From NCBI RefSeq assembly GCF_017792025.1, contig NZ_CP046956.1:3472001-3536000 (forward strand): 64,000 nucleotides of DNA, given 5' to 3'. Positions within the stretch are counted from its first letter, which is position 1, and every line of letters starts with the position of its first letter. Below the pieces are notes generated by a model. It searched no databases. It saw nothing but the letters and a program-made list of their open reading frames with translations, and was not told the origin of the DNA. Shown here piece after piece: positions 1 to 64,000 of the stretch. The position numbers and the translations under genes are program-made. The stretch is from Sediminibacillus dalangtanensis. GTDB lineage: Bacteria > Bacillota > Bacilli > Bacillales > Amphibacillaceae.

Positions 1-1069
1 CGCGGTCATTCGTACGCTTCACCAGCTTGTGCATGCTGTTGATCAACGGCTTTTTCCTTTTTTCCACTGCTCCGATTTCCGCTATCAACGCAAGCAGCAG
101 CAAAATGAAGAAAGAAATAATCAGCGAAAAGGTGAGCGATGCATTCGAGAACATGATGCCCAGGATTCCAAAGACGGCACTGAAGCCATAAATGATCAGG
201 ACGGTTGTCCGATGGCTGAATCCCGAAGCAAGCAGTTGATAATGAATATGCTTCTTGTCAGGAAGCATGATGTTTTCATGGTTGTACAGCCTTCTCACAA
301 TGGCGAACAACGTATCAAATATGGGTACTGCCAGCACGATCACCGGAATGATAAAACTGAACAAGGTCACATTTTTAAACAAGCCAAGCAAGGATATCAC
401 GGCTACTGAGTACCCGAGAAACATCGATCCGGTATCGCCCATGTAGATTTTTGCCGGATAGAAGTTATGAAAAAGAAAACCGATATTGCTGGCAATCAAT
501 ACGACACAGAAGTAAACAACGACAACGCGGTAATCACCAAGTGCCATGATCAGCACGCTGATCAATGCAATTGCCGATACGCCGGAAGCCAGTCCATCCA
601 GCCCGTCAATGAGATTGATGGCATTGGTAATGCCGACAATCCACAACAGGGTGACGATAAAACTCCAATTCCCAAGCTCCACCAATCCGAATAGAGGGAC
701 ATTGATCCGCTCGATGATCAGACCGCCGTATATCAACACGCCGGCAGCGGAAATTTGCCCGATTAATTTATACAAAGGACGTAGCTGAAATCTATCATCC
801 AAAATTCCGAGTATGACGACGATGATCGCTCCGATACTGATTTCGAACATATGGCGGTGAGCCGGCTGTAAGTAAATCAGGCCGAGAACCGTTCCTAAAA
901 AAATGGCCAGGCCGCCTAGCCTCGGAATCGCGATTTTATGAATTTTTCTGGCCTCCGGCTTATCCATTGCACCGATTTTGACTGCGAGTTTTTTCACAGG
1001 AAAAACGAGCAGGGCAGTCGCCAGCAGTGAAATTAGAAATGCAATGACAAGCTCTGACAGGTTAACCAT
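1..1069 (-). CDS. tagO: Undecaprenyl-phosphate GlcNAc-1-phosphate transferase TagO (3' end cut by window)
   Basis: Integral membrane enzyme of the MraY/WecA family. It transfers GlcNAc-1-phosphate from UDP-GlcNAc to undecaprenyl phosphate, the first step of wall teichoic acid linkage-unit synthesis. The frame opens with ATG at 1069 (MVNLSELVIAF) and stays open to base 1, giving about 356 codons. The family is about 350-360 residues long, so almost nothing is missing. Visible family motifs are the ILDDR acidic pair, NLIDGLDGLA, MGDTG and the late HIHYQLL loop, with about ten hydrophobic spans between them. It stands alone, downstream of an RND efflux pair that has its own terminator. The identification is firm; only the last few residues lie outside the window. 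Confidence 0.93.
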   Translation of the reverse strand, partial: MVNLSELVIAFLISLLATALLVFPVKKLAVKIGAMDKPEARKIHKIAIPRLGGLAIFLGTVLGLIYLQPAHRHMFEISIGAIIVVILGILDDRFQLRPLYKLIGQISAAGVLIYGGLIIERINVPLFGLVELGNWSFIVTLLWIVGITNAINLIDGLDGLASGVSAIALISVLIMALGDYRVVVVYFCVVLIASNIGFLFHNFYPAKIYMGDTGSMFLGYSVAVISLLGLFKNVTLFSFIIPVIVLAVPIFDTLFAIVRRLYNHENIMLPDKKHIHYQLLASGFSHRTTVLIIYGFSAVFGILGIMFSNASLTFSLIISFFILLLLALIAEIGAVEKRKKPLINSMHKLVKRTNDR

Positions 1070-1208
1070 AGAATCCCTACTTTAGTTGATTTCTCTTATC
1101 TTTAATATAAATCAAACGGTCGATACTATTACAATTATGCAACACTCTATTTCAATTATTCACCGAGATATACCTGCCCAAACATTCCAATGAAACGATG
1201 GAAGCAGG

Positions 1209-1246
1209 CAAAAGACGTATGCACCGGATGGTACATACGTCTTTTA
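1209..1246 (-). terminator. Intrinsic terminator after the RND permease gene
   Basis: A 12-bp perfect stem (AAAAGACGTATG / CATACGTCTTTT, 1210-1221 and 1234-1245) with a 12-nt loop. On the minus strand it ends in a T run. It lies five bases past the permease stop codon. Confidence 0.8.
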
Positions 1247-1250
1247 CTGA

Positions 1251-4200
1251 TTAAGCCTTTTGCTCCCGCTTTTTGTCACGGCGGAACAAGCGGACGATTC
1301 TTCCTGACAATCCATCAAAGTAGGTGTAAACAACCGGGATCAACAGCAAGGTGAAAATGCTGGAAATTCCCAGACCGAAAATGATGGTGATGGCCAACGG
1401 CTGCTGGGATTCGGCTCCTTCACCTAAACCGAGCGCCAGTGGCACCATTCCGAGAATCGTCGTCAAGGTTGTCATCAAAATCGGCCGCATTCTGCTGGCG
1501 CCTGCTTCGAGGATGGCATCGAAGCGGGACATGCCCCGTCCCCGTAGAATATTGATATAGTCGACCAGCACAATAGCGTTGTTGACGACAATACCTGCCA
1601 GCATGATGATCCCAATGAACGCGGTGATGCTCAGCGGTTTACCTGTAAGGAACAATCCCAGCAGAATACCGACGACTGTAGCCGGAAGGGAGAACATGAT
1701 AACCAGCGGTGTCAGGAAGTTCTCGAACTGAACAGCCATTACGGCATAAACAAGAAAGATCGAGAATACCAGCGCTATGGCCAGATCAGAGAATGCCTCA
1801 GCCATATCTTCTACTTCACCGCCCATTGAATAAGAGTACTCATCCGGGAAGTTCAACTGTTCTAGTTTTGTTTGCACATCCCCGCTGATGCTGGCCAAGT
1901 CCCGTCCCGAAATGTCACTGGAAACATTGACCTGCGGCTGCTGGTTTTCCCGGGACAACGTAGCAGGACTTTGAATTTGCTCAAAGTCGGCCACTGAATC
2001 CAACGGAATCATCGAGCCTTGCGGTGACTGTATGTTCAAGTTTTCCAAATCGGCGATCGTGCTGCGTTGATCTTCCGGGAAGGTTAGACGTACGTTCATA
2101 TCATCGCCGTCTTCCCGATAGTTCATGACCACCTGGCCGCTAAACGCCATTTGAATCTGGCTCATGATTTGCTGATGCGTCAAACCTTGCTGAGCGGCAG
2201 CTTCCCGATCAACCGTCACGTTCAGCTCCGGCTGTGTATCGGAAATCGAAGAAGTTGGATTTTGTACTCCATCTACTTCGCCAATTTCAGAAACAACTTG
2301 ATCCGCAAGCTCACGCAGTACTTCGTGTTCCGGACCGGTCAGTTGAATTTGAATTGGGGAACCGGTGCTCATCCCCGAACCGCCGAGTGAATTAACGGAT
2401 ATATCGGCACCGACGATATCTTCCATGTCCTGCTGCATATCCGCGATCACTTCATCGGTCGTTTGGCTGCGGTCTTCGGAAGAAACCAGCTGCAAAGTAT
2501 AAGAGGCTTGGTTTCCTCCTCCTGCACCGCCCATCATCTGGTTGCCTCCTCCGATACTCAAGTAACTCGTATCGAGGATGTCCTGATAATCCTGCAGCCG
2601 CTCACTGACCTCGGCTGCAATCTCTTCGGTTTCTTCTGTCGAAGTACCGGTCGGTGTTTCCAGTGCAATCTCGATCTGTCCTTCGTCAGATGCAGGCATG
2701 AATTCAGCTCCAATGAACGGAATCAAGGCCAGACTTCCGACGATGCACAAGAAGGTCACAAACACAGTCGTTTTGCGGAATTTCAAAACTTTGCGAAGCA
2801 CGCCTTTGTAGCCATTATTGACTTTATCCAGGAACCGATCGAACCAGTAACGCCGGCCATGATCTTGCATGGCTTTGCTCAGCAGCTTGGATGACAGCAT
2901 CGGAATCAATGTGATCGATACAACCAGCGATGCAATCAACGCAAACGAAACAGTCAACGCGAACGGCGTAAACAGGCTGGAGGCAATGCCTTCGACAAAG
3001 ACAATCGGCAAAAATACGACCAATGTTGTCGTCGTCGATGCGATCACGGCAGGCGCCAGTTCCGAGGCACCCTTCTTGGCAGCTTCCACCATCGTAAAAC
3101 CGCGCTGGCGATAGGAAACGATATTTTCCAATATGACGATCGAACTATCGACCATCATTCCGATACCAAGCGCCAGTCCGCCCATGGTCAGGACATTCAG
3201 CGTTTCGCCAGTAAAGTAAAGCAGCGTGAAGGTGGAAATAATCGCGATCGGAATAGACAATCCGATGACGATGGTTGCCCGGATGCTCTTCAAGAACAGC
3301 AACAGGACAAGAACGGAAAAGATTCCACCGATAATCATATTTTGTACCACGGAACTGATCGATGATTTGATGAATGTCGAGGTATCGATCACGACATCGA
3401 GCGAGACGCCTTCCGGCAGTTCTTCTTTCAGGTCATCGACAGCCGCCGTGACATTGTCGGAGACGTCGACGGTGTTGCCATCGGTCTTTTTCATGACGGA
3501 AAGCACAGCTGCCTGCTTCCCGTTGACCATGGTTGTTCCGTTCGACTCTTCAAATGTATCTTTTACTTCGGCAATGTCTTCTATGTGTACTTGGGTTCCG
3601 GACTGCGATTGGATGATCGTCTCGCGGATATCATCGACCGAGTCAAAGTCGCCATTTACCCGGACTTGCAGGTCCTGATCGCCTTTTTGCACGGTTCCCG
3701 CTGATCCGGATTGGTTCACCCCTCCGAGGGCCTGCGAGATGTCCTGGGTGCTCAAGCCATATTGGGCCATTTTCCCTTGATCCAGTTCGAGCTGAATTTC
3801 TCTCGTCTGTCCGCCTTCGACGGTAACGGAGGCAACGCCTTCCTGCCGTTCAAAATAGGGGACGACTTGATCTTCCGCAACATTTTGCAACTGGGACAGA
3901 TTTTCGCCTGTCAGTCCGACCCACATAATCGGCATTTGATCCGGATTAAAGCGGAGGACGGACGGATCGTCGGCACTGTCCGGCAGCATCCCTTTGGCTG
4001 AATCGACCTGTTCGCGCACCTCGAGCAGGGCATTGTCCAGATTGGTGCCGGTCGAGAACATAATGATAACGAGAGAGGAACCCGCTTGGGATTGGGATTG
4101 AACCGATTCCACCCCTTCTATCGAACTGAGTGATGCTTCGAGCGGCTGACTGACTTGCTTTTCGACTTCTTCCGGAGCAGCATCCGGATAATTGGTCGCT

Positions 4201-4340
4201 ACGACGGCAATCGGCAAGTCAATTTTCGGAAACAAATCGATCGCTAAACTGCGTAATGAAACAAAGCCCAGCGCCAGGATGGCCAGGACGATCATGACCA
4301 CGCCAACCGGACGCTTGACGGAAGTATCTACTAACTTCAC
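1251..4340 (-). CDS. swrC: RND-family efflux permease (SwrC/AcrB-like)
   Basis: Proton-driven inner-membrane pump of the AcrB/AcrD/AcrF family, 1029 residues, close to SwrC/YerP of B. subtilis (surfactin and drug export). Features in order are the N-terminal helix after a VKRPVGVVM motif, a first large extracytoplasmic loop, a TM block with GMMVDSSIVILENI (the proton-relay acidic residue), a second extracytoplasmic domain with a Gly/Met-rich stretch, and a second TM block with AGIVVNNAIVLVDY. The start is GTG, preceded by AAGGAGGAG that overlaps the end of the upstream adaptor gene. The two-base spacing suggests translational coupling. The substrate cannot be told from sequence; the swrC symbol reflects family resemblance only. 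Confidence 0.88.
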   Translation of the reverse strand: MKLVDTSVKRPVGVVMIVLAILALGFVSLRSLAIDLFPKIDLPIAVVATNYPDAAPEEVEKQVSQPLEASLSSIEGVESVQSQSQAGSSLVIIMFSTGTNLDNALLEVREQVDSAKGMLPDSADDPSVLRFNPDQMPIMWVGLTGENLSQLQNVAEDQVVPYFERQEGVASVTVEGGQTREIQLELDQGKMAQYGLSTQDISQALGGVNQSGSAGTVQKGDQDLQVRVNGDFDSVDDIRETIIQSQSGTQVHIEDIAEVKDTFEESNGTTMVNGKQAAVLSVMKKTDGNTVDVSDNVTAAVDDLKEELPEGVSLDVVIDTSTFIKSSISSVVQNMIIGGIFSVLVLLLFLKSIRATIVIGLSIPIAIISTFTLLYFTGETLNVLTMGGLALGIGMMVDSSIVILENIVSYRQRGFTMVEAAKKGASELAPAVIASTTTTLVVFLPIVFVEGIASSLFTPFALTVSFALIASLVVSITLIPMLSSKLLSKAMQDHGRRYWFDRFLDKVNNGYKGVLRKVLKFRKTTVFVTFLCIVGSLALIPFIGAEFMPASDEGQIEIALETPTGTSTEETEEIAAEVSERLQDYQDILDTSYLSIGGGNQMMGGAGGGNQASYTLQLVSSEDRSQTTDEVIADMQQDMEDIVGADISVNSLGGSGMSTGSPIQIQLTGPEHEVLRELADQVVSEIGEVDGVQNPTSSISDTQPELNVTVDREAAAQQGLTHQQIMSQIQMAFSGQVVMNYREDGDDMNVRLTFPEDQRSTIADLENLNIQSPQGSMIPLDSVADFEQIQSPATLSRENQQPQVNVSSDISGRDLASISGDVQTKLEQLNFPDEYSYSMGGEVEDMAEAFSDLAIALVFSIFLVYAVMAVQFENFLTPLVIMFSLPATVVGILLGLFLTGKPLSITAFIGIIMLAGIVVNNAIVLVDYINILRGRGMSRFDAILEAGASRMRPILMTTLTTILGMVPLALGLGEGAESQQPLAITIIFGLGISSIFTLLLIPVVYTYFDGLSGRIVRLFRRDKKREQKA

Positions 4341-4342
4341 GG

Positions 4343-5212
4343 TTATTGCTCCTCCTTCTTGATGCTGACTTGCCCGCCATCAGTTAGGGTGAGCTGGCCT
4401 TTGACAACCACTGTATCCCCTTCAGCAACATCTGCTTCAATCGCTGTCACATCCGATTGGGTTTCGACTATTTCCACAGGCACTTCCACTGCCTGGTCAT
4501 CTTTCACGATATAGATAAATGCTTCCCCACTGTCATCCACCAGGGCTGCGGTCGGAACAAGCAACGTATCCTTGACTACTTTTTCAGCCAATTGGACTAC
4601 CGCAGTCATGCCTGGTTTGATATCGTTGTCTTCATTTTTAAATGACAATTCGACAGGATACAAGCCGGTATCGTCCGGAACCGACGCAGCATATTCAATC
4701 GTCGCAGTCAATTCTTTGTCCAAACTGGTAAACTGCACCTTCGCTTCGTCGTTATCCTCAAATAATGCCAGGTCTTCTGCGGTAACGGTCACTTCCACTA
4801 ATAGATTATCCAAATCGACGATCGTGGCAAGTGGTTCGGAGTTGGAGACCATTCCCCCTTCGTTTGCTTCAAGCGAAGTAACTTCTCCGTCTGCTGGCGC
4901 TTCGATGTCGACGTTTCCCATCCCTTCCGCAGATTTGACGGTGGCAATGACATCGCCCTCTTCCACCTGGTCGCCTTTTTCCACTTCTAACGATTCTACT
5001 TCACCAGGTGTCGGAGGAATGACGGGTGCTGTGGATTCGGGTGTTACCCCGCCATAAAATTGTTTATCAACGGATAAGTCCCCTTGTGTTACTTCCTCCA
5101 CTTCAACGGGAGTGACGCTTTCTTTTTCCCCGCTGTTATCAGATTCCTGTTCAGAACAAGCTGCCAGTACCAGGGCAATCAGTGCCAGCAGCGGCCATGC
5201 GAATTTTTTCAT
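4343..5212 (-). CDS. RND efflux adaptor lipoprotein (membrane fusion protein)
   Basis: Periplasmic-adaptor-type (HlyD/AcrA-like) protein of 289 residues, expected to sit on the outer face of the membrane and assist the permease encoded immediately downstream. It begins with a lipoprotein signal (MKKFAWPLLALIALVLAACSE; lipobox LAAC), followed by an acidic Ser/Glu linker. A biotinyl-lipoyl-like hairpin domain then has two half motifs (EVESLEVEKGDQVEEGDVI and EVTSLEANEGGMV), and a beta-barrel region and a C-terminal membrane-proximal domain follow. I chose ATG 5212 over the in-frame ATGs at 5218 and 5230 because AGGAG lies seven bases upstream of it. No outer-membrane channel is expected in a Gram-positive. 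Confidence 0.88.
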   Translation of the reverse strand: MKKFAWPLLALIALVLAACSEQESDNSGEKESVTPVEVEEVTQGDLSVDKQFYGGVTPESTAPVIPPTPGEVESLEVEKGDQVEEGDVIATVKSAEGMGNVDIEAPADGEVTSLEANEGGMVSNSEPLATIVDLDNLLVEVTVTAEDLALFEDNDEAKVQFTSLDKELTATIEYAASVPDDTGLYPVELSFKNEDNDIKPGMTAVVQLAEKVVKDTLLVPTAALVDDSGEAFIYIVKDDQAVEVPVEIVETQSDVTAIEADVAEGDTVVVKGQLTLTDGGQVSIKKEEQ

Positions 5213-5230
5213 GATCATTCTCCTCTCCAT

Positions 5231-5522
5231 TTGCTGACATATGTATCATCCATATCCGGCACACTATGCCGATATTGTCTATAGTTCGGATGTTAACGTC
5301 AAATCTTGCAGTCGAAGCGGTTCCTGTCGAATGCTTCGGGTGCTTCGGACTGGGACGGAAAAAATTTCCCACTGTGACTATACGACTTGGTGATGGTTTT
5401 GGTTTCAATTGTTTTGTTTGCGTGTAAATAAATTACAGACAATAATGACCAGTCAGTCGAGTTTTACTATATCACGTATCTGCCAGCATGACAATTACAG
5501 GGGATATTGGATGAAAGCGAAA
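5231..5522. other. Promoter region of the RND efflux pair
   Basis: Noncoding stretch between the adaptor gene and the terminator of the acidic lipoprotein. It holds the TetR-type dyad at 5446-5455 and no convincing gene. An 85-codon frame crossing it lacks a ribosome binding site and overlaps the adaptor start. Confidence 0.5.
5446..5455. promoter_or_regulatory. Possible TetR-family operator upstream of the efflux pair
   Basis: TGACCAGTCA is a dyad (TGAC-CA-GTCA) typical of many TetR-family operators and is followed by a further GTC. It lies about 235 bp upstream of the adaptor start, in the only region that can hold the efflux promoter. No regulator gene is adjacent. The dyad is short and could be chance. 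Confidence 0.35.
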
Positions 5523-5559
5523 AATATCCTGCCTCCTTTTTCGTGGTGGCAGGATATCG
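5523..5559 (-). terminator. Terminator after acidic lipoprotein 1
   Basis: Perfect 10-bp stem ATATCCTGCC / GGCAGGATAT (5524-5533, 5548-5557). On the minus strand it continues into TTTTTC. It lies 13 bases after the stop codon. Confidence 0.75.
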
Positions 5560-5571
5560 AAAGCTTATGGA

Positions 5572-5922
5572 TTATTGGTTGTTATCGTCACCCATTGTAT
5601 CTTCATTGGTGGCATCATTATTTTCATCGGTCAGGTCACCGGATTCTTGGTCTGTATCCCCTTGATCATCCTGGTTGCCATTCCCTTGATCATTCTGATC
5701 GCCTTCCCCTTGATCCCCTTCATCTGTGATGCCTTCGTCGGCGTTGTCCTCGTCCGTATTGTTGTCGCCTTGATTCATGTCATCCTCATCGTTGCCGTTG
5801 TCCTCTACCGGTGCATCATTATCTTCCGGCGGTGGGTTGTCATTGTCATTGTTACCGCACGCAGCCATCAGCAGTAATGCCAGCATGGACGCCCCTAACT
5901 TTAATAGCAAATGCTTTTTCAT
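5572..5922 (-). CDS. Small, extremely acidic lipoprotein (paralogue 1)
   Basis: 116 residues. The signal is MKKHLLLKLGASMLALLLMAAC with a lipobox-type LMAAC. The rest is an almost uninterrupted run of Asp, Glu, Asn, Gln and Gly with essentially no basic residue. The mature protein would be a disordered, highly charged chain tethered to the outer membrane face. A strong AAAGGAGG lies ten bases before the ATG. It shares the layout of the next gene (signal, Cys-Gly, PPPED, acidic tail), so the two look like a tandem duplication. I recognise no functional family. Low-complexity translation makes homology unreliable, but the signal peptide and ribosome site make the gene itself credible. Confidence 0.75.
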   Translation of the reverse strand: MKKHLLLKLGASMLALLLMAACGNNDNDNPPPEDNDAPVEDNGNDEDDMNQGDNNTDEDNADEGITDEGDQGEGDQNDQGNGNQDDQGDTDQESGDLTDENNDATNEDTMGDDNNQ

Positions 5923-5930
5923 TGGTAAAA

Positions 5931-6260
5931 ACCTCCTTTATGTTATCTTCCATGTATAGCCTTCCCATTTTTTTAAAAAAGTTTCTAAAGTTTTTGTAAG
6001 GATGTACAAGCAGTTTCTCCCCGTATCATGAGAAACCAGCCTGACTGTTTGGGAAAGTCTGAAAAAGAAACCTTTAAGCAAATGAGAACAGCTTGCTTCC
6101 CTTCAGCATCTGTCCTATATGAGGGAGATGCCGAAAAGACTCTTCACTAGAATGCCATCCAGATAGAAAAAATATACATAGAAGGAAAAGAAGCAAGCAT
6201 AAAAGGAGAAATAGAATGAACGGATGAAATAGTGGGGACGAATAACGGGGACAGAATAAT
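5931..6260. other. Intergenic stretch between the two acidic lipoprotein genes
   Basis: No gene seen. It holds an interrupted inverted repeat (about 6091-6105 with 6181-6198, GCTTGCTTC / GAAGCAAGC) enclosing about 75 bp. Next to the REPIN at 6261 are partial copies of the GGGGAC repeat core (6234-6252). A 117-codon minus-strand frame crossing it has no ribosome site and runs through the repeat, so it is rejected. Confidence 0.5.
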
Positions 6261-6329
6261 GGGGACAGTCCCCCAACACAGTAATACGCAATCGCGTTAC
6301 CACTGTAAAGCATTGGGGGACTGTCCCTC
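6261..6329. repeat. REPIN-like inverted repeat pair
   Basis: Two palindromic cores in inverted orientation, GGGGACAGTCCCC (6261-6273) and GGGGACTGTCCCT (6316-6328). The arms extend to CCAA / TTGG, and inner arms ACAGTAA / TTACCACTGT allow a long hairpin. It lies ten bases past the stop of acidic lipoprotein 2 and may also act as its terminator. Confidence 0.8.
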
Positions 6330-6338
6330 GAGGTTGTG

Positions 6339-6716
6339 TTATTGTTCTTGATCTTCTTGATCGGAATCGTCAGTTGTGGAATCTTCATCCGTCGATGAGT
6401 CTTGGTTAGAACCGCTGTCCTCTTCACTTTCTACATCATTTTCAGATGAATCACTGCCTTCGCGGTTCGGATCGCCTGTTCCGCCTTCGGTTCCATTGTC
6501 ACCGGTGCCTTGGTCGCTCTGGCTGTCTGCGTCTCCCGAATTCCCATTGTCTTGTTCAATTTCACCGGTTTGCTGGTCACTATTTTCTTCCACGGGAGAG
6601 TCGGGAGACTGATCATCTTCCGGCGGAGGCTGTTCTTCATCTCCGCTTCCGCAAGCAGAAACGATCGACAACGCCAATACAGGTGCACCTAGTTTAAAAA
6701 GTAAACGACTGTTCAT
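6339..6716 (-). CDS. Small, extremely acidic lipoprotein (paralogue 2)
   Basis: 125 residues. The signal is MNSRLLFKLGAPVLALSIVSAC, followed by GSGDEEQPPPEDD and a tail of Ser, Asp, Glu, Gln, Asn and Thr with a single Arg. AAGGAGGAG lies about ten bases upstream of the ATG. Compared with paralogue 1 the signal, the Cys-Gly and the PPPED block line up, while the tails differ in composition (more Ser/Thr/Glu here). The function is unknown. Possible roles such as cation binding, cell-surface charge or spacing are inference only. Confidence 0.75.
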   Translation of the reverse strand: MNSRLLFKLGAPVLALSIVSACGSGDEEQPPPEDDQSPDSPVEENSDQQTGEIEQDNGNSGDADSQSDQGTGDNGTEGGTGDPNREGSDSSENDVESEEDSGSNQDSSTDEDSTTDDSDQEDQEQ

Positions 6717-6841
6717 GTTTCAGACTCCTCCTTGTTGTCTTTGCTGTTTTGCATCCGTTTAACGCAATGATTCCCTAAATCTTATCATGTTACACTATAT
6801 CCCCATGTCTTGGAAGTTAAACCAGCGTCTAAAACAAAAAT

Positions 6842-6900
6842 AGGGACTGACCCTCCAGTGCGCCGAAAAGCTGATTTCAGCTGCAGGAGGGACTGTCCCC
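6842..6900. repeat. REPIN-like inverted repeat pair downstream of fabZ
   Basis: Cores AGGGACTGACCCT (6842-6854) and AGGGACTGTCCCC (6888-6900), inverted with CC / GG extensions and an inner AGCTGATTTCAGCT hairpin. It lies 16 bases past the fabZ stop. Confidence 0.75.
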
Positions 6901-6915
6901 GGTATGGGCCTAATT

Positions 6916-7335
6916 TTATTTGATGGCGAACATGATTTCTGCTTCGCAGACTGTTTCGCCGTCGACGGTCGCGACCGCTTTTCCTTTTCCAATCGGCCCT
7001 TTTAGTTTGATGATTTCCACTTCCAGTCGTAATTGGTCACCCGGTTTTACTTGCCGTTTGAATCGACATTTATCAAGACCGGCTAAGAAACCAATTTTTC
7101 CTTTGTTCTCTTCTTTGTTAAGGATCACAACAGCTCCTACCTGTGCCAATGCCTCGACGATCAATACACCCGGCATGACAGGATAGTCAGGGAAATGCCC
7201 CTGGAAAAACGGTTCATTGATGGTCACGTTTTTTTTGCCGACTACTCGCTTGCCCTCTTCAATTTCGGTTACTTCATCCACCAATAAAAATGGGTAACGA
7301 TGCGGAATAATGTCCTTGATTTCATTAATATCCAC
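6916..7335 (-). CDS. fabZ: 3-hydroxyacyl-[acyl-carrier-protein] dehydratase FabZ
   Basis: Cytoplasmic hot-dog-fold enzyme of type II fatty acid synthesis. It removes water from beta-hydroxyacyl-ACP to give trans-2-enoyl-ACP. Length is 139 residues, typical of the family. The catalytic His lies in [12 protein letters not shown] (His47) and the catalytic Glu in IVEALAQ (Glu61). The first codon is GTG (reads [20 protein letters not shown]), with AAAGGAG nine bases upstream. Its place after flhO/flhP and mbl matches ywpB of B. subtilis. Confidence 0.96.
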
Positions 7336-7521
7336 TATTTCTTTCTCCTTTCATCCATTAGCGGACAGAAAACAACGTCTGTTTTAAATACAGTGATCTT
7401 CTGCCATCTGCCTGTCTACTACTAAAGTATAAAGAAAACCAGCTTTTCCGCCAAGCGCCAGCAGAATGTTTTTTGTTGAATCGTAAAACCTAAAGAAAAG
7501 GTTGGCATGTTTTATTCGATT

Positions 7522-7554
7522 CATTTTCCATAAACCAAATGTTTATGGAAAATG
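7522..7554. promoter_or_regulatory. Perfect 14-bp inverted repeat overlapping a SigB-type promoter
   Basis: CATTTTCCATAAAC (7522-7535), loop CAAAT, and GTTTATGGAAAATG (7541-7554) are exact reverse complements. The right arm contains the -35-like GTTTAT of the promoter described next. It could be an operator or an RNA hairpin upstream of the transcript. There is no T run to make it a terminator. Confidence 0.6.
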
Positions 7555-7567
7555 GCAAGAAGGGAAT
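7541..7567 (+). promoter_or_regulatory. Sigma-B-type promoter of the small membrane protein gene
   Basis: GTTTAT (7541-7546), 15-bp spacer, GGGAAT (7562-7567). This compares with the SigB consensus GTTTAA-N12-15-GGGWAW and lies 40 bp before the ATG at 7608. It suggests general-stress control of the only plus-strand gene in the window. Confidence 0.55.
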
Positions 7568-7607
7568 AGGCTTTATAGTTGGACAACTTATAGAGGAGGT
7601 AAACCAG

Positions 7608-7754
7608 ATGCTTTGGACCATATTGGGCATCATCCTGGCGATATGGCTGCTCGGCTTTATTTTTAACGTAGTCGGCGGCATTATCCATATCCTATTGGTG
7701 ATCGCTGTCATCGTACTAGTTATAAAATTCATCCGTGGACGGACCACATCTTAG
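7608..7754 (+). CDS. lmo0937-family small membrane protein
   Basis: 48 residues (MLWTILGIILAIWLLGFIF...). It has two hydrophobic segments separated by NVVGGIIH and a short basic tail IRGRTTS. This matches the lmo0937 / DUF5670 family of tiny Firmicute membrane proteins. The frame can be extended upstream, but AGAGGAGG sits eight bases before the ATG at 7608, which fixes the start. It is the only plus-strand gene here and is divergent from fabZ. A SigB-like promoter precedes it. No biochemical role is known to me. Confidence 0.82.
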   Translation: MLWTILGIILAIWLLGFIFNVVGGIIHILLVIAVIVLVIKFIRGRTTS

Positions 7755-7777
7755 CCAGGGTGATAAAAGCTGATAAA

Positions 7778-7847
7778 GGGGGACTAACCCCAAAACCGCC
7801 CGAAAACCGGGAAAACGTTATTTTTGTGATTTTGGGGTCAGTCCCCA
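7778..7847. repeat. REPIN-like inverted repeat pair
   Basis: Cores GGGGACTAACCCC (7779-7791, one base off consensus) and GGGGTCAGTCCCC (7834-7846), inverted, with CAAAA / TTTTG extensions. It lies between the stop codons of two convergent genes. Confidence 0.75.
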
Positions 7848-7854
7848 GCATGAC

Positions 7855-7895
7855 GAAAAAAGGGTGATCACACTAAAAAGCTGTGATCACCCTTT
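7855..7895 (-). terminator. Terminator after the EpuA-like gene
   Basis: Perfect 13-bp stem AAGGGTGATCACA / TGTGATCACCCTT (7860-7872, 7882-7894). It is followed on the minus strand by TTTTTT. Confidence 0.85.
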
Positions 7896-7932
7896 TGGTA
7901 TATATAATTAATTTTAAGGCTGGGTGCGTATC

Positions 7933-8280
7933 TTATTCTTTTTTGCCTGTTACGATGTTGACGATGTGTTCCCACGTTGATACTTCCAGTGCTTCTGTAG
8001 GTTTTCCGTCTCCTAATACGCCATAGCCGAACATCAACCCGCAAATCAATGCCAACCCACACAGCACAAACACTACCACCAGCCGCAGCCAAATCGGGAA
8101 AATTCGGCGCCTCGCCTTTGGTAGCTTCCCTGTTCTTTTTTCTTTTTTTTGGTCCGGAGTTTCTTTTTTCTTGTCAGCGGACTGGTTTGCAGCAGACTTT
8201 TGCTGCTTTTTCTGCTGTTTGAACTCCTTGCGCTTGGCTGGACCTTGATTCACTTCTTTTGTCGGATTGTTCGTTTGCAT
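7933..8280 (-). CDS. EpuA-type small membrane protein (often mislabelled RNA polymerase subunit beta)
   Basis: 115 residues. The first 60 are very rich in Lys, Gln and Glu (KQQKKQQKS and similar). They lead into RRRIFPIWLRLVVVFVLCGLAL, one membrane span, and a short outer segment ending in a STWEHIVN motif. The WLRL...GYGVLGDG pattern is that of the EpuA family (PF11772). The cytoplasmic side would be the basic N-terminus. It follows flhP with a 67-bp gap and has AAGGAG 11 bases before the ATG. The family's role is unknown; its databank name comes from an old annotation error. Confidence 0.75.
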   Translation of the reverse strand: MQTNNPTKEVNQGPAKRKEFKQQKKQQKSAANQSADKKKETPDQKKEKRTGKLPKARRRIFPIWLRLVVVFVLCGLALICGLMFGYGVLGDGKPTEALEVSTWEHIVNIVTGKKE

Positions 8281-8347
8281 GGCTTTGATGACTCCTTACT
8301 ATTCATCTTCTGCGGCTTCTAAAACGATTACTTGCATCTTCTCCAAG

Positions 8348-9175
8348 TTACCGCAGTTGGTTTACCAATCCTGCCATTTGATCATTCATGGAAATCGATC
8401 GGGCATTGAATTGGTAAGAACGCTGTGTCAGCAGCATATCAGTCATTTGCTTGGAAATGTCCACATTGGAACTCTCCAGAGAACTGGTTTTCACGCGCAA
8501 ATCATTTTCGCCGACTTGCTGAATGATTTCCCCCTCCTGGTAATTCAATGCGTCCAAATCCGGAAGGCGGAAACTGTTATCTCCCGTTGGTTCTAGCACA
8601 CGGGGACGTACCGCTTCTACAACCGCCAGCCTTCCTTCCTGTGCTGTTTGTCCGTTCCGAGTAACTTCAATTATTCCATTACCCGTTATCTGTATGTCTT
8701 CAAACCCGTCAGCAAAAGTCAACGGTCCGTTTTCTCCCAAAATCGGATTACCATCCTGATTGGTGAGCATAACCTGACCATTTTCCAATGGGTTCAAATA
8801 AAAGGAACCGGCACGGGTAAACCTTGTTTCACTCACGCCATTTTCCGTCACTTGCACTTGAAATAGCTGATTGTCATCAAGCAGTGCCACGTCCAGTGCC
8901 CTCCCCGTTTCCTGAAGGGAGCCGGCAGACAAGTCTGCATTGGTATGACCAAGCTTCGCGCCGGACCCGACCCGCAATCCATCCGGTGTCAAGCGGCCTT
9001 CAGCATTAGCCGGGTCTGACAAGTTGTCGATTTGCTGAAACAATAAGGAAGAAAAATTTGCCTGACGGCTTTTATAACCATTGGTATTCGTATTCGCCAG
9101 GTTATTTCCAATCAAATCCAATTTATTTTGCAGCTGCCCCATCGTGACCGCTGCCTGTATCCCGATTCTACTCAT
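8348..9175 (-). CDS. flhP: Flagellar hook-basal body protein FlhP
   Basis: 275-residue rod/hook-family protein. It carries the N-terminal motif (ITMGQLQNKLDLIGNNLANTNTNGYK-like, residues 10-35) and the C-terminal motif (SSLESSNVDISKQMTDMLLTQRSYQFNARSI-like, residues 230-265) that form coiled coils in the flagellar axial structure. In B. subtilis flhO and flhP sit beside mbl and encode distal or proximal rod proteins, as here. The gene starts 11 bases after flhO and is probably cotranscribed with it. GGGGGA lies five bases before the ATG. Confidence 0.93.
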   Translation of the reverse strand: MSRIGIQAAVTMGQLQNKLDLIGNNLANTNTNGYKSRQANFSSLLFQQIDNLSDPANAEGRLTPDGLRVGSGAKLGHTNADLSAGSLQETGRALDVALLDDNQLFQVQVTENGVSETRFTRAGSFYLNPLENGQVMLTNQDGNPILGENGPLTFADGFEDIQITGNGIIEVTRNGQTAQEGRLAVVEAVRPRVLEPTGDNSFRLPDLDALNYQEGEIIQQVGENDLRVKTSSLESSNVDISKQMTDMLLTQRSYQFNARSISMNDQMAGLVNQLR

Positions 9176-9186
9176 GCCAATCCCCC

Positions 9187-10011
9187 TTATCTTACTCGGC
9201 CGATTTCATTGACGGCTTTTTCCATACTCGAATCATATGCTTTTAAGACTTTTTGATTGGTTTCAAAAGAGCGGTACGCTTCCATCATGTCCGTCATCGA
9301 CCGCAAGGAATCCACGTTGGAACCTTCCAGTGCACCCTGCTGAACCGAAAAGGTGACGCCCGCTGCGGCTCTGCCATCAACAGCCGGATCGACTCCTTCA
9401 GCCATCTGGAAGACATTCTCGCCCTCCTTGATCAAAGAATTGGCATCTGCCGCATAAGCAATGCCCAGCGGAATGTTTTGCCCGTCGATCTGCACGGTCC
9501 CTTCCTCTGTTACGTTAAATTCCATGTTGTTGGTCTGAATCGGATTGCCGGCTTGATCCAATACATAAAAACCTTGATTGGAAACAAGAAAGCCATCGCC
9601 GTCAACGGTAAAGTTGCCATTCCGGGACAAGCGCTCTTCTCCTTCCCCATTTTGCAAGGTGAAGAATAGACTGCCGTTTTCATCAGGCAGATTCCCATTC
9701 ACAAGCGCCATGTCCGTTGAGATACCAGTCTCTTGCAAATCTCCCTGGCTAAAATCCGGGATGTTTTCCTGTACATAGACACCTGAATTGATAGAGCCGA
9801 TCGTCGTCGGCATCGCTCTGCTCAAGTTACGACTCGTCGGTACGTTCTGCTCTTCCATCCGCTGCAACAACAACTCAGGAAATGCTTTCAACGTGGCTTG
9901 ATCCTGCTTGTAGCCGGGCGTTTGTGCATTGGCAATATTGTTGGACAATGCCTCCTGCCTTCGCTGTTGCGCCAGCATTCCGGAAGCTGCTGTATAATAT
10001 CCTCTTAACAA
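9187..10011 (-). CDS. flhO: Flagellar hook-basal body protein FlhO
   Basis: 274 residues, same family as flhP. The N-terminal block is ASGMLAQQRRQEALSNNIAN, then QTPGYKQDQ; the C-terminal block is LEGSNVDSLRSMTDMMEAYRSFETNQKVLKAYD-like. A longer frame begins with GTG at 10032, but it has no ribosome site. TTG at 10011 has GGGG eight bases upstream and gives LLRGYYTAASG, which aligns with the family N-terminus. It is a structural part of the flagellar rod, exported by the flagellar type III apparatus, so no signal peptide is expected or seen. Confidence 0.9.
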   Translation of the reverse strand: MLRGYYTAASGMLAQQRRQEALSNNIANAQTPGYKQDQATLKAFPELLLQRMEEQNVPTSRNLSRAMPTTIGSINSGVYVQENIPDFSQGDLQETGISTDMALVNGNLPDENGSLFFTLQNGEGEERLSRNGNFTVDGDGFLVSNQGFYVLDQAGNPIQTNNMEFNVTEEGTVQIDGQNIPLGIAYAADANSLIKEGENVFQMAEGVDPAVDGRAAAGVTFSVQQGALEGSNVDSLRSMTDMMEAYRSFETNQKVLKAYDSSMEKAVNEIGRVR

Positions 10012-10152
10012 GATTCCTGCCCCTTTTTTCACAAACAGCTGAACGCCGTCTGCATGTTATTCGTTATGCCACTTTCTAAGTGGTTACCAAAATCACACGA
10101 AAAACTGCTTTTCCAGACATTTTTCGCAAAATCGTCAGTAGGAAATAGTCGA

Positions 10153-11154
10153 TTACACGATGCTTTTCTTATCGATTTTATCGATATTTTCCAGCATGAT
10201 ACCTGTTCCTCTGGCTACACAATTCATCGGCTCATCCGCCAGCAGTACAGGCACTTTCAATTGGTCAGCCAGCAACTGATCGAATCCGTGAAGCAATGCA
10301 CCGCCACCAGTGAGAATAACTCCGCGGTCGATAATATCTGCCGACAGCTCAGGCGGGGTATGCTCTAACACCGTTTTGGCTGCCTGGACGATCAAAGAGA
10401 CTGATTCGCGCAGCGCTTCTTCAATTTCCGCTGAATGAATGGTGATGGTGCGTGGAAGTCCAGACACCATGTCGCGTCCGCGGATATCGATGCTTTCATC
10501 ACGAGCTCCAGGGAAAACTGTCGCTACATTGATCTTGATATCCTCTGCCGTACGTTCCCCAATCAACAGCTTATACTTTTTCTTCACATAATTAAGGATT
10601 TCGTGGTCAAATTTGTCCCCGGCCATTTTAATCGATTGAGCGGTTACAATATCTCCCATCGAAAGGACTGCTACATCCGTGGTCCCGCCACCTATGTCTA
10701 CAACCATGTTTCCGCTCGGCTGGAAAATATCCATACCAGCTCCGATGGCTGCCACTTTCGGTTCTTCTTCTAAGTATATTTTCTTGCCGCCAGATTTTTC
10801 AGCAGCTTCTTTGATTGCTTTCTGCTCTACCTTGGTAATGTTGGTCGGGCAGCAAATCAGCATCCGGGGCTTCGATAAAAAGCCGCGTGCATTTATTTTA
10901 TTGATAAAGTATCTCAACATCGCTTCTGTCACATCAAAATCGGCAATGACCCCATCTTTTAGCGGCCGAATAGCCTCAATATTGCCCGGGGTACGTCCGA
11001 CCATACGCCGCGCAGCGTCTCCTACTTCCAACACTTTTCCCGAGTTGCGGTCCATGGCCACTACCGAGGGTTCATTTAGTACGATTCCTTTTCCTTTTAC
11101 GTGGATTAACACGTTCGCTGTCCCAAGATCTATTCCAATGTCCCTAGAAAACAT
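10153..11154 (-). CDS. mbl: Rod-shape protein Mbl (MreB family actin)
   Basis: 333 residues. Filament-forming ATPase on the inner membrane face that guides lateral wall synthesis. Actin-fold motifs are DIGIDLGTANVL (phosphate 1), MVVDIGGGTTDVAVLS (phosphate 2) and VILTGGGALLHG (adenosine). Lying next to spoIIID and flhO/flhP identifies it as Mbl rather than MreB, which sits in the mreBCD operon. GGAGG is well placed before the ATG, and a sigma-A promoter is visible at 11218-11246. Confidence 0.95.
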   Translation of the reverse strand: MFSRDIGIDLGTANVLIHVKGKGIVLNEPSVVAMDRNSGKVLEVGDAARRMVGRTPGNIEAIRPLKDGVIADFDVTEAMLRYFINKINARGFLSKPRMLICCPTNITKVEQKAIKEAAEKSGGKKIYLEEEPKVAAIGAGMDIFQPSGNMVVDIGGGTTDVAVLSMGDIVTAQSIKMAGDKFDHEILNYVKKKYKLLIGERTAEDIKINVATVFPGARDESIDIRGRDMVSGLPRTITIHSAEIEEALRESVSLIVQAAKTVLEHTPPELSADIIDRGVILTGGGALLHGFDQLLADQLKVPVLLADEPMNCVARGTGIMLENIDKIDKKSIV

Positions 11155-11486
11155 GAATCTTGATCCTCCCTGCGTAATATTGATGCGTCGTATCCGTCCC
11201 TGAACACAATGCTACTAATGATATATTTTATCACAAATCTTTTCAATTAGTTAGCGAGAATCAAAAAAAATCTTGGTAATTTCCAAATTCTGCTGAAGAA
11301 TGCCAGACACCAGCAAATCAGAGTCTGACAAGGTTGATACAGAAGGTTAGGATCTTACTGCATTTTGATGGGAAATACCGGATCCAGTCAAAAGTACTGG
11401 ATTAATCACATTGGATAAAAGAGGAACTGATTCCCAATAGGCACGAGTATCCTTTGGGAATTTTTTAATGGCAGGTATAATGGCAT
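11155..11486. other. Intergenic region between spoIIID and mbl
   Basis: Holds the mbl promoter (11218-11246) and otherwise no recognisable element up to the spoIIID terminator. A 61-codon minus frame at 11347-11532 overlaps that terminator and has no ribosome site, so it is not accepted. Confidence 0.5.
11218..11246 (-). promoter_or_regulatory. Sigma-A promoter of mbl
   Basis: On the minus strand, TTGAAA (11241-11246), 17-bp spacer, TATCAT (11218-11223). It lies about 64 bp upstream of the mbl ATG. Confidence 0.65.
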
Positions 11487-11520
11487 AAAAAGAAGGCTTC
11501 CGCCTGTGTGGGCGTAAGCC
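11487..11520 (-). terminator. Terminator after spoIIID
   Basis: Stem GGCTTaCGCC / GGCGgAAGCC (11495-11520), with one internal mismatch. It is followed on the minus strand by TTCTTTTT and lies 19 bases after the stop codon. Confidence 0.75.
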
Positions 11521-11539
11521 AAACTTGCTCAACTTCTAT

Positions 11540-11824
11540 TTAACTTACTGGTTCCGCAGGAGTATCTGCTTCTGTCGTGTTAATACTGTATTTTAACTTT
11601 GTAGCTTCGCCGCCGCGGAGATGGCGGATTGCTTTATGGTGGTCCAAAACCGTTTTTACTTCATTCGCCAGCTCCGGATTGATTTCCGGCAGCCTTTCCG
11701 TTAAATCTTTATGGACCGTGCTTTTTGATACCCCGAACTCTTTCGCTATCACTCTAACTGTCTTCCTGGTCTCTACAATGTACTTCCCAATCCTGATAGT
11801 TCTCTCTTTGATGTAGTCATGCAC
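11540..11824 (-). CDS. spoIIID: Sporulation transcriptional regulator SpoIIID
   Basis: 94-residue DNA-binding regulator of mother-cell gene expression during sporulation (it acts with SigE, then SigK). The helix-turn-helix is RVIAKEFGVSKSTVHKDLTE, and a conserved basic stretch HLRGGEATKLKY follows. The start is GTG at 11824 (VHDYIKERTIRIGKYI), with GGGAGG eight bases upstream. The frame extends 16 codons further upstream without support from the family. It is expected to be transcribed in the mother cell by SigE. Confidence 0.97.
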   Translation of the reverse strand: MHDYIKERTIRIGKYIVETRKTVRVIAKEFGVSKSTVHKDLTERLPEINPELANEVKTVLDHHKAIRHLRGGEATKLKYSINTTEADTPAEPVS

Positions 11825-12051
11825 ACCACTCGCCTCCCTGAGTTGTAAGTCCAAGGTGTGAAATTGAGACATAGGTGCTGAGAAAATAATGACTGGAATA
11901 TTCTATGTAAAAAGATACAAAGCGGCGCGGTTGTTATCTTCGATGTTTAGTGGAAAAGCCCCACAGTACGCTCACCTCAGACCATGCTTGAATGCTAGGT
12001 TTTTACCATTTTATTAAAATCGGCTCGCAATTATGATTAAATTTGTAAATT

Positions 12052-12123
12052 GGAGGGACAGTCCCCCACTACGCTGTCACTTTAGCGCGACGCAGTGTTA
12101 GTTAGTTGGGGGACTGTCCCTCC
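12052..12123. repeat. REPIN-like inverted repeat pair between spoIIID and the AimP-like gene
   Basis: Cores AGGGACAGTCCCC (12054-12066) and GGGGACTGTCCCT (12109-12121), with GGAGGG outer and CCCCA/GGGGG inner extensions. It makes a long near-perfect hairpin with about 40 bp between the cores. It is followed on the plus strand by ATTTTTTTG. Confidence 0.8.
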
Positions 12124-12134
12124 TATTTTTTTGC

Positions 12135-12167
12135 AGAAAAAAAGCACCCATTCAGGATGGGCGCTTT
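12135..12167 (-). terminator. Terminator, probably of the AimP-like transcript
   Basis: Minus-strand stem AAAGCGCCCAT / ATGGGTGCTTT (12141-12167), followed by TTTTTTTC. It lies 130 bases past the AimP-like stop, with nothing coding between. Confidence 0.7.
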
Positions 12168-12298
12168 GTCTATTTGAAAATAACTAAGGGGTACTTTTTT
12201 AGCGAGTTCAGTTAAGAGGGAAGCATCTGGGATGCTATTTTTTTGTTTATTTTTAGTCTGCATGTTCCCTGCAGTAAAAATGGGCTGTTTGGTTGGTA

Positions 12299-12454
12299 TT
12301 AGCCGATTTCACCGTACTCTGGATCGTAATGAATAACAATCGGCTCGTCATCAACCGGCTCCTTGTCCTTGCCGTCTGCCAGGAATGCAGCTCCCGGTTG
12401 TACCAAAGCAAACCCTACCACCAACACAAGCAATGCAACTAATCTTTTTACCAT
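12299..12454 (-). CDS. AimP-like secreted signalling pro-peptide (candidate)
   Basis: 51 codons: MVKRLVALLVLVVGFALVQ begins a clear Sec signal (two basic residues, 15-residue hydrophobic core, PGAA then FLADG as possible cleavage sites). The remaining mature part is acidic (DGKDKEPVDDEP) and ends in HYDPEYGEIG. A perfect AGGAGG sits nine bases before the ATG. It follows a receptor of the AimR family on the same strand. AimP pheromone precursors are likewise 40-50 residue exported peptides encoded directly downstream of aimR, with the active hexapeptide at the C-terminus. The active peptide here could be the last 5-8 residues, ending EYGEIG; this is inference. The ending differs from the xxxRGA type of the SPbeta group. 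Confidence 0.72.
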   Translation of the reverse strand: MVKRLVALLVLVVGFALVQPGAAFLADGKDKEPVDDEPIVIHYDPEYGEIG

Positions 12455-12694
12455 AAATAAAACCCTCCTAAAAAATTTTATTTATAAAAAGATTGTTCGA
12501 TCCAGAAAAGATTGTTATGTAGTTTTCCAAGGAAGCTATTCTGGAAAAAGCAATCCTCTTACCAAAATAATCGTTTGAACAAATCCTGAATACCTTTATT
12601 GTCGGAGAAAAACTCGGATGAGATCATTTGAGGTGGAACTGTATCCAATAAGCCTCCTAATGTCTTGCTTGTTTATCCTCATTAACACATGATT
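12455..12694. other. Spacer between AimR-like receptor and AimP-like peptide genes
   Basis: 240 bp with a 29-codon candidate ORF near the receptor end, and an A+T-rich stretch just before the peptide ribosome site. No terminator hairpin was found, so read-through from the receptor gene to the peptide gene is possible. Confidence 0.45.
12559..12648 (-). CDS. Possible 29-codon ORF between receptor and peptide genes
   Basis: TTG-initiated frame giving LDTVPPQMISSEFF..., ending IQDLFKRLFW. AGGAGG lies four bases before the TTG, a little close. There is no signal peptide; the C-terminus is amphipathic and basic. The in-frame upstream stop is nine codons before the TTG. It could be a real microprotein of the locus, a regulatory leader, or chance. 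I recognise no homologue. Confidence 0.3.
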   Translation of the reverse strand: MDTVPPQMISSEFFSDNKGIQDLFKRLFW

Positions 12695-13750
12695 TCAAGC
12701 ATCGTTTTTAAATCGACTGTTATTTATCGCCAATAACGGAAGGCGTGAGAAAAAGTAATCACTTCTTTTAACAATAAAGTCGTTATAAGCACGAAGTAGT
12801 ATTCCTTTGTCCTGTTCTGCTAAACCAAGGTAGTATTTTCGAAAGGGAGATTCCAAGGAAATGCTTTTAAGGATTCTTTTTGCTTCTTCCATGTCTCCTC
12901 TGGCTATTGCCAAATGAGCTTGTTCACTTGGATCAGTGGTGGTAACTCCATCAACAACTCCAAAATGAGCCGAAATGAAGGGGTAGTTTTGTTGTTCTAT
13001 TGCCTTGATAAGAGTGGTTTTATTGTAGAGAGTGGCGATACGTTTTGCTTCCTCCAAGTGATAGATACATTGGAGATAGTTTTCATATAAATAACTCAAA
13101 CCTAGGTGCATGTGAATATTAGCTTTTCTCTCCTGGCAATAAGGATAAGTTAAAACCTGAAATGCATACTTTCTTGCCAAAATTAACTCGTTTCTTTTCC
13201 AGTAGTATGTAAATAAGGTCTCATTGAGGCGGACGAAAAAGAGTGAGGTTAAAAAGGAATCCTCTATCTCGCTGATGAGTTCAGACTGATGATCCAGGTA
13301 ATCACCCAGTTTTTCAAATTCATTTAAGTCATAGTAGAGATAGATTTTCATAAAGCCGACTAAACAATTCAGTTCTGCGATATTCGTTTTCATTTGATGC
13401 ACTTTTTCCAGCAACTCGTGTTTCGGCTTGGCGCCTTGCTTACGAAGGACGAAGAGTTCATAGAGGTAGGCCCATTTCCGATTAATAGGATTAACGCTTT
13501 GTTTATTTTGTAGAAGTAACATATCCAATTCCTGAAAGAAACCATTCATATAAAGAAATTCCATGCCTGTCCTTTTCACATAGTCGGATGTCGAGTCCAT
13601 GCAAAAAAGCCTTGTCATATGAACAACCTCGTCTTCCGTGTGATCCATGCGAATAGTATTTACATAGTCTTCTATAGTCATGTGTTTATTTAACATGGGT
13701 TTCTCAACGACCCTTTCAATAAATTTACGTCGGGAAGGGCTTCTCGTCAT
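12695..13750 (-). CDS. aimR: AimR-family peptide-pheromone receptor (TPR protein) lacking an evident HTH
   Basis: 351 residues, all-helical, with TPR-like repeats throughout. The resemblance to AimR, the arbitrium receptor of SPbeta-group phages, is clearest in the C-terminal third: DPSEQAHLAI (273-282), a GDMEEAKRIL helix, KYYLGLAEQDK (305-315) and SDYFFSRLPLL (330-340). An RTGMEFLYMNGFFQELDMLL stretch (60-79) matches the first TPR helices. AimR proteins are about 380-400 residues and start with a DNA-binding HTH. Here only about 20 mostly basic residues (MTRSPSRRKFIERVVEK) precede the TPR part. The start is secure: AAGGAGG lies six bases upstream, and there is no open HTH frame before it. 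A sigma-A promoter and an SOS-type box precede it. Family membership rests on remembered motifs. Confidence 0.8.
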   Translation of the reverse strand: MTRSPSRRKFIERVVEKPMLNKHMTIEDYVNTIRMDHTEDEVVHMTRLFCMDSTSDYVKRTGMEFLYMNGFFQELDMLLLQNKQSVNPINRKWAYLYELFVLRKQGAKPKHELLEKVHQMKTNIAELNCLVGFMKIYLYYDLNEFEKLGDYLDHQSELISEIEDSFLTSLFFVRLNETLFTYYWKRNELILARKYAFQVLTYPYCQERKANIHMHLGLSYLYENYLQCIYHLEEAKRIATLYNKTTLIKAIEQQNYPFISAHFGVVDGVTTTDPSEQAHLAIARGDMEEAKRILKSISLESPFRKYYLGLAEQDKGILLRAYNDFIVKRSDYFFSRLPLLAINNSRFKNDA

Positions 13751-13804
13751 ATCATACCTCCTTCTTTCCTTACAAGATGCGAGTTAACTTGTCATCTTTA
13801 TTTA

Positions 13805-13832
13805 ATTATCGCATAAATATTACGTATTTCAA
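13805..13832 (-). promoter_or_regulatory. Sigma-A promoter of the AimR-like gene
   Basis: Minus strand TTGAAA (13827-13832), 16-bp spacer, GATAAT (13805-13810). It lies 54 bp upstream of the ATG. Confidence 0.65.
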
Positions 13833-13842
13833 CAGGAAAATA

Positions 13843-13856
13843 CGAACATTAGTTCG
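13843..13856. promoter_or_regulatory. LexA/DinR-type SOS box
   Basis: CGAACATTAGTTCG matches the Bacillus LexA arms CGAAC-N4-GTTCG exactly. It ends ten bases upstream of the -35 of the AimR-like gene. One half site (AAATACGAACATT) also resembles a PurR box with one mismatch, but no second PurBox at the usual spacing is seen. LexA is therefore the better reading. Confidence 0.6.
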
Positions 13857-13923
13857 ACAATATATTGCAAAATGTTACAAATTTCTGACTTTTTCTACAA
13901 GCATAACTAGGTCTTTTTTCGCA

Positions 13924-14163
13924 GGACAAAAGCGCAAGCGCCTGTTTAAAGGAGTACAGGCTAAAGCTGCCATGTCCTGTAGCAACGCCTGCATGATCCA
14001 CATCGTTTAGGCCTCCGACATGCTTAAGACAAGCCTCGGCGTGGTGCTTCTTGCCATACAGAGGCTTGTCTTAAGATCTCGAGGGGGGAGGAGCTGGAGC
14101 TGGACGTGGCTGGTTCAGCCAATAATGATCCACAGACAGTTAATTTTATCATTTCCAATACAA
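13924..14163. repeat. 240-bp structured dispersed element, copy 1
   Basis: Closely similar over its whole length to 48103-48342. It begins GGACAAAAGCGCAAGCGCC (a GCGC-AA-GCGC mini-hairpin) and ends near TTATCATTTCC. Inside is a perfect 15-bp stem CTTAAGACAAGCCTC / GAGGCTTGTCTTAAG plus smaller stems. It directly abuts the spoIIQ terminator. Small frames across it are not genes. Confidence 0.85.
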
Positions 14164-14164
14164 T

Positions 14165-14192
14165 AAAAAACCCCGGTAACTATACCGGGGTG
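14165..14192 (-). terminator. Terminator after spoIIQ
   Basis: Stem ACCCCGGTA / TACCGGGGT (14170-14191). It is followed on the minus strand by TTTTTT, about ten bases past the stop. Confidence 0.85.
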
Positions 14193-14202
14193 GGTGTTCC
14201 CT

Positions 14203-15120
14203 TTATGCGTTAGCCATTGCTGCGGAAGATTCACGATCTCCAGCCGAAGACTCTTCTGTTGAGCTGCTGTCATCGACATTTCCCTGGTCTTGTTCCGAAT
14301 CAGTTTTTTCCTCGTCGGATTCAGTACCTTCCTCTGTCGAAGCATCCTGCTCGCTGTTTGTTTCTTCATCTGCAGAAGCGTCTTTGTCCTGTGTGTCCTC
14401 TTCCTGATTTTGCTCTTCTTCAGAAGACTCCGCTTCCAGCTCATTTAGTTGCCGGTTGAAATACGATTCTGGATTGACTGGTGTATCACCCTGGCGCAGT
14501 TCAAAGTGTACATGGGTACCGCTTGCCTGGCCGAATAGATTTTTACCAGCCGTTCCGATAACGTCGCCTTGTTGAACCTTGGCACCTGCTTCTACCGCTA
14601 CCTCTGCCAGACTAGCATAGTAAGTAGTGACTTCATTCTCGTGGGAAAGCTTGACTACGTTACCCAAAAGCGGATCTTCTTTGACTTCAACAACTTCACC
14701 GCTCAGGGAAGCAGTAACATCAAAACTTTCTCCTTCCGCTGCAGCAATGTCGACACCGGTGCTTTGATAGTACTTATTGTTGTATAGTACAAGTGCTTTT
14801 TCTTGATCTTCACTATCTGCACTATAGTCATAAAACTTTGTTACAATCTCGGCTTGTGCTTCTTCCTGCACCGGCATTTTGATTACTTCCTGCTGCTCCA
14901 ACACTGGTTCGGCATCTTCACCCATGTCAAATGGATTTTCGGTAATGCTATCCAACTCGGAATCATTTTCCGCCTGCTCAGGGGTATCCAGGCTTTGATA
15001 CCATAGAACTCCTGTTAAAAGCAAAGCAGCCATCGTCAAGTAAAGTGCCGGGAAAAACCATTTCTTACGAAAGATACGTTTCCATCCATTTTTTGAAACG
15101 TTCTTGTTTTCCTCTCTCAT
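14203..15120 (-). CDS. spoIIQ: Stage II sporulation protein SpoIIQ (LytM/M23-fold)
   Basis: 305 residues. Forespore membrane protein that binds SpoIIIAH across the intermembrane space to hold the engulfing membranes and build the feeding channel. Basic N-terminus, one TM span (about 25-45), linker, then an M23/LytM domain (about 130-220) with STGVDIAAAEGE and THVHFELRQG. The first metal ligand His of active M23 enzymes is Ser/Thr here, so it should be catalytically inactive, as SpoIIQ of B. subtilis is thought to be. The last 75 residues are an acidic Glu/Ser/Asp tail, longer than in B. subtilis. ATG 15120 is chosen because GAGGTG precedes it at six bases. Confidence 0.93.
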   Translation of the reverse strand: MREENKNVSKNGWKRIFRKKWFFPALYLTMAALLLTGVLWYQSLDTPEQAENDSELDSITENPFDMGEDAEPVLEQQEVIKMPVQEEAQAEIVTKFYDYSADSEDQEKALVLYNNKYYQSTGVDIAAAEGESFDVTASLSGEVVEVKEDPLLGNVVKLSHENEVTTYYASLAEVAVEAGAKVQQGDVIGTAGKNLFGQASGTHVHFELRQGDTPVNPESYFNRQLNELEAESSEEEQNQEEDTQDKDASADEETNSEQDASTEEGTESDEEKTDSEQDQGNVDDSSSTEESSAGDRESSAAMANA

Positions 15121-15236
15121 GATCATCACCTCAGCTACCATTCTGAGCAGAAAATGAGAGATATATACATTTTAAAAAATTTTTTTAGTAATTAATGTTC
15201 GACAAACTCCTGTTTTTATACATCAAACAAGAAAAA

Positions 15237-15294
15237 AGGGACTGACCCCCATTCCGTTCTCCAGTCGGAAATCGGTGTGTTGGGGTCAGTCCCC
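15237..15294. repeat. REPIN-like inverted repeat pair upstream of spoIIQ
   Basis: Cores AGGGACTGACCCC (15237-15249) and GGGGTCAGTCCCC (15282-15294) in inverted orientation, 32 bp apart. It lies in the 397-bp spacer between spoIID and spoIIQ. Confidence 0.8.
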
Positions 15295-15369
15295 TTAATA
15301 AGAGATTCAGTGTCTAGTTCACACAACGGATGGCGCTCATGCCCGGCATGGAAGCTTTTTGGTTTTTTG

Positions 15370-15484
15370 GGGGACAGTCCCCATAATGGTTGCTGCTGTT
15401 GTTTTTCCTTTGTATGGGGACTGTCCCCGTTTTTCTCTTTTTGCCCTGTTTTTCCTGGATTTCACGGCGGGAGGGACTGACCCC
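15370..15484. repeat. REPIN pair plus a single REP core next to the spoIID stop
   Basis: Cores at 15370-15382 (GGGGACAGTCCCC) and 15416-15428 (GGGGACTGTCCCC) form a pair. A solitary AGGGACTGACCCC sits at 15472-15484, 33 bases from the spoIID stop. With the pair at 15237, five cores lie within 250 bp. Plus and minus frames here are artefacts of the repeats. Confidence 0.75.
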
Positions 15485-15517
15485 ATCTCTCGACCCCATC
15501 TCTCCCTCATCTCCTTT

Positions 15518-16567
15518 TTAAGAGTTGGAGGCGAGTTGGGGGGCGGTTTGGTCGATCTTGTTGATATCTGCGCCCTTGTAATAGTATTGCAGGATTTGTT
15601 TATAGGTTTTACCTTCTTTGGCCATGCCGTTGGCACCGTATTGGCTCATTCCGATGCCATGACCATATCCTTTGGTGGTGAAGATCAAATGGTCCTTCTT
15701 TTGCTCGACTTCAAAATCGCTTGAACGGAGTTCGAGTTTTTCACGGACTTCTCTCCCAGAGAAGGACTTGCCTCCAATAGTTATCGAAGCGACTCGTTGG
15801 CTTTTTGTCCGCTCGATTTCTGCTGCAGCGGCCGCATTGTTGTCGATTTTGATGCCGAGTGCCTCTTCCACTTCAGCAGTGGTGAATATTTGCTGATCTA
15901 AATACTTTGGTGACTCTTTATCCCATGGGCTGGCGACGCTTCGTAAATAAGGGAGCTCTCCTTCCCAGTAGTTTTCCGAGTCTTCGGTGTAACCATTGCT
16001 TGTCGAGAAGAAGGCTGGTGTAATCGGCTGGTTTTCATAGGTCACGATTTCCCCTTTGGTTTCCGCAACTGCTTCGACGATTTTTTTCATTTTCCAGGTA
16101 TAATCTGAACTCCAAATTTCACGCAGCTCTTCTTCGTTTTTGTACACTTGATGCTGTACCGTATCGGTCACATCGGCGCCTTTCGGGTTTTCATCCGGAT
16201 CTAGCGTCAAGTGGTTGACGATATACGTTCTTGCAGCCAATGCCTGCGCTTTCAACGCCTCCAGTTCAAATTCAGCCGGCATTTCCGAAGCCACAACGTG
16301 GGTGACATACTCTTCAAGCGGAACGGTTTCCACCTCCTCTGTGTTGGAGCGGTACACTTTTACCGCAAATGGTGAATCCTCCTTCTTAAGGCTAACCTGC
16401 TCTGCTTCAGGTTGTTTGTCGATGGATTGCTTCGCTGTGCCGCCAGCCTGGATGAATGGAGCTACGATCAACGTTGGCACCACTAAGATGATAATGATCA
16501 GGCTGGATGCTACAATCATGCTAGGACCTCTCCATTTGATGGTCGATGCTTGCTTTGCTTTCTTCAT
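15518..16567 (-). CDS. spoIID: Stage II sporulation protein D (SpoIID)
   Basis: 349 residues. Membrane-anchored lytic transglycosylase that works with SpoIIM and SpoIIP to thin septal peptidoglycan and drive engulfment. It has one N-terminal TM helix (about 15-40), then the SpoIID/LytB domain: VPLEEYVTHVVASEMPAEFE, LKAQALAARTY, SNGYTED, GRGHG-like GYGHGIGMSQYGANGMA. AAAAGGAGG precedes the ATG. Its position between murAA and spoIIQ is conserved, although here a nine-gene dpp-ykf operon separates it from murAA. SigE control is expected. Confidence 0.96.
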   Translation of the reverse strand: MKKAKQASTIKWRGPSMIVASSLIIIILVVPTLIVAPFIQAGGTAKQSIDKQPEAEQVSLKKEDSPFAVKVYRSNTEEVETVPLEEYVTHVVASEMPAEFELEALKAQALAARTYIVNHLTLDPDENPKGADVTDTVQHQVYKNEEELREIWSSDYTWKMKKIVEAVAETKGEIVTYENQPITPAFFSTSNGYTEDSENYWEGELPYLRSVASPWDKESPKYLDQQIFTTAEVEEALGIKIDNNAAAAAEIERTKSQRVASITIGGKSFSGREVREKLELRSSDFEVEQKKDHLIFTTKGYGHGIGMSQYGANGMAKEGKTYKQILQYYYKGADINKIDQTAPQLASNS

Positions 16568-17100
16568 TGGCGGCCTCCTTTTCTAGTTTGTCTACTAACT
16601 AATCTATACAGGAATGAAAAACAATAGAACTAGTTTTTCACCACTGGCGGCTAAACTGATAGATTGTCCTATTCCGATGGGCGGAGGCCGACCGAGGATG
16701 ATTTTGCTACTCCGACTTCACAGTCAGTTTAGAGTCTCTTACGATGAAAAGATCAGGCGTTTAATACCTTTGGAGTATTTATGATAGGGCTTGTAGTGGT
16801 GGTCCTAGGGGAAGTTAGTGGGAAAATACGGAGGCCACATGCTTTTAAAAAATGATTAAATGAACGTATCTTGCCATACTGCCTGCTCCATTAAGTTTCC
16901 AACTAGATGAAGTGGATTTCACCGTTTCCTCCTCTCGTTTTGCACTTCATCGCCTGGACGAAATACGGTTTTCCGCATTTCTAACCGAATGCAGTGCTTT
17001 TCCCCTCCCCTAATCGATATTCACAAACAGATGGATGCCTTTTCTTCAAGCTGACGGGGCATGTGCCAGAGCATTACAGCCTATTTCGCCATTCCACAGC
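16568..17100. other. 533-bp intergenic region upstream of spoIID
   Basis: No gene recognised on either strand. Two inverted repeats are visible. One is GATGAAGTG / CACTTCATC (about 16905 and 16942), with a 25-bp loop rich in pyrimidines. The other is a near-palindrome AAATACGG-tttt-CCGcATTT (about 16961-16980). It probably contains the SigE promoter of spoIID, but I could not place it with confidence. Confidence 0.4.
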
Positions 17101-17130
17101 AAAACCCCGCCTCTGGTCAGACGGGTTTTT
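17101..17130 (-). terminator. Terminator of the dpp-ykf operon
   Basis: Imperfect stem AAAACCCGtCT / AGgCGGGGTTTT, nine bases past the ykfD stop. T residues follow on the minus strand. Confidence 0.65.
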
Positions 17131-17138
17131 GCCGGTTC

Positions 17139-18146
17139 TTATTGTAGCACCGTTTCTTTTATCGGTGTTTTGTCTTTGATTTCTTCGTTATATAAATGGC
17201 AGGCAACATAATGATCTTCTTCGATTTCCTGCCAAACCGGACTGATTTTGGCGCATGCTTCCATGGCAAACGGGCAGCGTGTCCGGAATACACACCCGCT
17301 TGGTGGATTTATCGGACTTGGGAGTTCTCCTTCCAGAATCATTCGTTCGCGTCCTTCTTCTACGTCGGGATCGGGAATCGGGATTGCTGAAAGCAGCGCT
17401 TGTGTATAGGGGTGAAGCGGACGTTTATATAAGTCGCCTGCTTTCGTCAATTCGACCATGTTGCCTAAATACATGACGCCGATCCGATCGGAAATATGCT
17501 TGACCATTGACAGGTCGTGCGCGATAAACAAATACGTCAGTCCTTTTTCCTTTTGCAATTTACGGAGAAGGTTGACGACCTGAGCCTGTACAGAAACATC
17601 GAGAGCGGAAATCGGTTCATCTGCAATGATGAATTCCGGATCAAGGGCGAGGGCTCTGGCAATGCCGATCCGCTGTCTCTGTCCGCCGCTGAACTCATGG
17701 GGATAACGGTTGGCATGGTCACGACTGAGTCCGACTTCCTCCAGAAGCTGATACACCCGGTCCAGCCGCTCTCTCTTGTCAGGGTACAGTCCGTGGATTT
17801 CCATTGGCTCGGAAATGATTTCTTTTACTGTTGACCGAGGATTCAACGAAGCGTATGGATCCTGGAAAATCATCTGCATGCTGCGGTGAAAGTCGAAGGT
17901 TTCCGATTCCTTCAGCTCATGAACGTTTTTTTCATTGAAAACGACTTCCCCCTCCGTACGGTCATACAGTCCCATGATGGTACGGCCGATGGTCGATTTG
18001 CCGCAGCCGGACTCGCCGACAAGGCCGAATGTTTCCCCTTCGTACACATCAAAACTCACATCATCGACCGCCTTCAAGATTTCATCCTTTCCGACTTGAA
18101 AATATTTTTTCAGCTGATTCACTTGCAGCTTTTTGGTTTGTTTCAT
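17139..18146 (-). CDS. ykfD: Oligopeptide ABC transporter ATPase YkfD (DppF/OppF-like)
   Basis: 335-residue nucleotide-binding subunit. Walker [10 protein letters not shown] (about 47-55), Q-loop [13 protein letters not shown], signature [14 protein letters not shown], Walker [13 protein letters not shown], switch His in FIAHDLS. It ends with the oligopeptide-transporter C-terminal extension whose Cys pair ([11 protein letters not shown] and VACHL) is typical of OppF/DppF. The ATG at 18146 overlaps the ykfC stop codon (ATGA), and GGAGGG lies seven bases upstream. It is the last gene of the dppABCDE-ykfABCD operon and the expected partner of DppD. Confidence 0.92.
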
Positions 18147-19078
18147 TGTGCTCCCTCCGTCTCTTGCCAATACCGTCTAGCTCCACATAACTCTTTTTCA
18201 TAGACGGTGCCGGCCAATGTGGTGATTTCGATGGACTTTCCTGTTGTCGGGGAGTGGATCATCTTGCCGTCGCCATAATACATGCCGACATGATGCAAGG
18301 TGCCTTTACCTTCTTCGTATGCGAAGAATAACAAATCTCCCGGCAACAATTGATCGAATGCGATTTCCTCTCCACCTAGCGCAGCCTGGTCGGAAGCGTC
18401 TCGCGGTATTTGGTGTCCGTTGGCCTTGTACATATTGTAGCTAAACCCCGAGCAATCATAGCCATAGGCACTCATTCCACCCCAAAAGTATTCTAAGCCG
18501 AGAAATGCTTCGCCCGTCCTGACAATGTCCGTGCCGCTTCCTTTCACCACTTCTTCCCCCGCCCGAACGATTTCCACATCCGACTTGTACAGGTATCCTG
18601 GGGTTGCATCCGGCAGCAAAACTTTTGCATGAGAATCTGTCACTCCGAGAAGTGGCAGTGCCGTCAAATAGCTCAACTCCAATAAAAATGCTTGTTTCTC
18701 ATCATATAAAGATGCCAGTTTGCTGGAAACAACCGCCTTCCCTTTCACCTGCTTTGCATCGGGTTTCGGCTGTGCCTGACAAGCTGGTATCCAGCCGGGA
18801 TAACCGCGGGAATCTTTTTTGGATGGCTGGGTCGGCACGATCACCTGAAGCCAATCCTGCTTCTCCTCCAGCACGATTACTTCCTCTCCATATAACAATT
18901 GGGATTGAACTAAATTTTGTTCACACAAGTCAAGCCGCGTTTGGTAGCTCAAACGATTCAGCCAGGTTGGCAAATCTACCGGATTGGTGATCCCAGGTTG
19001 ATCCACCTCACGCGGTGCTTCCGGACTGGTCCATAAAGTAGCTACCGGTACATTAACAATCCATCTGTCTTGGTCCAT
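18143..19078 (-). CDS. ykfC: Gamma-D-glutamyl-L-diamino acid endopeptidase YkfC (NlpC/P60)
   Basis: 311 residues. Hydrolyses the D-Glu-gamma-diamino acid bond in murein peptides that have a free N-terminal L-Ala, a cytoplasmic recycling step. Two SH3b-like domains (about 5-165) precede the NlpC/P60 domain: catalytic Cys209 in YGYDCSGFS, catalytic His about 263 in [11 protein letters not shown], third polar residue His275. There is no signal peptide, consistent with action on imported peptides. The gene lies two bases after ykfB and overlaps ykfD. It produces the L-Ala-D-Glu that YkfB epimerises. Confidence 0.93.
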
Positions 19079-19080
19079 GA

Positions 19081-20184
19081 CTATCGAGCCTCCTCACTCT
19101 CTGCTGCAATGTTTACCTGTTGAATGCCCAAACCAGACTCAACTGGCATTCGGATGACCTTCCCTTCGTAGGCGATTCCTCCAGCTATGGCATTTTGTGC
19201 CAACATCAAAGGGGCGTCAAAATCAAACCTGGTTATATTCGGCTGACTTGCCGCCAGATGGGCCGCTGCCGTAATGCCCAATTTGGTTTCGATCATACTG
19301 CCGATCATACATTCTGTCCCATAGGATGCCGCCAGCTTGGCAATTTTCAACCCGTTATGGATGCCGCCTGCCTTCATCAGCTTGATGTTGATCAGGTCGG
19401 CGCTGCGTGTCTCTAAGATTTTCCTGGCATCTTCTGGAGAAAAAACACTTTCATCTGCCATAATGGGTGTCTCGACATGGTCGGTAACGAATTTCAACCC
19501 AGCAATATCTCCTGCTTTTACAGGTTGTTCTACCAGTTCAATATCGAGCCCGCCGTCTTCCATTTTCCTGATTGCTTTGACAGCTTCCTTTGCACCCCAT
19601 CCCTGATTGGCATCAAGCCTGATGAGGATGTTGTCTCCGACATGATTACGGATGGATTGGATTCGCCAGATGTCTGTTTCGATGTCATCTTTACCGACTT
19701 TTACCTTCAGGCAGGTGAAGCCCTGCTCTATATACTGAACGGCGTCTTCTGCCATTTCTTCCGGTGTATTGACACTGACCGTATAATCCGTTTCCAATCG
19801 ACTGCGGTAACCTCCGAGCAATTGATAAAGCGGCAGTCCGCAGTGTTGAGCAAAACAATCATAGACTGCCATATCGATGGCAGCTTTCGCGCTTGTATTG
19901 CCTACCATACACTGATCAAGCGTTTGAAAAACATCTTCCATGGCCAACAGCGACTTGCCGATGAGAGCGGGAGTGATGACTTTTTCGACTGCATACTTGA
20001 TGCCTGCCAGGCTGTCTCCGGTGATTACGTGGGTAGGCGGCGCTTCCCCCCACCCCGTCGTGCCGTCCGAACACGTCACTTTGACATAGATGGATTCAGC
20101 CACTGTAACCGTCCTTAACGCTGTCTTAAACGGTTTTTTCAAGGGAACGGCAACGTTCACTGTCTCGATCGATTGGATGTTCAT
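19081..20184 (-). CDS. ykfB: L-Ala-D/L-Glu epimerase YkfB
   Basis: 367 residues. Enolase-superfamily enzyme that converts L-Ala-D-Glu to L-Ala-L-Glu so that the dipeptide can be degraded. The N-terminal capping domain runs to about residue 125. The barrel follows, with the first catalytic Lys motif CLKVKVG, metal ligands in IRLDANQGW (Asp), IELVEQPV (Glu) and PIMADESVFS (Asp), and the second Lys in NIKLMKAGG. The start is ATG 20184 with GAAGGAGGG ten bases before it. Forty-one more upstream codons are open but overlap ykfA. Confidence 0.94.
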   Translation of the reverse strand: MNIQSIETVNVAVPLKKPFKTALRTVTVAESIYVKVTCSDGTTGWGEAPPTHVITGDSLAGIKYAVEKVITPALIGKSLLAMEDVFQTLDQCMVGNTSAKAAIDMAVYDCFAQHCGLPLYQLLGGYRSRLETDYTVSVNTPEEMAEDAVQYIEQGFTCLKVKVGKDDIETDIWRIQSIRNHVGDNILIRLDANQGWGAKEAVKAIRKMEDGGLDIELVEQPVKAGDIAGLKFVTDHVETPIMADESVFSPEDARKILETRSADLINIKLMKAGGIHNGLKIAKLAASYGTECMIGSMIETKLGITAAAHLAASQPNITRFDFDAPLMLAQNAIAGGIAYEGKVIRMPVESGLGIQQVNIAAESEEAR

Positions 20185-20209
20185 TTGGTTGATCCCTCCT
20201 TCACCATAT

Positions 20210-21130
20210 TCAGCGCACTCCCGGCTCGATGACCAGCGTCTTTTTGCTGGCAGACAAACGTGCCTGGACTCCCAACGGGACTGCCACATGAGGCTGGCAA
20301 TGTCCAATTTGGAATCCTTTCACGACAGGAGCACCCAGCTCGGCCAAATAGTCATTCAGCACTTGTTCAAGCGTCAAGGAGCTTTTCCGTTTCTTTGGTA
20401 CAGCATTTTTGAAATCGCCGACCACGATGCCGGCCGCCTGCTCCAATTTGCCGGCCATTCGCAGCTGGTTGAGCATGCCATCAATTCGGTATGGTTCTTC
20501 ATCGACATCCTCTAACAGCAGCAGCTTCCCTTCCGTGTCGATTTCATACGGAGTACCCAATGTACTGCATAGCAGACTTAAATTGCCTCCTGTAAGCTCG
20601 CCCTGGGCATCTCCTTCCGCGATGACTTCGAGCGGGGCAATTTTCTCCGAATAGACTATTTGTGTCGGCTCGAATAGCTGGTTGAACATTTGCTTGGACA
20701 GGGGAGCGAAATCTGCTTCCCCGATATCCGAGCTGACCATCGGACCGTGAAAGGTTACCAAGCCGGATCTTTGCTGGAATGCAGTATGTAAAAAAGTAAT
20801 ATCGCTATAGCCCCAAAAAACCTTAGGATTGTCGCCAATCATCTGATAATCGATTTTGTCGGCGATTCTACCTGTGCCATAGCCTCCGCAAATACAAATG
20901 ATCCCGGCAATTTGCGGGTCTCTGAACATATCATGTAAATCTTTCAAGCGGTCTGCATCTGTTCCTGCCAGATAGCCGTATATATCGTTGCTATGTTTTC
21001 CTCTTCTCACATGCAAGCCAAGTGATTCAATGAATGCAATACCTTTTTTGACGTTGGCAGGATTCGGTGGACTGGCCGGAGCAATCAGACCCACGGTATC
21101 CCCGGTCTTCAAACGGCTGGGTATTTTCAT
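20210..21130 (-). CDS. ykfA: Murein tetrapeptide L,D-carboxypeptidase YkfA (S66, MccF/LdcA-like)
   Basis: 306 residues. Peptidase family S66; family members remove the terminal D-Ala from murein tetrapeptides or act on related substrates in the cytoplasm. Motifs are TVGLIAPASPP near the N-terminus, IICICGGYGTGRI, the nucleophile region KVFWGYSDITFLH (Ser), GELTGGNLSLL, and the C-terminal FQIGHCQPHVAVPLG (His). It starts at ATG 21130 with AGAGGAGG upstream. It begins 193 bp after dppE, across a hairpin terminator, which suggests lower or separately tuned expression of the ykf half of the operon. Confidence 0.9.
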   Translation of the reverse strand: MKIPSRLKTGDTVGLIAPASPPNPANVKKGIAFIESLGLHVRRGKHSNDIYGYLAGTDADRLKDLHDMFRDPQIAGIICICGGYGTGRIADKIDYQMIGDNPKVFWGYSDITFLHTAFQQRSGLVTFHGPMVSSDIGEADFAPLSKQMFNQLFEPTQIVYSEKIAPLEVIAEGDAQGELTGGNLSLLCSTLGTPYEIDTEGKLLLLEDVDEEPYRIDGMLNQLRMAGKLEQAAGIVVGDFKNAVPKKRKSSLTLEQVLNDYLAELGAPVVKGFQIGHCQPHVAVPLGVQARLSASKKTLVIEPGVR

Positions 21131-21242
21131 GGCTTCCTCCTCTTCCTTCCGGTGGACACTGCAGCCACTTTCGACTACAGCAGGGCACCGTGTGGTTGTG
21201 ATTACTATTAGGGGTCCATCCATTAATCGATGGATGGTAAGA

Positions 21243-21290
21243 AAAAGCCCAGCCTGGCGGATGGTTGAATCCCATTATTCCAGGCCGGGC
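21243..21290 (-). terminator. Internal terminator/attenuator between dppE and ykfA
   Basis: Stem GCCCGGCCTGG / CCAGGCTGGGC (21247-21257, 21280-21290). It is followed on the minus strand by TTTTTC. Because all genes continue in the same direction, it may act as a partial terminator that keeps the binding protein in excess of downstream products. Confidence 0.75.
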
Positions 21291-21322
21291 AGTATTGAGC
21301 AGATTCTCCATTTACTTCAAAA

Positions 21323-22984
21323 TTAGTTTTTGTCAGCCCACTTTAGTTCCATATAACCTACAGGGTGACGGACGATGCCTGATACATTATCTTTATGCAA
21401 GAATACTTGATTGTAGAAATTGACCGGGACGATCGGCATTTCTTCAAACAGTACTTTTTCCGCTTCGTACATCAAATTCCAGCGTTTTTCTTCATCTGCT
21501 TCCTGTTTAGCCTGGGCAATCAAATCGTCATATTCTTCATTTGACCAGCCGGTCCGGTTCATCGAAGAGTCTGTGACGAAGCTTTCCAGGAAGTTGATCG
21601 GGTCGCCATAGTCAGCCAGGAAGGAGCTGCGGGAAAGCTGGTGCTTCAAATCCTTCTGGTCTTGCAGGAACACGTTCCATTCTGCGTTTTCCAGAGTGAT
21701 TTCAATTCCAAGGTCCTGCTGGAAGCGTTGTTGGACCGTTTCTGCTATTTTTTTGTTGTCATCGCTTGTGTTATAGGTCAGTGTAATCGGCGGCAGTTCG
21801 TCGTAGCCCTCTTCTTCCATTCCTTTTTCCAAAAGCTTTTTCGCTTGTTCCGGATCATATTCTACCAAGTCACCGTTCGTTTCGCGGAAATCATTGCCGG
21901 AAGGATCTTCAAATCCGTAGGAAACGAAACCGCGGGCTGGTTTTTCTCCTTTTTTCGTTACATAGTCAACGATTTCATCCTGATTGACGGCCATGGCCAG
22001 TGCTTTGCGGATTTTCACATTTTGGAACGGTTCCTCGTTGACATTGAATCGATAGAATTGTGTGCCTGCCTGCGGGTCGATGACTACCTGATCGCTGTCG
22101 AGCAAGTCTTCAGCTAAATCAGCCGGTATTTCCGAGGTATCCAAATCGCCGCTTTCGAACATTTGATATTCGGTGTTTGTTTCATTTACCATCGCCCAAT
22201 GGACTTCATCCAGTTTAACAGTGTCTTTATCCCAGTACTGGTCGTTTTTCACCATGGTAAAGTCGCTGTCATGGTTCCACTCACTCAACTTGAATGGTCC
22301 GTTGGCGACAAATGTATCTGCTTCTGCATACCATTCCGGATTTTCTTCCGCTACAGCCTTGTTGACTGGGAAGAATGCCGGGTTGGAAATGACATTAAGG
22401 AAAAATCCTGTCGGTGCTTCCAACGTCACCTTAAATGTCTTCTCGTCCATCGCTTCCAAACCTAGGTCATCAGCGCTGCCTTCTCCGCTGTTGAAGGCTT
22501 CTCCACCTTTAATGAAGTAGCCGAGAAATGCGGAAGAGAATCCTTCCTCCGGATCAAGCAGCCGTGTCCATGCAAATACAAAATCCTCCGCCGTCACGTC
22601 ATCGCCATTCGACCACTTGGCATCTTCCCGGATATGGAAGGTGTATTCCAATCCATCGTCAGAGATATCCCATGATTCCGCTGTTGCGGCTTCCGGCTGA
22701 TGATCCTGTCCCAACCGGGTGAGGCCTTCCATCAAGTTGTTCAAAGATTGCCAGGATGCTGCGTCGAATCCTTCCGGCGGATCGAAGGAGGTCGGTTCTA
22801 CCCCATTGTTTAAACGAAGAACCTTGTCTCCGCTACTTTCCGCTTCATCACTGGTTCCTTCATCTGTTGTCTCTGTCTGATCTCCAGAATCCTGCTCCTC
22901 TTCACCGGCACTTTCATTGGCAGTACATGCTGCCAGAACGAACACGGCCAGCAATACAAATAAAAACGCCAAGCCCTTCTTCAT
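21323..22984 (-). CDS. dppE: Dipeptide/oligopeptide-binding lipoprotein DppE
   Basis: 553-residue extracellular solute-binding protein of family 5. Lipoprotein signal MKKGLAFLFVLLAVFVLAAC and then a 40-residue acidic linker. The mature domain has LRLNNGVEPTSFDP, the ANGPFKLSEW motif and RKALAMAVN. It captures peptides (in B. subtilis including murein tripeptide) for the DppBC channel. AAAGGGGG precedes the ATG. Confidence 0.93.
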   Translation of the reverse strand: MKKGLAFLFVLLAVFVLAACTANESAGEEEQDSGDQTETTDEGTSDEAESSGDKVLRLNNGVEPTSFDPPEGFDAASWQSLNNLMEGLTRLGQDHQPEAATAESWDISDDGLEYTFHIREDAKWSNGDDVTAEDFVFAWTRLLDPEEGFSSAFLGYFIKGGEAFNSGEGSADDLGLEAMDEKTFKVTLEAPTGFFLNVISNPAFFPVNKAVAEENPEWYAEADTFVANGPFKLSEWNHDSDFTMVKNDQYWDKDTVKLDEVHWAMVNETNTEYQMFESGDLDTSEIPADLAEDLLDSDQVVIDPQAGTQFYRFNVNEEPFQNVKIRKALAMAVNQDEIVDYVTKKGEKPARGFVSYGFEDPSGNDFRETNGDLVEYDPEQAKKLLEKGMEEEGYDELPPITLTYNTSDDNKKIAETVQQRFQQDLGIEITLENAEWNVFLQDQKDLKHQLSRSSFLADYGDPINFLESFVTDSSMNRTGWSNEEYDDLIAQAKQEADEEKRWNLMYEAEKVLFEEMPIVPVNFYNQVFLHKDNVSGIVRHPVGYMELKWADKN

Positions 22985-23005
22985 GTAAATCCCCCTTTTT
23001 GTTGG

Positions 23006-24013
23006 TTACTTTCTTGTCCCTTCCATAGGAGAGACGAGTTGTGCTCTGCGATCCTGCAGCCAGCAATCCACTTCATGGGTGGTGCTGCGTGATGCTGAAT
23101 CGGGATACACTTTATCACACACCTCCATCGCGAACGGACACCTTGCTGTAAAGGGGCATCCTTGTGGAGGTGAGAATAAATCAGGTGGTGTTCCGTCAAT
23201 CGGAATGAGATCATCTTCTTCTATATCCAATCGTGGAACGGAATTCAGCAATCCTTTTGTATAAGGATGCTGCGGTTCATAAAATATCTCCCGCTTGGTT
23301 CCGACTTCAATGATTTTACCTGCGTACATGACAGCAATTCGGTCGGCGATTTTGGCAACGACACCAAGGTCATGGGTGATCAAAATAATTGAAACACCTG
23401 TCCGTTCCTGGATTTTTCCGAACAACTCCAAGATTTGTGCCTGTATCGTGACATCAAGCGCGGTAGTCGGTTCATCAGCTATCAGTAAATCCGGATCGCA
23501 AATCAGCGCCATGGCAATCACCATCCGCTGGCGCATACCTCCGCTGAATTGATGCGGATATTGTTTCAGCCGCTCTTCTGGACTAGGGATTCCGACCAGG
23601 TTCATCATTTCCAAGGCTTGCTCTTTCGCTTCCCGTCCGGATACGTCCTTATGCTGCTTCAGTCCTTCGGTCAGCTGGTCGCCAATGGTCAAGGTCGGAT
23701 TAAGCGCCGTCATGGGATCCTGGAAAATCATCGAAATATCGACACCGCGTATTTTCCGCATCTCTTTTTCAGGTACAGTAGTCAAATCGCGGCCCTTGTA
23801 AACAATCGAGCCATTCGCGATTCTTCCAGGGGGTGTAGGGATCAATCGCATGATGCTGTTGGAGGTTACACTTTTTCCACAGCCGGATTCGCCGACAATG
23901 GCCAAGGTCTCCCCCTTTTCCAGATCGAAATTGACCCCGCGGACCGCCTGGACTTCCCCGCCGTATGTTTTGAAGGTTACGTGCAAGTCTTTTACTTCTA
24001 GTATTTTTTCCAT
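23006..24013 (-). CDS. dppD: Dipeptide ABC transporter ATPase DppD
   Basis: 335 residues, same length as B. subtilis DppD. Walker [12 protein letters not shown]-loop MIFQDPMTALNP, signature FSGGMRQRMVIAMAL, Walker B LLIADEPTTALD, H-loop ILITHDLG, and a C-terminal oligopeptide-transporter domain with the Cys-containing GCPFTARCPFAMEVCD. ATG 24013 is preferred over the in-frame GTG at 24022 because GGGAG lies eight bases before it. The GTG overlaps the dppC stop. Confidence 0.94.
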   Translation of the reverse strand: MEKILEVKDLHVTFKTYGGEVQAVRGVNFDLEKGETLAIVGESGCGKSVTSNSIMRLIPTPPGRIANGSIVYKGRDLTTVPEKEMRKIRGVDISMIFQDPMTALNPTLTIGDQLTEGLKQHKDVSGREAKEQALEMMNLVGIPSPEERLKQYPHQFSGGMRQRMVIAMALICDPDLLIADEPTTALDVTIQAQILELFGKIQERTGVSIILITHDLGVVAKIADRIAVMYAGKIIEVGTKREIFYEPQHPYTKGLLNSVPRLDIEEDDLIPIDGTPPDLFSPPQGCPFTARCPFAMEVCDKVYPDSASRSTTHEVDCWLQDRRAQLVSPMEGTRK

Positions 24014-24018
24014 TGTTG

Positions 24019-24972
24019 TCACTCCCTGAGTTTCGGATCCAGGGCATCCTGAAGTCCGTCTCCTAACACATTAAAAGCAAACATCGTCAAGGAAATAAAT
24101 AACGCCGGGAAGAACAGGCGCCACCAGTCTCCTGACAGAATGGTAGGCAGGGCATCATTGGCCATCACGCCCCAGCTGGCGTACGGTGCCTGGATTCCGA
24201 GTCCTAAAAAGCTTAAAAACGCTTCTGCAAATATGGCAGTGGGCACCGTCAACGTCATCTGGACAATGATTGGCCCCATCGTATTAGGCAAGAGGTTTTT
24301 GCGGATGATCCGCCATGATTTAGCACCGAACGACTCGGAGGCGAGTATGAACTCGAGGTTTTTCAGTTGCAGTACCTGCCCCCTGACGATCCGTGCCATG
24401 CCGACCCATCCGGTAACACTAAGTGCGACGATGATCGTTGCCAGGCTCGGTCCCATGACAACCAGCAACAAAATGACAACCAGCAAATACGGCAGACCGT
24501 AAAGAACCTCAATGATCCGCATCATAATATTATCGGTGCGGCCGCCTTTGTAACCCGAGATACCGCCATAAACGACCCCGACGAAGAAATCAATCAATGC
24601 TGCCATCAGTCCGACAAACAAGGAAATCCTCGCACCATACCATGTTCTCGTGAAGACATCCCGGCCCAACTCATCCGTTCCAAACCAGTGATCCGCGGAC
24701 GGAGGCATGTTCTGATTTGGAAGATTGATTTCCCTTACAGAGTGAGGAGAAAAAATCGGTCCGAAAATCGCCAGTAATGCCAGGAGAACCAAAAAGATCA
24801 ATCCTCCCATGGCAAGCTTGTTTTTGATGAGACGCTGCCAGGCATCGCTCCAGTAAGAAAGCGACGGTCGCGAGACCTTCTCTGCATCTTGCTTGCTTTT
24901 ATCAAGCGGGCGGAACCATTCGTCCGGAATACCCGGTGACTGCGGTTCCTTTTGCTTTTCTGCCAGACTCAT
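24019..24972 (-). CDS. dppC: Dipeptide ABC transporter permease DppC
   Basis: 317 residues. An N-terminal cytoplasmic tail of about 60 residues, one TM helix (IFLVLLALLAIFGPIF), a loop with FGTDELGRDVFTRTWYGARIS, then the five-helix permease core. The EAA motif is EFILASESFGAKSWRIIRKNLLPN. ATG 24972 has AAAAAGGAGG upstream and lies one base after the dppB stop. It forms the membrane channel with DppB. Confidence 0.94.
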   Translation of the reverse strand: MSLAEKQKEPQSPGIPDEWFRPLDKSKQDAEKVSRPSLSYWSDAWQRLIKNKLAMGGLIFLVLLALLAIFGPIFSPHSVREINLPNQNMPPSADHWFGTDELGRDVFTRTWYGARISLFVGLMAALIDFFVGVVYGGISGYKGGRTDNIMMRIIEVLYGLPYLLVVILLLVVMGPSLATIIVALSVTGWVGMARIVRGQVLQLKNLEFILASESFGAKSWRIIRKNLLPNTMGPIIVQMTLTVPTAIFAEAFLSFLGLGIQAPYASWGVMANDALPTILSGDWWRLFFPALFISLTMFAFNVLGDGLQDALDPKLRE

Positions 24973-24973
24973 G

Positions 24974-25906
24974 TCATTCCGCCTCCTTTTTATGCAGTTT
25001 GATTCTCGGATCCAAAATACCGTAAGCAATGTCCACAAGGAATAGCATAATGATCAGAAAGGCACTGTAAAATACGGTTGTCCCCATAATTACCGGGTAG
25101 TCCCGATTATTGATACTTTCGACAAAATACTTGCCCATTCCCGGGATTGCGAAGATTTTCTCCAAGACAAAGGTGCCGGTTAAAATTCCTGCCAACAAGG
25201 TGCCCAAAATCGTCACGACAGGCATCAAAGCATTTTTCAAGGCATGCTTAAAGACGATTTTCCACGGTGACAACCCTTTGGCTCTGGCCATTTTGATATA
25301 ATCCTGTGTCAGGACTTCGAGCATGCTCGACCTTGTCAACCTGGCAATGATGGCCATCGGCCCCGTCGCCAATGCGATTACCGGAAGAATCATGTGCTTC
25401 GGACTGCTCCAGGTGGCCGCCGGAAGGATTTGCCATGTAACGGCAAACGATTGAATCAGCTGAGTGGCCAAAATGAAATTCGGAATCGAGATTCCGAGCA
25501 CGGCAATCGCCATGGCGGCATAGTCGATGACCCCGTTGTGGCGGAGTGCCGCGATGATTCCGAGCAATATTCCGGAAATAATCGCCACAATCACGGATAC
25601 CAGTCCAAGTTCCAGGGAAATCGGAAATCCGCGCCCGAGCAAATCATTCACCGTTGAGGTCGGTTGTTTGATCGACGGGCCAAAATCAAACGTGACAATC
25701 GATTTCAAGTAAAGCAGGTATTGCATATACATTGGTTCATCCAGATGGTAGTGCGCCTCCAGGTTGGCCTGTACCGCTTCACTCGTCCCCCTCTCCTGAT
25801 TGAACGGGGAACCGGGAATCGCATGCATCAAAATAAACGTTAAGGTGACGATGATTAAAATGGTGACCAGCATGATCAAAAAACGTTTTGCTATGTATCG
25901 CAGCAT
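24974..25906 (-). CDS. dppB: Dipeptide ABC transporter permease DppB
   Basis: 310 residues with six predicted TM helices. The N-terminus MLRYIAKRFLIMLVTILIIVTLTF is typical of DppB/OppB. The EAA loop is DYIKMARAKGLSPWKIVFKHALKNALMP. It lies ten bases after dppA, with TTAGGAGGG before the ATG. Confidence 0.95.
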   Translation of the reverse strand: MLRYIAKRFLIMLVTILIIVTLTFILMHAIPGSPFNQERGTSEAVQANLEAHYHLDEPMYMQYLLYLKSIVTFDFGPSIKQPTSTVNDLLGRGFPISLELGLVSVIVAIISGILLGIIAALRHNGVIDYAAMAIAVLGISIPNFILATQLIQSFAVTWQILPAATWSSPKHMILPVIALATGPMAIIARLTRSSMLEVLTQDYIKMARAKGLSPWKIVFKHALKNALMPVVTILGTLLAGILTGTFVLEKIFAIPGMGKYFVESINNRDYPVIMGTTVFYSAFLIIMLFLVDIAYGILDPRIKLHKKEAE

Positions 25907-25916
25907 GGCTTCCCTC

Positions 25917-26741
25917 CTAACTGAACGTCGTGCGCATAGCCAGTTCTGTCATAACCAGCATTGCCTGATACGCTTCAAGGATGTTTTTGGCCGGGAACCT
26001 GACCGTAGTACTCCCAGTTTCGATTTCTGTCCCGGGCATCAAATTGGCCCATTCCGCCTGACCGTAATTGGTGAATTCAATCCGCAGCACTGGATTGTCC
26101 GGCGGCGTGAGCGGTTTGACATTCTGTCGGTTTTCCAGGGCGGCGCCCGCCTGCCTTTGCAGAAGCTCTCCCGCCCTTTTCGGAGAAAGGGTTTTGACCG
26201 CTGACCGGGAAATGGTGGTTTTAACCGGAGCGGTGACAATGTTTGGAATAAGCTGTTCTGCTTCCTGACAGGCACAGTCATCTCCCGCAACCATTAACAC
26301 TGGTACACCGAAGTATCCCGCGACATAGGCATTGAACCCGAGTTCGCCGACAACCTGGTCGTTGATGAAGAAATTGCGGACCCCGAACGTCATCGAATGG
26401 GACATCACACCTCTTTGACCGGCACGGGCGTGGTAGCCGAGAAACATTGCTCCTATGTAACTGTCATCTAGATTTTGTACCATAGAAAAGGGTTTTACAT
26501 CGCCTGTGATGAGTGAAGCTTCTGGATGGATTGCGTCGATTAAGAGGTTGTTCATTTTGGAGTGGCTGTCATTCACTACTATTTCATCACAGCCAAATTC
26601 ACTTGCAGCTTCGATTACATGGTTGGCTTCTTCTGTCATGATCTTGCGGGCACGTTCGTAATTGTGCTTGTCTGAGTCAACGAAGGTTTGATCCGGCAGT
26701 CCGGTTATCCCTTCCATATCCACTGATAAGAAAAGTTTCAT
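25917..26741 (-). CDS. dppA: D-aminopeptidase DppA (M55)
   Basis: 274 residues, identical in length to B. subtilis DppA. This zinc-dependent decameric D-aminopeptidase prefers D-Ala peptides. Metal-binding residues are visible in LSVDMEGITGL (Asp/Glu), IVVNDSHSKMNNL (Asp/His), MFLGYHARAG and GVMSHSMT (His). It is the first gene of the nine-gene operon and releases D-Ala from murein-derived peptides. GAAGGAG lies 11 bases before the ATG. Confidence 0.95.
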   Translation of the reverse strand: MKLFLSVDMEGITGLPDQTFVDSDKHNYERARKIMTEEANHVIEAASEFGCDEIVVNDSHSKMNNLLIDAIHPEASLITGDVKPFSMVQNLDDSYIGAMFLGYHARAGQRGVMSHSMTFGVRNFFINDQVVGELGFNAYVAGYFGVPVLMVAGDDCACQEAEQLIPNIVTAPVKTTISRSAVKTLSPKRAGELLQRQAGAALENRQNVKPLTPPDNPVLRIEFTNYGQAEWANLMPGTEIETGSTTVRFPAKNILEAYQAMLVMTELAMRTTFS

Positions 26742-26940
26742 ATATCCTGCTCCTTCTTTTGGTGTAAAAGCATAGAAATGGTAATCCGTACATAGACATA
26801 TTTTAACACAATTTTAAAAAAATTTAAACAACTCTTTCAATTATAAGGTTGCTTTGTTTATTGTTTGATGTTTCTACTAAGAGAAGCTTTTTTGTTGTAA
26901 GTAGAATCATGGAAGGTGTTAAGCCGGTATTTACAGCAAG
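26742..26940. other. Upstream region of the dpp-ykf operon
   Basis: A+T-rich leader holding the promoter and CodY-type box (26800-26828). No gene. Confidence 0.5.
26800..26828 (-). promoter_or_regulatory. dpp promoter with overlapping CodY-type box
   Basis: Minus-strand TTTAAA (26823-26828), 17-bp spacer, TAAAAT (26800-26805). AATTTTAAAAAAATT at 26810-26824 differs from the CodY consensus AATTTTCWGAAAATT at two positions and covers the spacer and part of the -35. CodY repression of dpp is established in B. subtilis, so the match is plausible despite the A+T-rich setting. Confidence 0.55.
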
Positions 26941-26968
26941 ATACACAGTTGAGGAGGGATAAAATAGC

Positions 26969-27107
26969 CTCCTGCTAGCGAAACATTAGTTAAAAAGCAG
27001 GAAGCAGAGCGGAGGAAATACACGGAAACTCCTGTGGGAGGAGAGGCCTTGAGGAGGCTCAGCAGCCGCCCGTGGAAAGCGTAGTTTCCGCAGCGCCCCC
27101 CTTTTTA
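26969..27107. repeat. GC-rich Bacillaceae intergenic stem-loop element, copy 1
   Basis: GCGGAGGAAATACACG...CTCCTGTGGGAGGAG...GAGGAGGCTCAGCAGCC...GTGGAAAGCGTAGTTTCCGCAGCG. Outer arms can pair (GCGGA..AAATACACG with CGTAGTTTCCGC), and inner arms CTCCTG/GAGGAG also pair. The blocks GAGGAGGCTCA and GTGGAAAGCG are shared with 55200-55304. A flanking hairpin TCCTGCT / AGCAGGA sits at 26969-27001. Confidence 0.65.
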
Positions 27108-27238
27108 AAGGATAGAATAAGTTATATTGCATTTGATAGCTACCTAAAAAGAAAACGTGTAAAAGATTGTTTATTTCCACGGTAATACCACCCCGTTACA
27201 CCTCCTTTATGCGAAATGCTCGTCCGTTCCGGGCACAA

Positions 27239-27320
27239 AAAAAGAGCGATCCTGTCCGGACAGTCCGCTGGGAATTGTTCTTGGAACAACACAGCAGTTC
27301 CTTTCAGAATCGCTCTTTTA
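27239..27320 (-). terminator. Long-stem terminator after murAA
   Basis: AAAGAGCGAT / ATCGCTCTTT arms 60 nt apart (about 27242-27251 and 27307-27317), with an internal hairpin (TTGTTCcaaGAACAA) in between. TTTTTTT follows on the minus strand. Confidence 0.75.
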
Positions 27321-27329
27321 TTCTATTAC

Positions 27330-28643
27330 TTAGGATGATACAGAGGTTTGGTGCTGTTGAGTGGTACTGACAATCACTTCGCCATCATCATTGACACGTT
27401 CAATATCCGCGCCCAAAGAAGCAAATTTTTCAGCAAGATTTACATACCCGCGATCGATATGCTTCAATTCTGTGACGCGCGTATAGCCTTCAGCAGTCAG
27501 ACCGGCTAATATGAGTGCAGCACCTGCTCGTAAATCGGTAGCAGCTACTTCTGCTCCCTGCAGGTCTACAGGACCTTCCACAATGACACTTCTGCCTTCA
27601 ATCTTCAATTTCGCGTTCATGCGGCGGAATTCTTCTACGTGCATGAACCGATTCTCAAACACAGTTTCCGTGATTACACTGGTACCTTCTGCTCTTAACA
27701 TAAGTGCCATCATTTGCGATTGCATGTCTGTCGGAAAACCCGGATGCGGAAGTGTCTTGATGTCGGTAGACTTCAGTTTTTTTGGGCCGATGACACGCAG
27801 ACCGTCTTCCTCTTCTTTAATATATACACCCATTTCTTCCATTTTGGAAACCAGTGAACGCAAATGATCTGCTTCTGCACCTTTCACTAATACGTTTCCA
27901 CCGGTAATCGCTGCTCCAACCATAAACGTTCCTGCTTCGATGCGGTCAGGAATGATGGTATGCTCGACCCCGTGTAAGGTGGAAACCCCTTCAATGCGGA
28001 TCGTTTCCGTTCCAGCTCCGACTACTTTAGCACCCATTTTATTAAGGAAATTAGCAAGATCGACAATTTCCGGTTCCTTGGCACAGTTTTCCAGGATGGT
28101 TTTGCCTTCCGCAAGTGCTGCAGCCATCATGATATTTTCTGTCGCTCCGACGCTTGGCACATCCAAATAAATTTTTGCGCCTTGCAACCTGCCTTGCGAG
28201 CGGACTTCGACGAAGCCATTGCCTACATGGACATTTGCCCCCATTGCTTCAAAGCCTTTTAAATGCAAGTCAATCGGCCGGGAACCAATGGCACAGCCCC
28301 CCGGCATCGCTACTTTAGCATGGCCATACCTGGCCAAAAGCGGTCCTAATACGAGGACAGAGGCTCTCATTTTTCTGACAAATTCGAATGGAGCTTCCGT
28401 CTTAAGTGGTTTTGTTGCGTCTACTGTTACGGTATTATTTGAAATGCTGATATCTGCATTCATATTGCTTAGTACTTCTTTTATCGTGTTAACATCTGCT
28501 AGTGCGGGTACTTCATGAATCGTGCTGGTTCCTTCGCTTGCAATAATACTTGCTGCGATGACAGGCAGTACGGCATTTTTGGCACCTTCTACTTTCACGG
28601 TACCATTTAGCTGCCTCCCACCACGGACGATGATTTTTTCCAC
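27330..28643 (-). CDS. murAA: UDP-N-acetylglucosamine 1-carboxyvinyltransferase MurAA
   Basis: 437 residues. Cytoplasmic enzyme that adds enolpyruvate from PEP to UDP-GlcNAc, the first committed step of peptidoglycan precursor synthesis and the fosfomycin target. The catalytic Cys117 lies in [13 protein letters not shown]. Other motifs are EGAKNAVLP near the start and [14 protein letters not shown] near the end. The start is GTG ([14 protein letters not shown]) with GAGGAG eight bases before it. It is followed by spoIID (after the dpp-ykf insert) and preceded by ywmB, which identifies it as the MurAA locus. A second murA is at 58793. Confidence 0.96.
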
Positions 28644-28676
28644 TGCTCATTCTCCTCTGCGTCCAATTTCACTATA

Positions 28677-29390
28677 TTAATATTCAGTAATTATGATAGG
28701 TGTTCCAATTGTCATGGTAGTATTGCCACTCGCATCTTCCCGAGCAGCCAGCTGGATATTCATTAGGCTGTCCTTGCCGGGGATGGTTTGCTCCCAGTAA
28801 GGTGTATAACCCGACAGAACGGTGAAATCTTTTTCCTGTATGCGATCTAGTGCTTGAACATTTAATTTTTCTACAAATTTTTCAAAAAAATAAACCTTAT
28901 TTATTTTATCATTTGACACTAGTGTCAGACAAGCAAATTTTTTTACATTTGTAGTAAATAATGCTTTAGTCACACTCTTTGATCGAGTAAAGTAATAAGA
29001 CCTTGTCTGTTCATTCCACCTTTCACCAGTGAGTGAATAGCTGATTTGAATACTACCCTGTTCATTTTTAGGCACAATCATGATAAAGGTTTCGGTTGAT
29101 TGCGTTTTTTTGTGGAGGTTGCTGGCAGTCCATTTTTCTGCCTGGCTCGTTTCCTCTCTATTAATATGGGACGCAGGGAAATAGCTTTCTAGTTTTCTAG
29201 CAATCTCTAAGGCACGGCTTCTGTCCAGTTCATCTTTCATGACTACCTGCCACTTTTCCAGCGGGAGTTGCTCTTGTTCCGACAACTGGATCAATTGCTC
29301 GATTGGTTCTTTTTGTATGGATGCATGAACGAATGATTGCAATGAAACCATCATACCCAATGTTATCACGAGAAGGAACCGGATTTTCAT
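28677..29390 (-). CDS. ywmB: YwmB family exported protein (TATA-box-binding-like fold)
   Basis: 237 residues with an N-terminal signal or anchor (MKIRFLLVITLGMMVSLQSFVHA). It is followed by a domain matching the YwmB/DUF1779 family in length and in position between ywzB and murAA. It has several Thr/Ser/Gln-rich beta-type stretches and no catalytic motif I can name. The function is unknown. Synteny carries much of this identification. Confidence 0.8.
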   Translation of the reverse strand: MKIRFLLVITLGMMVSLQSFVHASIQKEPIEQLIQLSEQEQLPLEKWQVVMKDELDRSRALEIARKLESYFPASHINREETSQAEKWTASNLHKKTQSTETFIMIVPKNEQGSIQISYSLTGERWNEQTRSYYFTRSKSVTKALFTTNVKKFACLTLVSNDKINKVYFFEKFVEKLNVQALDRIQEKDFTVLSGYTPYWEQTIPGKDSLMNIQLAAREDASGNTTMTIGTPIIITEY

Positions 29391-29522
29391 TTATATTCTC
29401 TCCCTCAGCTTATGAATTAGTGCTTGGACTCTTTCACAAGTATTGACCGGAGAGCAAAAAAAATACGGTTCTTTTCTCGTCATGATTTGACATACATGGT
29501 TCGCGTTTTCGTGAACTTCACG

Positions 29523-29756
29523 TCAAAAAAGAAAAATTAGCTGCTGGGACCATTGCAAGAAGTCCAAAAAGAACCTGCTGACAGTCGTGCCTATTGCAAT
29601 CGTAATGAACATCAATAAAATATTCGCTTCCATTACGCGTCCTTTTTTAATAAGAGGTTCTAAATTAATACCTTGCAGTACCCTCCACGTGATAATGATA
29701 AAAATCAAGTGAGAAATCATACTGATGAGCGCTTCTTGGCCAAGTGATTGCATCAT
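29523..29756 (-). CDS. ywzB: YwzB family membrane protein (DUF1146)
   Basis: 77 residues, the same as B. subtilis YwzB. Two TM helices: ALISMISHLIFIIITWRVLQ and ANILLMFITIAIGTTVSRFFLDFL. They are separated by a short basic loop (IKKGRVME). I chose ATG 29756, which has AAAGGTG upstream, over a ten-codon longer frame. The function is unknown; it regularly lies between atpC and ywmB. Confidence 0.88.
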   Translation of the reverse strand: MMQSLGQEALISMISHLIFIIITWRVLQGINLEPLIKKGRVMEANILLMFITIAIGTTVSRFFLDFLQWSQQLIFLF

Positions 29757-29786
29757 TTGGATCACACCTTTTCTTTTTGTTCGCAT

Positions 29787-30302
29787 CGTTTGTTTACTAG
29801 TAAAACATTGCCACGGACAAAAAGAAATGTCAACGGGTGATTGTTTGTTTCTGGTAGTGTAATACCTTTATTTCAAATTACCTAAACGTAAAAATCGAAC
29901 AAGTTGTGCAGATGGCACCTGGTCGGTAGGAAGCAGGGGGATCGCTGTCTGATTTCTACCAATGATGCTGATATTTCCCGGGGAATATCGACACTTGCTT
30001 CTTTTTTTTGCAGGGAAGCAGTATCTTTTGGGTTTTAAGACAGGATCCTGCCATTATTGTTTAAAATTGGAGAAGGGTGAATGGGGGATTTCACCGACAC
30101 ATGTCCGTTGCTGGGTGTTCCTTTTCCTGTCTTTATTGAAAGCGCTCTTCCCTATAATATAAGGTTAAGTTGCCTCAGAAGTGCATAAAAGTAACTGTCA
30201 TAGTACAGACCTTGCCATTATCCAGCCATCTTGTTTTTTTCATTGTTAGAAAGAAGCAGGGTCTTTTGTAGCTTCCCTATTAGATTCCCGTTCCTTAAAC
30301 AC
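29787..30302. other. 516-bp intergenic region between the atp terminator and ywzB
   Basis: No gene accepted. A 66-codon plus-strand frame (29962-30162) has no ribosome site and lies on the minority strand. No repeat of the families found elsewhere. A loose cre-like sequence (30134-30148) is not near any promoter. Confidence 0.45.
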
Positions 30303-30345
30303 AAAAAAGACTTTAACCGCTTTTGCAGCAATTAAAGTCTTTTAT
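30303..30345 (-). terminator. Terminator of the ATP synthase operon
   Basis: Perfect 12-bp stem AAAAGACTTTAA / TTAAAGTCTTTT (30305-30316, 30332-30343), then TTTTTTG on the minus strand. It lies 20 bases past the atpC stop. Confidence 0.85.
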
Positions 30346-30364
30346 CGTTCGTTTCCTATTGTGA

Positions 30365-30766
<402 letters not shown>

Positions 30767-30879
30767 TCAAACCCCTCCTCGGGCTGGAATATGGCTACAT
30801 TCAACAGCCGTTTCTTTAAAAATGCCGGAAGGCCGGTAAAGCTGCTATCCGCTTTTCCCAGCCTGAACGGCCTTATGAT

Positions 30880-32304
<1,425 letters not shown>

Positions 32305-32322
32305 TTACTTACTATAATGGAG

Positions 32323-33189
<867 letters not shown>

Positions 33190-33271
33190 TCACCACCCTT
33201 TCATCAAAGGTTTACGCTGGACCAGATTATATCTGGTTCCAAGCGGTCTCCTTGCCATCTGTATCCTAAAC

Positions 33272-34786
<1,515 letters not shown>

Positions 34787-34802
34787 TCACCCCTATCATC
34801 AA

Positions 34803-35905
<1,103 letters not shown>

Positions 35906-36001
35906 TCAACACTTGCTATGTTTCTTCAAACGTAAAGGAAAGGCGAAAGTTCAACTAAATGAACTTCGCCAATGTATTTAAGTTTTATCTTAAATGTGTT
36001 G

Positions 36002-36223
<222 letters not shown>

Positions 36224-36375
36224 CTAAAATATATGAATTTAGTTAATTCCTGAGTTTTCAGTTTTTCATAAGTAGACGTCCGGATTTTCCGAATCTCCCT
36301 GTTTACAAAAACTGAGCGGGTTCCTTTCTGCCTGTTTGAATAAGTCAAGCAAAGGGAATACCCATTATATAATTT

Positions 36376-37107
<732 letters not shown>

Positions 37108-37125
37108 TCACCTCTCTTCCCAGCG

Positions 37126-37494
37126 CTAATCTTTGACTCTAAATATTGCAAAATCTATCATAATGACAACGTAAACTGTCATTAATCCAATTAACACACC
37201 AATAAGATGGAAATATTCTTCAAACTGAAGGGCGATAAGCACAGCCGCTGCGGCTGCTGCCAATCGGGAAAAGGTACCAATACCTTTGGTAGAACGTTGT
37301 TCAGCTGCTGCTTTGCCGAACTGCTGGATCTTTCTTTGCATAAGCCATAGGTTGTAAAAGCCTATCACTGTTCCAAGGAGAAGTCCGAGGAAGATACGCG
37401 GATACGGAGTGAAAGCCGATCCTAGTACCAATAGTGCGAGAAGGTAGAACATCCATTTGCGCTGACGGGTTATCATATATTCGTATTGTTGCAT
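37126..37494 (-). CDS. atpI: ATP synthase protein I
   Basis: 122 residues, four TM segments (LLALLVLGSAFT, IFLGLLLGTVIGFYNLW, AAAAAVLIALQF, IGVLIGLMTVYVVIMID). First gene of the operon, 24 bp before atpB. AtpI helps c-ring assembly and Mg2+ uptake in related bacteria and is not part of the finished enzyme. Confidence 0.93.
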   Translation of the reverse strand: MQQYEYMITRQRKWMFYLLALLVLGSAFTPYPRIFLGLLLGTVIGFYNLWLMQRKIQQFGKAAAEQRSTKGIGTFSRLAAAAAAVLIALQFEEYFHLIGVLIGLMTVYVVIMIDFAIFRVKD

Positions 37495-38019
37495 GCTTTG
37501 TTCCCCCGTAATGAAGATGCTTGTGATATTTTAAATGGATGCTTCTTTATGTACCGGCTCCAATTCAAGGCCAATTCAACCCATTGAACGATTGTCGGAA
37601 CTTGTGGAAAATCAGTTTGATTGTATCTTCCGTTCAGAAGAAAGGATTGCATCAAACCGATTAAAGCGCAAAAAAATTTTGTCGATCCCGGCAAAACTTT
37701 TTCACACTGTCCTGTTCACCAGGTCAGGTTTGTACTCATCTTACAAGCTGTACAGGTTTTAAACAAGGAATAAGCTTATCAGGAAATCAAGCTTATGAAA
37801 CCCTTATCATTCCACACTAGATTAGCATACAATAGGGGTAGTCCAATGTCAATCCGTTTCGCGGAGAAAGTAGAATTTGGAAAACCTTCCACGAAAACAC
37901 TGTTCACCAGTACACTCTCCTATATTATATAAGAAAGAAAACAGACACAAAAGCGACAAATTTGTGACAATTCATTAGAGTCGCGAAATTCATATTGGGG
38001 TATGGGGTATTGGGTGGAT
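37495..38019. other. Leader and promoter region of the ATP synthase operon
   Basis: About 400 bp of untranslated leader separates the likely promoter near 37924-37929 from atpI. It contains an inverted repeat AAGCTTATcagg...aatcAAGCTTATg (about 37772-37799) and otherwise no recognised element. A 75-codon plus frame here is not supported. Confidence 0.45.
37924..37947 (-). promoter_or_regulatory. Probable promoter of the atp operon
   Basis: Perfect minus-strand -10 TATAAT (37924-37929), with a weak -35 TTTGTG 16-17 bp upstream. It is the best sigma-A candidate upstream of atpI. Confidence 0.4.
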
Positions 38020-38094
38020 ATTGGGGTCAGTCCCCTGAAAAGAGTTGAGTTACTAAATTAATCAAAATCGATACGTATGGGGACTGACCCCAAA
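38020..38094. repeat. REPIN-like inverted repeat pair
   Basis: Cores GGGGTCAGTCCCC (38023-38035) and GGGGACTGACCCC (38079-38091), exact reverse complements, with TT / AA extensions. Confidence 0.85.
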
Positions 38095-38197
38095 GGTCAT
38101 TTTCATAAAATGATTTGCCGAACGGGGACACACCTTGTACGATAAAAACCCCATCACTGCGGGGTTCTTATCGGCTATCATGCAGTTTTTAACTGTT

Positions 38198-38312
38198 TTG
38201 GGGTCAGTCCCTCCACCAACCGTTTCTACGTTAATTAGTCGGAGAGGGACAGGCCCCGTGGTTCTAAGAAGGTGTCTATCCACGGATTTTCCTGCTCGAG
38301 GGGACTGTCCCC
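38198..38312. repeat. REPIN pair plus single REP core at the 3' end of the protease gene
   Basis: Cores GGGGTCAGTCCCT (38200-38212) and a degenerate AGGGACAGGCCCC (38245-38257) form an inverted pair. A third, GGGGACTGTCCCC (38300-38312), stands 34 bases from the protease stop. With the pair at 38020, five cores occupy 290 bp. No separate terminator for the protease gene was found, so these hairpins may serve. Confidence 0.75.
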
Positions 38313-38345
38313 GGGTTCTGCTGTCCGGGATCTGTCTCCGGGTTG

Positions 38346-40538
38346 TTACTCGATTTGCAGGGTGGTTGGGTAGTTGTATTGGTGATCTTTATCGGTTTTG
38401 ACGATGATGTTAGCCAGGTATTGGCCTTGTTTTCCAATTTCGTGTTTATCCAACACGCCTTCAATCAGGCCTGGTTGTTGGTTTTTTAATTCCAGGACGG
38501 TACGGTCAAACCGGAGGGTCGACGGATTGTAAAGGTCAATGGTCAATTCTTCCGCCCCTTCCGGAAGGTACATCCGATACTGATATTGGTCATCGGTGAA
38601 TGGCTTTAGAGCAAATTCCATTCCCATCGCTTTCGGGTACTCCGCTTCGTTGACGAGAAACAAATAGGGAAGTTGATACGTTTCTTTACCCTTATCACGT
38701 TGCAGCGTCAGCCAGCCTTGATGGATTCCGCTCTCCAACAGGGAAGTTGTCACTGACAACGTAATCGGAATCTTTTCCTTCTCTCCCGCTTTGACCGTGA
38801 CAGCCTTTGGTAGCTCCCACCTCAAGCCTCGCTGCTGCTTTGGAATATCAAACCGAAACTCCTGAGGCTGATCAGATATGTTTTCGACCACCAGTTCATA
38901 TGTGCTTCTCTGTTTTCTCTCATCAATTTTCCCAAAAGAAAGAAGCGGGTTATACAGGATTGTATCCGTGTTAATAGCGGCGTCAATCTGCATCCGGCCC
39001 ATCCCTTGTACAATCGGATCATATCTGTTTCCCTTTTCGTCGTTTACCGGCAAAGCAGTCGTCAGCAGTGCTCCTTTCAGCTGATCATGGCTCCAATCTG
39101 GATGGGCCTGTTTCACCAAAGCAAGCCCACCGGCCACATGGGGGGCTGCCATGCTTGTTCCCTGCAACTCCTGGTAACCGCCTGGCACTGTGCTAGTGAT
39201 GGCTGCTCCAGGTGCCACAATTTCAGGCTTGATTTCCCAATTGACCGTGACCGGCCCTCTCGAACTGAATGAAGCCATTAGATCCTGCTCTTTTTGATAG
39301 TTTGTTTCCAACCAGGTTTCCTGTGCAGCCGCATTTTCCACGAGCCATTGACCATCCGCCTGTGAAATGGATGCAACCGGAATATCTACCGGCTCTTTTC
39401 CATCGTCAATAGAACCTACAAAACTGCCTTTTTCGTTGTTATAAATCACCACAGCTTCAGCCCCCGCTTTCTCTGCTGCCCGAGCTTTGTCGGCAAAGGG
39501 GACTGTCCCTCGTTCGATCAGTACCATTCTTCCCCTGGCATCCTCGATTTTTCCGTTTTCCAGTTTCCGGTGGACTATCGGATATTTTTTTTCGAGTGCC
39601 CAGGGGACTGACCCCATGAACAAATTCAATTCGATCTTTTTATCATGCAGCTGGTCATACAAAGAGGGAGTTGTCATAGGGGGCGTGGAGGCCCCGACCG
39701 AAATTGCTTTATCCGAGGTGGCCGGCGATCCAACTGTCCAGTTTTCCGGCCCTTCGTTTCCATTTGCCACGACCACTGACACCCCTTTGTCAATGGCGCG
39801 GTTGACTGCAGCACTTGTCGGCCAGTCCGGTCCATTCACCGAACTGCCAAGTGACATATTGATAATATCCATTCCGTCTTTCACGGCTTTTTCCAGAGCA
39901 GCGATGACCTGTACCGATGTTCCCATTCCGCCGGGACCGAGAGCGCGATAGCCATAGAGCTCGGCCTCTGGTGCTACTCCTGACATTTTGCCGCGGGCAG
40001 CAATAATCCCCGCTACATGACTGCCATGTATGGTTGGCATCCCTTGGTCCACTTTGGTTTCCATCGGGTCATCATCCAGGTCGACAACATCGAATCCGCC
40101 TTGATAGCTTGCAGCCAGGTCAGGGTGAGTATAATCGATGCCCGTATCGATTACCCCTACTTTCACACCCTTTCCGGTATACTTACTGCCAGCCTCCGAT
40201 TGAAAAAAAGACCCCTGTTTTAAAAAATCTACACTGTTTTCTGCAGTGGCTTGATAGGTCTGCACTGGGTAGCTTTTGCGGACAAAGTCTTCGGTTTCGA
40301 TTTTTTCCAGCTGGTGTGCCTTCCCGCGAACCGCCAGTCCGGTAAACAGGGTATCGTACACTTGCAAAACTTCTATAAATGGATGATATTTTTCAATGAA
40401 TTCCTTGTATGCATGAGGATCGCCATCAATCTCGACGATGAGTGATTGGGGTTCTTCTATTTCTGCCGAAGGTTTTGTAGAGGGGATAAAAGACAACAGA
40501 ATGGCGAGGACAAGAGCGCATGCGATATGTTTTACCAT
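38346..40538 (-). CDS. Secreted subtilisin-like serine protease (S8, Vpr-like, with PA domain)
   Basis: 730 residues. Exported protease: signal peptide (1-26), I9 propeptide-like domain (about 32-95), then the S8 catalytic domain with Asp131 in VIDTGID, His171 in HGSHVAG and Ser462 in GTSMAAPHVAG. A protease-associated (PA) domain is inserted at about 305-420 (IERGTVPFADKARAAEKAGA). An Fn3-like beta domain fills the C-terminus. B. subtilis Vpr is longer (about 806 residues). Two exact copies of the genome's REP core lie inside the coding sequence at 39498-39510 and 39603-39615, both in the PA region, without breaking the frame. It lies between atpI and mnaA, a place not occupied by a protease in B. 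subtilis. Confidence 0.92.
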   Translation of the reverse strand: MVKHIACALVLAILLSFIPSTKPSAEIEEPQSLIVEIDGDPHAYKEFIEKYHPFIEVLQVYDTLFTGLAVRGKAHQLEKIETEDFVRKSYPVQTYQATAENSVDFLKQGSFFQSEAGSKYTGKGVKVGVIDTGIDYTHPDLAASYQGGFDVVDLDDDPMETKVDQGMPTIHGSHVAGIIAARGKMSGVAPEAELYGYRALGPGGMGTSVQVIAALEKAVKDGMDIINMSLGSSVNGPDWPTSAAVNRAIDKGVSVVVANGNEGPENWTVGSPATSDKAISVGASTPPMTTPSLYDQLHDKKIELNLFMGSVPWALEKKYPIVHRKLENGKIEDARGRMVLIERGTVPFADKARAAEKAGAEAVVIYNNEKGSFVGSIDDGKEPVDIPVASISQADGQWLVENAAAQETWLETNYQKEQDLMASFSSRGPVTVNWEIKPEIVAPGAAITSTVPGGYQELQGTSMAAPHVAGGLALVKQAHPDWSHDQLKGALLTTALPVNDEKGNRYDPIVQGMGRMQIDAAINTDTILYNPLLSFGKIDERKQRSTYELVVENISDQPQEFRFDIPKQQRGLRWELPKAVTVKAGEKEKIPITLSVTTSLLESGIHQGWLTLQRDKGKETYQLPYLFLVNEAEYPKAMGMEFALKPFTDDQYQYRMYLPEGAEELTIDLYNPSTLRFDRTVLELKNQQPGLIEGVLDKHEIGKQGQYLANIIVKTDKDHQYNYPTTLQIE

Positions 40539-40623
40539 GAATGATTCTCCTCTTTTTCCCGTTAGTATCTGTTGGTTGAGACAGAATCATGCATATGGAA
40601 AGTTAGTACAGACCAGAGCTTAT

Positions 40624-40668
40624 ACAAAACAAAACGGCACACCATCTGAGTCAGGGATGTGCCGTTTG
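40624..40668 (-). terminator. Terminator after mnaA
   Basis: Stem AAACGGCACA / TGTGCCGTTT (40632-40641, 40658-40667), then TGTTTTG on the minus strand. Confidence 0.8.
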
Positions 40669-40670
40669 AT

Positions 40671-41816
40671 TTAAATTTGAAACGAAGCAGGACGGTCCTT
40701 TGTTTGTCCAAAATAGTAGCGGATTGCTTCCGCTATTCTGGCTGAGCCTTGTCCATCTCCATATGGATTGGACGCTTTGGCCATTAGAGCATGGGCTTTT
40801 TCATCTGATAGTAGTTCATTGGCCAGACGGAAGATGTTGTCTTCATCCGTTCCGGCGAGCTTCAATGTTCCGGCCTGGATACCTTCCGGGCGTTCGGTGG
40901 TATCGCGGAGGACTAGAACCGGAACCCCGAGAGATGGTGCTTCTTCCTGGATCCCTCCGGAATCCGTCAAAATCAGATGGGCGTGGGCCGCGAAATTATG
41001 AAAGTCGACCAAACCGAGGGGTTCAATCAGTTTTACTCGCTCATCATTTCCGAGTATTTCAACGGCCGTTTCCCTGACTGCCGGGTTCAAGTGTACCGGG
41101 TAGACAACCTGAACATCATCATGCGCTTCGACGAGCCGCTTGATGGCACGAAACATTTGCTGCATATTACTACCCAAGTTTTCCCGTCGATGGGCAGTCA
41201 TCAGCACTAACCGTTTACCGTTAAGCTCATCGAGTGTCGGGCTCTTATAATCATCTGCAATCGTTGTTTTCAAAGCATCGATTGCTGTATTCCCTGTAAC
41301 AAACACCCTCTCTTCCGGCTTGTTTTCCTGGAGCAAGTTTTGTTTCGCCTGTTCTGTCGGGGAAAAATGCAAGTCGGCCATGACCCCTGTCAACTGTCTG
41401 TTTATTTCTTCCGGATAAGGAGAGTATTTGTTCCATGTCCGAAGCCCTGCCTCAACGTGTCCTACGGCAGTTTGATTATAATAGGCAGCCAATGAAGCGG
41501 CAAAGGTTGTAGTCGTATCTCCATGCACGAGCACGATATCTGGATTAGTCTGTTTGATTACATCATCAAGGCCTTCAAGTGCTCTGGTCGTAATTTGAGC
41601 CAGCGTTTGCCGTGATTTCATGATATTCAAATCGAAATCGGGTGTAATCCCGAAAATATCCAGAACCTGATCAAGCATTTCCCTGTGTTGGGCAGTCACG
41701 GTCACAATCGTTTCGAATTGCTCGGGACGTTTATTGAGTTCCAGGACAAGCGGCGCCATTTTTACCGCTTCCGGTCGGGTACCGAAAATCGTCATTACCT
41801 TGATCGGCTTTGTCAT
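40671..41816 (-). CDS. mnaA: UDP-N-acetylglucosamine 2-epimerase (MnaA/WecB)
   Basis: 381 residues. Interconverts UDP-GlcNAc and UDP-ManNAc, supplying ManNAc for the teichoic acid linkage unit (the step after TagO). The N-terminal KVMTIFGTRPEAVKMAPL motif, the substrate-binding VHGDTTTTFAASLAAYY, HVEAGLRT, TAHRREN and DSGGIQEEAPSLGVPVLVLRDTTERPE are all present. ATG 41816 has AGGAGAAA upstream. It begins 26 bp after upp and is probably cotranscribed with it. Confidence 0.95.
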   Translation of the reverse strand: MTKPIKVMTIFGTRPEAVKMAPLVLELNKRPEQFETIVTVTAQHREMLDQVLDIFGITPDFDLNIMKSRQTLAQITTRALEGLDDVIKQTNPDIVLVHGDTTTTFAASLAAYYNQTAVGHVEAGLRTWNKYSPYPEEINRQLTGVMADLHFSPTEQAKQNLLQENKPEERVFVTGNTAIDALKTTIADDYKSPTLDELNGKRLVLMTAHRRENLGSNMQQMFRAIKRLVEAHDDVQVVYPVHLNPAVRETAVEILGNDERVKLIEPLGLVDFHNFAAHAHLILTDSGGIQEEAPSLGVPVLVLRDTTERPEGIQAGTLKLAGTDEDNIFRLANELLSDEKAHALMAKASNPYGDGQGSARIAEAIRYYFGQTKDRPASFQI

Positions 41817-41841
41817 GGTCGTTTCTCCTGACCTTTCGGGT

Positions 41842-42471
41842 TTATTTTGTACCAAATAGCCGGTCACCTGCATCCCCTAGTCCTGGTACGATATAGCCTT
41901 TTTCGTCTAGTTTTTCATCCAAAGCAGCCAGGTAAATATCGACATCAGGGTGTTCCTGCTTAATGACTTCCACACCTTCCGGGGCAGCAATCAAGCACAT
42001 TAATTTAATATTCTTCGCTCCGCGCTTTTTCAAGGAGTGAATCGCATCGTTTGCAGACCCGCCAGTGGCCAACATGGGATCGATGACGATTAGTTCTCGT
42101 TCTTCGATATCGGATGGCAGCTTGATGTAATATTCTACTGGCTTCAATGTTTCCGGGTCACGATATAGGCCTACATGCCCGACTTTAGCTGCAGGAATTA
42201 AACGAAGGATCCCGTCGACCATTCCGAGTCCTGCACGAAGAATCGGAACCAGGCCGATTTTCTTTCCGCTCAATGTTTTTGCTTTTGCTTTGGTTACAGG
42301 AGTATCAATCGTAATTTCTTCTACAGGCAGATCTCTGGTGATTTCAAAGGCCATTAATCCGGCAACTTCATCTACCAGTTCGCGAAATTCTTTTGTCCCT
42401 GTACTATTCTTACGTATGTAGGTTAACTTGTGTTGAATCAATGGATGATCCAGTACATATACATTTCCCAC
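41842..42471 (-). CDS. upp: Uracil phosphoribosyltransferase
   Basis: 209 residues. Makes UMP from uracil and PRPP (pyrimidine salvage). The PRPP motif is [14 protein letters not shown] and the uracil-binding end is [18 protein letters not shown]. The start is GTG 42471 ([20 protein letters not shown]) with AAAGGAG ten bases upstream. An open stretch of 54 codons further upstream is not part of the family. Confidence 0.97.
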
Positions 42472-42610
42472 GTTCCGATCACTCCTTTGTATTTTTGCAT
42501 CCTTAAAATTGTACTGAAAAAACAGCCAGCTTTCAAGGGAACATGTCATTCCATGTCGATGTTTTTCCGGTTTCATACAAAAACCATCACCACGCCGGAT
42601 GATGGACCGA

Positions 42611-42853
42611 TTATTGTTGAGTGTCTTTTTCATGGATGACTTCCATTATTTTTTGTTTTATTTCAAGCCTGCATTCGGCCGATAGTGGATCCTGACGAGG
42701 ATCGATATGCCGGCCGCGAACCAGAAAACCGTCATACGTAAATAGATCGTTAAATTCTCGTTGCTGTGCAGCGTCATATCCTTTGATATGCAGGTTGTAG
42801 CCATCGGCTGTTTCAATCACTCCACCAATCGATACAACGTTCTTCTCATTCAT
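42611..42853 (-). CDS. Small uncharacterised protein
   Basis: 80 residues ([36 protein letters not shown]...). Soluble, mixed charge, ends [15 protein letters not shown]. No signal, TM helix or motif I recognise. TAGGAGGG lies eight bases before the ATG, which supports a real gene. It lies between glyA and upp, where B. subtilis has no counterpart that I recall. The fold is probably a short beta sheet followed by a helix. Confidence 0.65.
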
Positions 42854-43261
42854 GGTATAACCCTCCTAGCAACGGTATACCCTAAACCGGCCACTCTTAA
42901 AAGGGAACTTTCCTAGTGGAACACAGAAAAAATTCTCTGTTGCCCTCAGCAATTCGAATATAGGAAGGACAACAACTGTCAGCCTATAGATTGTCTGTAT
43001 AGAAGTAACCCAGCCTTTATGCAACGTCATCATTCAATAGGGAAAACCTCTCTGGAATCGAAGTAACCCACCAAACGGATGCAAGATACGCGGAGTCCAG
43101 CGGGAAGAGCACGAGCTGAAGATCCACTTGGTTAAGCGGTTTTCTTGCCAAAGTAAGCTGTAGCCGTGGAAAGCCAAGTGCCTTGCCGGATTGGCTACCA
43201 GCATCACCATCTTGCGAAAATGAGAACAGTTTATTATTGTTCATTCCCTGAAAAAAACTAA
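42854..43261. other. Intergenic region upstream of the small uncharacterised gene
   Basis: No gene. About 43088-43190 (GCGGAGTCCAGCGGGA...AGCTGAAGATCC...GTGGAAAGCC) looks like a decayed copy of the GC-rich stem-loop family. It shares short blocks only, so that assignment is tentative. A 102-codon minus frame crossing it is rejected. Confidence 0.4.
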
Positions 43262-43311
43262 AAAGAAAAACCGAACGGTTCGAATACTTTCGTTTCGAAT
43301 CATCGTTCGAT
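43262..43311 (-). terminator. Terminator after glyA
   Basis: Nested hairpin: CGAACG / CGTTCG outer arms and an inner TTCGAA..TTCGAA (43271-43309). It is followed on the minus strand by TTTTTCTTTTT. Confidence 0.7.
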
Positions 43312-43356
43312 TTATCTTTGGTCACTATGCTTTTGTCCCAGTCACTTGGTTATGCA

Positions 43357-44592
43357 TTATTGATACAGTGGGAACTTATCAGTCAATGCTTTTACTCGAT
43401 CCTTCGCTTCTTGCAATTTCGCTTCGTCGTCATGATGCTTTAGCGTAAAAGCGATGATGGAGCCTAATTCATCCATTTCTTCAAGTCCGAAGCCTCGGCT
43501 AGTTACAGCTGCTGTACCGATCCGGACACCAGAAGTCACGAACGGACTTTCGGGATCAAATGGAATTGTATTTTTGTTGGTGGTCAATCCGACTTCATCC
43601 AATGCTTCTTCCGCAACTTTCCCTGTCAATTCCAGGCCGCGCACGTCCAATAGCAGCAAATGGTTGTCCGTACCGCCGGAGACAATGCGGATATCCTCCT
43701 TTTGCAACGCTTCACCGAGTCGTTTTGCGTTATTGATGATTTGTTGGGAATACGTTTTGAAATCTTCCTGGAGTGCTTCTTTGAATGCCATGGCTTTTGC
43801 CGCGATGACATGCATCAATGGACCACCCTGCATTCCCGGGAATACGGACTTATCGATTTTTTTGGCGTATTCTTCTTTGCAAAGAATCATACCGCCGCGA
43901 GGGCCACGCAAGGTTTTGTGCGTAGTCGTCGTAACAAAATCAGCATATGGAACCGGATTGGGATGAAGGCCTGTCGCTACCAGGCCGGCAATGTGCGCCA
44001 TGTCGACCATTAAGTAAGCACCGACTTCGTCCGCGATTTCGCGGAACTTTTCGAAATCAATCGTACGTGGATAAGCACTGGCACCGGCAACAATCAATTT
44101 TGGCTTTAACTCTTTCGCTTTGGCACGAACACTGTCGTAGTCGATCTGTTCTGTTTCTTTGTCAACGCCGTATTCTTCAAATTTATAAAGCTTCCCGCTG
44201 AAATTGACAGGGCTGCCATGGGTAAGGTGGCCGCCGTGGCTAAGGTTCATCCCAAGCACCGTGTCACCGAGTTCCAAGACCGAAAAATATACGGCCATAT
44301 TGGCCTGTGCACCGGAATGCGGTTGAACATTCGCATGATCGGCACCAAACAGCTGCTTGGCACGGTCGCGGGCAAGGTTTTCTGCCACATCGACATATTC
44401 ACAACCACCATAATAGCGGCGTCCCGGATACCCTTCCGCATATTTATTGGTCAATACAGATCCTTGTGCCTCCATAACCGCTTCGGAGACAAAATTTTCC
44501 GATGCAATTAATTCAATTTTGTCGTTCTGCCGTTTTCTTTCGTTTTCAATTGCTTGGAAAAGCTCTTGATCCTTTTGTTTCACATGTTCCAT
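43357..44592 (-). CDS. glyA: Serine hydroxymethyltransferase
   Basis: 411 residues. PLP enzyme converting serine and tetrahydrofolate to glycine and methylene-THF. The PLP Lys motif is [13 protein letters not shown]. Substrate motifs are SENFVSEAV near the N-terminus and [18 protein letters not shown]. Gene order glyA-upp is as in B. subtilis, with one small extra gene between them. Confidence 0.98.
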
Positions 44593-44779
44593 TGCCGTAT
44601 TCCCCCTTGATTTGTCGGAAATTGTTTGGTAAGGGTTTTGAGCTTTCGGACAACGTGCAGCAAAAACAGGCTGGCAAGGGACTGCCCGCTTCCCCTTTAC
44701 AGCTCTGCTTCATTTTTTTCCATTACATGCACCGACTTGTTTTTCGCTCTGCCCCTGTCTATCAAAATAGTAACATGTA

Positions 44780-45346
44780 TCAGTCGCAGAATACACCCGA
44801 ATCGTCTTGCGGATAGACAGCCCGTTCGCCGCCAATTAATTTCGGACGAGTCCGTGCCATCGTTACCCTTGCATTTCCGACAGCACGCTGCTTAAAGCGC
44901 AAGGGAACCGCTACCTTGCGTAAGTGCATCCCGATCATGGTTTCCCCAATATCGAGACCAGCATCGGCGGAAATCGTTTCGGCAAGCACAGGCTGACTCA
45001 TTTGTTTGTAAGCATAAGCCGCCATGGAACCTCCCGCTTTCGGGACAGGAACTGCTGTCACTTGTTGGTAGCCACGTTGGATCAATGTATCCTGTTCTAC
45101 AACAAGGGAACGGTTCAAATGCTCACAGCATTGAAAAGCCAACTGAACCCCGGCCTCCCGTTGCAGCCGCTGCAGTTCAGCAAAAATGACTGCGGCCACT
45201 TCCTCACTTCCAGAAGTGCCGATACGCTTCCCGGCTACCTCGCTAGTGGAACAGCCGACAACAAACAACTGCCCCTTCCGCAAATAACCGGAAGCCAGCC
45301 ACTCATCGACAATCGCACGTATCTCCTGTTTCAATTGATCCACCAT
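44780..45346 (-). CDS. ywlG: YwlG family protein (TIGR01440)
   Basis: 188 residues. Matches the YwlG/DUF436 family by length, by motifs (FVVGCSTSEVAGKRIGT, FQCCEHLNRSLVVE, VPKAGGSMAAYAY, DAGLDIGETMIGMHLR, RPKLIGGERAVY) and by position between rpiB and glyA. The Cys and His residues are strongly conserved-looking, suggesting an enzyme, but the reaction is unknown. AGGAGG lies 11 bases before the ATG. Confidence 0.9.
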   Translation of the reverse strand: MVDQLKQEIRAIVDEWLASGYLRKGQLFVVGCSTSEVAGKRIGTSGSEEVAAVIFAELQRLQREAGVQLAFQCCEHLNRSLVVEQDTLIQRGYQQVTAVPVPKAGGSMAAYAYKQMSQPVLAETISADAGLDIGETMIGMHLRKVAVPLRFKQRAVGNARVTMARTRPKLIGGERAVYPQDDSGVFCD

Positions 45347-45383
45347 AATGCACCCAGCCTCCTGTCTAAAAAAGGGTAATCAA

Positions 45384-45397
45384 GGGGACTGTCCCCC
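45384..45397. repeat. Solitary REP core between rpiB and ywlG
   Basis: GGGGACTGTCCCC with one extra C, 13 bases from the rpiB stop. No inverted partner within 150 bp. Confidence 0.7.
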
Positions 45398-45409
45398 ATC
45401 TCTTTAGTA

Positions 45410-45859
45410 CTAAAGGGTTTCGTTTGTCTCATATTCGGTGATTTTTCCGATTCTGTTGGCGTGCCGACCTGCCTGGAAGTCTGTCTCCAGCCAGGTTTTG
45501 ACGATTTCTCGAGCGAGTCCCGCTCCGATCACCCGTTCACCCATCGTGATCATATTCGAATCGTTGTGTTCACGGGTCGCCTTGGCACTGAATACATCGT
45601 GGACGAGTGCAGCCCGGATGCCCTTCACTTTATTAGCTGATATCGACATGCCGATCCCTGTTCCGCAAATAAGGATGCCTTTGTCAAATTCCCCGCTGGC
45701 CACCCGTTCAGCAGCAGGAATCCCATAGTCCGGGTAGTCCACCGACTCCTCACAGTCACAGCCCATGTCTTCGAATTCTATGTGCATTTCCTCGAGGAGT
45801 GAGCCGATTTCCTTGCGCAGGTTCACTCCCCCATGGTCGGAGGCTAAAATCACTTTCAT
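45410..45859 (-). CDS. rpiB: Ribose-5-phosphate isomerase B (RpiB/LacAB family)
   Basis: 149 residues. Isomerises ribose 5-phosphate and ribulose 5-phosphate. Motifs are ILASDHGGVNLRKEIG, DYPDYG, the active-site GILICGTGIGMSISANKVKGIRAALVHD (Cys base, Thr/Gly anion hole) and REHNDSNMITMGERVIG. It lies between ywlE (plus an mcp) and ywlG, as ywlF does in B. subtilis. Confidence 0.95.
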   Translation of the reverse strand: MKVILASDHGGVNLRKEIGSLLEEMHIEFEDMGCDCEESVDYPDYGIPAAERVASGEFDKGILICGTGIGMSISANKVKGIRAALVHDVFSAKATREHNDSNMITMGERVIGAGLAREIVKTWLETDFQAGRHANRIGKITEYETNETL

Positions 45860-45862
45860 TTT

Positions 45863-47221
45863 TTACGCTCCCTTCTCCATTTTTGTGGTCATTCGTACTG
45901 GTTGCTTCAGAGGGACAACTTCTTCTTCTTTTATTTTGAACTGGTGAATTTCCTTGTTTAATACTTTGGCTTGATCTTCCAATGAGGCGGCAAGCTGTTC
46001 GACACTCGCGATGACAGCAGACTGCTCATTGATGATTGCCGTCATTTCCTCTGCGCTGGCGGAAGTTTCCTCCGCAATGGCCGAAACCTCTTGTGACTCA
46101 ACCGACGTTTTTTGAATAGCCTGCAGCTGTTCGTCTACCAGCTGGGAAATCTCCTCGATGGTGGAAACAACCTCATTTATGGATACAGACATCGTATTGA
46201 TCGCTGCATTGGTTTCTTCGCCTTTTTCCGCCTCTGTCCGGGCGAACGTGACCTGCTCGGTGATTTGATTGACAACCTGTTGTACATCGGTCTGAATGTT
46301 GGCGATAAGCTCGGAAATCCCTTGTACAGCCTGTGTACTTTGGTCGGCAAGCTTTCTCACTTCTTCTGCCACCACAGCAAATCCCTTTCCATGTTCCCCT
46401 GCACGTGCTGCTTCAATGGATGCGTTCAAAGCAAGGAGGTTCGTCTGTTCTGAAATATCCCCAACCATACCGATAATATTCTCGACTTCCTGGGCGTTCT
46501 TTTCCAGACGGGTAACATCTTCCAGAGAATTTTCCTGCTCCTGAGCCAATGACTGAATGCCTGAAACTAGTCTATGTATGACCGTCTTACTATCACTTAG
46601 CTTTGCAACCATGTCTTGGGAATTTTTCCGGGATTGGTCGGCTTTGTTCTGGACTTGCTGAGCCAATCTGGTCGATGCTTCGATCGATTCAGCCGTGTTT
46701 TGGATCGAATTCGATGAATTTTCCGCTCCGGCAGAAATATGCTGGATCGCCTCTTCGATTTCTTTCGTTTGCGCGGCGGCACGCGAAGAAACCGTTTTGA
46801 TTTGTTCTACTTTATCGTTGGTTTTGGCAAAGTTGTTTTCGATTTTAAGAATGATTTGCTTCAAACTGCCAAGCATTGTATTGAACGCAAACGACAGGGA
46901 ATGGATTTCGTCCTTGGACTTGGGAAGCTCCACTTCCTTCGTCAGATTCCCCTGTGCTGCTTCAACAGCCACTGATTCAAGCCTGGTCAACGGGCGAGTG
47001 ATAAAACCGGCCGCTGCATAGGCCAAGATGCCGGACCAGATGATTCCAAGGGCCAAGGTGGCCATGACGAACCAAAATTCTGAAATAGGAACAAAGGTTT
47101 GAATGTAATCATATAAAAGATACATGAATACGGCGCTGATCGAATAGGTAATTAGGGCAAGCAAAGTCGTGAACAAAACCAATTTCCAGCGCAAACTGCC
47201 TTTTTTCGTCTTTTCTTCCAT
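45863..47221 (-). CDS. Methyl-accepting chemotaxis protein without extracellular sensor domain
   Basis: 452 residues. Two TM helices (about 14-36 and 50-72) are joined by only about a dozen residues, so there is no ligand-binding ectodomain. A HAMP domain (about 72-125) and the cytoplasmic coiled coil follow, with the signalling tip [37 protein letters not shown]. Flanking methylation regions are Glu/Gln rich. It may sense membrane or cytoplasmic state, or work in mixed arrays. I chose ATG 47221, seven bases after GGAGG; an ATG one codon earlier is also possible. It is not present at this locus in B. subtilis. It ends three bases before rpiB begins. Confidence 0.93.
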
Positions 47222-47323
47222 CATATTCCCTCCACTTTTCCGATGCACAAATCAAAACGGGTTACTCCCGGTACCATTTGAGCCGGGCTCTCCCAGTTGC
47301 CACACCTTTATTTACTTGCTTCT

Positions 47324-47932
47324 TTATCTATTGTCTATCTTTTTGGCCAGTAGTTCAATATACTTTTCGATTTCCTGCAAAGTTTCTTGATACGTGTTCA
47401 AATTTCCGCCAAAAGGGTCGGATATGTCGAAATCCGGCAGGCTTGCCTCCAGCTGCTGGATGTGGTTGATTTCTTGTTTTAAATGAAGATGGAGTTCTGT
47501 ATCAAGCTTGTGCGGATCTACGGTTTTGCCCTTCTCTTTCATGAATCTTGCCCGTTTTTCCTCCAGATCGGCATAGGCTTTTTTTAGCTGGTCCCAAGTA
47601 TCCCCGTCTCCCTCCAATACATATTCCTTCAGGGTATACAGCTTTTCACTGAAAGAAGGGTATTGCATGGCAAGGGATTGTTTATGCTGCGAGGTCATGG
47701 TCAGTACTAGGTCTGCCCAGTTTAGCAGCTGTACTGTCACCGGCTGCGATTGGTGGTCCAGATTGATGTTCTTTTTCCCCAATACCTCGATCGTACTGTG
47801 GGACGCCTGCTGTCCAGCACCAGCAAAAATCCCGGCAGACTGGACTTCAACGCCCGGCAACTTGTCCCGCAGCAGTGCTTCCGCCATTGGGCTTCTGCAT
47901 GTATTTCCCGTGCAAACAAACAATATCTTCAT
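47324..47932 (-). CDS. ywlE: Protein arginine phosphatase YwlE, with an internal insertion
   Basis: 202 residues. Low-molecular-weight phosphatase fold. The P-loop VCTGNTCRSPMAEAL has Cys7, Arg13 and Thr11; Thr11 is the residue that favours phosphoarginine over phosphotyrosine. It would reverse McsB arginine phosphorylation. The general-acid loop is DISDPFGG. B. subtilis YwlE is about 150 residues. The extra 50 residues form a charged, helical insertion (about 115-165, LKKAYADLEEKRARFMKEKG...) just before the general-acid loop. The start is ATG 47932 with TTGGAGG upstream. Confidence 0.92.
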   Translation of the reverse strand: MKILFVCTGNTCRSPMAEALLRDKLPGVEVQSAGIFAGAGQQASHSTIEVLGKKNINLDHQSQPVTVQLLNWADLVLTMTSQHKQSLAMQYPSFSEKLYTLKEYVLEGDGDTWDQLKKAYADLEEKRARFMKEKGKTVDPHKLDTELHLHLKQEINHIQQLEASLPDFDISDPFGGNLNTYQETLQEIEKYIELLAKKIDNR

Positions 47933-48102
47933 CTTTTTACCTCCAACTAGGAAAGGAACAGGTATTCCGGCGCTGTCCTTCCTTCCAATATTACTAATGA
48001 TATCATACCTTTTTTCTTGCCCCATTATATCATTTAGCACGACATTCCCTATGGAAAACTTTCTGTTTAAAAAATTGAGGACTGAATATGATCGTTTTTT
48101 TG

Positions 48103-48342
48103 GGACAAAAGCGCAAGCGCCAGTTTAAAGGAGTACAGGCTAGAGCCGCCACGTCCTGTGGCAACGCCTGCATGACCCACATCGTTTGGGCCTCCGACAA
48201 GCTTAAGAACAGCCTCGGCGTGGCGCTTATTGCCACACAGAGGGTGGGCTTAAGACCTCGAGGGGGTAGGCGCTGGAGCTGGACGTGGCTGTTTCAGCCA
48301 ATAATGATCCACAGTCAATTAAATTTATCATTTCCTATACAA
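48103..48342. repeat. 240-bp structured dispersed element, copy 2
   Basis: Second copy of the element at 13924-14163, same orientation and length. Shared blocks include GGACAAAAGCGCAAGCGCC, TTTAAAGGAGTACAGGCTA, GCAACGCCTGCATGA, CCTCCGACA, CTGGAGCTGGACGTGGCT and AGCCAATAATGATCCACAG. The long stem is less perfect here (CTTAAG...CCTC / GAGG...CTTAAG), but the inner GTGGC / GCCAC loop stem is kept. It directly abuts the mntP terminator. Confidence 0.85.
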
Positions 48343-48343
48343 C

Positions 48344-48380
48344 AAAAAAAAGCCGTCTGCCGTGTAATCGGCAGACAGCC
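48344..48380 (-). terminator. Terminator after mntP
   Basis: Stem GCTGTCTGCC / GGCAGACGGC (48352-48361, 48370-48379; one wobble pair), then TTTTTTTT on the minus strand. Confidence 0.85.
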
Positions 48381-48393
48381 TGGTTCGCTCTGA

Positions 48394-48948
48394 CTAACCA
48401 AAAATAATTTTCAACCCAAATGCACACAAGATGCTTCCGCCCAGAAGTTCGCTGTAAACCCCCATCAGACCTCTAGCTTTTCTTCCAAGTAGCAAGCCGG
48501 ACCAAGTCAATACCGCACTGAACCATCCGAACAAGACAATGGCCAGAAAAGTGCGGACACCAGACATCCCCAAGCTCAAGCCAACCGAAAAACTATCCAG
48601 ACTGACGCTGATTGAAAATAATATAAGTCCTGCACCAATCGGCTTGATCAGCTTTTTATCTTCCTGGTTGAAGGAGGATAAAAGCATCTGCACACCGAGT
48701 GCGAACAATAGCAGTCCACTCCCCAAAATTGCGAACCCCTCGATTTTGGTGGAAATAAATTTTCCCACCCCGATTCCCATAAACGGCATCAACATATGAA
48801 ACAGACCAACTGTGACGCCGATAATAAAAATCCGTTTCAGCCTCAAGGCCTGCATCCCCATCCCAAGACCAACAGAAAATGCATCCATCCCCAAAGCCGC
48901 AGCCATAAAAATCAACGAAATATACTCGCCGATATTCACACCAGACAT
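48394..48948 (-). CDS. mntP: Manganese exporter MntP
   Basis: 184 residues, six TM helices arranged as two repeats. Each repeat starts with a conserved acidic motif: AALGMDAFSVGLGMG in the first half and SVSLDSFSVGLSLG in the second (the Asp residues bind Mn2+). Exports Mn(II). Position between ywlC and ywlE matches ywlD. In B. subtilis the gene is under MntR and manganese control; no MntR box or yybP-ykoY riboswitch was recognised upstream, where the REP array lies instead. Confidence 0.93.
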   Translation of the reverse strand: MSGVNIGEYISLIFMAAALGMDAFSVGLGMGMQALRLKRIFIIGVTVGLFHMLMPFMGIGVGKFISTKIEGFAILGSGLLLFALGVQMLLSSFNQEDKKLIKPIGAGLILFSISVSLDSFSVGLSLGMSGVRTFLAIVLFGWFSAVLTWSGLLLGRKARGLMGVYSELLGGSILCAFGLKIIFG

Positions 48949-49072
48949 CCCGCCAACCCCTCTCCGGACATGCTATTCCACTATATGCCAAAGAGACAAG
49001 GTATATTACCCAGAATTGGACAGGGGGGATAGACAGAGAATACCGGAGTCAACCTGGGGGGCAGATCATATC

Positions 49073-49367
49073 GGGGTCAGTCCCCACAGCTGGCCAAACC
49101 CTGCCATAACTTTGATTTTGAATTAATTGGGGACTGACCCCAAAATTGCTGATCTGATCGGCCAGTACCATTCGGGGACTGTCCCTCGACTCAAAAAAAC
49201 CTTGATAGACGAGTAAATGCGCCAAAACAACCGGCTTTCAAAGCGTGTTTGGGGACTGTCCCCAACATACCGGTTCGGCCGCTACATTCGGTAGTTGAAT
49301 CAAAGGAGGGACTGTCCCCTCAATCCAACCAGATGAGTGCTGTTCTGGGTTTGGGGACTGTCCCTCC
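49073..49367. repeat. Array of six REP cores between ywlC and mntP
   Basis: Cores at 49073-49085, 49129-49141, 49174-49186, 49251-49263, 49307-49319 and 49353-49365. The first two are an inverted pair (GGGGTCAGTCCCC / GGGGACTGACCCC). The other four are all GGGGACTGTCCC(C/T) in the same orientation. Spacings between core starts are 56, 45, 77, 56 and 46 bp. The spacers are not similar to each other by eye. It fills the 443-bp gap downstream of ywlC; no gene is present. Confidence 0.85.
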
Positions 49368-49391
49368 TGCTTTTCTGTTCCTCCTGCTTTT

Positions 49392-50453
49392 TTAGAGTTG
49401 GTTGATTTTTTTGGTTGCTGCTTTTTGGAGGCGGTTCATGATTGCCTGTCCGACGCCTGTTTCCGGGAATGTTTCGCAGAGAATGATGTCGACATCTGAT
49501 TTTTTGAATGAGCGCAGAGCGTCGTATAAATGTGCTGCCACTTCATTCAGGTTATCCCGCGAGCCGCATACATTGACATGATCTGCGTTCAATTCGGCCG
49601 CCAATTCTTCGCTGGCGATTACCCCGACTTTATCCCCGGCCTGGAGATGTGCATCAATTTGCGCCTGCATAAAGGCGGGATCTCCGTCCACAAGCCACAT
49701 CGGCGCATCCGGGGCATAATGTGTGTACTTCATGCCTGGTGCGCGCGGTTTATCTACAGCTCCGTCCTCAGGTAGTTCTCCTCTATCAGACGCAAGTGCC
49801 GGATCGATCATAACACTTCCCACGACTTCTTCGAGCTGCTCCCGGGTCACCCCGCCAGGACGTAAAATAATCGGCATTTCTCCGGTGCAATCCACCACGG
49901 TCGATTCGACGCCGACTCCTGTCGATCCGCCATCCAGGAGTCCGGCAATTTTGCCTTGCAGGTCATCATATACATGTTCTGCTGTGGTCGGGCTGGGCCG
50001 GCCGGACTTATTGGCGCTTGGTGCCGCCAGCGGAAGCCGACAAGCTCGAAGAAGCGCTTGAGCCACCGGATGGTCTGGAATGCGCACCCCAATTGATGGA
50101 AGTCCTGCCGTTACATTTTCCGCAATTGTGCCGTTGCTTTTCAAAATCAGCGTCAATGGACCTGGGGTAAAGGATGACAATAGCTTTTCGGCAACTTCCG
50201 GTACTTCTGCTACATAATCATCGACTTGATTACGGTCCGCTATATGGACAATCAACGGATTATCAGATGGACGCCCTTTCGCCCGGAATATTTTATCCAC
50301 GGCATCTGCTTCTTTTGCATTCGCTCCCAAACCGTAGACTGTTTCTGTCGGAAAAGCCACTACTTGATTTTTGTCCAGCAAGGCTGACGCTTCCTCAATT
50401 GCCGGGTCTGTTTCTCTAGTTATTTGATCGATTTTCCATACCTTTGTATCCAT
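49392..50453 (-). CDS. ywlC: L-threonylcarbamoyladenylate synthase YwlC (Sua5 type)
   Basis: 353 residues. Makes threonylcarbamoyl-AMP from Thr, bicarbonate and ATP for t6A37 modification of tRNAs. N-terminal YrdC domain (1-210) with VAFPTETVYGLGANA, KGRPSDNPLIVHI, PGPLTLIL, GVRIPDHPVA and PSANKSGRPSPT. A linker and a C-terminal Sua5 domain (about 240-350) follow. It could start at ATG 50453 or the GTG just before it (50456); both follow AAAGGAG. No gene for a Sua5 partner is adjacent. Confidence 0.95.
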   Translation of the reverse strand: MDTKVWKIDQITRETDPAIEEASALLDKNQVVAFPTETVYGLGANAKEADAVDKIFRAKGRPSDNPLIVHIADRNQVDDYVAEVPEVAEKLLSSFTPGPLTLILKSNGTIAENVTAGLPSIGVRIPDHPVAQALLRACRLPLAAPSANKSGRPSPTTAEHVYDDLQGKIAGLLDGGSTGVGVESTVVDCTGEMPIILRPGGVTREQLEEVVGSVMIDPALASDRGELPEDGAVDKPRAPGMKYTHYAPDAPMWLVDGDPAFMQAQIDAHLQAGDKVGVIASEELAAELNADHVNVCGSRDNLNEVAAHLYDALRSFKKSDVDIILCETFPETGVGQAIMNRLQKAATKKINQL

Positions 50454-50477
50454 CACGGTTACTAACTCCTTTAATTA

Positions 50478-50491
50478 ATCAAACGTTTGAT
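50478..50491. promoter_or_regulatory. 14-bp perfect palindrome upstream of ywlC
   Basis: ATCAAACGTTTGAT, centred 32 bp before the ywlC start. It has a CG centre like many LacI/GntR operators. It may belong to the ywlC promoter or to the adjacent DnaA-box cluster; no regulator can be named. Confidence 0.35.
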
Positions 50492-50518
50492 AAGTACTAT
50501 ACCCCTTCACGAATTTGC

Positions 50519-50837
50519 TTATCAACAATTTATCCACATTATGAAACTTTTCTGGCAATTCTGCATCATATTGTGCATAACCCGCTAAAGCCAGCCAAAA
50601 ACAATACAATCCCTGGTGAAAACAAACTGCAAAGGGATTGTATTGCCTCTTTTTATTGAAAGAAACAAGGAGTATATGCCTACTAACTGCTCTACAGCAC
50701 ACGTAAAAGTCATACGGACGACCTATACGACGCAGTTATCCACCACTCTCCACAAGTTATCAACAGTTTTTATTAACAGCTGTGCATAACCTCTGTTATA
50801 ACACAGAGATTGTTAATAACGCCTGCGTTTATCCCCA
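50519..50837. promoter_or_regulatory. DnaA-box cluster between ywlC and ywlB
   Basis: Eight nine-mers at or within one base of TTATNCACA in about 320 bp. TTATCAACA 50519-50527, TTATCCACA 50530-50538 (perfect), TTATGCACA on the minus strand at 50572-50580 (perfect) and 50781-50789 (perfect), TTATCCACC 50736-50744, TTATCAACA 50757-50765, TTATCCCCA 50829-50837, plus the weak TTATAAC-type 50795-50803. In B. subtilis the ywlC intergenic region is, as I recall, one of the oriC-external DnaA-binding clusters that titrate DnaA. This would be the orthologous site. Confidence 0.75.
50596..50644 (-). terminator. Terminator after ywlB, inside the DnaA-box cluster
   Basis: Perfect 11-bp stem AATACAATCCC / GGGATTGTATT (50603-50613, 50634-50644), then GTTTTTGG on the minus strand. 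It lies 226 bases beyond the ywlB stop, so the cluster is partly within the ywlB 3' region. Confidence 0.75.
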
Positions 50838-50869
50838 AGGGAAACGAGCCAGGATCATGCAACGTCATT

Positions 50870-51310
50870 TCAAGCCCTGGATACCGACTTCCTTTTTTCC
50901 TTTCCCGGAGAGTTTTTCCACCAGTTCCCCTCCGGAAGTACATGGCCTTCAGCAAAAGACGGAAAAGCAGCCTGTTCAAACTGCAACAGCACCAGCAACG
51001 TATCGAGTGCTTCTTGGTGGCTGTAAATGTAGACACTATCGGCTGCCTTCTCCCCAGCTAACCCCATCGCCGTTTCCAATACAGTCCAAGGAAAAGAAGA
51101 AGGCACTCCTTCTTTAATATATAAGCTTTTCAGCCAAAAAACCTGCCTCTCCATCGGAAGCAAGGCGAAAAAAGCTTTGTATTCTCCTTGGACTTCTATC
51201 AGGAATCCATTTTCCTTCAAGTTTTGTTTTCCACGAAAAGCTTCCCATGATCCGTCAAAAAAGCGCTGTAACACCTGGTCATCTAACCTGTTTGTGTGAA
51301 TCAGTTTCAT
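50870..51310 (-). CDS. ywlB: YwlB-like protein (probable GNAT-family acetyltransferase)
   Basis: 146 residues. Position between spoIIR and ywlC, and length, match ywlB of B. subtilis, described as a GCN5-related acetyltransferase. It reads MKLIHTNRLDDQVLQRFFDGSW, then a beta/alpha pattern (FWLKSLYIKEGVPSSFPWTVLETAMGLAGEKAADSVYIYSH). The acetyl-CoA P-loop (Q/RxxGxG/A) is not clear, so activity is uncertain. The C-terminus is basic (KNSPGKEKRKSVSRA). Confidence 0.65.
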   Translation of the reverse strand: MKLIHTNRLDDQVLQRFFDGSWEAFRGKQNLKENGFLIEVQGEYKAFFALLPMERQVFWLKSLYIKEGVPSSFPWTVLETAMGLAGEKAADSVYIYSHQEALDTLLVLLQFEQAAFPSFAEGHVLPEGNWWKNSPGKEKRKSVSRA

Positions 51311-51405
51311 CCGTACACTCCCTATCCCGTTTGGGTAATCGGCTCTCCTGAACGGAACCGCTGTTTAAACTAGTCTATGAGTGATAGAAGCGTGATATGA
51401 TAGAT

Positions 51406-52017
51406 TTAACTGAACCAGTCTAAAAAGAAAAATTTCACTTTTACTTCCTTTTCTTCCTCCGGCTCCGATTTTCCCGAGTCTTCTTGAGGTTCTTCTTCTG
51501 CTTCAGCGACAGTGGAACCATCTGCAAAATCGAGAAAGCACAACGGCGGAAACAATACACACCACCAGTTTGCACCTTTGCCGGCACCGAGCGTAATCAG
51601 AATCGCTTCATATTCCCCGGCCGGATAAACATAGGAACCATATACTTTGTCCGGAAACGTCACATTACTTCCATACTCTACTTGATAGGTTTGATCTGAA
51701 TCTTCCTCTTCCAGCACTTGCTGAACGGTAGCTTCAATTTCGGGAAGCTTGTCCTGAATCAATTCTCTCGCTTCTTCTATATCGGAAATGTCCCTAACCC
51801 ATTTTGTAATATCGGCATTGACCCGGTCGCGAATCAGGCGCTTTAAAGCCTGATCACGATCGCTATTACTGTTCGCCAAAATTCTAAGCCGAATAGCTTC
51901 GTCCGGTATGACCTGATAACCGGATGCATCCGTTTGTCCTAACTGTCCAAGCCCCTTTGTCGGGAAAAAACCAATCAACGCTAAAAAAATAAGAAAATAG
52001 ATAAAATAATTCCGCAT
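51406..52017 (-). CDS. spoIIR: Stage II sporulation protein R (SpoIIR)
   Basis: 203 residues. Forespore-made exported signal that triggers SpoIIGA to process pro-SigE in the mother cell. N-terminal signal (FIYFLIFLALIGFFP), then IPDEAIRLRILANSNSDRDQALKRLIRDRVNADI (family signature), YGSYVYPAGEYEAILITLGAGKGANWWCVLFPPLCFLD (signature with two Cys), and an acidic, lower-complexity end. SigF control is expected but the promoter was not placed. Confidence 0.96.
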   Translation of the reverse strand: MRNYFIYFLIFLALIGFFPTKGLGQLGQTDASGYQVIPDEAIRLRILANSNSDRDQALKRLIRDRVNADITKWVRDISDIEEARELIQDKLPEIEATVQQVLEEEDSDQTYQVEYGSNVTFPDKVYGSYVYPAGEYEAILITLGAGKGANWWCVLFPPLCFLDFADGSTVAEAEEEPQEDSGKSEPEEEKEVKVKFFFLDWFS

Positions 52018-52094
52018 TTCTCCTGCCCCTTTCGCTAACTGTATAGCTCCAGTATGGACAGAGGCAGAAGCTTTTAAACTCGCAATCTATTTTT

Positions 52095-52973
52095 TTATGG
52101 CTGTTTCTTGGAAATCTGCGCAAACACCATGCGATCCTTGCCATTGATGTCTTTTCTTATATCAATGGAAGCTCCGGGAAACTTACTCCGAATCAATCCG
52201 GAAACCTGTACCCCCTGCTGATGGCCAATTTCAAAAGCTATCAGTCCCGGACTGGCAAGAATAGAATCAGCCCGGTCAATAATTTGGTGGTAAGCAGCCA
52301 GACCCTCTTTCTCGGCAAACAATGCCAATGCAGGATCGAAATTCTTCACTGTCTCATCCAGAGAAGCTTTTTCCTGATGCGCAATGTAAGGCGGGTTGGA
52401 AACGATGATGTCCACCTGCTCTCGCCGTTCTACTACTGGCTGTAAAAAATAACCCTGTTGAAAATCAATTTCGGCTCCCAGTCTGTCTGCGTTTTGTTTC
52501 GCTACTTGTAAAGCGTGTTCGGAAATATCCGTGGCGGCTACCTTCCATGAAGGTTTTTCCAACTTCAGGGTGATGGCGATTACGCCGCTGCCGGTTCCCA
52601 CATCGACGAGCCGAACAGGCTTTTCTCCAAGTCCCCTGGCATATTCCAAGACACCGAGGACCAATTCTTCTGTTTCCGGACGGGGGATCAAGACATGCTT
52701 ATCAACGAGGAAATCACGACCGTAGAATGCCTCTGTTCCAGTCAAATGCTGGACGGGTATTCCTGTTTCACCATGCGCTTTCACATCTGCGATGAACTGG
52801 TCATCTGTCTCCTTTGGCAATAATTCACGCTGAGCGGCTAAAAATCCAGCCCGCTCTAATCCCGTATGATACTGCAGCAAAATTTCGGCGACTCGCGGTT
52901 CCCGGTCGCGCTGTTGTAAAAAAAGAGAAGCCCAGCGAAGGGCTTCATTGATTGTACGTCGTTGTGCTGTCAT
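52095..52973 (-). CDS. prmC: Release factor glutamine methyltransferase PrmC
   Basis: 292 residues. Methylates the Gln of the GGQ motif in release factors. SAM-binding motif VDVGTGSGVIAITL and catalytic NPPY in IIVSNPPYIAH. The gene overlaps or abuts the prfA stop. ATG 52973 is used; GTG 52982 is also in frame. Its substrate PrfA is encoded immediately upstream. Confidence 0.95.
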   Translation of the reverse strand: MTAQRRTINEALRWASLFLQQRDREPRVAEILLQYHTGLERAGFLAAQRELLPKETDDQFIADVKAHGETGIPVQHLTGTEAFYGRDFLVDKHVLIPRPETEELVLGVLEYARGLGEKPVRLVDVGTGSGVIAITLKLEKPSWKVAATDISEHALQVAKQNADRLGAEIDFQQGYFLQPVVERREQVDIIVSNPPYIAHQEKASLDETVKNFDPALALFAEKEGLAAYHQIIDRADSILASPGLIAFEIGHQQGVQVSGLIRSKFPGASIDIRKDINGKDRMVFAQISKKQP

Positions 52974-52974
52974 G

Positions 52975-54045
52975 TCATTCACCGATTTGTTCCAATTTTT
53001 TGGTTTGTTCTTCCATCAGCAAGGCATCGATGATTTCGCCGACTTTCCCTTCCAAAATCTGGTCGAGCTTTTGGATCGTCAAACCGATGCGATGGTCCGT
53101 CACCCGGTTTTGCGGAAAGTTATAGGTGCGGATACGTTCTGAACGGTCTCCTGACCCTACTGCCGACTTTCTTGTTTCATCGTATTCCGCTTGTGCTTCT
53201 TGCTGGAACTTATCATAGATTCTGGCACGCAAAACTTTCATGGCTTTTTCCTTATTTTTGATTTGCGATTTTTCGTCCTGAATCGATACCACGATTCCTG
53301 TCGGCATATGGGTCAAACGCACGGCAGACATCGTCGTGTTGACGCTCTGACCGCCAGGACCGCTGGATGCAAACGTATCGACACGGATATCCTTCTCATG
53401 GACATCGACTTCCACTTCTTCCGCTTCCGGCATAACGACCACTGTCGCAGTGGACGTGTGAATCCTTCCGCCTGATTCGGTTTCCGGAACACGTTGCACG
53501 CGGTGGGCGCCATTTTCAAATTTGAGTTTGGAAAAAGCACCCTCGCCATTAATCATGAAAATAATTTCTTTATAACCCCCGACACCTGTCGTGTTGGCTT
53601 CCATTACGTCGATCTTCCAGCCTTCCGATTCAGCAAAACGGGAGTACATCCGGTAAAGGTCCCCGGCAAACAGGGCAGCTTCGTCGCCGCCAGCAGCACC
53701 GCGGATTTCCATGATGACGTTTTTGTCGTCGTTCGGATCCTTCGGCAGCAAAAGAATACGCAACTGTTCTTCCAGTTCCTCTTTCCGCTGGGAAAGCTCG
53801 CTGATTTCTGACTTGACCATATCCTGCATTTCTGTGTCCTGTTCCTCATCCAGCATCACTTTGGCATCGTCCAGCTGGGTGGTCACTTCTTTATATTCAC
53901 GGTATGCCTGGATGACATCTTCCAGGCCGGATTGTTCTTTCGAATATTCACGCAGCTTTTTTGTATCACTGATTACTTCAGGATCACTGAGCAGTTCATT
54001 CAATTTATCATAACGGTCTTCCAAGGATTGCAGTCTGTCTAACAC
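52975..54045 (-). CDS. prfA: Peptide chain release factor 1
   Basis: 356 residues. Recognises UAA and UAG and releases the peptide. GGQ loop at [26 protein letters not shown]. Domain 1 coiled coil at the N-terminus. Two GTG codons (54054 and 54045) follow AAGGAG/GAGGTGG. The second gives [21 protein letters not shown] and the exact family length. The frame extends 37 codons further upstream without support. Confidence 0.96.
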
Positions 54046-54161
54046 TTCATCCACCTCTTTCTCCTTAACAGTATAATTATAGTACAGGAGAAAAACCCCG
54101 TCAAAAAAAGCTTGGCAGCGATTAGCCGGGGGGGCATCCATCATTGTATTAGTCACCCAGC

Positions 54162-54380
54162 TCAGCGTGACATCCAGCTGTCAAGCAGTTCAAGCAGACC
54201 CATTCCCAACGCCAGTGCTGGTCCTAACAGAAAAATACCGGCTAGCAAATACAAACAAGCCTCCCATAGTGGATGCCGCCGCTTACGAGGTTCTTTTTCT
54301 ATTTTCTGTTCCAGTTCGGTCAATCGCCTATTAAGACGATTTACTTCTTCGGACAACTGCTGTTCCGAATGATTTTCCAT
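54162..54380 (-). CDS. Small coiled-coil membrane protein, function unknown
   Basis: 72 residues. N-terminal 30 residues form a heptad-like charged helix ([21 protein letters not shown]). A basic KRRH follows, then one long hydrophobic segment ([29 protein letters not shown]). ATG 54380 has GGGGGG eight bases upstream. It lies just upstream of prfA. I do not recognise a family. Confidence 0.6.
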
Positions 54381-54552
54381 GTACGGTCCCCCCTTAACTC
54401 CAATTGCTGACAATCCCTCAGTTTCTTCTATTTATTTTAACATACCAGCGCGTTGGCCTGCTGTACCTCTTCTGGTTAAAATGACGGTTTCTTATGTAGT
54501 GCAATAAAAAAATCATCAAGGCGTATAGTTATCTATATCTATGTGTAAGAGA

Positions 54553-54594
54553 GGAAAGGAAAGCCACGATTTTCCCTCCGAACCCGTGCTTTCC
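54553..54594 (-). terminator. Terminator after the small lipoprotein gene
   Basis: Stem GGAAAGC-ACG / CGTGGCTTTCC (54558-54568, 54585-54594), then TTTCC on the minus strand, 12 bases past the stop. Confidence 0.6.
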
Positions 54595-54606
54595 CCAGCC
54601 ATAAGA

Positions 54607-55008
54607 TCAGCGAATGATCACCCGCACAAGAAAACCACCGTTCACCTGTTCATCGACCGATCGACGAATTTGATTGACTTTCGCCATTTTCTCTCCAGAG
54701 TTAAAGTCTCCCTGCAAAACAGCATCGATTCTAATCTCTTCATCCAGTATTTCGACATTTTCCACGGCAACGTCACCAACCGATTCAGCTGCCTGTATGA
54801 TTGCAGATCTGCTCGTGTCTGCAATGAGCTCTCGGTCGCCATATTCGTCGAATATCCGTGGCTGGGTGCCCCGCAACTGGATATAACCCTCTTCTGTTGT
54901 TTCCACTTCTTCGCCCTGCGGCACACTCCCCTGTTCTTGGCCGGTATTCCCGTTTCCACAAGCGCTCAGTATTGCCAAACAAAAGATGGCTGACAGTATT
55001 CTATCCAT
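54607..55008 (-). CDS. Small lipoprotein, YhcN/YlaJ-like
   Basis: 133 residues. Lipoprotein signal MDRILSAIFCLAILSAC (lipobox LSAC). A polar linker follows, then a domain with DRELIADTSRSAIIQAAESVGDVAVENVEILDEEIRIDAVLQG, resembling the YhcN/YlaJ sporulation lipoprotein domain in outline. The start is ATG 55008 with TGGAGG six bases upstream. A sporulation or spore-coat role is inference from that resemblance. Confidence 0.65.
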   Translation of the reverse strand: MDRILSAIFCLAILSACGNGNTGQEQGSVPQGEEVETTEEGYIQLRGTQPRIFDEYGDRELIADTSRSAIIQAAESVGDVAVENVEILDEEIRIDAVLQGDFNSGEKMAKVNQIRRSVDEQVNGGFLVRVIIR

Positions 55009-55400
55009 ATGCAACCTCCATGCTTTTTCCTTAGCATGCTTCTGCGGCAAGATAATATCCGCTCCCTTCGAACCTCCGATTTAAGAAAGAAGCAAGGGCC
55101 CAGTAGCAGAGGAGGAATGCAACAAGTTAGACGATCTTTAGCTCGGCATTTATTATGAAGAGTTGGTGACGAATAGAAGAACCTTTAAATGAGCTCTGAG
55201 CAGCACGAATACACGCAGGGATCAGTGACCAAAGTGAGACCCCGCAGACGAAGTCGAGGAGGCTCACGGGGCACCCGCGGAAAGCGAAGCGTATTCGTGC
55301 TGCGTTTTTTTCGGATATACTCTTTCTTACCCACCCGCCAAATCCCGACATCTTCTGGACAGCAAAAAACAGGATACCGGAATGGCATCCTGTTCACAAA
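55009..55400. other. Intergenic region between tdk and the small lipoprotein
   Basis: Mostly taken up by the GC-rich stem-loop element (55200-55311). Frames crossing it are repeats read as protein. No other feature. Confidence 0.5.
55200..55311. repeat. GC-rich Bacillaceae intergenic stem-loop element, copy 2
   Basis: Outer arms GCAGCACGAATAC(AC)GC and GCGTATTCGTGCTGC pair almost perfectly over 15 bp. Inner block GACCCCGCAGACGAAGTCGAGGAGGCTCACGGG... carries GAGGAGGCTCA and GCGGAAAGCG shared with copy 1. A T7 run follows on the plus strand, giving a terminator-like end. Confidence 0.75.
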
Positions 55401-56024
55401 TCATGATTTCGATGTCGGAAAAGCTTCAAGGTTTAGCGCTTGCCTGGGCCGGTTCGGTACCTCGTGATGGTGACGGCAACGAGGCTCGTACGACTCAGAA
55501 GCCCCCACTAAAATGATAGGATCGTCATAGGAAGCAGGCTTATCATCGATCAGACGCTGTGTTCTGCTTGCCGGAGATCCGCAAACCGGACAAATCGCAT
55601 TAAGCTTTGTCACCGACTCGCTCAACGCCATCAATTCCGGTACAGGGCCGAACGGTTCCCCCCTAAAATCGGTATCAAGTCCGGCAACAATGACCCGATG
55701 GCCATGATTCGCCAATTCATCGACAATGCCGACAATCTCTTCATCGAAAAATTGAACTTCGTCGATCCCTATTACATCGACATCTGCATCGATATAATCA
55801 AGAATATCAGCTCCTCTATCGACCGGACGTGCCAAAATGGACGTGCCGTTGTGGGAAACAACCGATTCCTCGGAATACCGACTGTCGATGGCAGGCTTGA
55901 ATACCCGGACAGATAAATTTCCATATGTAGCTCGACGTACCCTTCTTATCAATTCCTCCGATTTACCCGAAAACATGCTGCCGCAAATCAGCTCTACCCA
56001 TCCACTTTGTTTCATTACATACAT
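55401..56024 (-). CDS. tdk: Thymidine kinase
   Basis: 207 residues (family about 195). Phosphorylates thymidine in DNA precursor salvage. P-loop [27 protein letters not shown] (Walker B type), [24 protein letters not shown] (substrate lasso) and zinc Cys pairs (CPVCGS, CRHH). The start is ATG 56024 ([12 protein letters not shown]) with GAAGGGAG upstream. The C-terminus carries about ten extra residues. Confidence 0.97.
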
Positions 56025-56182
56025 CAACGGGACACTCCCTTCAAAATTGCAAAAACGCTGGATCATCTTACTGCCGCAGTTGTACCTCTATTTACATAGT
56101 TATTGCCTTGTTCATCTATTAAAAAACGTTCTTTTCGTTTTGATTCCATAATTGTTGCACCCATCCCGCAACAATACAAAGT

Positions 56183-56221
56183 AAAAAAACAGGCAAAAAG
56201 TTAGACGATTTGCCTGTTTTT
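56183..56221 (-). terminator. Terminator after rpmE
   Basis: Stem AAAACAGGCAAA / TTTGCCTGTTTT (56186-56197, 56209-56220), then TTTTTAC on the minus strand. Confidence 0.8.
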
Positions 56222-56267
56222 CATGGTTATCTTTGGTTTTTCCACCAGGATGTTCCCCTGATGAGGA

Positions 56268-56513
56268 TTAACCAAGGTTATATTTTTTCTTGAATCGATC
56301 GACACGACCGCCAGCTTTGTCCGCTTTTTGCTTACCTGTGTAGAACGGGTGAGAAGCTGAGCTGATTTCCACGCGGATCAACGGGTAAGTGTTGCCATCT
56401 TCCCATTCGATTGTTTCTTCAGAAGACTGTGTAGAACCGCTAAGGAATTTGTAGTCAGAGCTAGTATCAAGAAATACTACTTTTCTGTATTCCGGATGAA
56501 TTTGTTCTTTCAT
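56268..56513 (-). CDS. rpmE2: 50S ribosomal protein L31, zinc-independent type B
   Basis: 81 residues. [40 protein letters not shown]... [27 protein letters not shown] is the type B (YtiA/RpmE2) pattern. None of the four zinc Cys of type A L31 is present. At this locus between rho and tdk B. subtilis carries the zinc-containing type A rpmE, so the isoform at the canonical place is exchanged here. It has its own sigma-A promoter and terminator. Confidence 0.96.
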
Positions 56514-56649
56514 GTTCTTTCCACTCCTTTTGCCCTGAATCCTTTGGAAACAGAGTTATTGTAAGCCCGCAATCCGAATACGATCCGGAAAGAGGCGTCA
56601 GAATATCCGTCCATTAGGACAACAATCTATTCTAAGCTCACATAGACTG

Positions 56650-56678
56650 ATTATACCAGTGTAAAATTGCCTTTGCAA
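56650..56678 (-). promoter_or_regulatory. Sigma-A promoter of rpmE
   Basis: Minus strand TTGCAA (56673-56678), 17-bp spacer, TATAAT (56650-56655). It lies about 137 bp before the rpmE start. Confidence 0.75.
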
Positions 56679-56796
56679 GCGGCAGTTTGGAAAAAATAAG
56701 ATGGTCTCGCATGGATACGCAAGCCTCCATCACGCAAGGCAGCCATGGATCAGGACGGGTAGACGGAAGTATTTCCGCCATTTACCAGATAACAAA

Positions 56797-58083
56797 TTAC
56801 GCCCTTCTGGATGTTCCTTTCCGCTTCATATCTTCCTCCATGGACTGGAAAAACTCTTCATTGTTTTTCGAAGCTCGCATCCGGCGAAGGAAACGCTCGA
56901 CAAAGTCATTGGAGTCTTGCATCGTTTTTCTGATCGCCCAGATTTTATCCAAGTGATCTTTGGTGACAAGCAATTCTTCTTTTCTTGTCCCGGAACGTAA
57001 AATGTCGATAGCCGGATAAATCCGACGCTCAGCAAGACTTCGATCCAGATGAAGTTCCATATTACCGGTTCCTTTGAACTCTTCGTAAATAACGTCATCC
57101 ATGCGCGAGCCTGTATCCACCAGAGCGGTTGCCAGGATGGTAAAGCTTCCGCCTTCCTCAATATTACGCGCAGCACCGAAGAATCGTTTAGGACGATGGA
57201 ACGCTGCAGGGTCGATACCGCCGGACAACGTACGTCCGCTTGGCGGGATGACCAGGTTATAAGCCCGGGCCAATCTGGTAATACTGTCCATCAGCACAAT
57301 GACATCCTTTTTGTGCTCCACAAGCCGCATTGCCCGTTCCAGTACAAGCTCGGAAACTTTAATATGATTTTCCGGTACTTCATCAAACGTAGAGCTGACA
57401 ACATCGACATCCGGATGGACAGAGCGTTCGATATCGGTCACCTCTTCCGGACGTTCATCAACCAGCAGAATAATCAGTTTCGCATTGGGATGATTCTTGG
57501 AAATGCTGTTGGCGATTTGTTTCAAAAGCATGGTTTTCCCCGCCTTTGGAGGGGCGACAATCAGTCCGCGTTGTCCGAAACCGACTGGTGTCATTAAATC
57601 AATAATCCTTGTCGACAGCTTTCTTGTTTCTGTCTCCAAACGCATCAACCGGTCTGGATACAACGGCGTCAAGGCAGGAAAGTGGACGCGTTCTTTGGCG
57701 GTTTCCGGATTTTGACCGTTTACCGCATCTACGTGAAGCAAACCGTAATATCGCTCATTTTCTTTTGGCGGACGTACTTTTCCAGACACCTTATCACCAT
57801 TGCGCAGGTCAAAGCGTCTAATTTGGGATGCTGAAATATAAATGTCTTCAGCACTTGGTGAATAATTGATTGGGCGAAGAAAACCAAATCCTTCGGAAGG
57901 AATGATTTCCAAAACACCATCCATGAACAAAAAGCCGTCCTTTTCCGCCTGGGCTTTTAAAATGGAAAAAACAAGCTCGCGCTTGGTGAGCTTTGCATAA
58001 TAGGATACTTTGTATTCCTTTGCTTTTTCATATAATTCTTTCAATGTTAACGTCTCTAAATGAGAAATGGTCAATTCAGCCAC
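56797..58083 (-). CDS. rho: Transcription termination factor Rho
   Basis: 428 residues. RNA-dependent ATPase hexamer that ends transcription. N-terminal Rho helical domain ([31 protein letters not shown]) and the cold-shock-like RNA-binding domain ([15 protein letters not shown]). Walker A APPKAGKT, Walker [15 protein letters not shown]-loop [16 protein letters not shown] [18 protein letters not shown]. Start GTG 58083 ([14 protein letters not shown]). Thirty more upstream codons lack a ribosome site. Confidence 0.97.
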
Positions 58084-58792
58084 AAAATCACCACACCTAT
58101 TAAATTTTGGTATTTTTATCGTACATAACCCTTTTTGGATTGCTGCATAATCGCAGACAGATGCCAGCACCACTAAAAAGACACAGCAGCGCTACAGGTT
58201 TATTTTCAATCGTAATAAATGGATTGGGTAGTAATGCACTTCCTGTGGAGCCTCATTGGATAGCTTTGATAGATTTAGCGGATGGAGGAAAATCCTGTAG
58301 GAAAGCCGTCGAGTGTTCACTAAAGGCTTTTCTTTTCAACACTATGGGTAAACGCGACTAGTCTCATTGGCGAAAGCCTGCGCTTCACTATATAACTATA
58401 TATACTATCATCCATGCACTCGTGCATTCTGATAGCATAAAAAGCCGATCCAAGAAGAAGTTGAAGGAAAGCATAAAACTAGAATAGAAGTTTTTACATG
58501 ATTACGTCACTCATTATTTCCAAACGAAACACTTATTAAACTTCTTCCATAGTACCGTTTCTTTCTTAATTATTCAACTATAATTTATCCGGTTGCCACC
58601 AAGAATACTGTATACCCTTACAAATCCCTGTCGAAAAACCCATCGCTCGTTCTTTTTAAGGGGGACATACAAATAAAGCGGAGTGCTAGTCAGAGGACAT
58701 GGGAAAAGCCTGTCCAGCTTGCGGAAGAACCGGACAGCTTTTCTTTTTTGCGCCGTCTCAAGCGACTCGGCTTACGCCTATTCCATTACTAA
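58084..58792. other. 709-bp noncoding region between the second murA and rho (glpX absent)
   Basis: B. subtilis has glpX here; no trace of it is visible. Contents: a hairpin CTATCA..ATGCAC-tc-GTGCAT..TGATAG at 58405-58435, and a strong stem-loop AAAAGC-TGTCC / GGACA-GCTTTT at 58708-58746 (T run on the plus side), probably the terminator of the second murA. An 84-codon plus frame at 58107 is unsupported. Confidence 0.45.
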
Positions 58793-60079
58793 TCAAGAAT
58801 TTTGAAACTGCTCCACTTCTTCAGCAGTCATTTCCTCCCGCCAAATTTTTGCGCCTAGATTGGACAGCTTCTCTGTAATTTGTTCATACCCCCGGTCTAT
58901 GTGCTCCAAACCGGTTATTTCCGTCACGCCTTCGGCCATCAAACCTGCCGCAATCAATGCAGCACCTGCCCGCAGGTCGCTCGCTTTTACTTTCGCGCCT
59001 TCCAGCTGGACTGGCCCGGAAACGATAGCCGACCCGCCTTCCACCTTGATTAGTGCATTCATTCTGCGCAGTTCATCAATATGTTTCAATCGGGCCTGAT
59101 AGATTGTATCCGTCACCACACCGGTTCCTTTTGCCTTGGTCAGCAAAGAGGTGAACGGCTGCTGCAGATCGGTCGGAAAACCAGGATGGACAAGTGTTTT
59201 GATATCGACACTCTTTAATTCTTTTCCAGGCTGGATAAGCAGCTGCTCATCTCCTTCGTCGATGGATACGCCCATCTCACGGAGCTTGGCCAGCAAGGAT
59301 TCAAGGTGCTGGGGGATGACATTGTCGATCAATACTTTTTCTCCCTGGGCAGCTGCCATGATTGTGTAAGTCCCCGCTTCAATTCTGTCTGGGATGATGG
59401 TATGCATACAGCCTGTCAGGTTTTCACATCCCTCAATCCGGATAACGTCCGTTCCGGCTCCCTTTATTTTCGCCCCCATGCTGGTGAGCAGCGTTGCGAC
59501 ATCGATAATTTCCGGTTCTTTGGCTGCATTTTCGATGATTGTCTTCCCTTTTGCCCTCACCGCTGCGAGCATAATGTTTATCGTAGCCCCGACACTGACG
59601 ACATCCAGATAAATCCGGGCCCCACGCAATTCATCCGCCCGCAAGTAAATCGCACCTTGTTCATTGGTCACTTTAGCACCAAGCGCCTCAAAGCCTTTGA
59701 TATGCTGATCAATCGGGCGAGGGCCTAGATGGCATCCTCCCGGCAACCCAATTACCGCTTCTTTGAATCGACCGAGCATTGCACCCATGAAATAGTAAGA
59801 GGCACGAAGTTTTTTCACTTTTCCGCTCGGAAGCGGCATGTTGATCATATTGCTTGGATCAATATGAATCGTCTCGCCCTTCCAGGAAACGTCACCGCCG
59901 ATTTCCTCCAGTAAATCTCCCAGTACGTCTACATCCGATATTCTCGGCAAGCCCTCGATAATCACTTTCGATTCTGCGAGTATTGCAGCCGGCAGCAATG
60001 CAACCGCACTGTTTTTCGCTCCGCTGATTCTTACTTTGCCATTCAAAGGTCTGCCGCCTTCTACGAGTATTTTTTGCAT
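58793..60079 (-). CDS. murAB: Second UDP-GlcNAc 1-carboxyvinyltransferase (MurAB/MurZ type)
   Basis: 428 residues, paralogue of the murA at 27330. Catalytic Cys116 in [14 protein letters not shown]-terminal [13 protein letters not shown]-terminal [17 protein letters not shown]. The fba-murAB-rho neighbourhood identifies it as the second, usually non-essential Gram-positive MurA. Both copies keep all active-site motifs, so both should be active. Confidence 0.95.
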
Positions 60080-60680
60080 CTGGAACTCCTCACTCCCTGA
60101 GATTGTTCGAAACAGTTTTTCTGACAGCGGCTGTCCCTACCGTTGTCACTTTGGTTCAAAACACAATTTACATTTAACAGGAATAAGTATGGTCATCAAT
60201 CCGAACAACCTGCAGTATTCTAGTTAGTCAACCTTATTCTACACAATTTTTGCCAAACAATACTAATTTTACATCTGCCAATCCGGCAAAGACAGTTTAA
60301 TACCTTGGAGCTTGATTCTTATTTGGCAGGGAGCGGCCGCAGCCTCCCCCTTCTATAAAGCGGCGTTGGTTTTAGAACGGCCAGCGCCTTAACCGCTTTC
60401 AGCTTCTTCTTCACAACAAATGCTGCCGTGGAATCGTTCATTTCTGTGAAGCCTTGATTGTTAGTTAGCAAAACAGATGTGACGCCTGATTATCTCCCTA
60501 AGGGCAGTCTCCACAGAAAACTTCATTATACCACTCTTCTTCAGATTTAACTCCGGATGAAGAGCAGGCGCCTCCGTACCTATCGGTATTTGACACAAAA
60601 GGAACAATGGAACTGAATGTGTTTAGTATGTATCTTAGTTGATTGTTGTAGGAATGATGGCTTGAGAGTAGGATGGTATG
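60080..60680. other. 600-bp noncoding region between fba and the second murA
   Basis: No gene accepted. It contains a GC-rich near-palindrome GGGAGcGGCcGCaGCCtCCC (about 60329-60348), flanked by GCGG..CCGC arms, which may be a decayed stem-loop repeat. A 74-codon minus frame at 60498-60722 overlaps the fba terminator and is rejected. The transaldolase-like gene found here in B. subtilis is absent. Confidence 0.45.
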
Positions 60681-60716
60681 AAAAGGAAACTGCCCGTATA
60701 GACAGTTCCCTTTTTT
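60681..60716 (-). terminator. Terminator after fba
   Basis: Stem GGGAACTG / CAGTTTCC (60685-60692, 60703-60710), with TTTT after it on the minus strand. It lies about 20 bases past the stop. Confidence 0.65.
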
Positions 60717-60734
60717 CACCATTTTTAAGCAGCT

Positions 60735-61598
60735 TTAGGCACGGTTAGAAGAACCAAACTCACGCATTTTGCCAATGACGGTTTGTTTGATCGCTTCGCG
60801 TCCAGGTCCCAGATATTTACGAGGATCGTATTGGTCCGGTTGTTCAGCAAGTACTTCACGTACTTTTTTCGCCTGTGCGATCTGATTTTCCGTGTTTACG
60901 TTGATTTTGGACGTACCAAGAGAAAGCGCACGTTTGATATCTTTTGTCGGGATACCTGTTCCACCATGCAATACCAATGGTACATTCACCAGGTTGAATA
61001 CTTCTTCCATACGGTCAAAGCCCAGATTCGGTTCCCCTTTATAAGGGCCGTGCACAGAGCCAAGCGCAGGGGCAAAGCAGTCAACACCTGTCTCGTTGAC
61101 AAGCCGTTCACATTCGGCCGGGATCGCATACGCAGCTTCGGCATCTTCAACAACCAGGTCATCTTCCTGACCACCGATACGGCCAAGCTCAGCTTCAACT
61201 GAAACGCCGTTAATGTGGGCCACTTCTACCACTTTCTTTGTCAATGCAATGTTTTCTTCCAGCGGAAAATGGGAACCGTCAATCATAACGGAAGTGAATC
61301 CGGCATGAATAGCCTGGACACACTTTTCAAAGCTAGAGCCGTGGTCCAAATGAATTGCTACCGGCACTGTCGTACCATATTCCTCCATCAGCGCTTTCAC
61401 CATCGATACAACCACTTTGAAACCACCCATATATTTTGCGGCGCCTTCCGAAACACCGAGGATTACTGGGGATTTTTCTTCTTCTGCTGCTTGAAGAACG
61501 GCCTGGGCATATTCAAGATTGTTCAAGTTGAATTGTCCGACACCATAGTTCTTCTGCTTAGCTTCTTCAAGCATTTCTTTCATTGAAACTAATGGCAT
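60735..61598 (-). CDS. fbaA: Fructose-bisphosphate aldolase, class II
   Basis: 287 residues. Zinc-dependent aldolase of glycolysis and gluconeogenesis. Zinc ligands in [10 protein letters not shown] (His, with catalytic Asp), [10 protein letters not shown] and [10 protein letters not shown]. Substrate site INVNTENQ. Position between spo0F and murAB as in B. subtilis. Confidence 0.97.
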
Positions 61599-61760
61599 GC
61601 TGTTTTTCCTCCTTAGGGTATGTTGTCTTGCTTAGTATGCAATATCCAGTCAATAAGTATTTTTGATTGGGTACAGTATAAGAATACCAACTACCACCCC
61701 GCGGTGCAACAAAACAGTTAAAAGATACCGCTTACCCGTTTTTTTCAGATTATTATGTAA

Positions 61761-62135
61761 TCAATTGTTGTTTTTGTTCGCCAATATCCGATTGACTCTC
61801 TCTCTTGCCTCCTCGATATTGAAGGGTTTGGCAAAGATTTCTTTTACCATCGGAAATTGATCCTTTTTCCCTTCCAATTCTTCGGCCAAGCCGCTCATCA
61901 AGATTGCCGGCACTGTAACGCCTCTTTCCGCTAGACGGTGCAGAAGTGCGCTTGCGTCCATTATTGGCAGCTTATAATCAACCATCAGTAAATCAGGCGG
62001 TTCATTTACAATTTTATCGAGTGCCTCCTTGCCATTTTCTGCTGTTTTAATTTCATACCCTTCCGTTTTCAAAATTTCCTCCAGCAGCAAACGAATTCCC
62101 GGTTGGTCATCAACAATCATTACGGTTTTTTTCAT
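61761..62135 (-). CDS. spo0F: Sporulation initiation phosphotransferase Spo0F
   Basis: 124 residues. Single-domain response regulator in the sporulation phosphorelay. It takes phosphate from KinA-type kinases and passes it to Spo0B. Acidic pocket Asp9/Asp10, phospho-acceptor Asp53 (LLMVDYKLP), Ser81 in the switch position (MSGL), Lys103 (FAKPF). No output domain. Position upstream of fba and downstream of pyrG is conserved. Confidence 0.96.
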   Translation of the reverse strand: MKKTVMIVDDQPGIRLLLEEILKTEGYEIKTAENGKEALDKIVNEPPDLLMVDYKLPIMDASALLHRLAERGVTVPAILMSGLAEELEGKKDQFPMVKEIFAKPFNIEEARERVNRILANKNNN

Positions 62136-62472
62136 TTGTTTTTCAACCCTTCCTGATTTGAAACTATTGCGTGTTATGTAAGCATTTTTCTATTTCTTTC
62201 CCGTTTCCCCTTCAGGTTTAGCAGTGTTTATCCTGTTGAACCGAAACTTACCGCCTAATTACCTATAACCAAAATAATGCTTTTTGCCTATCAACCATAT
62301 TTTCACACGGTTGGCCAAATGTAAAGATTCCAGGTCTATTATTTGTTCGATATAAAGGTACAATTTCCTGCTGAATTTGAAGAATTATGTCTTCTTGTTT
62401 TGCCGCCCGCGGAAAATGCAGCGATGGTTTAGCACTATTCTCATAAATTAATGATACTTTGTTCGCTGACAC
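62136..62472. other. Region between pyrG terminator and spo0F (ywjG absent)
   Basis: B. subtilis has ywjG here; only a 73-codon GTG frame without ribosome site (62263-62484) is seen, and it starts inside the pyrG terminator. A weak SigH-type promoter for spo0F may be AGGATAAA (62227-62234) with CTGAAG (62210-62215) on the minus strand. The match is partial. Confidence 0.35.
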
Positions 62473-62518
62473 AAAAAAGCGCACCGTTTTGTCCTGGGAC
62501 GCACGGCTGCGCTTTTTA
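62473..62518 (-). terminator. Terminator after pyrG
   Basis: Stem AAAAAGCGCA / TGCGCTTTTT (62474-62483, 62508-62517) with about 24 nt between the arms, and TTTTTTG after it on the minus strand. It lies 17 bases past the stop. Confidence 0.8.
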
Positions 62519-62534
62519 TAAATAACACACTTAT

Positions 62535-64000
<1,466 letters not shown>

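Follow-up and report, generated by a model that had tools for sequence, protein, structure and literature searches.

It has been reported that several peptide-pheromone systems are built on TPR receptors. In the AimR-AimP-AimX system of SPbeta-group Bacillus phages, the receptor gene adjoins the propeptide gene aimP and the peptides are GMPRGA or SAIRGA. The Rap-Phr systems of Bacillus combine a TPR receptor without HTH, a secreted propeptide and a link to sporulation (general knowledge and excerpts of PMC10075063); AloR-AloP of Paenibacillus and NprR-NprX, in the excerpts available, are likewise TPR pheromone receptors of the same superfamily. AimR-branch homologues also occur in chromosomes outside prophages: according to the excerpted text of PMC9765709, almost 90% of the AimR proteins in chromosomal DNA not classed as prophage are without propeptides and may eavesdrop, while excerpts of PMC12700828 mention a chromosomal Alkalihalobacilli 'subfamily 21', which a sequence tree places inside AimR, and call a DPG motif widespread in AimR-subfamily peptides. 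Neither a spoIIQ-spoIIID locus nor a Spo0A box nor loss of the HTH is named in the excerpts of these two papers, a comparison made by description only; among the literature matches listed, titles and abstract openings mention no AimR at spoIIQ-spoIIID or under Spo0A, and an earlier mention is possible.

The locus analysed here lies in a stretch of 64,000 nucleotides of the Sediminibacillus dalangtanensis genome (the window). It resembles the phage system in its adjacent aimP-like propeptide gene; it differs in being chromosomal and vertically inherited with no phage gene among the scanned neighbours, in a receptor without HTH and with a shorter C-terminus, in an acidic DP-motif peptide, and in a predicted Spo0A box upstream of the receptor. 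Unlike Rap, the receptor is without the RapH_N three-helix bundle, and unlike the eavesdroppers without propeptide in the excerpted PMC9765709, a peptide is encoded at 29 of 50 loci. The locus is probably an old, vertically inherited, Spo0A-linked chromosomal receptor/propeptide pair for a peptide pheromone, belonging to the AimR branch of the RRNPPA superfamily and probably acting by protein contact. Homologues of AimR in chromosomes are already known. The first-pass annotation is right in the main, and the analysis adds to it synteny throughout the family, contact residues whose conservation goes with the peptide, the predicted Spo0A box, the HTH-less clade and the orphan paralogue.

The receptor and its chromosomal setting

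The receptor, named AimA here, contains all three motifs quoted in the first-pass annotation (DPSEQAHLAI, KYYLGLAEQDK and SDYFFSRLPLL); the end coordinate given there, 13856, takes in the upstream control region of the gene (Table 1). Its assignment to the AimR family, first made from these motifs, is upheld by profile searches: PF22871 matches with 253.8 bits (cut-off 26.7; E 2.8e-75) and NF038310 with 196.6 bits (cut-off 70; E 6.1e-58), both above the curated cut-off, and PHROG 1728 with E 6.6e-55. All 10 PDB sequences that match at E <= 0.001 are AimR, and so are all 16 Foldseek matches of the predicted model at the same threshold, which is consistent with an AimR TPR fold. The kinship with AimR is far above chance. 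The receptor of Sediminibacillus halophilus, the closest named genome, is 99% identical; dN/dS is 0.042–0.056 in three close pairs, a fourth pair being saturated, and the receptor is under purifying selection.

Table 1. Features of the receptor–propeptide locus (window coordinates)
Feature	Position	Strand	Basis
spoIIQ, upstream flank	14203..15141	-	NF053738, 322.1 bits
Terminator-like hairpin separating spoIIQ from the receptor unit	14170..14191	-	hairpin search
Predicted Spo0A box TGTCGAA upstream of the receptor	13853..13859	-	recurrence in A loci (see text)
Palindrome CGAACTAATGTTCG (CGAAC-N4-GTTCG), LexA-box-like, overlapping the Spo0A box	13843..13856	-	perfect form in A loci of one genus (see text)
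Sigma-A-like promoter TTGAAA-16-GATAAT, beginning 27 nt downstream of the first base of the Spo0A box	13805..13832	-	pattern match
AimR-family pheromone receptor AimA, without HTH, 351 aa	12695..13750	-	ORF and profile matches
Ribosome-binding site AGGAGG of the propeptide gene	12464..12469	-	sequence; GGAGG script match
Propeptide gene, 51 codons: signal peptide, acidic middle, C-terminus HYDPEYGEIG	12299..12454	-	ORF; recurrence of DP-motif propeptides (see text)
Codons for DPEYGEIG (residues 44–51), the probable mature pheromone	12302..12325	-	conservation in the genus and DP-containing repeats; exact processing putative
Terminator-like hairpin 3' of the propeptide gene, 11 pairs	12141..12167	-	hairpin search
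spoIIID, downstream flank	11540..11872	-	TIGR02844, 148.9 bits

Besides spoIIQ and spoIIID, the neighbourhood includes an MreB/Mbl protein and spoIID. The 24 neighbouring proteins scanned are products of sporulation, cell-wall, flagellar, transport or other chromosomal genes or are unmatched (two match no Pfam family), and, as had been stated from the sequence, no integrase, capsid, terminase or other phage gene is among them. A tblastn search with the receptor returned no phage and only three plasmids, at 23–24% identity, but it also missed the phi3T AimR present in the phage collection, so that the search is insensitive and rules out near phage relatives only. Many such proteins carry the NCBI name 'AimR family lysis-lysogeny pheromone receptor', which is misleading because the family of the window conserves them as chromosomal genes next to sporulation genes; none of the results supports a lysis-lysogeny function ("arbitrium" as a functional term).

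A PF22871 match at E <= 0.001 was obtained in 62 of 101 genomes, and the 104 matching ORFs were classed by their neighbours in the fetched stretches as A (spoIIQ and/or spoIIID in the stretch; 51 rows corresponding to 50 loci), B (speB and/or speE; 16) or O (others; 37). The 50 A loci occur in 49 of 61 genomes sampled from the family of the window, where they cover 37 of 46 sampled genera, and in a single genome from a different family. Both spoIIQ and spoIIID are seen in 47 of them, and in all 47 the receptor lies between the two on the same strand; of the other three, L061 and L074 are near contig ends, and in L058 spoIIID lies about 10 kb away on the same contig. The first-pass annotation had described a stand-alone, non-phage pair inserted between spoIIQ and spoIIID. 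Its chromosomal position in a sporulation gene block stands, with the refinement that the locus is no stray insertion, because the arrangement recurs in 37 of the 46 sampled genera and a second conserved paralogue exists elsewhere.

This second AimR-family receptor without HTH is situated outside the window (L032:9569-10639, minus strand; about 3555568-3556638 in the same genome), between speE-speB and ywiB-argS and with no adjacent DP-motif peptide; in this genome, 71 kb separate the single A receptor from the single B receptor. The B loci number 16 in 16 genomes, one of them of another family, and ywiB and argS are also seen in 15 of the 16, L066 ending at a contig edge. In a quick tree of 102 rows including phi3T, built without the L132 fragment and without either half of the broken receptor in L084, 49 A, 16 B and 11 O rows (76 receptors) form one clade with an SH-aLRT of 100 and a branch length of 0.98, and phi3T AimR and 25 other rows fall outside it; the tree is unrooted and was searched without bootstrap. 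A and B look like old paralogues, and the B paralogue may sense the peptide of the A locus or one related to it.

Other features were seen in these stretches. One genome of another family has seven tandem AimR-family genes of 384–387 codons (L119:7979-16483). Directly upstream of spoIID in the window, an operon at 17139-26741 resembles a murein-peptide uptake set, comprising D-aminopeptidase DppA, an OppB/C/D/A/F-like transporter, a carboxypeptidase and Ala-Glu epimerase-like and NlpC/P60-like members; single members have a match of >40% identity in up to 27 of the 50 A-locus stretches, a lower bound because the stretches are short. This Opp/Dpp-type operon was rejected as a part of the receptor system, as it is not found in all A loci; its proximity may be coincidence. 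Bacillaceae-1 RNA elements (RF01690) occur in the window at 13945-14011 and 48124-48190 (plus strand), one of them between spoIIQ and the receptor.

Receptor termini and likely mode of output

The earlier remark that the receptor has no HTH is borne out: its frame stays open for 362 codons between stops, which adds only 11 to the ORF, and the receptor is without a match to any HTH family. The profile alignment starts at SPbeta residue 47, so that the recognition-helix residues N30, N32 and Y35 of AimR are without counterpart. No HTH family appears among the 25 of 34 Pfam families listed for 71 receptors; a Pfam HTH scan was positive in none of four clade members (three with long N-termini) vs five of six rows outside the clade, but it misses the known HTH of phi3T AimR, so the absence rests mainly on the start of the alignment and on N-terminal length, and N-terminal lengths overlap between the groups (26–70 in A, 46–104 outside the clade). 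At the other end, a median of 9 residues follows P338 in A (range 6–15) vs 19.5 outside the clade (range 4–35); the region is shortened where AimR has a dimerising capping helix. As far as sequence comparison goes, an HTH is not recognisable in the receptors, and their C-terminal region is shortened. The Pfam scan of the receptor gave no match to the RapH_N three-helix bundle.

The TPR domain of AimR contacts DNA too, according to excerpts of PMC6536502, and short low-confidence N-terminal helices are left in the predicted model, so a receptor that still regulates DNA directly, like AimR, through a basic TPR surface or a remodelled N-terminus has to be considered. We think this improbable, given the unmatched recognition-helix residues, the 11 further codons of open frame and the shorter C-terminal region. 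As the first-pass annotation suggested, the receptor probably acts by protein contact.

Upstream control region and the link to sporulation

TGTCGAA is described as the core of the 0A box in excerpts of PMC3485338. In sense orientation it occurs within 250 nt upstream of 43 of the 50 A receptors, vs 2 of 50 in reverse, with a mean of 1.02 and a maximum of 5 in 200 shuffles; it is extended to TGTCGAACGA in 30 of 50 A loci. Before neighbouring genes it is found in 0/49 cases for spoIID, 0/48 for spoIIID, 9/46 for mbl and 14/50 for spoIIQ (one of these 50 stretches is a weak match outside the A loci); before B receptors the counts are 3/16 forward and 5/16 reverse, and before O receptors 6/37. 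The positive control, spo0A, has the forward motif in 25 of 30 genomes examined (9 of 11 within the window's family), and spoIIGA, which was tried first for this purpose, has the exact box in none of 30; both controls comprise the 30 loci that the search returned from 61 genomes. A reference title in PMC12090719 speaks of weak 0A boxes in spoIIG.

In the window's own genome, TTTGTCGAAC is not enriched (16 matches vs 40 for the reversed pattern), and 13 of the 16 lie inside an open frame of at least 120 codons on either strand. One of the three outside such frames, a Spo0A-box-like site at 15197-15206 of the window, begins 65 nt before the spoIIQ ORF.

Promoter-like sites are no commoner in the region than in shuffles (3 vs 5.0), so the TTGAAA-16-GATAAT match alone is no evidence, and the spacing between box and promoter is uniform in a subset only, the -35 element lying at +24 to +30 in 14 of 42 loci (L085 left out). 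Terminator-like sites are in excess (13 vs 1.9 in shuffles), and hairpins flank the receptor–peptide unit. The receptor shares with the Spo0A regulon a predicted 0A box upstream, and activation by Spo0A is suggested because the box is located upstream of the promoter.

The palindrome that overlaps the box is a perfect CGAAC-N4-GTTCG and resembles the LexA consensus, which would make the pair a DNA-damage-linked signalling unit under LexA/SOS control. Among the A loci, the perfect form is found in the window, L034, L035, L038 and L039 only, all of the window's genus, and what is conserved elsewhere is the overlapping TGTCGAACGA; with the perfect palindrome in only 5 A loci, LexA/SOS control is set aside as a general mechanism and is held to be highly improbable.

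As to distribution, spoIIID is absent from three genomes of the family (G011, G012 and G054, two of one genus), all three without receptor, and seven family genomes with spoIIID are also without any PF22871 match. RapH_N is present in only 4 of the 61 family genomes (G019, G033, G054 and G059); a full A receptor is present in only G019 and G059 among these, both of one genus, and there the contact residues and the peptide are lost. A link between the distribution of spoIIID and RapH_N and that of the receptor is suggestive only. Nearness to sporulation genes is no proof of a role, because the B paralogue adjoins polyamine and argS genes.

Propeptide, pheromone contacts and proposed role

The small signal-peptide gene reported on the same strand is present: the propeptide ORF begins 240 nt downstream of the receptor, with a GGAGG site, and searches of Pfam, NCBIfam and PHROG with its product gave nothing below E 0.1. 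Receptor and peptide are conserved together, which is the check that the first-pass annotation had proposed: a DP-motif signal-peptide ORF lies within 600 nt downstream, in sense, in 29 of the 50 A loci (the window included) and never upstream or in antisense, and in 30 shuffles of the downstream DNA the mean number of such ORFs is 0.10 and the maximum 1. Such propeptides follow 0 of 16 B and 6 of 37 O receptors. Of the 21 A loci where none was seen, L061 ends at a contig edge; in another, L084 (7344-8370), the receptor is split into two overlapping frames and apparently broken, with the variant peptide DPAYEDVG downstream. One L084 piece was left out of the Spo0A-box and peptide counts. Two identical propeptide ORFs lie 3' of the receptor at L038:8790-12346, possibly an assembly artefact, as this genome has two spoIIID copies and several spoIIGA copies.

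The C-terminus HYDP(E/D)YGEIG is constant in all five genomes of the genus, and the precursors, of 51 or 71 aa, differ in the sequence and the length of their middle part; in the same three close pairs as above, peptide dN is 0.017–0.093 and dS 0.153–0.577. Tandem motifs with DP inside the repeated unit are found in the precursors of L062 (DPGLGDMD, twice), L064 (SDPEHGEIF, four times), L081 and L101. In place of EYGEIG, the ending of the test peptides in the first-pass annotation, an active form like DPEYGEIG is more probable, because the tandem units of the relatives L062 and L064 contain DP.

It has been reported, in the excerpts of PMC6458997, that the pheromone-contact residues of SPbeta AimR include E300, F276, D360, F362 and L366. 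Aligned and mapped by hand, these correspond to E276, F258, D331, F333 and L337 of the receptor; against these five that are kept, four contact positions (N202, N206, T236 and N239) are replaced, which would fit a different peptide. By alignment, several pheromone-contact positions are conserved in the receptors. In a table of 48 A loci (L061 and L084 left out), F258, E276 and D331 are all intact at each of the 29 peptide-bearing loci, and 5 of the 19 loci lacking a peptide have changes there (Fisher P 0.007, indicative only because the rows are related).

These results bear on two other explanations. In the first, the locus would be what domestication has left of a prophage arbitrium system, and it would chiefly sense peptides of phages, eavesdropping on lysis-lysogeny signals; the family takes its name from phage AimR, the excerpted PMC9765709 proposes such eavesdropping by chromosomal AimR without propeptides, and the peptide is found at none of the 16 B loci and only 29 of the 50 A loci. 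Those same 29 A loci, however, encode a peptide of their own, the synteny covers 37 of 46 sampled genera, the 24 scanned neighbours include no phage gene, a predicted Spo0A box precedes the receptor, and tblastn gave no close phage relative (near relatives only, phi3T AimR being missed too), so that this origin and role appear unlikely. The second is a non-communicating housekeeping TPR protein next to an unrelated secreted peptide, which would account for the 21 A and 16 B loci without a peptide. It is very improbable: peptide motif and position recur far above chance, the contact residues track peptide presence, and some precursors carry a tandem motif, as do some RRNPPA propeptides in the excerpts of PMC9765709.

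If the locus is a Spo0A-linked chromosomal pheromone pair, starvation would raise Spo0A~P and induce the receptor, and read-through would induce the propeptide as well. Once exported, the propeptide would be processed to an acidic octapeptide, for example DPEYGEIG, which an oligopeptide permease would carry back into the cell and which would bind in the TPR groove of the receptor. The receptor, probably a bare TPR protein with neither the HTH of AimR nor the three-helix bundle of Rap, would have a protein from the sporulation or transition-state network as its binding partner, and the pheromone would switch the receptor, so that commitment to sporulation would depend on cell density. A bolder version, which we offer tentatively and rate somewhat below an even chance, is a third type of RRNPPA output: an AimR-branch receptor stripped of HTH and three-helix bundle would serve as a bare peptide-gated TPR switch in a Spo0A feedback circuit, replacing Rap-Phr as the sporulation quorum sensor throughout the family, with the peptide-less paralogue reading the same pheromone.

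The 29 peptide-bearing A loci are natural receptor–peptide pairs for specificity studies. If the reading as a sporulation-linked pheromone pair is true, the locus would be a testable bacterial counterpart of arbitrium, would bear on the chromosomal AimR 'eavesdroppers' described in the excerpts of PMC9765709, and would offer a density-dependent route to sporulation for sporeformers in which the Rap N-domain is found in only 4 of 61 genomes; if the third type of output is also true, phage arbitrium would be a relative of a bacterial sporulation-timing pheromone.
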